Virus record (IMG/VR): IMGVR_UViG_3300036781_000123
Location: 1-33,843 of that record
Strand: one strand, 5' to 3'
DNA length: 33,843 nucleotides
Source: a virus
This document shows, one piece after another, positions 1-33,843 of the stretch; position 1 is the first letter of the stretch; every line of letters begins with the position of its first letter. The notes beneath the pieces are model-generated. The model searched no databases. It had not been told where the DNA came from and saw only the letters and a list, made by a program, of their open reading frames with translations. The translations under genes were made by a program, and so were the position numbers.

Positions 1-470
1 ACTGAGCTATCAACGGAGGACTTCATTGTGTCAGCCGCATATTGATCCATCTCACCACGTTCATGATTGTAGAGCGTTGTCATGATGGTGTTGCGGCGGC
101 TAGCGGCGATTTTCAAGAATGCATCACGCTGGTCATCATTGCCGAGGCTGTCAGAAATAGCCTGCGTATCCTGATCATATTGATTTCCAAGTTCATGCGG
201 AACGCCAAACGCATCCTTGCCTTTTTTGGCAAGAGCGCCGGTTGTTGGATCAAAGATATTCTTCGCCTCCCAATCATTAAGGGACGTCTGCGCTGACATA
301 AGCTGGTTGTTATCGGCATTGGCTTTTGCTTCTTGATAAACTCCCAGCGCTGCCTTGGCGAGATTGGTGTATCCAGACGTATCGATGGCAGGCAGTGACG
401 CGCTGATGCCATTATTGGGCATCGGCTGCGTTTTAACTTGGTCAAGAACAGGGACTTGAAGGTTTGCCAT
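1..470 (-). CDS. Internal virion / DNA-ejection protein, N-terminal part (runs off left edge)
   Basis: An open frame starts with ATG at 470 and stays open to base 1, giving the first 156 residues of a larger protein. It begins MANLQVPVLDQ and contains a region near residues 70-95 (DWEAKNIFDPTTGALAKKG) of the type seen near the N-termini of large podoviral internal virion proteins, where it precedes long helical regions. A GGGGAAG ribosome site lies just upstream, and the start sits 2 bases from the stop of the gp14-like gene, so the two are coupled. By position it corresponds to T7 gp15/gp16, the core proteins ejected into the periplasm at infection. The role is inferred from gene order and that short motif; no catalytic domain is visible in the part present. 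Confidence 0.7.
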   Translation of the reverse strand, partial: MANLQVPVLDQVKTQPMPNNGISASLPAIDTSGYTNLAKAALGVYQEAKANADNNQLMSAQTSLNDWEAKNIFDPTTGALAKKGKDAFGVPHELGNQYDQDTQAISDSLGNDDQRDAFLKIAASRRNTIMTTLYNHERGEMDQYAADTMKSSVDSS

Positions 471-471
471 G

Positions 472-1056
472 TTACTTCCCCGAATTTCCGCTTGGGCCAC
501 CAGACCCAACATTATTGCCAGCGCCGCTGTTAGGGTTATCACCACCGCCGCCGCCACCGCCGAAACCACCGGCACCTTTAAACCCGCCGACAAGCGTGCT
601 TGCCCCCGTGCTAAAAGCACTAATGAGGCCTTGGGTGCGTGAATTGCTTGCCGCAAATTGATTGCCGATGGCCTGATCCTGTGCGCTTGTTGCGTTGATC
701 TTATAGCCGTACGCTTCGCGTTCGGCATTGTTGCGTACCGTGAGAACATTTAATTCTCCCATTTGCGTATTCTGATCCTGCAACAAACCGGCAGAACCTT
801 TATCGGCAAGCAACCCATTGCTTCCGGCTTCGGAGCGAAGCGTGGCATTCTGCGCCTTATATTGCAACCGTGCTTGGCTTGCCGCATCAGCACCACGCTG
901 CTCGGCATCTGTCGCCGCTTGGTTCTGAATGTCAGCATTTTGCTGCGCCACTTTTGCTGCGTAGCTTTGCTGTTGCGCTTGTGCGTCACCCGCTGATTTT
1001 GCTGCATAAGCTGAGATGGCCGCAACGACAACAAGGGCAACAAGTGGTGCACACAT
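472..1056 (-). CDS. gp14-like internal virion protein
   Basis: 194 residues. It has a hydrophobic N-terminus (about residues 4-20, MCAPLVALVVVAAISAYAAK), then a long Ala/Gln-rich helical stretch (about 20-150) and a Gly-rich disordered tail ending around GGGGGGGDNPNSG. This is the usual pattern of podoviral internal virion protein B (T7 gp14), which is ejected first and forms an outer-membrane channel. The ribosome site is AAGGAATTAACT before ATG at 1056. It sits between the gp13-like gene and the large internal virion protein, the same order as in T7. Sequence is low in complexity, so the assignment rests on position, composition and the N-terminal hydrophobic segment. Confidence 0.75.
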   Translation of the reverse strand: MCAPLVALVVVAAISAYAAKSAGDAQAQQQSYAAKVAQQNADIQNQAATDAEQRGADAASQARLQYKAQNATLRSEAGSNGLLADKGSAGLLQDQNTQMGELNVLTVRNNAEREAYGYKINATSAQDQAIGNQFAASNSRTQGLISAFSTGASTLVGGFKGAGGFGGGGGGGDNPNSGAGNNVGSGGPSGNSGK

Positions 1057-1058
1057 AG

Positions 1059-1526
1059 TTAATTCCTTTCCATAGAGAACTTGTGGAACGGCATATTAAA
1101 CACGCCCCATGGTGTAGGTTCTTTATCTACATTAAAGCCGCACCACTTCAACCAGCGGATAGAGCGCTGGTTGCGGGCATCAACAAAGTTCAGCAGCTTG
1201 TTAAATTTGCCAAGCGTTTCCATTACTTGCGTGCGGCTCTGGCGTAGAAATGTACCAGCATGAATGTCCATGTAGTGTGTGGATACCATCCAAGGCACAC
1301 CGACATTGCCAAGCATGCTTTCAGGCACAACTCCGTAAATGCATACAGGGTTATCATCCGCAAAGCCGACAAAGCATTCTTCACTATTCAGAAGGCCGCA
1401 CTCCATCGCCGCGCGCGGCGCATAGAGGCCAGTTGCCCACAGTTCTTCAACGTCAGCCTTGCGGATGATAGGCACCATCATCTCGATGTGCGCTTGCGTC
1501 GCTGGGACAATTTTATGAATACCCAA
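1059..1526 (-). CDS. gp13-like internal virion protein (DUF2833 / GNAT-like fold)
   Basis: I place the start at a TTG at 1526 (LGIHKIVPATQ, read as Met), giving 155 residues. AGAGG lies 6 bases upstream, while the longer frame starting at 1598 reaches into the tail tubular B gene with Arg/Ser-rich, shadow-like sequence. The protein resembles the DUF2833 family, which includes T7 gp13-type internal virion protein A. It has a GNAT-like pattern: SEECFVGFADDNPVCIYGVV as a central strand pair, and DARNQRSIRWLKWCGFNVD near the C-terminus, similar to the last part of acetyltransferase folds. It overlaps the upstream tail gene by 14 bases. It probably acts in virion assembly; an enzymatic activity is not implied. 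Confidence 0.75.
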   Translation of the reverse strand: MGIHKIVPATQAHIEMMVPIIRKADVEELWATGLYAPRAAMECGLLNSEECFVGFADDNPVCIYGVVPESMLGNVGVPWMVSTHYMDIHAGTFLRQSRTQVMETLGKFNKLLNFVDARNQRSIRWLKWCGFNVDKEPTPWGVFNMPFHKFSMERN

Positions 1527-4221
1527 TTGGCACCTCTTCGGTAATGCAATTGATTGTGATCGGCAACGGGAACGGCTGACGAACACAAACACGACCACGA
1601 TTAGACCACGAACCGTTTGTATTTACCTCAATAATATCGGTTGCCACGGGGATCGCAGCATCATAACCAATGTCCGGCGTGCGCTGCATGCCCTTAATTT
1701 CATAGAAACCATCATTGATCAGTGCCTGCTTGACATTGGTTGTCGCAGTCATACTGGTATTGCCATATTTATTCGTCGCCACCCATGCTGCGCGGCTCTC
1801 TTGAACCGTCAGGAAGATGCGCGGAATATTAACACTCTTGGCTTTGCTCTGACCACCCTGATACGCCATGTCGAGGGTTTCGATTTGCGGGATGTACCCA
1901 AGACCTGCGTGTGTCACAACGCCCGGACGCAGCAACGTCAATAGACCGTTTGTCACAACGAGGTTCTCGATCACGTTGCCGTCGGAAAGAACGGCAAGTT
2001 CCTTACCTTCAAGGTGATGGAACGGGCCAAGAAACACCTTGCCGAAGCCATAATCACTGCGCGCCACGTTCTGATAGGCAACAGGAAGCTTCTTCGATGG
2101 GATTGCGCTGACGATGTTCGGGCTAGTGTAGCCGGAAATGATCAGGCGATATGTGATATTGCCATTCACGAATTCGATAGAATTCTGAATATCCTTGGCA
2201 ACAAATATTGGTTTGCTGCATGTCAGCGTAAGAACTTCTGGGCTATCCCACGTGGTGCCGCCTGTCACCGTGATCGTTGATGTTGGATCGGTATTACGAC
2301 CGTCATAACTCAGGCCGCAATCAACAAAGCTACCATCGAGAACTGTTGAAAAATAACGCGGCGTATCACGTTCCAAGTAACGGCGGTATGTGCCGTTTAC
2401 AAGACGACGTACGATTTTATAGACCGCATCTGAATTACCTTCACGGATCGAACACACACTCTCATAGGTGCCTTGCGTAGTGTGACGGTGCCATGCATAG
2501 ACCTTCTGTTCATCCATAAACGTGAAGCCTGCCATCGTGCCATCATTGAAGATCGTCCAAACCATACTGAACGGACGCTTCTGAAAAGCCCAATCGACAA
2601 TCTGCTTATTGCGGAAGATGTGCGGGCTACGCGCAGTCATGTCGATGCCGGTGTAGGTGTCGCTATTCAGGTCATACCTAACAGAGCGAACGAGATCACC
2701 CGTGCTATCAACCACGAGAGCCGTATTGCCGATAATAATGGGACGAACCTTGCTTACACCGTCGTAACCCTGCACATCGGGCGTAGGCGGAGATGAAGCA
2801 AGGATCGCGTTGTCACGATTTCCATTAAGTGCTTGCTCAGAAGAGCTTGTCAGAACAATCAGCGCCTTCAATGACATCAGGTGACGGATTGCATTGACCT
2901 GCGTTGTATCAAGAGCGAGCGTGATGCTTTCATCGTCAAGGACGGGGTTCGACATACCGAACTCTGTGCGGGCTGCAACATTTGAACACCAGATATAATT
3001 TGGCAAGTTCGGTGTACCGCCAAGCCATAAGCGCTGCTTATGATAAGATACAGCCGATGGATAGCCTTCTGTCTTCGACCATGCCGCCTTAGCCCAGTTC
3101 TTCGATGTAATCGTCAAGAGATTGTCAGGCATGGTTTTGATGACGGTTGCCGTAACGTGCTGCGCATCAGTGAACGCCGTGATTTTCGCAATACCAAAAC
3201 CAGAATGTAGGTATTCCCAACGCACGCCGGTCGCGCCATCTGTTGCGCTACCCTCTGTATGATCAGGCTTAACAGTGCCTGTCGTGGCGTTGTTGAGCGC
3301 CTTATAATAATTGGCACCGGCGCGCACCGTGTAAGGCATCGTCACAGCAACAGCAACTTCCCATGTCGGCGTGCCGTCTTCTGGGTCTTGCTCAACATAG
3401 AATAGCGTTCCAACGTCATCGGTCGTGAACATATTGGCACTTGATGCAATCGTGATCGAACCTGTGGTTGCCGACACAAGAACATTGGTGGTCGTGATGT
3501 TGATGTCCTTGAATGGGCCGTTCGATACATTGAAGTCTGTCACCGTCCAAGCATCATGTGCTGTACGGGTGATGTCTTTCACCATGTAGTTCGGATGAAC
3601 AATGGTAATGACATCAGCACTTTGGGCATAATTAAGGTTAAATAAATCAGTATCAACCCATGGCGTCGCTACCGTATAGACACGGCCAGAAGTCCCGCCG
3701 CTTGTGTAGGTGCCGTAATTCGTGCTGTTGATGTAATTGCCTTGAAAGTCTTTGAGCTTGAAGTTCGCGCCGGTCACATCGGAGATGCGCAACGTGCGGC
3801 CATTCATTTCTACCATGCCAACCATGCCAGAAATAAATACATCATCACCGTTCGAGAATGTATTAGCCGCCGATACTACGACCTGCGCGGCGTTGGTCGC
3901 GGCAGTGATGTTGACGATAGCTGCGGTTTCGATGACTTCACCGCCATTCTTAACAACGCGCATCGTCTGATTGCCGAATTCCAACACATAGGTTTGCAGC
4001 TCATTGAACTGAAACGGGATAATGCGCACAAGGTGTGAACTGTCTTTCTGCTCGGCAATGAAGTCGCTGCCCGAACGGTTCATCACACCGCCATACTGGC
4101 GCACGATAAAGTTCTCACACGTGCGCAGGCCGATGTAATACATCTCTTGATCGACGCGACCATAGAGTTCTGGGCCGATTTCACCCGCCGCCATGCTTGG
4201 TTGATTGACAAACGTCGCCAT
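1513..4221 (-). CDS. Tail tubular protein B (gp12-like nozzle)
   Basis: 902 residues, the usual size for podoviral nozzle proteins of this class. The N-terminus is typical: FVNQPSMAAGEIGPELYGRV followed by a segment containing CENFIVRQYGGVMNRSG and FQFNELQTYVLEFG. A later hallmark is the YHKQRLWLGGTPNLPNYIWCS region around residues 385-410. Six copies of this protein would form the distal tail tube to which fibres and receptor-binding proteins attach. ATG at 4221 directly follows the stop of tail tubular protein A (TAAATG) and is preceded by GAGGAACTAA. The 3' end overlaps the gp13-like gene. Confidence 0.93.
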   Translation of the reverse strand: MATFVNQPSMAAGEIGPELYGRVDQEMYYIGLRTCENFIVRQYGGVMNRSGSDFIAEQKDSSHLVRIIPFQFNELQTYVLEFGNQTMRVVKNGGEVIETAAIVNITAATNAAQVVVSAANTFSNGDDVFISGMVGMVEMNGRTLRISDVTGANFKLKDFQGNYINSTNYGTYTSGGTSGRVYTVATPWVDTDLFNLNYAQSADVITIVHPNYMVKDITRTAHDAWTVTDFNVSNGPFKDINITTTNVLVSATTGSITIASSANMFTTDDVGTLFYVEQDPEDGTPTWEVAVAVTMPYTVRAGANYYKALNNATTGTVKPDHTEGSATDGATGVRWEYLHSGFGIAKITAFTDAQHVTATVIKTMPDNLLTITSKNWAKAAWSKTEGYPSAVSYHKQRLWLGGTPNLPNYIWCSNVAARTEFGMSNPVLDDESITLALDTTQVNAIRHLMSLKALIVLTSSSEQALNGNRDNAILASSPPTPDVQGYDGVSKVRPIIIGNTALVVDSTGDLVRSVRYDLNSDTYTGIDMTARSPHIFRNKQIVDWAFQKRPFSMVWTIFNDGTMAGFTFMDEQKVYAWHRHTTQGTYESVCSIREGNSDAVYKIVRRLVNGTYRRYLERDTPRYFSTVLDGSFVDCGLSYDGRNTDPTSTITVTGGTTWDSPEVLTLTCSKPIFVAKDIQNSIEFVNGNITYRLIISGYTSPNIVSAIPSKKLPVAYQNVARSDYGFGKVFLGPFHHLEGKELAVLSDGNVIENLVVTNGLLTLLRPGVVTHAGLGYIPQIETLDMAYQGGQSKAKSVNIPRIFLTVQESRAAWVATNKYGNTSMTATTNVKQALINDGFYEIKGMQRTPDIGYDAAIPVATDIIEVNTNGSWSNRGRVCVRQPFPLPITINCITEEVPIGYS

Positions 4222-4833
4222 TTAGTTCCTCACTGCGAACATCTGGCTGTCGGGTTCTGGATCGTTCTGCTGCTCGCGCTGCTTGACGGTGATGGCTTCT
4301 GCCAACCACGTGTTGAAATTGGTTGTAGCGCTCTGTTGGATGCGCGGATCAACACGCAAAGGTGCAGCGATGTGCGCAGCAACGCCAAGTGCTACGGCTT
4401 GTGCAAATGATGAGCTGAACAGCCCTGTGTCAGTGATGTCGTCATTATATTCAACCACGGCATTTTCCAGATCACAGAGAATAACCTTACCGTAACCATC
4501 AGTCTGCTTGCGGATAATGAACGGTACTTGCTGGTCTTCGCCGGGCGTGCGCACAGCAGGGTTGATGATGCGGTTGATAATGCGCGCATTAGCTGGGTAT
4601 TTGTAACGGAAAAGCCAACTATCCGGTGGATCACCGATGTTGGCAAGGTTATCTTGGATCATGGCAAAAGGCCATTCACAGGCCTCTAAAACCAGAGCGA
4701 CGACGTGATCAAAGAAGATGCGGCAGTTGACAGCTTCTGGACTGTTTTCATTGTCAACATCTTCGATGCGGCCCGTAACACCGACATGGGCCAAAGCCAT
4801 GTTGCAGATCAAGTCCTTGGAATATACTGGCAC
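4222..4833 (-). CDS. Tail tubular protein A (gp11-like adaptor)
   Basis: 203 residues with a GTG start at 4833 (read as Met-Pro-Val-Tyr) preceded by AGGAGG at 5 bases. The N-terminal block LICNMALAHVGVTGRIEDVD, the adjacent FFDHVVALVLEACEWPFA, and YKYPANARIINRI are characteristic of the podoviral gatekeeper/adaptor that joins the portal to the nozzle. The length matches T7 gp11 (about 196). It is directly followed by tail tubular protein B, as in T7. The assignment is strong from motif and order. Confidence 0.92.
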   Translation of the reverse strand: MPVYSKDLICNMALAHVGVTGRIEDVDNENSPEAVNCRIFFDHVVALVLEACEWPFAMIQDNLANIGDPPDSWLFRYKYPANARIINRIINPAVRTPGEDQQVPFIIRKQTDGYGKVILCDLENAVVEYNDDITDTGLFSSSFAQAVALGVAAHIAAPLRVDPRIQQSATTNFNTWLAEAITVKQREQQNDPEPDSQMFAVRN

Positions 4834-4861
4834 GTCCGCCTCCTACATGGCGGCGAAGAGC

Positions 4862-5254
4862 TTAACCAAGCGGGTCAAGATTACCGGTGCCGGTTGCTTC
4901 GCCTTCGTTGGCATCACCGTCTTCAAGAGCTTCTTTCTTTTGAAGGGCGGCAATCTGCTTGTTGTAACTTTCCGGCATCGGTGATGGTGTCAGAACTTTA
5001 TCGGCCATATTGTCGCGGTTCATCAGCGTGAGGAAATCCATCGACGTCTTGCCATTAAGCTGTTCCATCCGCATGCCGGACATAATAGGCTGGGGTTTGA
5101 TGGCTTCAACTTCCTTCTTGGGCCTAAGCCATTTTGAGTTTTTATAGAACTCGGCTTCCACCTCGGTCAGCTCGATGATGTCATCCTTAACGATTTCGCG
5201 GTAAGGATTAGACATCGTGCCGTTCGAGAGTGCCTTATAAAGAAGCTTTGCCAT
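4862..5254 (-). CDS. Hypothetical virion-cluster protein
   Basis: 130 residues starting MAKLLYKALSNGTMSNPYR. I prefer the second of two adjacent ATGs (5254), because GGGGA is then 6 bases upstream. It is charged and hydrophilic with an acidic, disordered C-terminus (EALEDGDANEGEATGTGN). There is no transmembrane segment and no motif I recognise. It lies between the capsid cement gene and the tail adaptor, so a structural or assembly role is likely. Small proteins at this position occur in BPP-1-like phages, but I cannot name a family. Confidence 0.7.
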   Translation of the reverse strand: MAKLLYKALSNGTMSNPYREIVKDDIIELTEVEAEFYKNSKWLRPKKEVEAIKPQPIMSGMRMEQLNGKTSMDFLTLMNRDNMADKVLTPSPMPESYNKQIAALQKKEALEDGDANEGEATGTGNLDPLG

Positions 5255-5293
5255 CATTGTCCCCAGCCTTGTTATGTACTGACTTCGCTTCGA

Positions 5294-5734
5294 TTACTGA
5301 ACTGTGTAACCAACTGCGTAAGGCGTCCATGCCTGCACATCCTTCGTGAGGTATGCAGAGATAGCGCCGGTTGTCAGATTGCCGTTGGCAACGGTGTACA
5401 TGATTTGAACAAACCGTTTGTACAGGCCGACATCCGTGAACGGTTCGAGCTTATACATACGTTTTGTGCCAAGCGGTGTAAGAGCTGCCAGCGTGTCGTA
5501 AGTGCGAACCGTAACCGCCGCGCCAAAGGCTGAGGTAGTATCGGTTTGCAACGAAGGCGTTACCGTGCTGTCACTGCCGCTGTCTGTGAAGGCAGCGGTG
5601 ACGATGAACAGAAGGTAGAGTTCTTCGCCGACACCGATGTTGCGAACAACACCGAGGTCAAGGTTGTTGGTAGATGCGGCTGTTGCGGTAATAACCTGAG
5701 CAACCGAAAAACCAGTTTGTACGTCGAGAAGCAT
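5294..5734 (-). CDS. Bbp16-family capsid cement protein
   Basis: 146 residues. The N-terminus MLLDVQTGFSVAQVITATAA, with the following NLDLGVVRNIGVGEELYLLF, matches the Bbp16 family of capsid cement/decoration proteins from BPP-1-like phages. It is mostly beta with no charged tail, suiting a protein that sits on capsid three-fold axes and stabilises the expanded shell. A strong ribosome site (AAGGAGATTATT) precedes ATG at 5734. It lies directly downstream of the major capsid gene, as in BPP-1. Confidence 0.82.
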   Translation of the reverse strand: MLLDVQTGFSVAQVITATAASTNNLDLGVVRNIGVGEELYLLFIVTAAFTDSGSDSTVTPSLQTDTTSAFGAAVTVRTYDTLAALTPLGTKRMYKLEPFTDVGLYKRFVQIMYTVANGNLTTGAISAYLTKDVQAWTPYAVGYTVQ

Positions 5735-5773
5735 AATAATCTCCTTAGCTTAAAGTTTACCCGAATTCCTAGG

Positions 5774-5793
5774 CTGGCACCTTACGATGCCAG
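5774..5793 (-). other. Small stem-loop over the capsid stop codon
   Basis: CTGGCA and TGCCAG pair around an 8-base loop containing the TAA stop of the major capsid gene. No U-run follows, so it is not a normal terminator. It could protect the capsid message from 3' exonucleases or slow ribosomes at the end of the gene, or be chance. Confidence 0.3.
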
Positions 5794-6834
5794 ACCTTCC
5801 CCGAGCGTGATCGCATCACACTTACGGATAGGGATACCAAGGAAATTGACTTGCTTGGACTTGACGGTGAAATCACCGAACTGCAACAGAGCGTCTTCGA
5901 TGCTCAGTGCGGCGTTCGACTTATCAAGCGCTTTCAGCTTCAAGATCGAGAAGACTGTGCGGTTCATGTAGAACGCCAGCTTCACGCCTGCGGCTGATGG
6001 AATGCGGTCGATAGCGCGCGACATCAATTTGAGGATGTCGGTTGCTGCGGTCGATGCCTGCGTACCGGTCTGAGCGATCAGATCGGAAACGTCAACGTTC
6101 GCAATACGAACGGCATACTGCCAATTCTTGATCGCAAGGCCGCATTTCCACTGATAGCGATCAACGAAGGCGCGGTATGTAGCGCCTGTGTTGGTGCCGT
6201 CATCCATTTCGACGCAACCATCGGCTGAACCGTCCTTAACAGGCATGTGCTGCAAACCAGCCAATGAACCCTTTGGATAGATGCCATACAGACCTTGTTC
6301 GCCCCAGCCAAGCAGCCAGACCGAAGTGTTATCAGCGCCTGCGCCACCAGCAGCAAGAATGTTCTGCGCGTTACCGGCAGACAGACTGTTGTAGCGTGGG
6401 GTGAGACCAATGAACTTTTCAGGCGTGGTGTTGTCGGCATAGAACAAAGCGGTTGCCATGTCGTTATTCATGGCCTGCATGTGAGCGACGTTTTCTGTCA
6501 TACGGAAATCGGCAGTGCCGCCGTTCAGCATGGCAAGGTCTTTATCGATTGAGCCCTTTTGTTCGTACATGCCGCAAGCTTCATCAACCTGTACAGTGGT
6601 GGACTTGGTAGACGCAACACCTTGGTTGAACTTGCGCCATGTGCCAGCGGGCAGGCCGGTGCGCATGGTCAAGCGATGGCCGGTGGCAAGATTGCCTTCC
6701 TTCCACTGCATATCAAAAAGAACTTCGTTATCTTGTGTGAGTAGTTCCGCGATGTTGGTTTCGATTGAACCATCGGGACGCATACGCTTGGTGACATCAA
6801 TGAGTGAACCAAGAGAAGCATTCAAAGTAGCCAT
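5782..6834 (-). CDS. Major capsid protein (Bbp17-like, HK97 fold)
   Basis: 350 residues. The N-terminal MATLNASLGSLIDVTKRM and the block MRTGLPAGTWRKFNQGVAST belong to the capsid family of BPP-1-like podoviruses, expected to adopt the HK97 fold. The C-terminal part (YMNRTVFSILKLKALD, VNFLGIPIRKCDAI) is also typical. ATG at 6834 has AGGAAGGA upstream. The gene is separated from the scaffold gene by a terminator hairpin and a candidate promoter, so it probably receives its own dose of transcription. A small stem-loop (5774-5793) spans its stop codon. Downstream are cement and tail adaptor genes. Confidence 0.92.
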   Translation of the reverse strand: MATLNASLGSLIDVTKRMRPDGSIETNIAELLTQDNEVLFDMQWKEGNLATGHRLTMRTGLPAGTWRKFNQGVASTKSTTVQVDEACGMYEQKGSIDKDLAMLNGGTADFRMTENVAHMQAMNNDMATALFYADNTTPEKFIGLTPRYNSLSAGNAQNILAAGGAGADNTSVWLLGWGEQGLYGIYPKGSLAGLQHMPVKDGSADGCVEMDDGTNTGATYRAFVDRYQWKCGLAIKNWQYAVRIANVDVSDLIAQTGTQASTAATDILKLMSRAIDRIPSAAGVKLAFYMNRTVFSILKLKALDKSNAALSIEDALLQFGDFTVKSKQVNFLGIPIRKCDAITLGEGLAS

Positions 6835-6881
6835 AGCTAGTTTCCTTCCTGAAAGAAACTATCGACTGCCTTGGTGGGCGC

Positions 6882-6909
6882 ATCATAACAGAAAAAAAGA
6901 GGGCGGCAA
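6882..6909 (-). promoter_or_regulatory. Candidate promoter for the major capsid gene
   Basis: On the minus strand TTGCCG (6909-6904) and TATGAT (6887-6882) are separated by 16 bases. The -10 matches consensus at 5 of 6, the -35 at 4 of 6. The -35 lies inside the descending arm of the terminator hairpin, so the same bases would end transcription from upstream and start it for the capsid gene 48 bases on. This is a pattern match only. Confidence 0.4.
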
Positions 6910-6929
6910 CAGAATTTGTTGCCGCCCTC
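6892..6929 (-). terminator. Rho-independent terminator between scaffold and major capsid genes
   Basis: GAGGGCGGCAAC pairs perfectly with GTTGCCGCCCTC (12 bp) around a 7-base loop, followed on the minus strand by seven T residues. It lies just past the scaffold stop codon (6945) and before the capsid start (6834). It should end or attenuate late transcription coming from the terminase/portal side. Confidence 0.85.
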
Positions 6930-6944
6930 CTGCACAGGGGACAA

Positions 6945-7838
6945 CTATGCCTGTTTGTCGCCCGGCATATCGGGCCACATCTTCTGAGCAAGGCTCTTAT
7001 CCTGTGAGCTTTTGCCACCGCCGCCCTTACCGTCGAAGCCGTCTTCACCGGTCGCGCGAGCGATGTTATTCATGAACTTGATGAATGACTTTTTGTTGCC
7101 AAGACCAAGGAAAACGAGATCATCCTGCATTTGTTCAAGCAGCTCTGGCGAGCCACCGAACTCAGGATTACCAGCAAATTGTGTGATAAGGTTCTCGGTT
7201 GCGGCCACGGCTGGTTTCAGCTTGTCCCCACCAATTACAGGGTCTTTGGAACAATCATCCCGCCAATTCTTCTTGGTGTCAGCCCATTGCTGATTTTGGC
7301 GCTGCATCATTTCAACGTGCAGATCGACGGCTTTCTGCATTTTCTGGGTGTTAGTCAGCTTTTTATCGTTAAAAATCTTTGATAGATCATCAACCTTTCC
7401 CTTCATTTCTTCGGGAATAGGCATTGTATCAGGGATTTTCAGTTCATCGAGCTTGAACGGCTGGTTGGTAGGATCGGCATCAGCTTCCTTTTGCTTCTCA
7501 GCGTCGAACAGTTTGGCAACGTCTTCGTCACTCTTACCTTCGAGTTCTTCCGGTTTAAGCTTGCCTTTCAGATAATCGCGTTGGCCTGCCGCATCCGGCT
7601 TTTGATCGACCTTATCCGCATCTCCTTCCGGTTTCTTGCCGAACAGCAAGTCCCCTTGGTCAGCGCTTTTATCGCCTGACTTTGGATCAGGTGTTTTGCC
7701 TTGGTCGCCGCCGGTCTGCCCACTCTGCTGCTGCCCGCCACTATCGGTATTACCCGACGTTTGGCTTTGGCTGCTGGAAGAGGTCGAGGCTGTTTGAGTG
7801 TCCGGCGTCGTCTGTGTCTGGGTTTGTTCCGTTGACAT
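6945..7838 (-). CDS. Capsid scaffolding protein
   Basis: 297 residues directly before the major capsid gene, where scaffolds lie. Residues 1-80 are disordered and rich in Ser, Thr, Gln and Gly; the middle is acidic and helical (KFKLDELKIPDTMPIPEEMK-type region, then a coiled coil near 160-200); the C-terminus is short and mixed in charge (GGGGKSSQDKSLAQKMWPD). This acidic, helical, low-complexity build is normal for podoviral scaffolds. The start at 7838 has AGGAGG at 9 bases, so its 89-base overlap with the upstream Bbp19-like gene appears genuine. The role is inferred from position and composition. Confidence 0.8.
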   Translation of the reverse strand: MSTEQTQTQTTPDTQTASTSSSSQSQTSGNTDSGGQQQSGQTGGDQGKTPDPKSGDKSADQGDLLFGKKPEGDADKVDQKPDAAGQRDYLKGKLKPEELEGKSDEDVAKLFDAEKQKEADADPTNQPFKLDELKIPDTMPIPEEMKGKVDDLSKIFNDKKLTNTQKMQKAVDLHVEMMQRQNQQWADTKKNWRDDCSKDPVIGGDKLKPAVAATENLITQFAGNPEFGGSPELLEQMQDDLVFLGLGNKKSFIKFMNNIARATGEDGFDGKGGGGKSSQDKSLAQKMWPDMPGDKQA

Positions 7839-8127
7839 AATCGTTGTCCTCCTGTGCTTCGGTAATCATGTTGATGTATGCGTTGCGATCAATGGCTTCC
7901 ATCTCAATACGTAGCTCGGCAGCAACGCTTTGCCGTCCACAATTGAAATCAGTTGCCTCACGTTGGAACGTAAAGGCGTTCTGGCCGTACCCGGCACGCT
8001 GGAACATAGACCAAAGAAACCGCCTGCCATTACGTGTTGTAAGAACGGCACGCAGGCTTTCACGGTTTACATGGTCACGACGCCCCAAGCGTTCGCGTTC
8101 TTCGTCTGATAGTTCGTCTTCAATCAT
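7750..8127 (-). CDS. Bbp19-family protein
   Basis: 125 residues. The core (RRFLWSMFQRAGYGQNAF, then ATDFNCGRQSVAAELRIEM) fits the Bbp19 family found between portal and scaffold genes of BPP-1-like phages; the function is unknown. ATG at 8127 follows the portal stop by 3 bases (TAAGGGATG) without a well-spaced ribosome site of its own, suggesting translation by re-initiation. The last 29 codons overlap the scaffold gene in another frame; that Asp/Asn/Ser-rich tail may be present only because of the overlap. Confidence 0.8.
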   Translation of the reverse strand: MIEDELSDEERERLGRRDHVNRESLRAVLTTRNGRRFLWSMFQRAGYGQNAFTFQREATDFNCGRQSVAAELRIEMEAIDRNAYINMITEAQEDNDYVNGTNPDTDDAGHSNSLDLFQQPKPNVG

Positions 8128-8130
8128 CCC

Positions 8131-9888
8131 TTAGCCCGGCGCGCCTGCCAATTGCAAAGCACGTGTCAGGGCATTGTCCCCCTGCAAGTTAGTGTTCGAG
8201 AGTGTCTGCGCTGCTTCTGAACCTTGCTGTGCCATTGCCATACCCTGCTGCATCTGAGCCTGCTGGTTACGACCCTGACGGATAGCTGCAACTTGATCGT
8301 CAGTATTATTGATTGTTGGCGGAATGGCAATACCATCACCGTATTCATCAATAAGTGCGTCAATATTGATCTTGTCAATTGCGCTTGGCGGCTGACCGGC
8401 AGCGCCTTGAAGCTGTGCGAGGTTGCCGACGAAGCCAACATAGCGTTCGATATTGCCGAGACCGATAGCCTTCTGTGCTTGCGCGAGAACAGAAATATAT
8501 TCAACACGCAATGGCTGACCTTGGATTTCTTTTGGTGGTGGTGGCAGCATGCCGCGACGATACATCATGTTGAATGCGCGCTCGATAAGTGGGTTCAACA
8601 GTTCATCATTAAGGCGTTCAAGCACGGGGCCAAGCATCAAAAGCTTTTCTTCGCGCATCGTATTGATCTGTGTCGCCGTGATATTTGGCTGGTCAGCGAT
8701 TTCAGAGACCATCATGAAGAGGTTCTTATAGAACGCTTCATCAATGCGGTTGTTCACGCTCTGGATTTCGTCGCGCATTTCATTGATGTATGGATTTGGC
8801 TGATACATCGGGATAACGCCGGGGCGTCCCTGAATAAGGCCATTCACATAGGTCGTATCATTAGGCATCGAGCTGATGCGCTGGTTGCGCATTGATGCAT
8901 CGGCAAGCTTCGGCGGGTTGACGTTCTTGTCAATGCCTTGCAGCTTACGCTTTTCCATAAGCTGAACCTGCTTGCTGTCGCCGATGGCAACTTCACCGCA
9001 ACCAAAACCCCACACATCTTCGCCAAGAACTTCCCAACGTGGTGCCATGAACGGCAAATCATCGTATCCCTTGTAGCTAAGGATGCCACCGCCCTGAATT
9101 TGTGAGAGGTTCGCAAGCGTACCAGCACCAAAGCCCTGACCGAAGTCAGCCCATACTGATGCGTACTTCTTCTTGTTGGAAAGCGCAGAGCCTTCAACAT
9201 AATTGCGGTTCGGCTCGATGATGTTCACGAGCGGATACGGGAAATCGTAATTGCCATTATCATAGGCATTGATAATGCTGGTCGGCAAAATCTTCGCCGC
9301 CATCTTCATGTCGCCCTTGCAGAACTTTTCGATCATTTGTTCCGGCCCCATAGTGAGGTCACGGTACATCGTCGTGCAGCGGTTGGCAGAAGTGTTGTAA
9401 AGTGAGAACGAACCCATAGGCATATCGACGGCGCGCAGAATGTCATCGTCATCGTCTTCAATGCCAAGGCAAGATGTGCCATAAGCGCCGAGGATAGAAT
9501 AGTTTGATTTCAAGCGGTCATAGAGGTTTGAGCGCGCAAACATATCGCGCATCAAACGCTCAACTTCGTACAGCCACAGCTTAACTGGTGCAAAGTCTTG
9601 CAGTTGCGGGTCAGGCGTTCCAAGCCGGAACCACGGGCGCATCGGGTTCGTTACACCAGATTGCATGCCAGCGGCGAGTGTGCGCAAGGCAAGACGTGGT
9701 GAGCTGTTAATAATGTTAAGGTCTTGACGACGACCATCGTTCACATTCTCACCCGGAAAACGCGCGGTACGTGGGGCCAAGAAATTGCGGATGTCAGTCC
9801 ACGTTGGCACCATGTTGGCACGCACATTCGACAGCGAGATATACTTGCTGCGATAGATGCGGAACATTTGGTCGTTATCGTAGGGCAT
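8131..9888 (-). CDS. Portal protein (T7-type head-tail connector)
   Basis: 585 residues, normal length for the podoviral head-tail connector family (T7 gp8-like). Recognisable segments: TWTDIRNFLAPRTARFPG near the N-terminus, RLALRTLAAGMQSGVTNPMR with PWFRLG, and in the C-terminal half TATQINTMREEKLLMLGPVL followed by ERLNDELLNPLIERAFNMM. Twelve copies would form the DNA channel at the packaging vertex, docking terminase and later the tail adaptor. Start and upstream stop overlap as TAATG. The C-terminus is Gln-rich and probably disordered inside the head. Confidence 0.94.
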   Translation of the reverse strand: MPYDNDQMFRIYRSKYISLSNVRANMVPTWTDIRNFLAPRTARFPGENVNDGRRQDLNIINSSPRLALRTLAAGMQSGVTNPMRPWFRLGTPDPQLQDFAPVKLWLYEVERLMRDMFARSNLYDRLKSNYSILGAYGTSCLGIEDDDDDILRAVDMPMGSFSLYNTSANRCTTMYRDLTMGPEQMIEKFCKGDMKMAAKILPTSIINAYDNGNYDFPYPLVNIIEPNRNYVEGSALSNKKKYASVWADFGQGFGAGTLANLSQIQGGGILSYKGYDDLPFMAPRWEVLGEDVWGFGCGEVAIGDSKQVQLMEKRKLQGIDKNVNPPKLADASMRNQRISSMPNDTTYVNGLIQGRPGVIPMYQPNPYINEMRDEIQSVNNRIDEAFYKNLFMMVSEIADQPNITATQINTMREEKLLMLGPVLERLNDELLNPLIERAFNMMYRRGMLPPPPKEIQGQPLRVEYISVLAQAQKAIGLGNIERYVGFVGNLAQLQGAAGQPPSAIDKINIDALIDEYGDGIAIPPTINNTDDQVAAIRQGRNQQAQMQQGMAMAQQGSEAAQTLSNTNLQGDNALTRALQLAGAPG

Positions 9889-10100
9889 TATTGACCCAAA
9901 GCTGTTTTAAGACCCGTTGTTGCTGCACCCGTCAGACCCGCGCCGCCATTGACGAGCGTGTCGTTGCCCGCCGCTGCGCGCAAGCGACGCTGCCGTTCGC
10001 TATCACGTGCCGCTTGAACAGATGGATCACTCTGTTGAGCTGGTGGTGCTGGTGGTGTTGGTGTTGGCGCTGGTGAAGGCGCTGATGAACCCATGCACAT
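9888..10100 (-). CDS. Small virion-cluster protein before the portal
   Basis: 70 residues starting MCMGSSAPSPAPTPTPPAPP at 10100, chosen because AAGGAG is 6 bases upstream; a longer frame to 10145 lacks a site. The first third is Pro/Ala-rich and the rest is RDSERQRRLRAAAGNDTLVN followed by a Gly-rich end and LKTALGQ. Short proteins with a GNDTL...LLGQ-type ending are common directly upstream of podoviral portal genes. The function is unknown; it may be a minor head component or assembly factor. Confidence 0.7.
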   Translation of the reverse strand: MCMGSSAPSPAPTPTPPAPPAQQSDPSVQAARDSERQRRLRAAAGNDTLVNGGAGLTGAATTGLKTALGQ

Positions 10101-10110
10101 ATTATTCTCC

Positions 10111-10467
10111 TTAACCGTTATTGTAGAGGAAGTTGACGACGACATCGCCAGCCGTTAAGGCTGTGGTGTCTGTATCGGCCTGCGCGCCGGTAAGCGCGTA
10201 TGTAAAACCAAGCGTGAAGTACACGCCGATGTCTGTTGCAAAACTATTGACGGGCGTATTCGATGTGGCTGGCAACGCAATGGTCATCACCGGTGTATCA
10301 GTGCCGACGGTTGGAGCTGTCGCCTTGTCATAGAATTTCAGGTACTTGATCGCCGCCGATGTGTTCGACACGATGCCGCCGACGAGGCGCTGCTTGCCAG
10401 CCGCAACAACAGTAGCGTTTGTTGAGGCCAGAGCCAGCAACCGATGTTTTAATAGAATATCTGTCAT
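10111..10467 (-). CDS. Conserved phage virion-type protein
   Basis: 118 residues, predicted mostly beta. Segments YLKFYDKATAPTVGTDTPVM and FTYALTGAQADTDTTALTAG look like a protein widely present in phage structural clusters without known function. A strong ribosome site (AGGAGCGACCC) precedes ATG at 10467. It is translated between the SGNH hydrolase and a small head protein, so I suspect a decoration or fibre-associated role. Confidence 0.65.
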   Translation of the reverse strand: MTDILLKHRLLALASTNATVVAAGKQRLVGGIVSNTSAAIKYLKFYDKATAPTVGTDTPVMTIALPATSNTPVNSFATDIGVYFTLGFTYALTGAQADTDTTALTAGDVVVNFLYNNG

Positions 10468-10476
10468 GGGTCGCTC

Positions 10477-11829
10477 CTAGTTTGATGACATAACTTTACG
10501 CACGTGTGGTTCGGCGACGTAGAGCGTTGCCCCACCACCCGCTGACAAACCAACCTGCACGCTACCGAAATGCTGCCCCGATGCATTCAAGTTAAGCGGC
10601 AAGATGAATGGTTGCCCTTTAATCACACCATCAAGCGTTGTGATACCGAGGTAATCGCTCGCGTCAGCATTGTAGTTAGCGGTCGCAAACCAATTACCAA
10701 GCGATGTAACTTCCGCTTGATATCCGACTGTAAGCGCCGAAACTGTGCCACTTGATGTTGTGATCGCAATCTCAGATGAGCATACGAATGGGCCTTGACC
10801 AGCGTAACTGGCTGAAATCGCAGGCGATGGAGTTGAGAACGACATGTAGAAAATATCACTCACAAGACCTGTGGTGTTATCCAGCACAATCTTTTGTACG
10901 TTACCCTGACGCCCATCGCCGAATGTCTTCGGATAGGTTGCCGCGAGCGACGCACGTGTGACGATTGAACCAACACCTGAAATGCCACTGCCGGTCAAGC
11001 GCGCAGCGAATGCGTTATCTGCCCATGTACCTGTGGCACCCGTACCAGTAAAACCACCCGTGCCACAAAGAAGTGGGTTCCGCGTGATAACTGAAAGATC
11101 ACCATTTGTGCCACCATCACCACCACCGCCAACATGACGACGGTGATTTGGAATGAGTGGGTCAAGCAGAGCGGCAAGGCCAGCAGCCGCTAAACCAGCG
11201 CCGAAAGCGTTGGGATGGATACTGTCTGAAAGAACCGTCGTCGAAAGCGGAACGCCGTTATAGGCATTTGCCGCGCTCGATACGTTGGCGAAGTAAGACC
11301 ATTGATCGAATACAATCAGGCCATTGCCACGTGTTGCGACATCGCGCCAATAGTTTGAAAGAGCGATCAAGCCCTGAATATTGGCCTGTGTGTAGCCATT
11401 GCCACGTGGAATATCGAGAGCCAAGATGACTTGAATATTGTTGTCATTGGCCCACTTTATCATAACGTGGGTGTCTTCAATGCCCTTCGCTGTGGGAATG
11501 TTGTTGCTTGGGTTGTTTGAATGGCAATCGAGATAAATATAACCCGGAACATGGCCGTTGATGTTCATGGCTGCGGCAAAGCGTGCACGGATTTGGTCGG
11601 TGCGATTGCCAATGATGCCTTGTTTGGAGATCACATCGAAGCGACCACCAAGCAGAATGTTGGCGCGATGGAAGATGCACTTGCTGTATGTAAGGGCGGA
11701 AGAACCATAAACGCCGGGATTGCCGGGCGTACCCCAATAGCTATCGGGCGTGCCGTTATAATCGATAAAGCTATGCCCTACCAAAACGACGGTATTCTTG
11801 CGTGTCATTGGGTAAAGCTGATCAGCCAT
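10477..11829 (-). CDS. SGNH/GDSL-type hydrolase, candidate virion esterase
   Basis: 450 residues. The N-terminal about 220 residues show SGNH blocks: VVLVGHSF with Ser20 as nucleophile, GIIGNRTDQI (residues 71-80) as the Gly block, DCHSNN (about 101-106) as the Asn block, and SDSIHPN with Asp202 and His205 completing the triad. A Gly-rich linker (RRHVGGGGDGGTNGD) leads to a C-terminal beta-rich region of about 220 residues of the type found in receptor-binding or carbohydrate-binding proteins. Phage SGNH domains often deacetylate surface polysaccharide. It lies between terminase and portal, an unusual place for a tail enzyme. ATG at 11829 has AGGAGAACGCT upstream. Confidence 0.8.
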   Translation of the reverse strand: MADQLYPMTRKNTVVLVGHSFIDYNGTPDSYWGTPGNPGVYGSSALTYSKCIFHRANILLGGRFDVISKQGIIGNRTDQIRARFAAAMNINGHVPGYIYLDCHSNNPSNNIPTAKGIEDTHVMIKWANDNNIQVILALDIPRGNGYTQANIQGLIALSNYWRDVATRGNGLIVFDQWSYFANVSSAANAYNGVPLSTTVLSDSIHPNAFGAGLAAAGLAALLDPLIPNHRRHVGGGGDGGTNGDLSVITRNPLLCGTGGFTGTGATGTWADNAFAARLTGSGISGVGSIVTRASLAATYPKTFGDGRQGNVQKIVLDNTTGLVSDIFYMSFSTPSPAISASYAGQGPFVCSSEIAITTSSGTVSALTVGYQAEVTSLGNWFATANYNADASDYLGITTLDGVIKGQPFILPLNLNASGQHFGSVQVGLSAGGGATLYVAEPHVRKVMSSN

Positions 11830-11874
11830 AGCGTTCTCCTGCGCTAATACTGGTCTGCCTTGGTACGCCGCATC

Positions 11875-13359
11875 TTAATGCGTCAGAGGATTGTAATCAA
11901 TATCTTTCACGGCGCTGATCTTCTGTGAGGTTTCAATCGGGTTATATTCACGATCCTGATGGTTCATCGCATCAGTTGCGGCGTTGCGGCGCGCGACGGG
12001 GAATGCGAATGTCAGAACATAGGCGTCCATCAAATCTGGTGAACGACCGAGAGCCTGCTTGATCTGGTCTTTGTCGGTCATCAAGAGTTGTGATTTGTGA
12101 TGTGTATAGGTCTGCGCTGTGATTTCTTCCTTCAATTCCTGCATGTTAGGAATGCAGCCACCACCCTTAACCCACTGCGCGAACTCGTGATGCATCTCAG
12201 AGCGTTTGTTGTAGTAAACATTATCCATCGCCTTCTGGCTGAACTGCACTGGCGTCACAGAGTGGCCCCAATCACGAAGCCAAGAGATAACGCCGCTGCC
12301 CCAGCCGCCAGTGTTATCGATAAATACGGCATCAGGTTCCCATTTCTTAATGGCAAGACCGACATGGCTGGCGATGTCCTTGGGGTCAGACAGGCGTAAA
12401 ACCTTGGGTTTAAACCCGACAAGTCCTTGGCGCGGCGCGATCACTGTGCGGTCACCGCCTTGGAGTGCAACGTCAACACCGAGGATTTTAACGTCATTCA
12501 TCCAAACTTCCGGGCGCAGCACGCGCGTCATGGCAGCGTGGACTTCATCGGGGCCAAGTAACGCATTGATCGACGATGGCGGGAACTTGCCGAATACGTT
12601 AACCAGAACCCATGGATTATCGCGCCCATACTTCTGAATTTGTTCACGCGCCCATTGAATGCTAATGCGCGGTGAACGCTTTGGATCGTCGGGATCGCCA
12701 CTGATCTCAATGATCTTCCATAACGTAGCTTCTGATGTGCAAGCGCGATATAGCGGGCCTGAAAGGTTGGTGGGGTTACCAGCGATCACCAACTTTGCAA
12801 TGGCGTTTGGATTCACCTCTGTACCGGCATTGGCAAGCGCAGCTTCGGCGGCAGCCATGACAGCATCGGGAATGTCGCCAACTTCGTCGAGCAAGAATAG
12901 GATGCTATCGGCGTGCAAACCGGCCAGCGTGTTGGCCTGAGCCTCTGGATCGGCTGACTTCGGCCAGCGACGAGCTGACATGAACCATGTTTCGGGATGA
13001 TCGTTGTTAACGATGCGCTCGGCGTGCCATGTGAATTGAGACTTACTGACCTTGCCCTTGTTCTGCCACTTAGCCATTTCAGTCCAAAGGCCATCGCGCA
13101 AATTCTCACCGCTGATGGATGTGGCTGCAACCTTGGCATCAACGTAGCAGATCAGGAAGTGCCAAGCGATCCACGCAAGGCATGTTGTCTTGCCCGGCCC
13201 CTTACAAGCCTTTGCGCCTGAGCGTGACCCGTTGCGGTAGTTCCACAACATATCGCGCTGCCACAGATCGGGGACAGCGCCGAACTCTTCCTCAACAAAC
13301 AGCACCGGATCATCTCGCCATGCCTCGATCTTCTCACGGACATTGCGGTAGGTTGCCAT
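11875..13359 (-). CDS. terL: Terminase large subunit
   Basis: 494 residues. ATPase motifs: Walker A KACKGPGKTT (residues 50-59), Walker B ILFLLDE (153-159, with Asp158/Glu159), and a coupling motif VIAGNPTNLSG (191-201). The nuclease domain has the RNase H-like acidic residues: ILGVDVALQGGDR (Asp296), AVFIDNTGG (Asp348), and SPDLMDAYVLTFAF (Asp442/Asp445). It packages DNA into the prohead and cuts it. The gene starts within the stop of the small-subunit gene (TAATG), so the two are coupled. Confidence 0.95.
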   Translation of the reverse strand: MATYRNVREKIEAWRDDPVLFVEEEFGAVPDLWQRDMLWNYRNGSRSGAKACKGPGKTTCLAWIAWHFLICYVDAKVAATSISGENLRDGLWTEMAKWQNKGKVSKSQFTWHAERIVNNDHPETWFMSARRWPKSADPEAQANTLAGLHADSILFLLDEVGDIPDAVMAAAEAALANAGTEVNPNAIAKLVIAGNPTNLSGPLYRACTSEATLWKIIEISGDPDDPKRSPRISIQWAREQIQKYGRDNPWVLVNVFGKFPPSSINALLGPDEVHAAMTRVLRPEVWMNDVKILGVDVALQGGDRTVIAPRQGLVGFKPKVLRLSDPKDIASHVGLAIKKWEPDAVFIDNTGGWGSGVISWLRDWGHSVTPVQFSQKAMDNVYYNKRSEMHHEFAQWVKGGGCIPNMQELKEEITAQTYTHHKSQLLMTDKDQIKQALGRSPDLMDAYVLTFAFPVARRNAATDAMNHQDREYNPIETSQKISAVKDIDYNPLTH

Positions 13360-13781
13360 TATTCTTCATTGCTTTCGATTTGCTGGTCATCAGCTTTACC
13401 GTTGAGGATGTCAGCGAGTGGCACGCTAGCCGAAACCTTCTTATCAACTTGCTTGCCATCAACAGCATCGATCAGACTGTCCATAGCCTTCCAGTTGGCC
13501 GAGGCCTGCATTGCCTTTTGCAAGGCCCAAATCTCTGCCATCGTCAGGTTGGTGCTGTTCTTGTGTGTGCCGAACGCCTTTGCAAGATCATCAACGGTTG
13601 GGCGTGCTTGGCCCGGCTCGAATGCAGCAAGGCGGCGCAGGGCTGGCCTGATCTTGTTTTTGAGCTTCGCGCCTTCTGATGCGCATGAGGCTGTATCTGG
13701 ACGACCAGCGCTGCCGAACTGCGTAGCTTTACCGGCTTCGATAATGTTTGGGTTGTTGTTGTTGCCTTCTGGTGCTGGCAT
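13359..13781 (-). CDS. terS: Probable terminase small subunit
   Basis: 140 residues, from the second of two adjacent ATGs, which puts GAGG 5 bases upstream. The middle (LKNKIRPALRRLAAFEPGQA and TMAEIWALQKAMQASANWKA) is helical and basic, compatible with DNA recognition, and the C-terminus is acidic (KADDQQIESNEE). It lies directly before the large subunit with coupled translation, the canonical position. No classical HTH is obvious, so the call is mostly from position and size. Its ribosome site lies immediately after the 3' end of the tRNA. Confidence 0.72.
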   Translation of the reverse strand: MPAPEGNNNNPNIIEAGKATQFGSAGRPDTASCASEGAKLKNKIRPALRRLAAFEPGQARPTVDDLAKAFGTHKNSTNLTMAEIWALQKAMQASANWKAMDSLIDAVDGKQVDKKVSASVPLADILNGKADDQQIESNEE

Positions 13782-13987
13782 CATGTCCTCGATATGGTAG
13801 CGGGAGAGGGGATCGAACCGACGAACTGCCGGTTATGAACCGGACGCTCTACCACTGAGCTACCCCGCGATAAGTCTTCATCAATTTCTTTACGCACTAT
13901 CTCACGATCAGTACGTCGTCGTCTATCAGGAACAACTTGCGGTCTGATGCGCGTCACAGCGAAGGCGTATGGATTGCGCTTCTTCAT
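13781..13987 (-). CDS. Small basic phage protein running into the tRNA
   Basis: 68 codons starting MKKRNPYAFAVTRIRPQVVP at 13987. ATG overlaps the stop of the ParB-like gene (ATGA). The first about 40 residues (RNPxAxAV...RPQVVPDRRRRTDREIVRKE) resemble a class of tiny Arg/Lys-rich proteins found in many phages near terminase. From about residue 40 on, the frame reads straight through the tRNA gene (SSVVERPVHNRQFVGSIP is the standard in-frame translation of a tRNA) and stops at 13781. Either the tRNA has replaced the natural end of the gene, or the protein really carries that tail. The function is unknown. Confidence 0.5.
   Translation of the reverse strand: MKKRNPYAFAVTRIRPQVVPDRRRRTDREIVRKEIDEDLSRGSSVVERPVHNRQFVGSIPSPATISRT
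13795..13869 (-). tRNA. tRNA with anticodon CAT (Met, or Ile2 if lysidine-modified)
   Basis: 75 bases including an encoded CCA end. Acceptor CGCGGGG pairs with TCCCGCT except at position 1:72. The D-arm is GCTC-AGTGGTA-GAGC. The anticodon arm is TCCGG-TTCATAA-CCGGC, four pairs, loop with CAT. The T-loop is TTCGATC. The T-stem (GTCGG against CCCTC) pairs at only three of five positions, which is odd for a functional tRNA. It lies inside the late operon, between the ParB-like gene and terminase, and would need to be cut from that transcript. The 1:72 mismatch is reminiscent of initiator tRNA, but the anticodon stem lacks the three G-C pairs expected there. Confidence 0.85.
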
Positions 13988-14532
13988 GCCTTGTTCCCCT
14001 TCACTGGAAACTGTTCGCCGCACTTAGGACAGCACACATGGTTCTTCGGCGGTGATAAATCCTCGCTGCCTTCTGGCGCAATGCCAGTAATATCATGCAG
14101 CCCAAAGCCGCGCAGTTCTTCAAGATCAACCATGCCGGAAAGCATATCCATATCGAATACGCCGTTGCTGTGATTGTCCCGAATGAGGATGCCGACGAAC
14201 TGCCGGTCGTTAAGCGGGCGGTCTGGGATCAAAACCTTAATGTCTTTGTAGCCAAGCTCTTGTAGCGCCCTAAGCCTTTGATGTCCCCCGACAATGCGGC
14301 CATCCATGGTGCATTTGATGCGTGAGTGGTAGCCGTCTTCAAGCAAAGATTGCTTCAACTTAGTGAACTGTTCTTTGGTGATGGTGCGCGGGTTCTGCTC
14401 AAACGGGGTGAGTGACAACAAAGGTCGTGTTTCTTCCACCCACTGAATTGTTTCAGGAAGCTTTGGTTCTGGCGCAAGAACAGTTACGGCTTTTGCTTTG
14501 GGCTTGGCGATCTTTTTAGGCTTAGATGGCAT
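13984..14532 (-). CDS. Stand-alone ParB-like (methylase N-domain type) protein with zinc knuckle
   Basis: 182 residues from ATG 14532; the longer frame to 14718 is Cys/Ser/Trp-rich and overlaps the upstream gene. ParB/Srx-like features: FEQNPRTITKEQFTKLKQSL with NPR at 47-49, DGRIVGGHQRLRALQELGYK with GGHQR at 82-86, then ILIRDNHSNGVFDMDML (116-130). This last pattern is that of the ParB-like domain normally fused to phage DNA methylases; no methylase follows here. The C-terminus has a zinc-knuckle-like CCPKCGEQF (167-175). In some phages such proteins act as nucleases or DNA-binding partners near terminase. Translation is coupled to the upstream gene by an 11-base overlap. Confidence 0.78.
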   Translation of the reverse strand: MPSKPKKIAKPKAKAVTVLAPEPKLPETIQWVEETRPLLSLTPFEQNPRTITKEQFTKLKQSLLEDGYHSRIKCTMDGRIVGGHQRLRALQELGYKDIKVLIPDRPLNDRQFVGILIRDNHSNGVFDMDMLSGMVDLEELRGFGLHDITGIAPEGSEDLSPPKNHVCCPKCGEQFPVKGNKA

Positions 14533-14794
14533 CCGAAGTAATGCGCTTACCGAGGCCCAAGAAGTGCAAAGCCACGAGAATGCGTCCCTTGATTGAATAA
14601 CGGTCACGGTCGAACAATGTGGCCGTAAGTTTGCCGTAAATATACAGCATGCCGTCAACTTGGTCTTGTGTGAGATTGTGCTTTTTAAGCAGCGGATCGG
14701 CGAGATTTGTGAAGTCATCGGAGTACACGAGGCCGGTCTTATCGCACAGGTCGTGCGCCACGGTGTAATCGTAGTTAAGTGTTTGATCCGTCAT
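14522..14794 (-). CDS. Hypothetical protein, first gene of the leftward operon
   Basis: 90 residues starting MTDQTLNYDYTVAHDLCDK at 14794. I take this start because GGGGA lies 5 bases upstream; a frame to 14815 has no site. The protein is soluble and probably helical, ending with GRILVALHFLGLGKRITSDA. I recognise no family. It is the first reading frame after the divergent control region, so it may be the first gene of the leftward (late) transcript. The 3' end overlaps the ParB-like gene. Confidence 0.7.
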   Translation of the reverse strand: MTDQTLNYDYTVAHDLCDKTGLVYSDDFTNLADPLLKKHNLTQDQVDGMLYIYGKLTATLFDRDRYSIKGRILVALHFLGLGKRITSDAI

Positions 14795-14982
14795 ATTATC
14801 CCCGGAATGTTTCACGCTTCACAAAGGTGTCAGGTAACACGTTTTCGGGAGCTTACCAAGGCGACCTCGACAGTTATTTGGTGCGTAATTCAATGCAACC
14901 TTAAACTCGCGCCACCTGACGGGTTCAGAATATGTCATATTTACCTATTGGGTACAAGGTATTGATTGTAAAGAGATTTTAG

Positions 14983-15023
14983 ACACCACAGTTTGTGGTT
15001 AACCATATGACAAACAAAGGTGT
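14983..15023. promoter_or_regulatory. Operator-like inverted repeat
   Basis: ACACCACAGTTTGT (14983-14996) and ACAAACAAAGGTGT (15010-15023) are inverted copies matching at 11 of 14 positions, 13 bases apart. The left arm includes a smaller perfect dyad, ACCACA-GTT-TGTGGT (14985-14999), and TGGTTAACCA (14996-15005) is a palindrome. The right arm ends on the first base of the -35 box of the rightward promoter, so a bound repressor would cover it. The phage encodes at least two HTH proteins that could bind. Confidence 0.5.
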
Positions 15024-15051
15024 TGACTATGACAGAGTAACACATTATCCT
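15023..15051 (+). promoter_or_regulatory. Candidate early rightward promoter
   Basis: TTGACT (15023-15028; 5 of 6 to consensus) and TATCCT (15046-15051; 4 of 6) are spaced by exactly 17 bases. It would transcribe the small-gene block from 15113, giving a leader of about 55 bases. The -35 touches the operator-like dyad. Confidence 0.5.
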
Positions 15052-15112
15052 GCTTTTAATGTCCATCCAACCGCGTTGCTTCCAAGGCGGCGCAATCATC
15101 CAAGAGGCAATC

Positions 15113-15535
15113 ATGACACCACAGGAAATATTCGACACTGTTGCCACACACCTGTTCACACAGGGTGTAATGGCCGTCAACACATCACTCATCCCCGACA
15201 GCGACGGCACAGCAAAATGTGCCTATCGCGGCGATAACGGCGTCAAGTGCGCCGCTGGGTGCCTCATTCCAGACGAACTATATAAGCCAGAAATGGAAAA
15301 TAAGCGGTTCTTCGCTTTCTTTGACTATGGTGGCGCTGACCTGACCCAAAACCGATTCGATTTGCCGGAATGGATGCGCCAAAACATCCATCTTATTGGT
15401 GCCCTTCAATGTATCCATGATAATGCGAAGAACTGGAAGAACACGGAGTGTATGCGCAAGATGCTTCGGCGTGTTGGATATGAAAACGGCGTCAGCACTG
15501 ACATTCTTAAAACGCTTTCATTCAAGGGCCGCTAA
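15113..15535 (+). CDS. Conserved phage early protein of unknown function
   Basis: 140 residues from ATG 15113 (MTPQEIFDTVATHLFTQ), preceded by AAGAGG; a longer frame to 15059 has no ribosome site. The block CAYRGDNGVKCAAGCLIPDE, with four Cys in all, and the C-terminal LIGALQCIHDNAKNW are typical of a protein seen in many proteobacterial phages, without assigned function. The KCAAGCLI segment is related in style to KCNVCLAGAVM in the product of 23101-23526, so the two may share a fold. It is the first gene after the early promoter. Confidence 0.75.
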   Translation: MTPQEIFDTVATHLFTQGVMAVNTSLIPDSDGTAKCAYRGDNGVKCAAGCLIPDELYKPEMENKRFFAFFDYGGADLTQNRFDLPEWMRQNIHLIGALQCIHDNAKNWKNTECMRKMLRRVGYENGVSTDILKTLSFKGR

Positions 15536-15536
15536 A

Positions 15537-15785
15537 ATGTCAGACATCCAGCCATATATCGGCATGGGCTGCGTGATCTCCATGAGGTCAGCCACCGTGC
15601 CAGCTACAATTATCAGGCTCAATAAAGACATCGTTACGGTGCGTGAGCCCATCACAAAAAATGAATGGATGTTCAAGCGCGACCGTACTGGCGCGTGGCG
15701 CGAGGCCTTCATAAGCGCGACAGGCCGCACCAGTATGCATGATAACTGCGTGCGCCTGCGGCTTGGCGAAATGGCAGAAGCATAA
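15537..15785 (+). CDS. Hypothetical small early protein
   Basis: 82 residues starting MSDIQPYIGMGCVISMRSAT at 15537, 1 base after the previous stop. The pattern (VPATIIRLNKDIVTVREPIT followed by EWMFKRDRTGAWREA) suggests a small SH3-like beta barrel: strands with a positively charged face. No family name can be given. Translation is probably coupled to the preceding gene. Confidence 0.6.
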   Translation: MSDIQPYIGMGCVISMRSATVPATIIRLNKDIVTVREPITKNEWMFKRDRTGAWREAFISATGRTSMHDNCVRLRLGEMAEA

Positions 15786-15826
15786 TGATTGCTGGATTAT
15801 TAAAAATAGAAACACTGAGGACGACT

Positions 15827-16306
15827 ATGGCACACCCAACCAAGATAGAACTTATGCAGCGTCAGGCCGTATTACAGGGGGAGCTTAACAAGCTCACAGC
15901 ATTGATCGACGGTATGGTGGATGGTTCTACGCGGAAGCCAGAAGTTTATGACATTTATTATTACGTAGATGAAAATTTTGACGTCGCTGCCCACACGTGG
16001 GTTGACAACATTATCGACAACTCACTTTTTTCTGTTGGTAACGTATTTTTGGAAGAAGCCGCAGCAAAGAAGGAGGCCAACCACCGCGCGCTGTATATGA
16101 AATTGAAGAGGCTTGCCGGTGGGTATAAGTTCAAATGTGGGGTTATGAATTGGCAAATTTGGTACACTCCTGAAACCGACACAATCGATGTCATGGCTAG
16201 CATGGGGGCTAAGTGTGCCGGGGGTATTTATTTTGAAAGCGAAGAGAAGGCCTTCGCTGCCGTTAATGAGATCGGGGAAAAGAATATCAAAGCCTTTTTC
16301 CAATAA
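15827..16306 (+). CDS. Hypothetical early protein with N-terminal coiled coil
   Basis: 159 residues from ATG 15827, which has GAGG at 8 bases; an in-frame ATG at 15785 lacks a site. Residues 3-32 (HPTKIELMQRQAVLQGELNK...) form a coiled coil. The rest alternates aromatic strands and helices with two F/Y-x-(E)EEAAAK-like turns: GNVFLEEAAAKKEANHRA (near 78-95) and GIYFESEEKAFAAV (near 134-147). That arrangement is common to an uncharacterised phage family in which the turn is written G-N-x-F-x-T/S-x-E-E-A. The function is not known. Confidence 0.65.
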   Translation: MAHPTKIELMQRQAVLQGELNKLTALIDGMVDGSTRKPEVYDIYYYVDENFDVAAHTWVDNIIDNSLFSVGNVFLEEAAAKKEANHRALYMKLKRLAGGYKFKCGVMNWQIWYTPETDTIDVMASMGAKCAGGIYFESEEKAFAAVNEIGEKNIKAFFQ

Positions 16307-16349
16307 GTGCCGTGCAGAACAATCCATCCACGAAACCAAGGAGATAATC

Positions 16350-16523
16350 ATGCGTACCGCTAAGATCATCGACTTTCCAAGATCACGCATCGTGCGGAAA
16401 TCACCGCACGTACAGCCCAACCATGACATGCTGACGTGTAGTTGCGTCGGATGCACAGAAACAAGGGACATGCTGAGTTCGCTCGGTTATCGTCCCTTGT
16501 GTGAAGAAGCAGTGCAGAAATAG
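16350..16523 (+). CDS. Small hypothetical protein
   Basis: 57 residues starting MRTAKIIDFPRSRIVRKSPH, with AAGGAG 6 bases upstream of ATG 16350 and the AATCCATCCA leader before it. Cys/His-containing middle (HDMLTCSCVGC) could bind zinc. No recognised family. The clear ribosome site and the leader element support a real gene. Confidence 0.55.
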   Translation: MRTAKIIDFPRSRIVRKSPHVQPNHDMLTCSCVGCTETRDMLSSLGYRPLCEEAVQK

Positions 16524-16587
16524 CTTACCAAGGCGGCTCGGTGGGTTTCGGCTCGCCGAGTTCTTGCAACACTTACTGAGAATAGCG

Positions 16588-16854
16588 ATGTCTTTAAGCC
16601 AGAATGACAAGCGGGCCGATGCCGCAGATGACTTGCTGATATGGAACAACATAGGCCCATACTTCAAAAACAAAAAACGCGAGGCTTACGCCCGCATGAT
16701 GAAACGGAGAGATGAAAATGCTTACCTTCCCCGAGAACAATCACAAGCCGATGCACTGGCTTCAATGGATCGTTTTGCTGCTGCTGTCAGGACTGTTGAT
16801 GATCGGCATGACCAACTTGTTGTTCAACGCGATGGAAAAGCAACAGCAGTTTGA
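16588..16854 (+). CDS. Possible small protein overlapping the next gene
   Basis: 88 codons from ATG 16588. The first part (SLSQNDKRADAADDLLIWNN, IGPYFKNKKREAYARMMKRR) looks protein-like and occupies otherwise non-coding sequence, but the ribosome site is weak (GAG at 7). From 16718 on it overlaps the membrane-protein gene out of frame for 137 bases, and that part reads like shadow. Either the gene is real with an accidental tail, or the start of this frame is chance. Confidence 0.35.
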   Translation: MSLSQNDKRADAADDLLIWNNIGPYFKNKKREAYARMMKRRDENAYLPREQSQADALASMDRFAAAVRTVDDRHDQLVVQRDGKATAV

Positions 16855-16948
16855 TGAAAACATTCGTGCTGGCCGCTGCGCGCGCATGGGCGAGAACATC
16901 CCGCGTCAGATGCAGCACTACTGCGACGACCTCAGTGATGGAGAATAG
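16718..16948 (+). CDS. Small single-pass membrane protein
   Basis: 76 residues from ATG 16718 (MLTFPENNHK), placing GGAG 8 bases upstream; an ATG at 16712 would be too close. One membrane segment at about 15-35 (LQWIVLLLLSGLLMIGMTNL), followed by a charged, probably cytoplasmic or periplasmic, helical part with Cys residues (RAGRCARMGENIPRQMQHYC). Role unknown; small membrane proteins in early regions often act on host envelope functions. Confidence 0.6.
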   Translation: MLTFPENNHKPMHWLQWIVLLLLSGLLMIGMTNLLFNAMEKQQQFDENIRAGRCARMGENIPRQMQHYCDDLSDGE

Positions 16949-16949
16949 T

Positions 16950-17135
16950 ATGCCAATAACCGTAAAGGATGGCCGCTGTGTATTTCACGAACTTCAAGTC
17001 GAATGTCAAAAAGACCGCTGTGATGTCTGTGAAAAAAGTTCAAGAATGCGTCAATTTGAATATGCGGTTTGTTTGGGGTTCATCGTGGGTGTTCTTTTCT
17101 GCCTTATCATTGCCTTCCTGTGCGGTGTAAAATGA
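16950..17135 (+). CDS. Small zinc-knuckle and membrane-anchor protein
   Basis: 61 residues from ATG 16950 with GGAG 6 bases upstream. The N-terminal half carries Cys10, Cys20, Cys24 and Cys27 (ECQKDRCDVCEK) that could bind zinc or form disulfides; the C-terminal half is one membrane segment (about 38-58, YAVCLGFIVGVLFCLIIAFL). The stop overlaps the next start (ATGA). No family recognised. Confidence 0.6.
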   Translation: MPITVKDGRCVFHELQVECQKDRCDVCEKSSRMRQFEYAVCLGFIVGVLFCLIIAFLCGVK

Positions 17136-17305
17136 CCCAGAACACCGCATCAGATCAGGCGTACCGCAAGAGTGCGGAGGCATTGATTTCCGCAGCCTGT
17201 TATATGGCCGATCCGAAGACGGGGAGGAAGCTTCGTGAACACTGGCAACGTCAGTTTAAAGAGCTTCTTGTAGAGCATGAAAGGGATTTTCCAAATGAAA
17301 AATGA
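17132..17305 (+). CDS. Small hypothetical protein
   Basis: 57 residues starting MTQNTASDQAYRKSAEALIS at 17132, overlapping the previous stop as ATGA. It is helical and amphipathic (EHWQRQFKELLVEHERDF) with no membrane segment or motif. Coupled translation is the main support. The 3' end overlaps the next start by 11 bases. Confidence 0.55.
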   Translation: MTQNTASDQAYRKSAEALISAACYMADPKTGRKLREHWQRQFKELLVEHERDFPNEK

Positions 17306-17795
17306 TCCTATATCAAATGCAGCCCGCGAGTTGGCCGTTATGATAATTTTCAAAGAAACATCATCAGACGCTGATTTTAATCTGACATACGATGATCTTG
17401 ATCATCGTCGGGACGACGCTGACAAAATAGCTGGGATAGCTCAACTCTACTTCGATGCGGTGAGGAAAGCGGCGCTGGAAGAGGCGGCTGACTTGATTAG
17501 TCATGGGAATTCACAGTGTGATTGGACAAATTACGCGAAGGACAGAATTAGAAATGCGGCACGCATCCGCGCCCTCATCGACCAACCCGCTGCCGCAACA
17601 CAAGTGAGCGACGATAAGGATGCGGAGATTAAGCGGCTAAGAGAGGCCTTGGAAGAAGCTGCCCATACAATCCTAATAGCAATACTGTTGAGTAACCTAC
17701 ACATCAACCTAACGGAGAACGACTATGAAATTCGAGATCAAATCACGCTGGACAATGAACACGATCTTTACCGCAGAAATCGACGCCAAGTTTGA
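17295..17795 (+). CDS. Hypothetical helical protein
   Basis: 166 residues from ATG 17295 ([20 protein letters not shown]). Two Ala/Arg-rich helical segments ([20 protein letters not shown], and [15 protein letters not shown]) and a short coiled coil ([18 protein letters not shown]) resemble early phage proteins of unknown function often annotated only by this AALEEAA pattern. The final 24 residues overlap the pentapeptide gene in another frame and may not be conserved. No catalytic motif visible. Confidence 0.6.
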
Positions 17796-18507
17796 AAACA
17801 GTCCGCCGAGTGTCAAACTAGGAGAGGCCGTCAAGAATGCCAACCTGAGCGGTGCCGACCTGCGCGATGCCGACCTGAGCGGTGCCGACCTGAGCGGTGC
17901 CAACCTGAGCGGTGCCGACCTGCGCGATGCCAACCTGCGCGATGCCAACCTGAGCGGTGCCTACCTGCGCGATGCCAACCTGCGCGGTGCCGACCTGCGC
18001 GATGCCGACCTGCGCGATGCCAACCTGCGCGATGCCAACCTGCGCGGTGCCGACCTGCGCGATGCCAACCTGCGCGGTGCCGACCTGAGCGGTGCCAACC
18101 TGAGCGGTGCCGACCTGCGCGATGCCAACCTGCGCGATGCCGACCTGCGCGATGCCAACCTGAGCGGTGCCGACCTGAGCGGTTCACTAGATGGCGTTCC
18201 CTTCATCAAAGATATTCACCAAACAATATACGCAGCAGCCTCACAGAAAGATTGCCTTGATATGGGTTCATGGCATTGCGAGACGACACATTGCCGGGCT
18301 GGCTGGGTTGTTACCTTGGCAGGAGAAGCCGGTAAGGCGATGGAATTCTGCTTGGGAACACCAGCCGCAGCGGCGCTGATCTACATGAGGAGCGATCCGG
18401 CGCTCGAAAAGGTGCCGAATTTCTACGCGACTAACTCGGAAGCTCTGTCCGACATGAAGCGCTTGGCTGAGGCTGAGGCCTCTGCTCCGAAACCAACGGT
18501 GGAGTAG
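17725..18507 (+). CDS. Pentapeptide-repeat protein with C-terminal Cys-rich domain
   Basis: 260 residues. After an N-terminal beta segment (1-36), residues 39-153 are 23 uninterrupted pentapeptides of the form A(D/N)LxG or A(D/N)LRD, predicting a right-handed quadrilateral beta helix about six coils long. Residues 154-260 form a separate domain with [19 protein letters not shown] and a helical end ([15 protein letters not shown]). Pentapeptide helices can mimic DNA and protect or inhibit gyrase (Qnr, MfpA); the CRAGW-type C-domain occurs with such repeats in phage and bacterial proteins of unknown role. Ribosome site GGAGAACGACT before ATG 17725. The repeat DNA is nearly identical from unit to unit (see repeat feature). 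Confidence 0.88.
17839..18183 (+). repeat. Array of 23 tandem 15-base repeats (pentapeptide-coding)
   Basis: Each unit reads GCC (A/G)AC CTG (A/C)GC G(G/A)T. Every Ala is GCC, Leu CTG, Ser AGC, Arg CGC, Gly GGT and third-position Asp GAT. One unit has TAC (Tyr) in place of Asp/Asn. Units differ essentially at only three two-state positions, so the array has been homogenised by recent duplication or recombination. The complementary strand is also open in two frames, a by-product of the repeat. Confidence 0.95.
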
Positions 18508-18511
18508 AAAT

Positions 18512-18751
18512 ATGAACGGATTAAGTTTTCTCAAACGCGATAGTGCTGGCGGAGTTCTTATCGCGGCATACCACAACCCACAATCATTAACTTGGGGCTG
18601 GCTACTCTCTTGGAGTTTTTATCGTGAGGGTTTCCCGCACAAATGGGGGCTATCTATTGAGCCGATACCGCACATTCAGGTCCGTTGGAGGTTTGGCTTT
18701 GGCCGTCTTGGCTATCTGTATTTTGCCTCACAAGAACCGATGTGGCGATAA
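18512..18751 (+). CDS. Hypothetical small protein
   Basis: 79 residues starting MNGLSFLKRDSAGGVLIAAY, 4 bases after the pentapeptide gene's stop, with GGTGGAG inside the end of that gene. Rich in aromatic residues (LTWGWLLSWSFYREGFPHKW, VRWRFGFGRLGYLYFASQEP) in an alternating beta pattern; hydrophobic stretches are too short and polar for clear membrane helices. I do not recognise the family; such Trp-rich proteins occur in early regions of related phages. Confidence 0.65.
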   Translation: MNGLSFLKRDSAGGVLIAAYHNPQSLTWGWLLSWSFYREGFPHKWGLSIEPIPHIQVRWRFGFGRLGYLYFASQEPMWR

Positions 18752-18804
18752 CCATAACACCCCCGAGCAGCCCCTTTAACCCGAATAGTGGAGAGTAGAG
18801 TGAT

Positions 18805-19143
18805 ATGCGAAATATGTCATTCGCCATGACCACCAAACAATTCATCGATGGTACCAAGGATGTGACACGTCGTTTCGGATGGTGGAATATTAAGGTCGGC
18901 GACAAAATACGCGCCGTCGAAAAAGGCATGGGGTTGAAGAAGGGCGAGAAGATCAAGGCGCTCGGTGTCATAGAAGTAATTAGTGTCCGCTCCGAACGTC
19001 TGCACGATATTAATCAAGAGGATTGTATCCGTGAAGGATTTCCGAATTTCACCCCACGTGATTTCATCAACATGCTCATGAAACATTACAAATGTGACGC
19101 CGACAAACTCTGTAATCGTATTGAGTTTAGGAGAGTGCCATGA
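18805..19143 (+). CDS. ASCH-domain (PUA-like) protein
   Basis: 112 residues. The pattern SFAMTTKQFIDGTKDVTRRF, then GWWNIKVGDKIRAVEKGMGL, KKGEKIKALGVIEVISVRSE and EDCIREGFPNFTPRDFINML matches phage-encoded ASCH proteins, whose PUA-like fold is predicted to bind RNA or modified nucleotides. The final strand (CNRIEFRRV) is also typical. Start at 18805 has GAG-rich sequence upstream; MSF at 18814 is an alternative. Role in this phage unknown. Confidence 0.82.
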   Translation: MRNMSFAMTTKQFIDGTKDVTRRFGWWNIKVGDKIRAVEKGMGLKKGEKIKALGVIEVISVRSERLHDINQEDCIREGFPNFTPRDFINMLMKHYKCDADKLCNRIEFRRVP

Positions 19144-19185
19144 CAGCCCACCTAACAACGAACAGCCGCACAGCGGCAAGAGGGA

Positions 19186-19386
19186 ATGATGAAAACCACT
19201 TTCGACAAAGAAACCACCAACGAAGTGATTGAACTTATTCCCGTCGAAAAGCCCAATGATGGGCGTATGGTGTTTTGGTACAACCCAACTAGCCGGAAGT
19301 GGAAACAACCACGCCTTATGCACAAACGCGCCAAAGATGATAACAAGCGCCTAGAAATCGAACAGCGCAATAAGGATAAACTATGA
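19186..19386 (+). CDS. Hypothetical small basic protein
   Basis: 66 codons starting at one of two adjacent ATGs (19186/19189) with AGAGGG just upstream. Segments VIELIPVEKPNDGRMVFWYN and a Lys/Arg-rich C-terminus (LMHKRAKDDNKRLEIEQRNK) suggest a short beta part followed by a helix. The end overlaps the next start (ATGA-type). No family recognised. Confidence 0.6.
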   Translation: MMKTTFDKETTNEVIELIPVEKPNDGRMVFWYNPTSRKWKQPRLMHKRAKDDNKRLEIEQRNKDKL

Positions 19387-19889
19387 CCGACCACAACCCA
19401 ACCGAAGCGATAAAGACGATTACGTCAGAGATGATGTTGTCCACGCTCAACGACATGGCACAATTTTTTACTTATGAACCAGATACGTCGCTTGTCATTC
19501 AGGCTATCCGCGACTTAATCGTCTTTATCGCTTCGAGAGCCGCGCCCATCCCACAACCGCAGGGGATGCGGAGCGCGGAGAGCTGGCTTGATAAGATCAT
19601 GCGTGATAGTCCATTCCCGAGCCACGGAGTGTTTGTAGATTTAGTTCGCGCCATACAGGACGACGTGATTAAGAACGCTGTCTCGCATTGGCAACCGATT
19701 GGGACTGCGCCAGAAAACACTTGGATGCTTGCTTGTGGAACAGACGAGTTAACGGGCCATGTGGAGGGACTGCCAATGGGTGTTTGCAAACGTAAAAGTG
19801 GTATATGGATAAGCAATGAGGCGGAAGGTATTGAAGAACCAACCCACTGGATGCCACTACCAGCCGCGCCGAAAGCGGGGGAGATGTGA
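19383..19889 (+). CDS. DUF551-containing protein
   Basis: 168 residues. The C-terminal about 70 residues carry the DUF551 signature: HWQPIGTAPENTWMLACG at the start, a central Trp/Ile strand, and EEPTHWMPLPAAP at the end. DUF551 is common in phage early regions; its function is unknown. The N-terminal half is helical (ITSEMMLSTLNDMAQFF, SAESWLDKIMRDSPF). It overlaps its neighbours by a few bases at both ends, so it is part of one coupled transcript. Confidence 0.78.
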   Translation: MTDHNPTEAIKTITSEMMLSTLNDMAQFFTYEPDTSLVIQAIRDLIVFIASRAAPIPQPQGMRSAESWLDKIMRDSPFPSHGVFVDLVRAIQDDVIKNAVSHWQPIGTAPENTWMLACGTDELTGHVEGLPMGVCKRKSGIWISNEAEGIEEPTHWMPLPAAPKAGEM

Positions 19890-20086
19890 TGACTGATGAC
19901 AAATCCATCCCGATGCTAACCAAGGCCGCGCACAACACGACGCTGGCAAGTCTTGATCGTGCAATTCAGGTCATGAAAAGCGACAAGACTGCGCAAGAAA
20001 AATGCGCCCGCATGGATCATATAGGCTGTGTAATCCGGCGCGCGCTTGACGATCTCAAACCACTTGTTAGGAAGCTGCGGCCATGA
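19889..20086 (+). CDS. Hypothetical small helical protein
   Basis: 65 residues starting MTDDKSIPMLTKAAHNTTLA, from ATG 19889 sharing a base with the previous stop (TGATG), with GGGGGAG 5 bases ahead. Helical and basic (AQEKCARMDHIGCVIRRALD). Unknown function. Confidence 0.6.
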   Translation: MTDDKSIPMLTKAAHNTTLASLDRAIQVMKSDKTAQEKCARMDHIGCVIRRALDDLKPLVRKLRP

Positions 20087-20301
20087 AATACACCATCGAA
20101 CGCGAAGACGACAGCTTTGAGGTTGAAATTGAAATCACGCGCTGGTCGCATGAACGCGCAGAACCTGATGTTGGCATCATGCGCGATTATGATATTCCCG
20201 CAGATTGGGATACGACCTGCCCGGACGGTAAGATGCTGACAAAAGAAGAGCAGGATCGCGTTGATAGTTACGTTACTGAGAAAGCAGAGTACGACGGATG
20301 A
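20083..20301 (+). CDS. Hypothetical small acidic protein
   Basis: 72 residues, start overlapping the previous stop (ATGA). Begins with a beta pair (KYTIEREDDSFEVEIEITRW), then AEPDVGIMRDYDIPADWDTT and an acidic helix (TKEEQDRVDSYVTEKAEYD). Proteins of this build (short beta sheet, DWDTT-like loop, terminal helix) are frequent in phage early genes; no function is known. Confidence 0.6.
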   Translation: MKYTIEREDDSFEVEIEITRWSHERAEPDVGIMRDYDIPADWDTTCPDGKMLTKEEQDRVDSYVTEKAEYDG

Positions 20302-20522
20302 AGCCAACACCTGACAATCCGTACCCGTCAGAGCTTGATAAGCTGGCGCGGTGTCTGACCATCCTGCAACGCAAGTCTGCGGCCTGCGCCGAGTTCGGTG
20401 ACATGATGCGCGCCGCAGCGATGAAGGAAGCACAACTTGAAGTGCAAAATCTCTGTCTGACAGAGTTCGGCTATACCCGCGCTGATTTAATCCGGGCCAA
20501 CAAAGCAATGAAGGGTTTATAA
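20298..20522 (+). CDS. Hypothetical small helical protein
   Basis: 74 residues, ATGA overlap with the previous gene. Nearly all helical (ELDKLARCLTILQRKSAACA, MRAAAMKEAQLEVQNLCLTE), suggesting a helical hairpin. No membrane segment and no motif recognised. Confidence 0.55.
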   Translation: MKPTPDNPYPSELDKLARCLTILQRKSAACAEFGDMMRAAAMKEAQLEVQNLCLTEFGYTRADLIRANKAMKGL

Positions 20523-20783
20523 ATGCCTCTTGTTAAAAAAACCGGCTACACCGTTTCCAAGCTCGCCGATATTCTAACGAAGATGGCGGCGAAGGGACAA
20601 GGCAACCTTGTCGTCATGATTGAAATCGAGAAGAACGGCAAGAGCCTTATCACTGCCGCAGGTCGCGGTGACATCGGCGTATCAAGTGACGGTCGTAACG
20701 TGCTGGTGATCCGGCGCGGCGGCGACGAATTCGACATCCCCAACCAAATTATCGGAGCGCCCAATGGAACAGCAGGACACTAA
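20523..20783 (+). CDS. Hypothetical small protein
   Basis: 86 residues starting right after the previous stop. A helix (YTVSKLADILTKMAAKGQGN) precedes a beta part (LVVMIEIEKNGKSLITAAG, VLVIRRGGDEFD). The last 20 bases overlap the next gene. The fold looks like a small alpha/beta protein; family not recognised. Confidence 0.55.
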   Translation: MPLVKKTGYTVSKLADILTKMAAKGQGNLVVMIEIEKNGKSLITAAGRGDIGVSSDGRNVLVIRRGGDEFDIPNQIIGAPNGTAGH

Positions 20784-21198
20784 GCCAGAAGAACTGAAAG
20801 CCGAACGCCCGACAGTGCTGAAAGGTGAGTTCATCATTCGCATCGGCGTCTTCATGGCACACCCAGAAGACGAACGTGTAGGCGATTTCGTCGAGTGCGA
20901 ACCTCTGCGCTTTGGTATTTACGACACCAAAAACAAGAAGGCGATGCCGGACAACCTGATCAAACAGCTTCGTGAAGTCTTGGAACGTATGGTTGAGCTT
21001 TCTCGCATGCATGCCCACAGGCCGCTTCCAAAGCAACAGGCGTCCCCGCTGGTGTCCAGCATCGAGCTGATCAAGAAACCCGACGGTCCACCCACCGTCG
21101 AGCTTTATAGGCAGCTCCCAACAGGGGGCCTGATCCGTGTTGACGGGCCAAAGTCAGGCCTTGTTGACGCGCAAGGTATTGAAATAGCGAGGGAATAA
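20764..21198 (+). CDS. Hypothetical early protein
   Basis: 144 residues (MEQQDTKPEELKAERPTVLK...). Central strands (GEFIIRIGVFMAHPEDERVG, CEPLRFGIYDTKNKKAMPD) and a helix (LIKQLREVLERMVELSRMHA). The ribosome site for its start lies inside the preceding gene (ATCGGAGCGCCC). Soluble, no obvious motif. It shares one base with the next gene (TAATG). Confidence 0.55.
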   Translation: MEQQDTKPEELKAERPTVLKGEFIIRIGVFMAHPEDERVGDFVECEPLRFGIYDTKNKKAMPDNLIKQLREVLERMVELSRMHAHRPLPKQQASPLVSSIELIKKPDGPPTVELYRQLPTGGLIRVDGPKSGLVDAQGIEIARE

Positions 21199-21542
21199 TG
21201 GCCGAGGATGCAGCCCTTGATGCGACGTTCTGCCGTAAATTGTTGAACCATCTCAACGATAAGCCGCAAGAAACTTGTTATATCCGCACGCACCTGTTGC
21301 GCTGCATCCTTACAGAACTGTCACGTTTCAAGGAGAGTGAGCGCCTTAACGAAGCTGAAAAAGTCAGTTTTATTCAAAGGCTTACAATGGAATTTTCGTA
21401 TGCGCACTTTGCTGAGCTGATCAATGAAACGATCAAGCAAGAAAATGAAGAACTCACAACTGATCAAGTCTTGAAGACCATGAAGCATCAGGTCGAAGAG
21501 ATGCGCGCAGGTTTTCAAGTTTACCCAGAAGGCACCGTATGA
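21198..21542 (+). CDS. Hypothetical helical protein
   Basis: 114 residues starting MAEDAALDATFCRKLLNHLN. Predicted nearly all helical with two or three amphipathic segments (YIRTHLLRCILTELSRFKES, YAHFAELINETIKQENEELT). The TAATG start and the ATGA link to the next gene show coupling. No family recognised. Confidence 0.55.
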   Translation: MAEDAALDATFCRKLLNHLNDKPQETCYIRTHLLRCILTELSRFKESERLNEAEKVSFIQRLTMEFSYAHFAELINETIKQENEELTTDQVLKTMKHQVEEMRAGFQVYPEGTV

Positions 21543-21778
21543 CCATCACAGGATTAGAATTTAGGCACCGTAGGATCGTTTTGGGTTTCAAAACGGCTCC
21601 AAGTACCGCCGAAGCGTTCGGCGTGTCTGTGGCCTCCGTACGGGCTTGGGAGAGCAACCGTCGTCCCATTCGCCAATCGACATTGAAAATGCTCGAAAAT
21701 ATGGAAAAAGCAAAAGGCCAGAAGCCGAAGCCTCTGACCTTTCCCCGCAATCCATCCAAGAATGCCGTTAAAATATAA
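21539..21778 (+). CDS. Small helix-turn-helix DNA-binding protein
   Basis: 79 residues. Residues about 19-40 (TAPSTAEAFGVSVASVRAWE) form a good XRE-type HTH with recognition helix VASVRAWESNRR, followed by a short helix and a basic tail. It is the last plus-strand gene before the opposite-strand replication island, 22 bases away from the tail of the loader gene, with no terminator between. Probably a regulator; one candidate for binding the dyads at 14983 or 23038. Confidence 0.72.
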   Translation: MTITGLEFRHRRIVLGFKTAPSTAEAFGVSVASVRAWESNRRPIRQSTLKMLENMEKAKGQKPKPLTFPRNPSKNAVKI

Positions 21779-21800
21779 CACCTCAGACGTAAAGTTTCAA

Positions 21801-22256
21801 TTACTCCCTTGTGCGCCTGAAACTGTCTAGGCTGTAAGCCTCACATGCGGCAACATAATCCATCTCATCTTTGCTTAACGCATACTCGCCGCGTTCAAGT
21901 TTATCTGCTTTTAATGATTTATAAACATCCCAATCCGGTTTAAATTCTTGCTTTGGCGGATCAATGATGTTGCGAATATCTGACGGTGTTGGGATGTCTG
22001 GACGGGTCGCAATGTGCTTTGCCATTGCCGAAACCACCTGATCGACAGAATAATCAGCCAGCGCCCATGCAAACCCCTCAACCAGCGTTTCCAGTTCCGT
22101 TGTTGTCTTTCCGTATTGGCGCTGCAATGTGCAAGTTTGCGCCATCACCGTTGTCAGCTTGGCTTTGTCCTGAGACTGCCATGGCTTCGGCAAGGTATTT
22201 TTCTGCAAGGCGTTCGCCTTCGGCCTTCCAGCTACTAGGTTTTGTGTATTTTCCAT
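21801..22256 (-). CDS. Helicase-loader-like replication protein
   Basis: 151 residues from ATG 22256 with GGAG 9 bases upstream. The region LTTVMAQTCTLQRQYGKTTT, ELETLVEGFAWALADYSVDQ, VVSAMAKHIATRPDIPTPSD is typical of small replication proteins that precede or follow phage initiators and load the host replicative helicase (a pattern of W/Y-spaced helices ending with PTPSDI). It lies directly downstream of a DUF1376 gene and overlaps it by 179 bases in a different frame. The loader role is inferred from pattern and position. Confidence 0.6.
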   Translation of the reverse strand: MENTQNLVAGRPKANALQKNTLPKPWQSQDKAKLTTVMAQTCTLQRQYGKTTTELETLVEGFAWALADYSVDQVVSAMAKHIATRPDIPTPSDIRNIIDPPKQEFKPDWDVYKSLKADKLERGEYALSKDEMDYVAACEAYSLDSFRRTRE

Positions 22257-22722
22257 TCTTTTTTGCTCCGTTTTTTACAAAATTCCCTTTATCTAATTCG
22301 TAAGAATTAGATAATATGGGTGTGGGTGTGGGTGTGGGGGTTGAAGTTTGGTTGAATTCTGGTTGAACACTCGTTGAATGCCTTCCCTTATTTTTCAATG
22401 CACTAGCGCGCCCAGCCTCAGCATTCTTGCTGCGTAGCTGATAAACAAAATTGCGCTCGTCCGTGAGGCGACCTTGCCGCCAATTTTGATCATCACCTAA
22501 CTTCCAAAAACCCATAATTAATGATTTATTTATACGCCACGTACGCCTATCCATGCGGGCATAGCGTGCAAGAGACACGTCATCATCAGGTAGACAGCAC
22601 TGTTTTGTACGCCAAGCGACGATCAGCAAAAGCATGTAGCTACCGAACTGGGCGTTGCTGAGGTGCAGGGTATCACCGATAAGCGCGTCCGTGAAAATCG
22701 GCAGGGAAGGAAATTCAGCCAC
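22078..22722 (-). CDS. DUF1376 (YdaU-like) replication-initiator-type protein
   Basis: 214 residues from a GTG at 22722 (AEFPSLPIFTDALIGDTLHL), chosen because AAGAGG is 6 bases upstream and the family begins with this FPxxPIFxxDxxxxTxHLS motif. The DUF1376 domain (residues 2-85) is a winged-helix relative with LPDDDVSLARYARM. A typical basic linker (AEAGRASALKNKGRH) and Thr-Pro repeat (TPTPTPTP) follow. Such proteins often stand in for the initiator at phage origins. Its last 59 codons overlap the loader gene. Confidence 0.8.
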   Translation of the reverse strand: MAEFPSLPIFTDALIGDTLHLSNAQFGSYMLLLIVAWRTKQCCLPDDDVSLARYARMDRRTWRINKSLIMGFWKLGDDQNWRQGRLTDERNFVYQLRSKNAEAGRASALKNKGRHSTSVQPEFNQTSTPTPTPTPILSNSYELDKGNFVKNGAKKNGKYTKPSSWKAEGERLAEKYLAEAMAVSGQSQADNGDGANLHIAAPIRKDNNGTGNAG

Positions 22723-22732
22723 TGGAAACCTC

Positions 22733-22999
22733 TTATTTGGGGAACTTGATGTCGATCTTTTTGACTTCAACCTTGTTACCCCAAGATTTAAGGGCAGCAG
22801 CAACATGATATGCACCGATTACACCGATGCCGCCGCCGCGCTTATAACGGATCACCTGTTGTTTTGATAAACCGCTGGCACGAATAAAATCAGCCCACGT
22901 CACACGAACACCCGTCTTTTTGGTGTGGCGTTTTATGGCTTTGCTGATAATCTCTGTGACCTGTTTTCCGGTCATCTTATTGGGGTCGAGAACGATCAT
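22733..22999 (-). CDS. Cro/CI-like HTH regulator
   Basis: 88 residues. The central part (VRVTWADFIRASGLSKQQVI, residues 31-50, then RYKRGGGIG) is an HTH in which GLSKQQVIRYKRG is the turn and recognition helix. Basic N-terminus, short acid/basic C-terminus. It is the first gene of the minus-strand island and is divided from the plus-strand gene at 23101 by 101 bases containing dyads and a consensus -35 (TTGACA). This is the arrangement of a regulatory switch, although no integrase is present in the window. Confidence 0.72.
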   Translation of the reverse strand: MIVLDPNKMTGKQVTEIISKAIKRHTKKTGVRVTWADFIRASGLSKQQVIRYKRGGGIGVIGAYHVAAALKSWGNKVEVKKIDIKFPK

Positions 23000-23100
23000 T
23001 TTTAATTCCTGTTTTTTGTGTAAAATAGTTGTTGACCTTTACAGTAAACCCATGTTACCTGTCAATCACTGAATAAAACATTCCATCCACGGAGTACGAA
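23000..23100. promoter_or_regulatory. Divergent promoter/operator region of the replication island
   Basis: On the minus strand TTGACA (23065-23060) is a perfect -35; the best -10 is TGTAAA (23043-23038, spacer 16, 4 of 6). On the plus strand TTGACC (23032-23037) has only a poor -10 (TTACCT, 23055-23060). TTTACAGTAAA (23038-23048) is a perfect 11-base dyad lying on the leftward -10, and TTGAC/GTCAA form the outer ends of a 34-base imperfect inverted repeat. Binding by the HTH product next door would block the leftward promoter. The right end holds a TTCCATCCA leader. Confidence 0.5.
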
Positions 23101-23526
23101 ATGAAAAAGAAAGTCCGCCTTCCATCGAAACCATCAGCTCTTATTCTTCTCGCCTTGAAAGACCTCGCGTCGGTCGAGCGTTTGAAAAATAAGTACCGCG
23201 TCAATATGAAACAGTGGCTTGCTCAAAAGGGCGGCAAGTGCAACGTGTGCTTGGCTGGCGCTGTCATGGCGCGCAGTTTAAATTTGAAACCAAAAAATGA
23301 TCGCGGTACTTTTTATGATATGACGCCCAGCCAGCAGAATAAAATGTTTGCCCTTAATTCATTCCGTGTGGGCTGCATTCATGATGGTCTGAGAGAGATG
23401 GGGATCGATGCTCCGTATGGCCTCAATAGTCTACACCGTACGTTCCCAGAATATAAGCGCGGTCGCCACGAGTTCCAAGATGCGATGCTCGAAATGGTTT
23501 CCGTTCTCAAATCATTCGGCCTCTAA
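23101..23526 (+). CDS. Conserved phage protein of unknown function (KCxVCLAGA type)
   Basis: 141 residues starting MKKKVRLPSKPSALILLALK with GGAG 8 bases before ATG 23101. Motif KCNVCLAGAVMARSLNL near residues 45-60 and a C-terminal helix (RHEFQDAMLEMVSVLKSFG) recur in phage proteins described only as hypothetical. The Cys-rich block may bind metal. It opens the recombination block, downstream of the divergent regulatory region. Confidence 0.68.
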   Translation: MKKKVRLPSKPSALILLALKDLASVERLKNKYRVNMKQWLAQKGGKCNVCLAGAVMARSLNLKPKNDRGTFYDMTPSQQNKMFALNSFRVGCIHDGLREMGIDAPYGLNSLHRTFPEYKRGRHEFQDAMLEMVSVLKSFGL

Positions 23527-23555
23527 TTATCATCCATCCAAAGAAAGCCCACGCA

Positions 23556-24509
23556 ATGATCGACCATCAAGCTCTGTTTTTTAAGCCCGGACTTTCTGGC
23601 ACAAGCATCAACGAATTTATCAATGATGGTGCTTCGCACTTCTGGCGTCATTCGACATTCAATCCGAACCGTGTCAAGAAAGACCGAACACCGGCCATGA
23701 TATTCGGCGGCTTGGCACATTGCCTCGCGCTGACACCAGAAAATTATGAAACTGAATATGCTGTGATGCCAGTGAAGGGAAAAGATGATCTCGATACCGT
23801 TGAACAATTAAAGGCGTTCATCAACGCACACAAAGCACCAGATCAATCTATCCCAGCCAGCGCGAAGAAAGCGCAGCTTATAGAAACTATTCATCTTAAC
23901 TGGCCCAATGCTGTTATCTGGCAGGATCGTCTTGACCTGTTTGAAGCCCAACTCGGAAAGCGCAGCCCCATCAGTGTTGATGATTGGTCGCAAGCCAAGT
24001 CAATGCAGGATCAGTTATTCGCTAATCGTGCGTTCCGTAACCTTGTTGGCAACGGTATGAGTGAAACACCGTTCTGCTGGTGGCCCGAAGCCACAGAAGA
24101 AAATATAAATAATGGCCTGATGATGAAGTGCAAGCCTGACTATGCACGCAATGGCCTTGTGGTTGAATATAAGACGACGGTTTCAGCGCAAGAAAAATCG
24201 TTCAGCCGCGATATGGGCAACATGGGCTATCATCGCCAGCTTGCAATTCAGACAGAAGCTGTACATCGTATGACTAATGAAATGCCGCGCGGTCAGATCA
24301 TCATCGCGCAGGATAAAGAATACCACGATGACATCGCCATTTATGCGCTTGATCCAATGCACCTTGCAATCGGACAGCGCGAAGTGGCAGCAGCATACGA
24401 GGCAATCAAGGGCCGTCTTGTGTCCGGTAACTGGAAATCTTTCAGTGAAGACATCAAACCGATTGGCTTGCCGCGTTACTACAACGAACTAACATCAGAA
24501 ATTAAATAG
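23556..24509 (+). CDS. RecE-like exonuclease (exodeoxyribonuclease VIII C-terminal type)
   Basis: 317 residues. PDDEXK nuclease of the RecE family: MIFGGLAHCLALTPENYETE (His55), KCKPDY (Asp195), VVEYKTT (Glu204, Lys206) and the following GYHRQLAIQTEA (Tyr225, Gln228). The first 45 residues (FKPGLSGTSINEFINDG) are the usual N-terminus of this group, matching YFAxPGLSxSxL. It degrades one strand of DNA ends to give 3' tails for RecT, which is the next gene but 11 bases away. A CATCCATCCA leader lies 25 bases before the start, but no strong ribosome site. Confidence 0.88.
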   Translation: MIDHQALFFKPGLSGTSINEFINDGASHFWRHSTFNPNRVKKDRTPAMIFGGLAHCLALTPENYETEYAVMPVKGKDDLDTVEQLKAFINAHKAPDQSIPASAKKAQLIETIHLNWPNAVIWQDRLDLFEAQLGKRSPISVDDWSQAKSMQDQLFANRAFRNLVGNGMSETPFCWWPEATEENINNGLMMKCKPDYARNGLVVEYKTTVSAQEKSFSRDMGNMGYHRQLAIQTEAVHRMTNEMPRGQIIIAQDKEYHDDIAIYALDPMHLAIGQREVAAAYEAIKGRLVSGNWKSFSEDIKPIGLPRYYNELTSEIK

Positions 24510-24520
24510 GAGCTTACCAA

Positions 24521-25438
24521 ATGACAGACACATCACTCATCACTACCGCTAACGGCACACGCCCAACGCCCGTCCTTCCGACCGATTTGCCGAGCGCATA
24601 TCAGCTTGCGAAATATATAGCAGCTTCTGGCCTTGCGCCACGCGACATTAAAACGGCAGAGGCAATTTTCACTGCGATACAGCTCGGCGCAGAAGTAGGA
24701 CTTACCCCAATGGCGTCATTGCAGAACATCGCTGTGGTCAATGGACGCCCGACGATCTGGGGGGACGCGCAGCTTGGCCTTGTTCGCGCCAGTGGGTTGC
24801 TTATCAAGTTCAGCGAAACATACGAAGGCACCTATGGCGAAGACGGCTTTAAAGCTGTGTGCAAAGCAGGGCGCATCAACGAAGATGAAATCACCATCAA
24901 CGAATTTTCGATTGCCGATGCAAAGCAGGCCGGTTTGTGGGGTAAGGACGGCCCGTGGAAAACCAACCCGAAGCGCATGTTGAAGATGCGAGCGCGCGCC
25001 TTCACGCTGCGCGATAAGTTCACAGACATCTTGAAGGGTCTATATGCAACCGAAGAATTGCAAGGCGTCAAGATGGTTGAAGATCAAAACGCATCTGTCG
25101 CCGCGCTCAATGCCGAATTCAATCCACCATCTCAACCGGTGAAGGCGCAACAGGAAGTGATCGAACCGAAGGTTGTTAAGGGCCGCGTTGCCAAAACGAC
25201 GGTGCAGCCGGAAGACCCGGCTGTTGTCGCCAAGCGCGAAGCACAAAAGGAAGTCGAAAACCTTTACGACGCATTAAAGTTACTGCCGGAAGCTGACCGC
25301 CCCGCGCAGTTCCTTGAAGTGGACGGCATGCTGTCCATTGACAAGGCGGGTCGCAACGACGTTGTGGATGGTATGTTTGCCGACATCGGCATCAAGCTTC
25401 CGCCGCGCGAAGAAAATCCATCCAACCAAGGAGCATAA
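24521..25438 (+). CDS. recT: RecT-family single-strand annealing protein
   Basis: 305 residues. The conserved block (FTAIQLGAEVGLTPMASLQN, IAVVNGRPTIWGDAQLGLVR; residues 50-90) and KTNPKRMLKMRARAFTLRDK are characteristic of RecT. It anneals single strands made by the RecE-like nuclease, for phage recombination and probably concatemer formation. The C-terminal third is charged and low in conservation. Ribosome site GGAGCTTACCAA before ATG 24521. The next gene follows after 4 bases. Confidence 0.92.
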   Translation: MTDTSLITTANGTRPTPVLPTDLPSAYQLAKYIAASGLAPRDIKTAEAIFTAIQLGAEVGLTPMASLQNIAVVNGRPTIWGDAQLGLVRASGLLIKFSETYEGTYGEDGFKAVCKAGRINEDEITINEFSIADAKQAGLWGKDGPWKTNPKRMLKMRARAFTLRDKFTDILKGLYATEELQGVKMVEDQNASVAALNAEFNPPSQPVKAQQEVIEPKVVKGRVAKTTVQPEDPAVVAKREAQKEVENLYDALKLLPEADRPAQFLEVDGMLSIDKAGRNDVVDGMFADIGIKLPPREENPSNQGA

Positions 25439-25442
25439 TACC

Positions 25443-25883
25443 ATGATTAAAAACTACTCAACAGCAGTGATGCTTGTTAACAGCAATATCCGCGCCATGT
25501 ACACAGTATATGAACCACTGAAAGAAAACCCCGGTCAGAAACGCACCATGTTTAAGACGCTCGATCCTGATCTGAAAGTTGGTGATCTTGTGCTTGTGCC
25601 TAGCGGAACGCGCTTCGGTTTTAACGTCAATGAAATTATCGAGGCTGACGTTAAGGTTGATTATGAAAGTAGCAATCAAGTTTTGTGGATCGCAAGCAAG
25701 ATCGAACTTTCTGATTACAACAACAACATCGCTATGGAAGCGGAAATGACTGACGCACTGCGCGACAGCGAAGAACACCGCAAGCGTGAAGAAATCAAGG
25801 CCAGCATGTTTGCAGCTATGGACGCAGGCGTGTTGCAGGGCTTGAAGATCGCGCAGATCGCACCACCAGCTAAGAAAGAATAA
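25443..25883 (+). CDS. Hypothetical protein downstream of recT
   Basis: 146 residues (MIKNYSTAVMLVNSNIRAMY...) from ATG 25443, with AAGGAG 10 bases upstream within an AATCCATCCAACCAAGGAG leader. N-terminal beta barrel-like part (FKTLDPDLKVGDLVLVPSGT) and a C-terminal helical region (AEMTDALRDSEEHRKREEIK). The VGDLVLVP motif suggests a small nucleic-acid-binding barrel. Found with RecE/RecT here, so a recombination accessory is possible, but I do not recognise the family. Confidence 0.62.
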   Translation: MIKNYSTAVMLVNSNIRAMYTVYEPLKENPGQKRTMFKTLDPDLKVGDLVLVPSGTRFGFNVNEIIEADVKVDYESSNQVLWIASKIELSDYNNNIAMEAEMTDALRDSEEHRKREEIKASMFAAMDAGVLQGLKIAQIAPPAKKE

Positions 25884-25904
25884 TAAGAACGCTGCCATGA
25901 CCCC

Positions 25905-26009
25905 ATGACCAAGACCCTAGGGGAGTGGCCCGCGAGTGATGCATGCGCATCACTCGGTACGATCCCGAGCAAACCAAACTACGCTCTGTATCGCAACGAT
26001 TGGGGGTAG
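25905..26009 (+). CDS. Possible 34-residue protein in a structured leader
   Basis: ATG 25905 opens 34 codons (MTKTLGEWPASDACASLGTI then PSKPNYALYRNDWG) ending at TAG 26007. The composition looks protein-like, but there is no clear ribosome site and the same bases form strong hairpins. It could be a leader peptide, a small protein, or chance. Confidence 0.28.
   Translation: MTKTLGEWPASDACASLGTIPSKPNYALYRNDWG
25933..25969 (+). other. Two mutually exclusive hairpins
   Basis: CGAGTGATGC pairs with GCATCACTCG (25933-25956; 10 perfect bp, 4-base loop). CTCGG (25953-25957) can instead pair with CCGAG (25965-25969) around a 7-base TACGATC loop, using bases of the first stem. Such overlap is the basis of switch-like RNA. 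No known riboswitch consensus is recognised. Confidence 0.45.
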
Positions 26010-26058
26010 TCTCCAAGGGGTTAATGGTCGAAGGAGGCTACCTTTAATTGTTCTTTTT
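26005..26058 (+). terminator. Terminator-like hairpin upstream of the zinc-ribbon gene
   Basis: GGTAGTCTCC (26005-26014) pairs with GGAGGCTACC (26033-26042), ten pairs including one G-U, with an 18-base loop; T-rich sequence (TTTAATTGTTCTTTTTT) follows. The long loop and the interrupted T-run make it an imperfect terminator, perhaps partial. It stands between recT-associated genes and the next gene. Confidence 0.5.
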
Positions 26059-26069
26059 TAAGGTGTTCC

Positions 26070-26207
26070 ATGGCGAGTTGTCAAAAGTGCGGAAGACGCA
26101 TCAAGAGAAAACGGAAAAGCGAAGGCGTCAGATGTTGCCCAAGGCACGGGCCAATAGAAATGATAAAGCAACCAATTAACCAACAACCGAAGGAAGTCAC
26201 AATATGA
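26070..26207 (+). CDS. 45-residue zinc-ribbon protein
   Basis: ATG 26070, TGA 26207. MASCQKCGRRIKRKRKSEGV then RCCPRHGPIEMIKQ. Cys4, Cys7, Cys22, Cys23 and His26 form a CxxC...CCxxH metal site around a very basic stretch. AAGG lies 7 bases before the start, and its stop overlaps the next start (ATATGA). Likely nucleic-acid binding; no family name. It is shorter than usual ORF cut-offs and could be overlooked. Confidence 0.62.
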   Translation: MASCQKCGRRIKRKRKSEGVRCCPRHGPIEMIKQPINQQPKEVTI

Positions 26208-26494
26208 ATATGCCAGCAGCCCAAACAACTATCTCGCGTGGCGACGCGCTTGATGTACTGTCACAGATCAATCGCGGCGATCTCGTCGCCAAGATGGAAG
26301 ACGGCATGAAAGAATGCGCCGAGGCCAGTGTGCGCACGGGTAAGAAGTCGATGATCACCATCACGTTGACATTCGATCCTGACGACAAGACCGAAGCGAT
26401 GCGCATCATCCCAAAGGTCAAAACGAAATTGCCAGAAGAACAGGAAAAAGCGGCCTTGTTCTTTGTCTCGCCAGAGGGCGCGCTAGTGCATTGA
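26204..26494 (+). CDS. Hypothetical protein before the DUF2303 gene
   Basis: 96 residues (MNMPAAQTTISRGDALDVLS...). Helix followed by a beta sheet: DLVAKMEDGMKECAEASVRT, KSMITITLTFDPDDKTEAMR, then KTKLPEEQEKAALFFVSPEG. This is a small alpha/beta protein that in many phages sits directly upstream of DUF2303. The function is unknown. Start overlaps the zinc-ribbon stop; AAGGAAG precedes it. Confidence 0.7.
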   Translation: MNMPAAQTTISRGDALDVLSQINRGDLVAKMEDGMKECAEASVRTGKKSMITITLTFDPDDKTEAMRIIPKVKTKLPEEQEKAALFFVSPEGALVH

Positions 26495-26594
26495 TACCCG
26501 TCAGCATCGCATGTTCCCGGAAGAGGGGGACGACAGGCCGGTGTTTGATAACACCAGCGCAGGCCGTTAATTAAACCACAACCACGAGGATAAA

Positions 26595-27563
26595 ATGACA
26601 GAACCAACACAAGCCCCGGAAATGGGAAATAATCCACCAGCAGGACAGCCGCAGCAGACGCACGAATTCACTGAATTCAAAGTCACTGGCGACTTCCAAG
26701 AAATCGCTGCATACCTCTCGAATATTCGTACGCCGGGCATCTTTGATACCCGCATGCCATTCGTGATCTTGCCACAAAGCTTGAAGGTGCATGACATCGA
26801 ACAGCACATGCCAGTTCCGTCACGTACGCGCAAACGCCTGACGTTCACCGAAGCGCAAAGTTTTGTTGATTACTATAAGGCATTTGAAGTCGGAAACGAC
26901 CCGCGCCTGTTCGTTGCCAGCAAACCAGACGGCATGGAAATTCTTTGCGTGTTCGACTATGGTCGCGCCGGTGTAGCCCCTATTTCCACAACAGATGGTA
27001 ATGTTCCCGGTCAACCGGAGCGTCCTTTGTGGGGCGATCACGTCACAAAATTGGCAATGAAATATCATGAAGACTACGCCATGCTGAAAGCATCAGAAGC
27101 CAAGTGGATGAAGAACACAGATTTTGCTTTGTTCATTGAGCAGTACAGCTATTTGTTCATGGAGCCAGATGCAGCAAGCATGCTTGAACTGGCGCAGGAA
27201 TTGAAGGGTACGCGCACGGCTGCATGGCAAACCGGTAAGCGCCTATCAAATAGCCAGACAAGTCTGCAATACATCGAAACAATCGAAGCCAAGAGCGTTC
27301 GTGGCGAAGTAACTGTGCCTGAATATCTGACGCTGTTTGCGCCAATTTATGAAGGCTATCCACCACAAAAGTTGAAAGCTGCTTTTAGCTGGAACATCAA
27401 CCCAGACAACCATCGCGTTGAATTCTTGTTCCGCTTGCTGACAAGGCAGGCAGAACGTGAAGCAACTGATCTTGTGAAAACATCGGTTGCAGAACTTACG
27501 GGAAAACGCTTGTATGCTGTCGATGACTTTGACGGCATCAGCGTAATGACGCGCCAGTTCTAA
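26595..27563 (+). CDS. DUF2303 (YfdQ-like) protein
   Basis: 322 residues. Recognisable sections: PFVILPQSLKVHDIEQHMPV with PSRTRKRLTFTEAQSFVDYY; then FDYGRAGVAPISTTDGNVPG; WGDHVTKLAMKYHEDYAMLK; WMKNTDFALFIEQYSYLF. These are the DUF2303 landmarks of YfdQ-type proteins from phages and prophages. Function unknown; the gene is usually within or close to recombination modules, as here. GAGGA precedes ATG 26595. A perfect hairpin (27575-27606) follows its stop. Confidence 0.88.
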   Translation: MTEPTQAPEMGNNPPAGQPQQTHEFTEFKVTGDFQEIAAYLSNIRTPGIFDTRMPFVILPQSLKVHDIEQHMPVPSRTRKRLTFTEAQSFVDYYKAFEVGNDPRLFVASKPDGMEILCVFDYGRAGVAPISTTDGNVPGQPERPLWGDHVTKLAMKYHEDYAMLKASEAKWMKNTDFALFIEQYSYLFMEPDAASMLELAQELKGTRTAAWQTGKRLSNSQTSLQYIETIEAKSVRGEVTVPEYLTLFAPIYEGYPPQKLKAAFSWNINPDNHRVEFLFRLLTRQAEREATDLVKTSVAELTGKRLYAVDDFDGISVMTRQF

Positions 27564-27574
27564 ACAGTTACGGC

Positions 27575-27606
27575 CACCCGACGGTATTGTGGGATACCGT
27601 CGGGTG
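27575..27606 (+). terminator. Strong hairpin after the DUF2303 gene (no U-run)
   Basis: CACCCGACGGTAT pairs perfectly with ATACCGTCGGGTG (13 bp) around TGTGGG. It starts 12 bases past the stop codon. The following bases (TAATAAATTGG) are not a U-tract on either strand, so it may block exonucleases or mark an RNA-processing site and not end transcription. Confidence 0.55.
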
Positions 27607-27612
27607 TAATAA

Positions 27613-27705
27613 ATTGGTGGCGCAAGCCTGATGGGTGAGTGGGTAGAGTAAGACGTTGCTTCCACGCGTACAAAGCCGGAATAGGTTCCAATCCGGTAGC
27701 CAATA
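27613..27705 (+). ncRNA. tRNA-like structured RNA or tRNA remnant
   Basis: ATTGGT and GCCAAT can close an acceptor-like helix (6 pairs with one G-U). The 3' part, ATAGG-TTCCAAT-CCGGT, fits a T-arm with 4 of 5 pairs and a good T-loop. GGGTAGAG resembles a D-loop end, and CTTCCAC a Gly-type (TCC) anticodon loop, but its stem does not pair well and no CCA end follows. An alternative hairpin is GCCGGA/TCCGGT. The 93-base interval has no reading frame of interest. I regard it as a diverged tRNA or other small structured RNA. Confidence 0.35.
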
Positions 27706-27730
27706 CTTAATTATAACCAAGGAGAGTAAC

Positions 27731-28003
27731 ATGATTGAAGAAACAACAGTGGGCCAAGCCGCCCCGGACACTATGCCGCAAGAAGAACCAGAAGTTGATG
27801 CCGCATCACTGCACAATGAAAGCAAGGAAAAGTTGCTCAATACAGCCAACCTTATTGTTGTTGCATCCGCTGATGCCAATATCGTCGCTCATGCACTTCA
27901 ACCAGTGCATGCAGAAACGGCTCTTGGCGAGTTGTCGCATGTTCTAGAAAAGCTTAATGCATTTAAGGATCGCTTCGGTCATCCAGAAGTGCAAGCCGCC
28001 TAA
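27731..28003 (+). CDS. Hypothetical small helical protein
   Basis: 90 residues from ATG 27731 (MIEETTVGQAAPDTMPQEEP), preceded by AACCAAGGAGAG. Acidic, disordered first 25 residues, then helices (ESKEKLLNTANLIVVASADA, LGELSHVLEKLNAFKDRFG). No motif. The end lies 14 bases before the terminator/promoter hairpin at 28018. Confidence 0.62.
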   Translation: MIEETTVGQAAPDTMPQEEPEVDAASLHNESKEKLLNTANLIVVASADANIVAHALQPVHAETALGELSHVLEKLNAFKDRFGHPEVQAA

Positions 28004-28017
28004 GTCGCAGTGCAGAC

Positions 28018-28062
28018 ACCGGGCGGTGGTATAATGCGCAAGCGTTCCGCCCGGTTCCTTTT
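28018..28062 (+). terminator. Hairpin terminator carrying a promoter -10 in its loop
   Basis: ACCGGGCGG (28018-28026) pairs with CCGCCCGGT (28047-28055), followed by TCCTTTT. The 20-base loop contains TGGTATAAT (28027-28035), a perfect extended -10. So the element may stop upstream transcripts and start new ones for the gene at 28084. Confidence 0.55.
28027..28035 (+). promoter_or_regulatory. Candidate extended -10 promoter
   Basis: TG-G-TATAAT matches the extended -10 consensus exactly. No good -35 is present (GTGCAG-like at the expected place), as is common for extended -10 promoters. It would start transcription near 28042 and read the winged-helix gene at 28084. Confidence 0.45.
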
Positions 28063-28083
28063 CATCCATCCAAGGGGGTTACC

Positions 28084-28518
28084 ATGAAAAAGATCATAGT
28101 CCGAATTCTGTATAAAATTCTCGATAAGCTCACCGAGCCTGATGTAAAGAAATATCAGCCGTTAAAGCCTAAGCCTTTGCGTGAACGTCAACCACTTCCT
28201 CTCGAATATTCCCGCGCCGGTGGCAACATACGCGTCTGGAAATATTTGCAATCTCGCCGTGTTCATGTCGATGCCAAAGTAACAATGATGGAAGCCTATA
28301 TCGTGCTTGACGATCATGGCTGGATGTCAGTTTCTGATGCCTGCAACAAATTAAAAGTTCCAGCATCCAATGTGCACCCCATCCTTGGTCAGATGGCAAA
28401 AATGGGCTTCATTGAGCGCCATAAAACAAGGCCTATTACTTACGCACAACGCAGCTTCTACGTGTACCGCCGCCTGTCCGAGGTCGTTTCACCAACGCTT
28501 GATGCAGCAGGCCTGTAA
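28084..28518 (+). CDS. Winged-helix DNA-binding protein
   Basis: 144 residues. After a Pro/Lys-rich N-terminal region, residues about 65-115 (KVTMMEAYIVLDDHGWMSVS, DACNKLKVPASNVHPILGQM, AKMGFIERHK) form a MarR-like winged helix: helix, HTH with recognition helix ASNVHPILGQM, then wing. It is followed by FYVYRRL. Preceded by an AAGGGGG ribosome site within a CATCCATCCA leader and by the promoter-like element at 28027. It is therefore a candidate regulator of the genes downstream or of the late operons. Confidence 0.72.
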   Translation: MKKIIVRILYKILDKLTEPDVKKYQPLKPKPLRERQPLPLEYSRAGGNIRVWKYLQSRRVHVDAKVTMMEAYIVLDDHGWMSVSDACNKLKVPASNVHPILGQMAKMGFIERHKTRPITYAQRSFYVYRRLSEVVSPTLDAAGL

Positions 28519-28976
28519 TGGAAAAGCCTGAATTCATGGAAAAACTAAGGGCTGGTTACGAGGGTGACTGCCCGTGCTGCGGAAGATATTCCAAGGTATA
28601 TCACCGTACGCTACATACGACTGTCGCTGTGCAGTTAATCGTGATGTACCGCATCATTACATCACCGGGCAGACATACGTCGGAGTATATCGACGCCAAT
28701 GAAATACAGAAGCGCTTCAAGCGCGTCGTCGGCGATCTGTCAAAAGCAAAATACTGGGGGTTGATTGTCGCCAAAGACCATACGCCGGACGACAAAAGAT
28801 CATCGGGTTTTTGGCGCATGACAGAGCTGGGCATAGAGTTCGTTAAGGGGGGCGTGAAGATTAAGAAGTACGCGCATATTTATGACGATAAAGTACTGGA
28901 CGCAACGGGCGCTCTTGTTTCCATAGAAGATTGCTTGCAGAATAAATACAGTTATGCCGACTTAATGGGTTCGTGA
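28518..28976 (+). CDS. Conserved phage protein with CPCC zinc motif
   Basis: 152 residues (MEKPEFMEKLRAGYEGDCPC...). The N-terminal DCPCCGRYSKVYHRTLHTTV (Cys18, Cys20, Cys21) begins a conserved domain known from many phages as hypothetical; downstream helices (VAVQLIVMYRIITSPGRHTS, NEIQKRFKRVVGDLSKAKYW) and KRSSGFWRMTELGIEFVKG look like a winged-helix fold, with the W-R-x-T segment as the wing. The start shares a base with the previous stop (TAATG). Possibly another DNA-binding protein. Confidence 0.7.
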   Translation: MEKPEFMEKLRAGYEGDCPCCGRYSKVYHRTLHTTVAVQLIVMYRIITSPGRHTSEYIDANEIQKRFKRVVGDLSKAKYWGLIVAKDHTPDDKRSSGFWRMTELGIEFVKGGVKIKKYAHIYDDKVLDATGALVSIEDCLQNKYSYADLMGS

Positions 28977-29263
28977 TGCGCAAGGAAATAAGACAGCTCG
29001 TTACCGATATGGAAAGCAGGGGTTGGATACTAGTACGAGTATGCACAAACGGCCACATGAAATACAGATACAAGAATGGCGGCACGACAATAGTTGCATC
29101 AACACCGTCAGATCATCGTGGCATTAAGAATAAGTTATCCGAGATCAAACGCATCGAGAAAGGAATGCCGCATGCATACAAAGACGGAAAACCGTATGAC
29201 GGCAGAGCAGATCAAAATACACAACAGGTCAGTGGAAGGTGCGGCTTGGTCAGAAGCTATTAA
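28976..29263 (+). CDS. Orphan HicA-like protein
   Basis: 95 residues. Residues 1-62 (EIRQLVTDMESRGWILVRVC, TNGHMKYRYKNGGTTIVAST, PSDHRGIKNKLSEIKRI) have the HicA fold of a small double-stranded-RNA-binding domain, with His27 in the G-H position of the catalytic His of HicA toxins and the tPSD.R motif. HicA cuts mRNA when not bound by HicB; no HicB partner follows here. The C-terminal 30 residues, beyond the normal HicA length, overlap the next gene and may be accidental. Start from ATG 28976 (TGATG with the previous stop). Confidence 0.7.
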   Translation: MRKEIRQLVTDMESRGWILVRVCTNGHMKYRYKNGGTTIVASTPSDHRGIKNKLSEIKRIEKGMPHAYKDGKPYDGRADQNTQQVSGRCGLVRSY

Positions 29264-29357
29264 TGCCATAAGCGATGCTATTGATAAACATGTTGAAAGT
29301 CATATTGACTTTTTTAAAATTCAGCTTTGTTCCGAATGGGGGCGGTTCTACCCATGA
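29172..29357 (+). CDS. Hypothetical small protein
   Basis: 61 residues from ATG 29172 with AAAGGA at 7 bases; ATG 29196 is an alternative. Helical (MTAEQIKIHNRSVEGAAWSE, AINAISDAIDKHVESHIDFF). It overlaps the end of the HicA-like gene by 92 bases and its stop overlaps the next tiny frame (ATGA). It is in the place of an antitoxin but shows no HicB feature. Confidence 0.5.
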   Translation: MHTKTENRMTAEQIKIHNRSVEGAAWSEAINAISDAIDKHVESHIDFFKIQLCSEWGRFYP

Positions 29358-29434
29358 ATGAGTGCAGTGAATATGTCAGCCTGATGCTGATTTTGTTTTT
29401 AATCTTTTGTGTAGCTTTTTTCTATCGGAGGTAA
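29354..29434 (+). CDS. 26-residue membrane peptide
   Basis: ATG 29354 overlaps the previous stop (ATGA); TAA at 29434 lies 1 base before the next GTG start. The sequence MNECSEYVSLMLILFLIFCV ending AFFYRR is a single membrane helix with a positive C-terminal end. Gene-end overlaps on both sides favour a real gene. Too short for normal gene finders; role unknown. Confidence 0.45.
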   Translation: MNECSEYVSLMLILFLIFCVAFFYRR

Positions 29435-29435
29435 C

Positions 29436-29969
29436 GTGGACTTTATTATTCTTCACCGCATGGTCGGCGGTTTCATCGGCACTGGCTCTACCGTCAAGGC
29501 CCGCTTGATATGGTCGCTTAGCTGCGGCTTGATGTTTGGCTTTGCGGCTTGCGTTCACCACATGTCGTTATTGTGTGTTGTCGCTATAACTTTCATGACG
29601 CCGTTCGCAGCGTATCTTGGCAGGCTTATCCCGCACTCTGAATTTCAAGGCGCGCCGTTCGATTGGGAAAAGTTTTTCGGCATGTCGTTTATCTGCGCAA
29701 CACGCTTGCTGTTGCTGCTGCTGCCGACGGCAATTTTTGAGCCATCAGCTTTGTGGCTAGTGCCTCTCGGCATCGGTGGTGGAGTTGCTTATTGGATCGG
29801 ATGGCGCTTCCTTGATGGAAGCGATAGTGGTTTTTACTACCGGCACAACGCCGAGCAAATGACCATCGTTAGCATGGATCATTTTGCTGTCAGCGGCGGT
29901 GAATGGGCTGAGGTTCTTGTTGGTCTTCTGGTTTACCAGTTCGCATTCATGGCGCTGTTGGTAATGTAA
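29436..29969 (+). CDS. Multi-pass membrane protein
   Basis: 177 residues, GTG start at 29436 with GGAGG 4 bases upstream. Membrane segments near 22-42, 44-62, 82-102, 104-124 and 158-176; a polar loop (PHSEFQGAPFDWEKF) and a long acidic C-terminal loop (LDGSDSGFYYRHNAEQM) separate them. No transporter or holin motif I know. It is in the middle block, so it is not likely to be the lysis holin. Its stop overlaps the next start (TAATG). Confidence 0.7.
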   Translation: MDFIILHRMVGGFIGTGSTVKARLIWSLSCGLMFGFAACVHHMSLLCVVAITFMTPFAAYLGRLIPHSEFQGAPFDWEKFFGMSFICATRLLLLLLPTAIFEPSALWLVPLGIGGGVAYWIGWRFLDGSDSGFYYRHNAEQMTIVSMDHFAVSGGEWAEVLVGLLVYQFAFMALLVM

Positions 29970-30163
29970 TGTCAGACACTATCGACGATGCCAACCACCA
30001 AGCAGACCTTATCCTCGCAGAAAGCGTCCGCTTACGCAAACTAACCCCACGCATTGAACCGTCTGGGTGTTGTTATAACTGCGGCGAAACAATAGACAAG
30101 GCACGGCGCTGGTGCGATGCGCACTGCCGCGACATTTATCAAAAAGAAAACGGGAGGGACTAA
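29969..30163 (+). CDS. Small DksA/TraR-like zinc-finger protein
   Basis: 64 residues. Helical N-terminus (DDANHQADLILAESVRLRK) and a C4 zinc finger: CCYNCGETID (Cys35, Cys38) and RRWCDAHCRDIY (Cys49, Cys53). This is the arrangement of short TraR/DksA-like proteins, which can bind RNA polymerase, but it lacks the acidic coiled-coil tip; related phage proteins with RWCDAHCRD are of unknown function. Coupled to neighbours by single-base overlaps. Confidence 0.68.
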   Translation: MSDTIDDANHQADLILAESVRLRKLTPRIEPSGCCYNCGETIDKARRWCDAHCRDIYQKENGRD

Positions 30164-30495
30164 TGCCAACACGTGAAGAAGATTTCGATAACATTGAAGA
30201 TGTCCTGCGTCTTTACGGTATGGACGCAGAGGTTGCAGCTCTCATGCGGATTAAGACAGCATCTACCGGAAAATATTTTGATATTGAAATAGAGCGGCGT
30301 GTTGCAGAGCGGTCGTCCTTATGTGTCCCTAGTTTGCGAGATCAGTTCGCTATGCAGGCCATGTGCGGCATGCTCGCTATGGGCCACACAGAGGATCGCA
30401 GCCCAGAATATCTTGGGTGTAACGCCTACCGTATCGCTGACGGGATGCTTGAATACCGCAACAGTGTTGCCGAACATAGGTCTGATGATGCCTAA
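30163..30495 (+). CDS. Hypothetical phage protein
   Basis: 110 residues from ATG 30163 (MPTREEDFDNIEDVLRLYGM), GGGAGG just upstream. The segment PSLRDQFAMQAMCGMLAMGH is like the RDxFAxxAMxxLL motif found in many phage small proteins; function unknown. The rest is helical. Its last codons overlap the next gene. Confidence 0.6.
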   Translation: MPTREEDFDNIEDVLRLYGMDAEVAALMRIKTASTGKYFDIEIERRVAERSSLCVPSLRDQFAMQAMCGMLAMGHTEDRSPEYLGCNAYRIADGMLEYRNSVAEHRSDDA

Positions 30496-30700
30496 AAACA
30501 ACTACACATCGTACGACTTCTATATAGCAAAAGAAATTCTCGAAAGTATCCGTGGGTGCTATCTTCGCATGCATTTTGCCGATCAAGACTATGACCTCAA
30601 TGAAGATGAGGAATATATGGCAGAGGCCGAATTCTTTATCAGGGTATGCCGCACAGTTGGCGTGGTGCTTGATAACATTTCTGTCGCCAACGATGTCTAA
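30488..30700 (+). CDS. Hypothetical small acidic protein
   Basis: 70 residues from one of two adjacent ATGs (30485/30488). The sequence MPKNNYTSYDFYIAKEILES is followed by an acidic stretch (FADQDYDLNEDEEYMAEAEF). Overlaps the genes on both sides by 8 bases each, consistent with coupled translation. Unknown function. Confidence 0.55.
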   Translation: MPKNNYTSYDFYIAKEILESIRGCYLRMHFADQDYDLNEDEEYMAEAEFFIRVCRTVGVVLDNISVANDV

Positions 30701-30986
30701 GAGCGCTGCAACAAAATACGACAAACAACACATGGCGAACGTCGCCGCTCTTGGCTGTATTATATGCAAGTCGGAAGCTGAGGTTCACCACATCCGTGAC
30801 GGCACCGGCATGGCAATGCGTGCTTCACATCAAGAAACAATACCTTTGTGTTTTAGGCACCATCGCGGTGAGCAGGGCATACACACGTTAGGCACCCGCA
30901 AGTGGGAAGGCGTCTACGGTAAGCAGCGCGATCTCTTGCGGGAAGTTCTTATGCAGTTATCCAGAGGGTGTCCATACCAAGCATGA
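30693..30986 (+). CDS. Ref-like HNH nuclease (RecA-dependent nuclease family)
   Basis: 97 residues. Metal and HNH residues: GCIICKSEAEVHHIRDGTGM (Cys22, Cys25, His32, His33), RASHQETIPLCFRHHRGEQG (His46, Cys53, His56, His57) and IHTLG (His64) followed by KWEGVYGKQRDLL. This is the pattern of phage Ref/DUF968-type nucleases; P1 Ref cuts DNA at RecA-made displacement loops. With RecE and RecT it completes a recombination set. It overlaps the previous gene by 8 bases and the next by ATGA. Confidence 0.82.
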   Translation: MSKSAATKYDKQHMANVAALGCIICKSEAEVHHIRDGTGMAMRASHQETIPLCFRHHRGEQGIHTLGTRKWEGVYGKQRDLLREVLMQLSRGCPYQA

Positions 30987-31198
30987 CAAAAGATGAAATC
31001 ATCGAAGAGCAAGACTTGCAGATTACGACATGGCTCAATGCGTGGAAAGAGGCGCGTGAAGCTCTGACTATCATTTATATCAATGATAAAACAATCTCAC
31101 CAAGCCTTATAGCGGCAGAGGCCTTGGATAGGGTTGAGGTGATATTTAAAGATTATATCTCTAAGTCAGCGCTTCCCCAGAACAAATCGGCTAAGTAA
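30983..31198 (+). CDS. Hypothetical protein, last gene of the rightward block
   Basis: 71 residues from ATG 30983 (MTKDEIIEEQDLQITTWLNA), ATGA overlap with the Ref-like gene. Helical, with EAREALTIIYINDKTISPSL. Its last 33 bases overlap the end of the opposite-strand o-spanin gene, and there is no terminator between the convergent transcripts. Function unknown. Confidence 0.6.
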   Translation: MTKDEIIEEQDLQITTWLNAWKEAREALTIIYINDKTISPSLIAAEALDRVEVIFKDYISKSALPQNKSAK

Positions 31199-31423
31199 CT
31201 CGTGACGCTTTCCGCAGTCGATCAGGGCTGATGTGTTTGCGATCAGGGCGTCAGCAAGTGATCCCATTGTGTCATTGCGCAACTTAACCGGTGCGGGGCA
31301 ATCCGCTGTCAGGTTCGCAGGCGCACTAACGTCCTGAACGTCCAACGGCTGTATCGGTGTAAAGCTGCATGAAGGCAGCACCAGAATGGCAAGTGCTAAA
31401 AGAAGAATTTGCTTTTTGAACAT
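31166..31423 (-). CDS. o-spanin (Rz1-like lipoprotein)
   Basis: 85 residues from ATG 31423 with GGAGG 7 bases upstream. The signal (MFKKQILLLALAILVLPSCS) ends in a lipobox L16-P17-S18-C19, so the mature protein is an outer-membrane lipoprotein. The Pro-containing segment after the Cys (FTPIQPLDVQDVSAP) is usual for Rz1. The gene begins inside the i-spanin gene in another frame, the classical overlapped Rz/Rz1 layout. The mature chain (67 residues) is longer than that of lambda Rz1. Confidence 0.85.
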   Translation of the reverse strand: MFKKQILLLALAILVLPSCSFTPIQPLDVQDVSAPANLTADCPAPVKLRNDTMGSLADALIANTSALIDCGKRHELLSRFVLGKR

Positions 31424-31697
31424 CGGCGAGCCTCCGGTTAATGTCGTCCATTTGTGCGGCGTGCGCCGTGCGTTCTTTCTCATAATCCGACGCCGATTTA
31501 TCGGCAGCTTCTTGTAGTTCCTGACGGCGTTTTTCAAAATCGTTATGTTCAGCAACCATCTTGGCGGTGCAGTCTGCCTCAGCAGATTTGTGGCCGGTGT
31601 GGTAGCCGAACCCAAACAGCCCGACGATCAGAAGAACGATCAATATCGCCTTCCAGTTATCCTTGGCGAATGTCAGCGCCGCGATCAGGAATGGCAT
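31326..31697 (-). CDS. i-spanin (Rz-like)
   Basis: 123 residues. N-terminal membrane anchor at about 15-33 (WKAILIVLLIVGLFGFGYHT), then a periplasmic coiled coil (AEHNDFEKRRQELQEAADKS, ASDYEKERTAHAAQMDDINR) and a short tail with one Cys. It pairs with the o-spanin to fuse inner and outer membranes in the last step of lysis. The 3' end contains the start of the o-spanin gene; the 5' end overlaps the small membrane protein gene. Confidence 0.86.
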   Translation of the reverse strand: MPFLIAALTFAKDNWKAILIVLLIVGLFGFGYHTGHKSAEADCTAKMVAEHNDFEKRRQELQEAADKSASDYEKERTAHAAQMDDINRRLADVQKANSSFSTCHSGAAFMQLYTDTAVGRSGR

Positions 31698-31920
31698 TGC
31701 CGTACTTCCACTTCATAAACAGGGTTGCGATGTGACTGCCGCCGACAACAGCACCGTAAGCTGCGAGCAGTTCCCAGCTTACACTTTGTTGTTCAAGCAT
31801 CACCTTCGACATAATGATGTTGGCAACATGAAGCCAGAGTTTTGTCGCTGAAAGCCTGCCGCTCTTCTCATCAGTGAAGAAGTCTAGCACGCATACTTTA
31901 TATGGCCCCACTGAGATCAT
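31657..31920 (-). CDS. Small membrane protein of the lysis cassette (holin candidate)
   Basis: 87 residues. The phrase TDEKSGRLSATKLWLHVANI followed by two hydrophobic segments (about 26-43 and 50-69, WELLAAYGAVVGGSHIATLF) and a charged end (KWKYGNAIPDRG) is a common pattern of phage proteins next to lysis genes, often annotated as holin or as a conserved membrane protein. It is coupled to the DUF5675 gene by ATGA. Either this or the XhlA-like product could be the holin. Confidence 0.65.
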   Translation of the reverse strand: MISVGPYKVCVLDFFTDEKSGRLSATKLWLHVANIIMSKVMLEQQSVSWELLAAYGAVVGGSHIATLFMKWKYGNAIPDRGADIRQG

Positions 31921-32324
31921 ATAACACCAGAGACCACCAGTTCAAACTCATCGGGAAGGTTTTCGCGCAGCATTTGCAACGTCTGCACCGAATTAATAAC
32001 AGCGGGCTTACCGCCAACAACACCAAAATCAGAGCCGACAAGAATGCAGCCATCGGTGTCTTTGATTGTGTTGCCGTTATGAATGAGGATTGCTTGGCGG
32101 TTTGGAACGCCGACAAGTTCCCACACGTTATGGAACTTCGTGCCGTCATGTGGGGTACACACGTAAGAACTCTGCGGGATGCAGGACTTCATTGGCTGGT
32201 TATCTTTCCAAGGAAGCTCACAAGTAACGGCGATGCGCGTTAGCTTGTCGTCAATGATGCGATAGAGGATGCCGAACGTACCGTTGTCTGATGTCTCGCC
32301 GCGAATGAGTGTGAGCTGTTCCAT
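31917..32324 (-). CDS. DUF5675 protein, candidate cell-wall enzyme
   Basis: 135 residues. DUF5675 landmarks: CELPWKDNQPMKSCIPQSSY, FHNVWELVGVPNRQAILIHN, then GNTIKDTDGCILVGSDFG. The conserved His82 in IHNGN and Cys93 in TDGCILVG, 11 residues apart, recall the His and Cys of L,D-transpeptidase-type folds (HG...S-x-GC), though I know of no proof of activity. It lies between an XhlA-like membrane protein and a holin-like protein, where a phage normally has its endolysin. No other muralytic gene is in the window. The start shares bases with the upstream stop (TAATG). Confidence 0.8.
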   Translation of the reverse strand: MEQLTLIRGETSDNGTFGILYRIIDDKLTRIAVTCELPWKDNQPMKSCIPQSSYVCTPHDGTKFHNVWELVGVPNRQAILIHNGNTIKDTDGCILVGSDFGVVGGKPAVINSVQTLQMLRENLPDEFELVVSGVI

Positions 32325-32665
32325 TAATGGAGTGCCTTAATAAGGCCGAATACAGTCCCACAGGCTCCAAGGAATGAAATAATATAGCGAAGCGTCATGT
32401 CAACACCCGCCATCTTGTTGAACTTGGATTGAAGTTCATTAAGCGACACGGAGATGCTTGTGTTGACTGTTTTTTGATCGGAGGCTGAAAGGCTCTGCGC
32501 GCGCTTCACGTCGGCAAGCTTTTCATTGATGCCTGCGTATCGTTCGGCGCAGATTTTTTCATGGGCTTCGATAGACATCGTGGCCTTTTCAGCATCGTGC
32601 TTGGCCTCCGTCGCTACATCGTGAGCATTCTGTGCCAAGCGGTGAACGTCATTAAGGTCAGTCAT
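32324..32665 (-). CDS. XhlA-like membrane protein (holin-associated)
   Basis: 113 residues from ATG 32665 (MTDLNDVHRLAQNAHDVATE). A long amphipathic helix (residues 5-85, with EHEKICAERYAGINEKLADV and LQSKFNKMAGVDM) is followed by one C-terminal membrane segment (YIISFLGACGTVFGLIKAL). This is the plan of XhlA/haemolysin-type proteins found beside holins. It is translated just before the DUF5675 gene. Confidence 0.7.
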   Translation of the reverse strand: MTDLNDVHRLAQNAHDVATEAKHDAEKATMSIEAHEKICAERYAGINEKLADVKRAQSLSASDQKTVNTSISVSLNELQSKFNKMAGVDMTLRYIISFLGACGTVFGLIKALH

Positions 32666-32737
32666 CATTATACCTGATTATGGCGGCACCTTGGCAACGG
32701 CAGATGAACATAAAATTCTTATAATTTCAAGTCGTCA

Positions 32738-33622
32738 TTACCCATAAATGGTCTTTTGCCCTGACAAGAATGTTTCAGTATGTGTGCCGCTACCAGAGTT
32801 AACAAGTTTACGATACCAACCAGCAGGAACATCGGCACAAATCTGCCCCTTAACGACCTGTATGCTGTTCAAAATAATGGCAAGAGTGATGGTTTGGTCG
32901 CTCTCGAACGTGCCGACAGTTGTCCAGTTTGCTTCGGTGGCGTCATTGGTAGCGCAGATTTTCAGAGCAATGGCTGACGTGCCGGGGCCGCCAATGGTTG
33001 ATGTCGTCGATGTCGAGACTGAATAACGAACCGTGCTGTCCTTAGTGGCATGCACTTGCGCACCGGTCGCGCCGGTCCCAGAAAAAGCAATTGTATCGAC
33101 CGACGTCGTGCGCGTTACAACAGGAATTGTTGGGAAAGGTTGCCATGACTTATCGCCGCGCCAATACTGCGCTGTCGTTCCTGCTGTAATTGTTGGTTCT
33201 TTTCCAGCAAGACCGGATGTGAGCGATCCCTGAGTAGCGTAAGTGCTGGCTGCTGATGCCGACGTCAGATATGGCGTTAATGCCGAACCTACGAGGTAGC
33301 CTGCATCATTTGCCAATGCTGAGATATTGCTGCCGTTAAGGGCCGTCACGGCGCGCGACGGCGTAAAGTAAAGATGAACAATGCCCTCTGGAAGCGCATC
33401 GGTAGTTGTGGGGATTGATGCGTACATTGATGCAAGGGTGGCATTACATGAATTAAGCGACGTGATGACGTCCTCAACCCACTGTTCTGTTCCCGGCATT
33501 CTGCGCATATATCCACGCAGACGGTTTTCTGCCTCTTCTGTAATAACCTGTGGTGCGCTCATCGTTGGACGCGCGGCCTGCGTTAGGCAGATGGTTTCTG
33601 GTTTCTTTTGGAACAGTCGCAT
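32738..33622 (-). CDS. Tail fibre / receptor-binding protein
   Basis: 294 residues from ATG 33622, preceded by AAGGGG. The N-terminus (to about 75) contains EEAENRLRGYMRRMPGTEQW and then EGIVHLYFTPSRAVTALNGS, a repeated formula of phage tail fibres (LYFTxxRa...L). The middle is Ala/Ser/Thr-rich (LTSASAASTYATQGSLTSGL) and leads to GKEPTITAGTTAQYWRGDKS. The C-terminal about 120 residues are a beta-rich head (TVRYSVSTSTTSTIGGPGTS, LAIILNSIQVVKGQICADVP, AGWYRKLV). Likely trimeric and involved in host binding. It precedes the lysis genes on the same strand. Confidence 0.8.
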   Translation of the reverse strand: MRLFQKKPETICLTQAARPTMSAPQVITEEAENRLRGYMRRMPGTEQWVEDVITSLNSCNATLASMYASIPTTTDALPEGIVHLYFTPSRAVTALNGSNISALANDAGYLVGSALTPYLTSASAASTYATQGSLTSGLAGKEPTITAGTTAQYWRGDKSWQPFPTIPVVTRTTSVDTIAFSGTGATGAQVHATKDSTVRYSVSTSTTSTIGGPGTSAIALKICATNDATEANWTTVGTFESDQTITLAIILNSIQVVKGQICADVPAGWYRKLVNSGSGTHTETFLSGQKTIYG

Positions 33623-33712
33623 CACTTGCCCCTTCTTAGATGTTAGGAATTAGTTATCTGCGAACGCAGGGCGCTTATTTGGTCATCAATCGCCTGAATG
33701 CTTTCACGTGAC

Positions 33713-33843
33713 TCATGTGTTTTTTATCCCGTAAAGAGCTAAGGTTCCGCTAAGGTTTCCTGATGAGCAGAGAATTCGAATACCATCAACATTGTTGTTG
33801 TTGCCCGGATAAAAGTCACCACCCCCCATAAACGACGTATGAT
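33713..33843 (-). CDS. Tail fibre-type protein, C-terminal end (runs off right edge)
   Basis: An open minus-strand frame enters at 33843 and stops at TGA 33713. The 43 visible residues (SFMGGGDFYPGNNNNVDGIR, ILCSSGNLSGTLALYGIKNT) are the usual end of phage fibre/tail proteins (SSGN-xxSG-T-x-x-LYG). The reading frame breaks on a run of six A residues; skipping one A gives 24 more codons that look genuine (HESRESIQAIDDQISALRSQ) and stop at 33643, 21 bases before the next start. See findings. Confidence 0.7.
   Translation of the reverse strand, partial: HTSFMGGGDFYPGNNNNVDGIRILCSSGNLSGTLALYGIKNT

Follow-up and report, generated by a model that had tools for sequence, protein, structure and literature searches.

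A DUF5675 protein in the endolysin slot of a viral lysis cassette: a candidate endolysin family with possible L,D-transpeptidase-like chemistry

Introduction

Which protein opens the cell wall in a phage whose lysis cassette carries a protein of unassigned function where an endolysin would be expected? The question is raised by IMG/VR record IMGVR_UViG_3300036781_000123, whose positions 1 to 33,843 were analysed here as a single stretch of 33,843 nucleotides (the window). Endolysin families are thought to be well catalogued. A DUF5675 endolysin would therefore be an overlooked family, missed because its members are filed as proteins of unknown function, and its recognition would bear on how lysis is achieved by phages, some microviruses among them, in which no endolysin can be recognised.

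The family (PF18925, phrog_1501), to which the window protein has a full-length match, is assigned no function in either Pfam or PHROGs, and two papers name it as an annotation only, with no function assigned (PMC9229204, PMC10671443). In the literature searched, which leaves out most subscription journals, no paper was found that gives DUF5675 an endolysin role; an L,D-carboxypeptidase label on crAss-like DUF5675 records is already known.

Results

A DUF5675 gene lies within a spanin-containing cassette

The gene at 31917-32324 (minus strand) encodes, as had been noted from the DNA alone, a 135-residue DUF5675 protein (PF18925, E-value 2.6e-28; phrog_1501, 1.7e-28), which scores 98.6 bits against a gathering score of 26.7 and covers positions 1-112 of the 114-position profile. 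All genes of the cassette are on the minus strand. In order of transcription, a fibre-like protein (32738-33625; phrog_31472, 8.2e-20, function unknown), whose role is suggested by position and composition, adjoins the cassette on its upstream side and is followed by a 114-residue protein with a coiled coil and one C-terminal transmembrane (TM) segment (32324-32668; weak MotA_ExbB match, 0.0011, and hydropathy), the DUF5675 protein, an 87-residue predicted membrane protein (31657-31920; phrog_1322 'membrane protein', 2.6e-9), an Rz-like i-spanin (31326-31697; phrog_1327, 2.1e-10, and many other Rz-like spanin PHROGs) and an Rz1-like o-spanin lipoprotein of 85 residues with the lipobox LPSC (31166-31423; PF23793 LysC, 2.8e-7; phrog_456, 1.1e-7). 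The DUF5675 gene overlaps both of its neighbours, and the Rz1-like gene overlaps the Rz-like gene out of frame, its start being read from the sequence at 31423 and not from the longer TTG open reading frame that extends to 31615.

The spanins of the cassette order proposed in the earlier note are thus supported by PHROG and Pfam matches, and its labels 'XhlA-like' and 'holin-like' are plausible ones that no profile confirms. By hydropathy the DUF5675 protein has no hydrophobic N-terminal segment, so that a holin should be needed; the product of 31657-31920 is the candidate for this role, and the 114-residue protein may be a holin or a holin partner.

Canonical endolysins are absent from the window

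Cell-wall hydrolase families were found in none of 53 other open reading frames scanned with Pfam, 18 of which were also compared with PHROGs. The window was likewise negative when searched at genome level for GH24, GH19, Amidase_2, M15_4, M15_3, GH108 and SLT. This upholds the previous observation that the window holds no canonical endolysin, with one correction at its edge: the product of 3-749 (minus strand) is labelled 'endolysin' by PHROGs (phrog_10475, 2.3e-24; phrog_1044, 7e-23) and is a contig-edge fragment that covers the N-terminus of a large virion protein, a 'structural lysozyme' or internal protein. Its homology sets in at about residue 98 (near position 458), about 150 homologous residues being present, and tblastn relates it to proteins of Pseudomonas phage AF, phiV10 and Cobetia phage Carin1. 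In relatives, among them AF and Carin1, the protein is a 'structural lysozyme' whose SLT domain maps beyond the portion present here, and the catalytic domain of the window protein would accordingly fall outside the window.

The window is an IMG/VR fragment of an incomplete genome. Its portal, capsid, Bbp16 and Bbp19-type proteins place the phage among epsilon15/phiV10/BPP-1-type podoviruses; the portal protein used alone as a query returned no relatives, which were found with a portal alignment. The late genes of phiV10, AF and Carin1 run from tail proteins through small internal virion proteins, the structural lysozyme/internal virion protein (roughly 700-840 residues), one or more large proteins and the tail spike to a short lysis block, which includes a canonical endolysin. 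As the left edge of the window lies inside the structural lysozyme and the right edge in fibre-like genes, the gap matches what is left of the lysozyme, together with the large protein and a portion of the fibre region; and since these relatives encode their endolysin downstream of the tail spike, in the slot that DUF5675 has here, none would be expected in the missing part. It should hold the rest of the virion-associated lysozyme, and synteny makes it unlikely that it hides a canonical endolysin.

DUF5675 replaces the endolysin gene in three phage architectures

The slot held by DUF5675 in the window is filled by a GH19 endolysin in phiV10, by a GH108 endolysin followed by Rz/Rz1 in AF (both families confirmed) and by an annotated amidase in Carin1. 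A second architecture is provided by Vibrio phages PE002 and PE001, in which an interval of an HP1-type tail operon, between the sheath/tube genes and a homologue of HP1 orf26, contains a small YbiI-like gene, DUF5675, a 3-TM holin (Holin_3TM, annotated in PE002) and a small TM/lipoprotein gene; the matching interval of HP1 contains hol, lys and Rz. In the Mu-like Vibrio phage martha 12B12, DUF5675 lies between homologues of gp16 and gp27, where Mu has lys and Rz. Synteny in three unrelated tailed-phage architectures therefore strongly supports the earlier proposal that DUF5675 takes the endolysin position. The canonical endolysins of these slots (phiV10 GH19, AF GH108, Carin1 amidase, HP1 Lys and Mu Lys) resemble DUF5675 in being late, holin-associated and placed between tail genes or holin and spanins; their sequences, in contrast, are unrelated to it, and DUF5675 matches none of their families. 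Contig G059, whose gene order is similar to that of the window (virion SLT protein, fibre-like protein, DUF5675, membrane protein), was dropped as a close relative of the window phage, blastp showing DUF5675 as the sole shared gene.

DUF5675 and canonical endolysins are anticorrelated

GH24, GH19, Amidase_2 and M15_4 were searched in all 80 records, and M15_3 and GH108 in the DUF5675 records and in those controls that had no earlier match, the controls being 23 epsilon15-type relatives that have no DUF5675. At least one of these six families was present in 16 of the 23 controls, in none of 20 DUF5675 isolate or reference records and in one of 36 DUF5675 IMG/VR contigs (GH108 in G039), other lysis families lying outside the six and possibly being present. 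The Fisher p-values for isolates versus controls (9e-7, or 0.0015 with the GH19 control lineage counted once) are indicative, because the controls match one lineage only and the records, some of them fragments, are related to one another. SLT was found within virion proteins of about 700-890 residues in several controls and one DUF5675 contig, and as a 133-residue open reading frame in DUF5675 contig G034. Canonical endolysins are hence nearly absent from DUF5675 genomes.

A small membrane protein is the usual neighbour

A single tblastn query matched DUF5675 in 186 of 50,697 phage records, and all 56 related viral proteins that were scanned match PF18925. A small TM protein is immediately beside DUF5675 in 69 of 97 loci, an approximate count as adjacency was taken from a simple chain of open reading frames, against a background of 25% of open reading frames (100-219 residues) that understates chance for 'either side', each gene having two neighbours. 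Of the Pfam families represented in 133 proteins adjacent to DUF5675, GTA_holin_3TM occurs most often; one neighbour is a Hydrolase_2 cell-wall hydrolase. Compact pairs of DUF5675 with a holin or TM protein occur in Vibrio phage 1.122.A (holin_3TM), 230E39-1, 1.165 and 1.176, and in Vibrio siphophages such pairs either close an operon or form an island flanked by genes of the opposite strand.

The family extends to other genome types. In the crAss-like phage cr10_1, structural genes lie on either side of DUF5675; in another crAss-like phage, cr60_1, the gene (L010:5842-6303) contains an in-frame TAG, consistent with the TAG recoding of some crAss-like phages. Microviruses of about 5-6 kb carry DUF5675 and have no annotated holin, a hydropathy scan of their open reading frames for one returning many chance frames; in three microvirus genomes of 4.9-6.3 kb (L004, L007 and L146), the gene makes up about 7-8% of the length. 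DUF5675 domains are also found in viral proteins of more than 800 residues, which suggests that some members may be virion parts; in Ralstonia phage RP31, the domain lies within a protein of more than 1200 residues of this large phage (BFVD A0A1L7N1E2_2). Bacterial genes with the DUF5675 motif (L231-L310) are mostly from Bacteroidota, and also come from Rickettsiales, Elusimicrobia, Clostridia, Fibrobacterota and Gracilibacteria contigs.

Invariant His and Cys residues in a confidently predicted model

His82 (within IHNGN) and Cys93 (within DTDGCILVG), which had been described as invariant-looking, are invariant together with N85, G92 and S112 in a set of 22 sequences (A12) that was not selected by motif. 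Only this set was used, since the pattern with which 80 viral loci were gathered fixes H/G/N/D/G/C/I, and invariance among those loci was not counted. Among 75 sequences, most of them motif-selected, the distance from His to Cys is 11 in 73, and Ser or Thr precedes xGC in 60, with H and GC[ILVF] retained; the position directly before GC has no conserved His, being occupied by D/E/R/K and others. DUF5675 thus departs from the L,D-transpeptidase catalytic motif HXX14-17[S/T]HGCh in both its His-Cys distance of 11 and the absence of the middle His. In Vibrio phage vB_VcaS_HC (L139:3474-3908), an insert between the His and the Cys (..GDRALGYKTHSNGCILIG) lengthens the spacing to 19, so that both spacing and sequence resemble those of L,D-transpeptidases.

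AlphaFold2 produced two high-confidence DUF5675 models, with pLDDT values of 96.4 (window protein) and 97.6. They show three N-terminal strands, a strand starting at PxGxY and a strand ending at the His, with the Cys just ahead of the next strand, followed by a helix and a final strand, which is the order of the L,D-transpeptidase core. The fold comparison with YkuD-type enzymes that the earlier note had suggested did not confirm an L,D-transpeptidase fold: none was among the best 50 PDB matches of the two models in Foldseek, a result that is counted as evidence against such a fold. Against viral models, Foldseek returned mainly DUF5675 proteins and then weak 'endolysin' or 'lysin' matches (E-value 0.1-0.2) that were not used as evidence; a sequence search of the PDB with the window protein and two profiles gave no meaningful match.

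Remote similarity to the L,D-transpeptidase superfamily

The window protein itself matched neither YkuD (PF03734) nor Tlde1 (PF10908) in the Pfam search. Among 56 DUF5675 members searched against 24,736 Pfam models at E<0.1, 22 match Tlde1_dom (best 7e-4) and six match YkuD (best 2.3e-3), with matched positions that are collinear and in the same order. The DUF5675 gene of a bee microvirus matches YkuD with an E-value of 7.9e-4 and 11.9 bits (gathering score 23.4), the Tlde1 matches shown individually for DUF5675 relatives are under the 30.1-bit cut-off of PF10908, and none of the matches listed reaches the curated Pfam cut-off of YkuD or Tlde1. Profile-profile alignment of 66 DUF5675 proteins with 18 L,D-transpeptidase domains (hhalign) brought the catalytic His and Cys into register and gave P 5e-4, a score that exceeds those of 200 of 200 column shuffles, one reversed profile and three unrelated profiles; alignment with one Tlde1 domain gave P 0.0035, again above 200 of 200 shuffles, and an earlier alignment with four L,D-transpeptidases only was weak (P 0.06-0.07). 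Independent annotators have labelled crAss-like DUF5675 homologues as L,D-carboxypeptidase/transpeptidase.

Together, these comparisons argue with moderate strength for a remote profile-profile similarity of DUF5675 to the L,D-transpeptidase superfamily in which the catalytic residues are aligned, and point weakly to Tlde1 as its nearest link. The likeness of the His/Cys pair to that of L,D-transpeptidases, as first noted, consequently finds support in sequence (Tlde1_dom and YkuD matches, hhalign and motif order) and none in the Foldseek comparison with the PDB.

Members of the Tlde1 domain family (PF10908), which are antibacterial L,D-transpeptidase/carboxypeptidase effectors of type VI secretion systems (T6SS), show collinear weak matches to DUF5675 at P-x-x-T-Y and H...[ST]xGC. 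The catalytic residues of Tlde1a, H121 and C131, are 10 apart, compared with 11 in DUF5675 (PMC9638812); H129 of Tlde1a, directly before GC, has no counterpart in DUF5675. Unlike Tlde1, DUF5675 is a gene of phage cassettes that has no signal or delivery part, and Tlde1a makes target cells swell and die and does not complete a phage lysis. YkuD shares with DUF5675 the order PxGxY, IHG, [ST]xGC[IV], helix and final strand, whereas DUF5675 has a shorter His-Cys spacing (11) and misses the second His. A precedent for a YkuD domain classed as a phage lytic protein is found in the PhaLP database, where YkuD is a rare class of 10 entries whose record names PF03734, PF10908 and cd16913, DUF5675 being absent from it (PMC8310338). 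Because of the negative Foldseek comparison with the PDB, DUF5675 is not filed here in YkuD or Tlde1; our best inference is that it works like an L,D-type cysteine peptidase.

Discussion

Gene position and family replacement suggest that DUF5675 is probably an endolysin, a cysteine peptidase of peptidoglycan released by a holin. We infer the following course of events. DUF5675 would be a small enzyme of the cytoplasm, lacking both signal and SAR segments; it would be made late, together with a holin-type membrane protein and the Rz/Rz1 spanin pair, and would reach the periplasm once the holin opens the inner membrane. There Cys93, activated by His82 as a base, may attack the L-centre carbonyl of a peptide stem, the likeliest target being the meso-DAP3-D-Ala4 bond that L,D-transpeptidases open; release of the putative Cys93 thioester by hydrolysis would cut stems and cross-links, and the spanins would then breach the outer membrane. 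That the chemistry of the candidate endolysin is L,D-transpeptidase-like is somewhat favoured, with less confidence than the endolysin role itself.

The same likeness admits a different reading, in which DUF5675 is an endolysin and an unrelated small β-rich cysteine peptidase whose H...GC motif arose by convergence. The absence of a PDB fold match (Foldseek, best 50, two models), the lack among the matches listed of any YkuD or Tlde1 match above the curated Pfam cut-off, and a His-Cys spacing and missing middle His that depart from the canonical motif would all be expected of such an enzyme; convergence would nevertheless have to produce collinear matches to the profiles of two families that share a superfamily, an hhalign score above all shuffles, PxGxY, IHxG, [ST]xGC, helix and last strand in the same order, and a His-Cys spacing nearly equal to that of Tlde1a (H121/C131; PMC9638812), and we regard it as rather unlikely, though a serious contender.

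It is unlikely that DUF5675 is instead an accessory of lysis that remodels peptidoglycan or regulates the process (timing, cross-link editing or superinfection exclusion), with lysis left to an endolysin that escaped recognition and lies in the missing part, or to the virion 'structural lysozyme' acting in a second role. In favour of this stand the usual function of L,D-transpeptidases, which is to build or edit cross-links, the incomplete contig with its edge inside the virion lysozyme, and the canonical hydrolases that accompany DUF5675 in a few cases (GH108 in G039, SLT in G034 and the Hydrolase_2 neighbour); yet relatives with the same virion lysozyme keep a separate endolysin in the DUF5675 slot, isolate phages with DUF5675 have none of the six families tested, and in HP1- and Mu-type phages DUF5675 replaces lys and does not stand beside it. 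Very improbable, finally, is a late protein with no part in lysis, a virion component or moron brought near lysis genes by modular chance: domains in virus proteins of more than 800 residues, microviruses with no obvious holin and the structural genes flanking DUF5675 in cr10_1 could be understood in this way, but the repeated pairing with holins, the exchange of lys for DUF5675 at syntenic positions of unrelated phages and the anticorrelation with canonical endolysins speak against it.

Taken as a whole, the reading of DUF5675 as an unrecognised endolysin class with L,D-transpeptidase-type cysteine chemistry, which has independently replaced glycosidase, amidase and zinc-peptidase endolysins in epsilon15-like, HP1-like, Mu-like and other phages and may be the sole lysis enzyme of some microviruses, is a tentative one, its chances falling a little short of even. 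Were the L,D-type chemistry correct, a fold whose normal work is to form cross-links would have given rise to a lysis enzyme, one whose bond specificity is absent from standard endolysins and which might be sensitive to carbapenems.

Other genes of the window

Two further genes of the window stand out. Pentapeptide-repeat proteins can mimic DNA and inhibit gyrase; one is encoded at 17725-18507 (plus strand; PF00805, best match 1.2e-44, assigned to the open reading frame by sequence). Between the terminase and portal genes, an unusual place, a 450-residue open reading frame (10477-11829, minus strand) has a start that resembles an SGNH-type hydrolase and is probably the one behind a match to phrog_6102 'lipase'.
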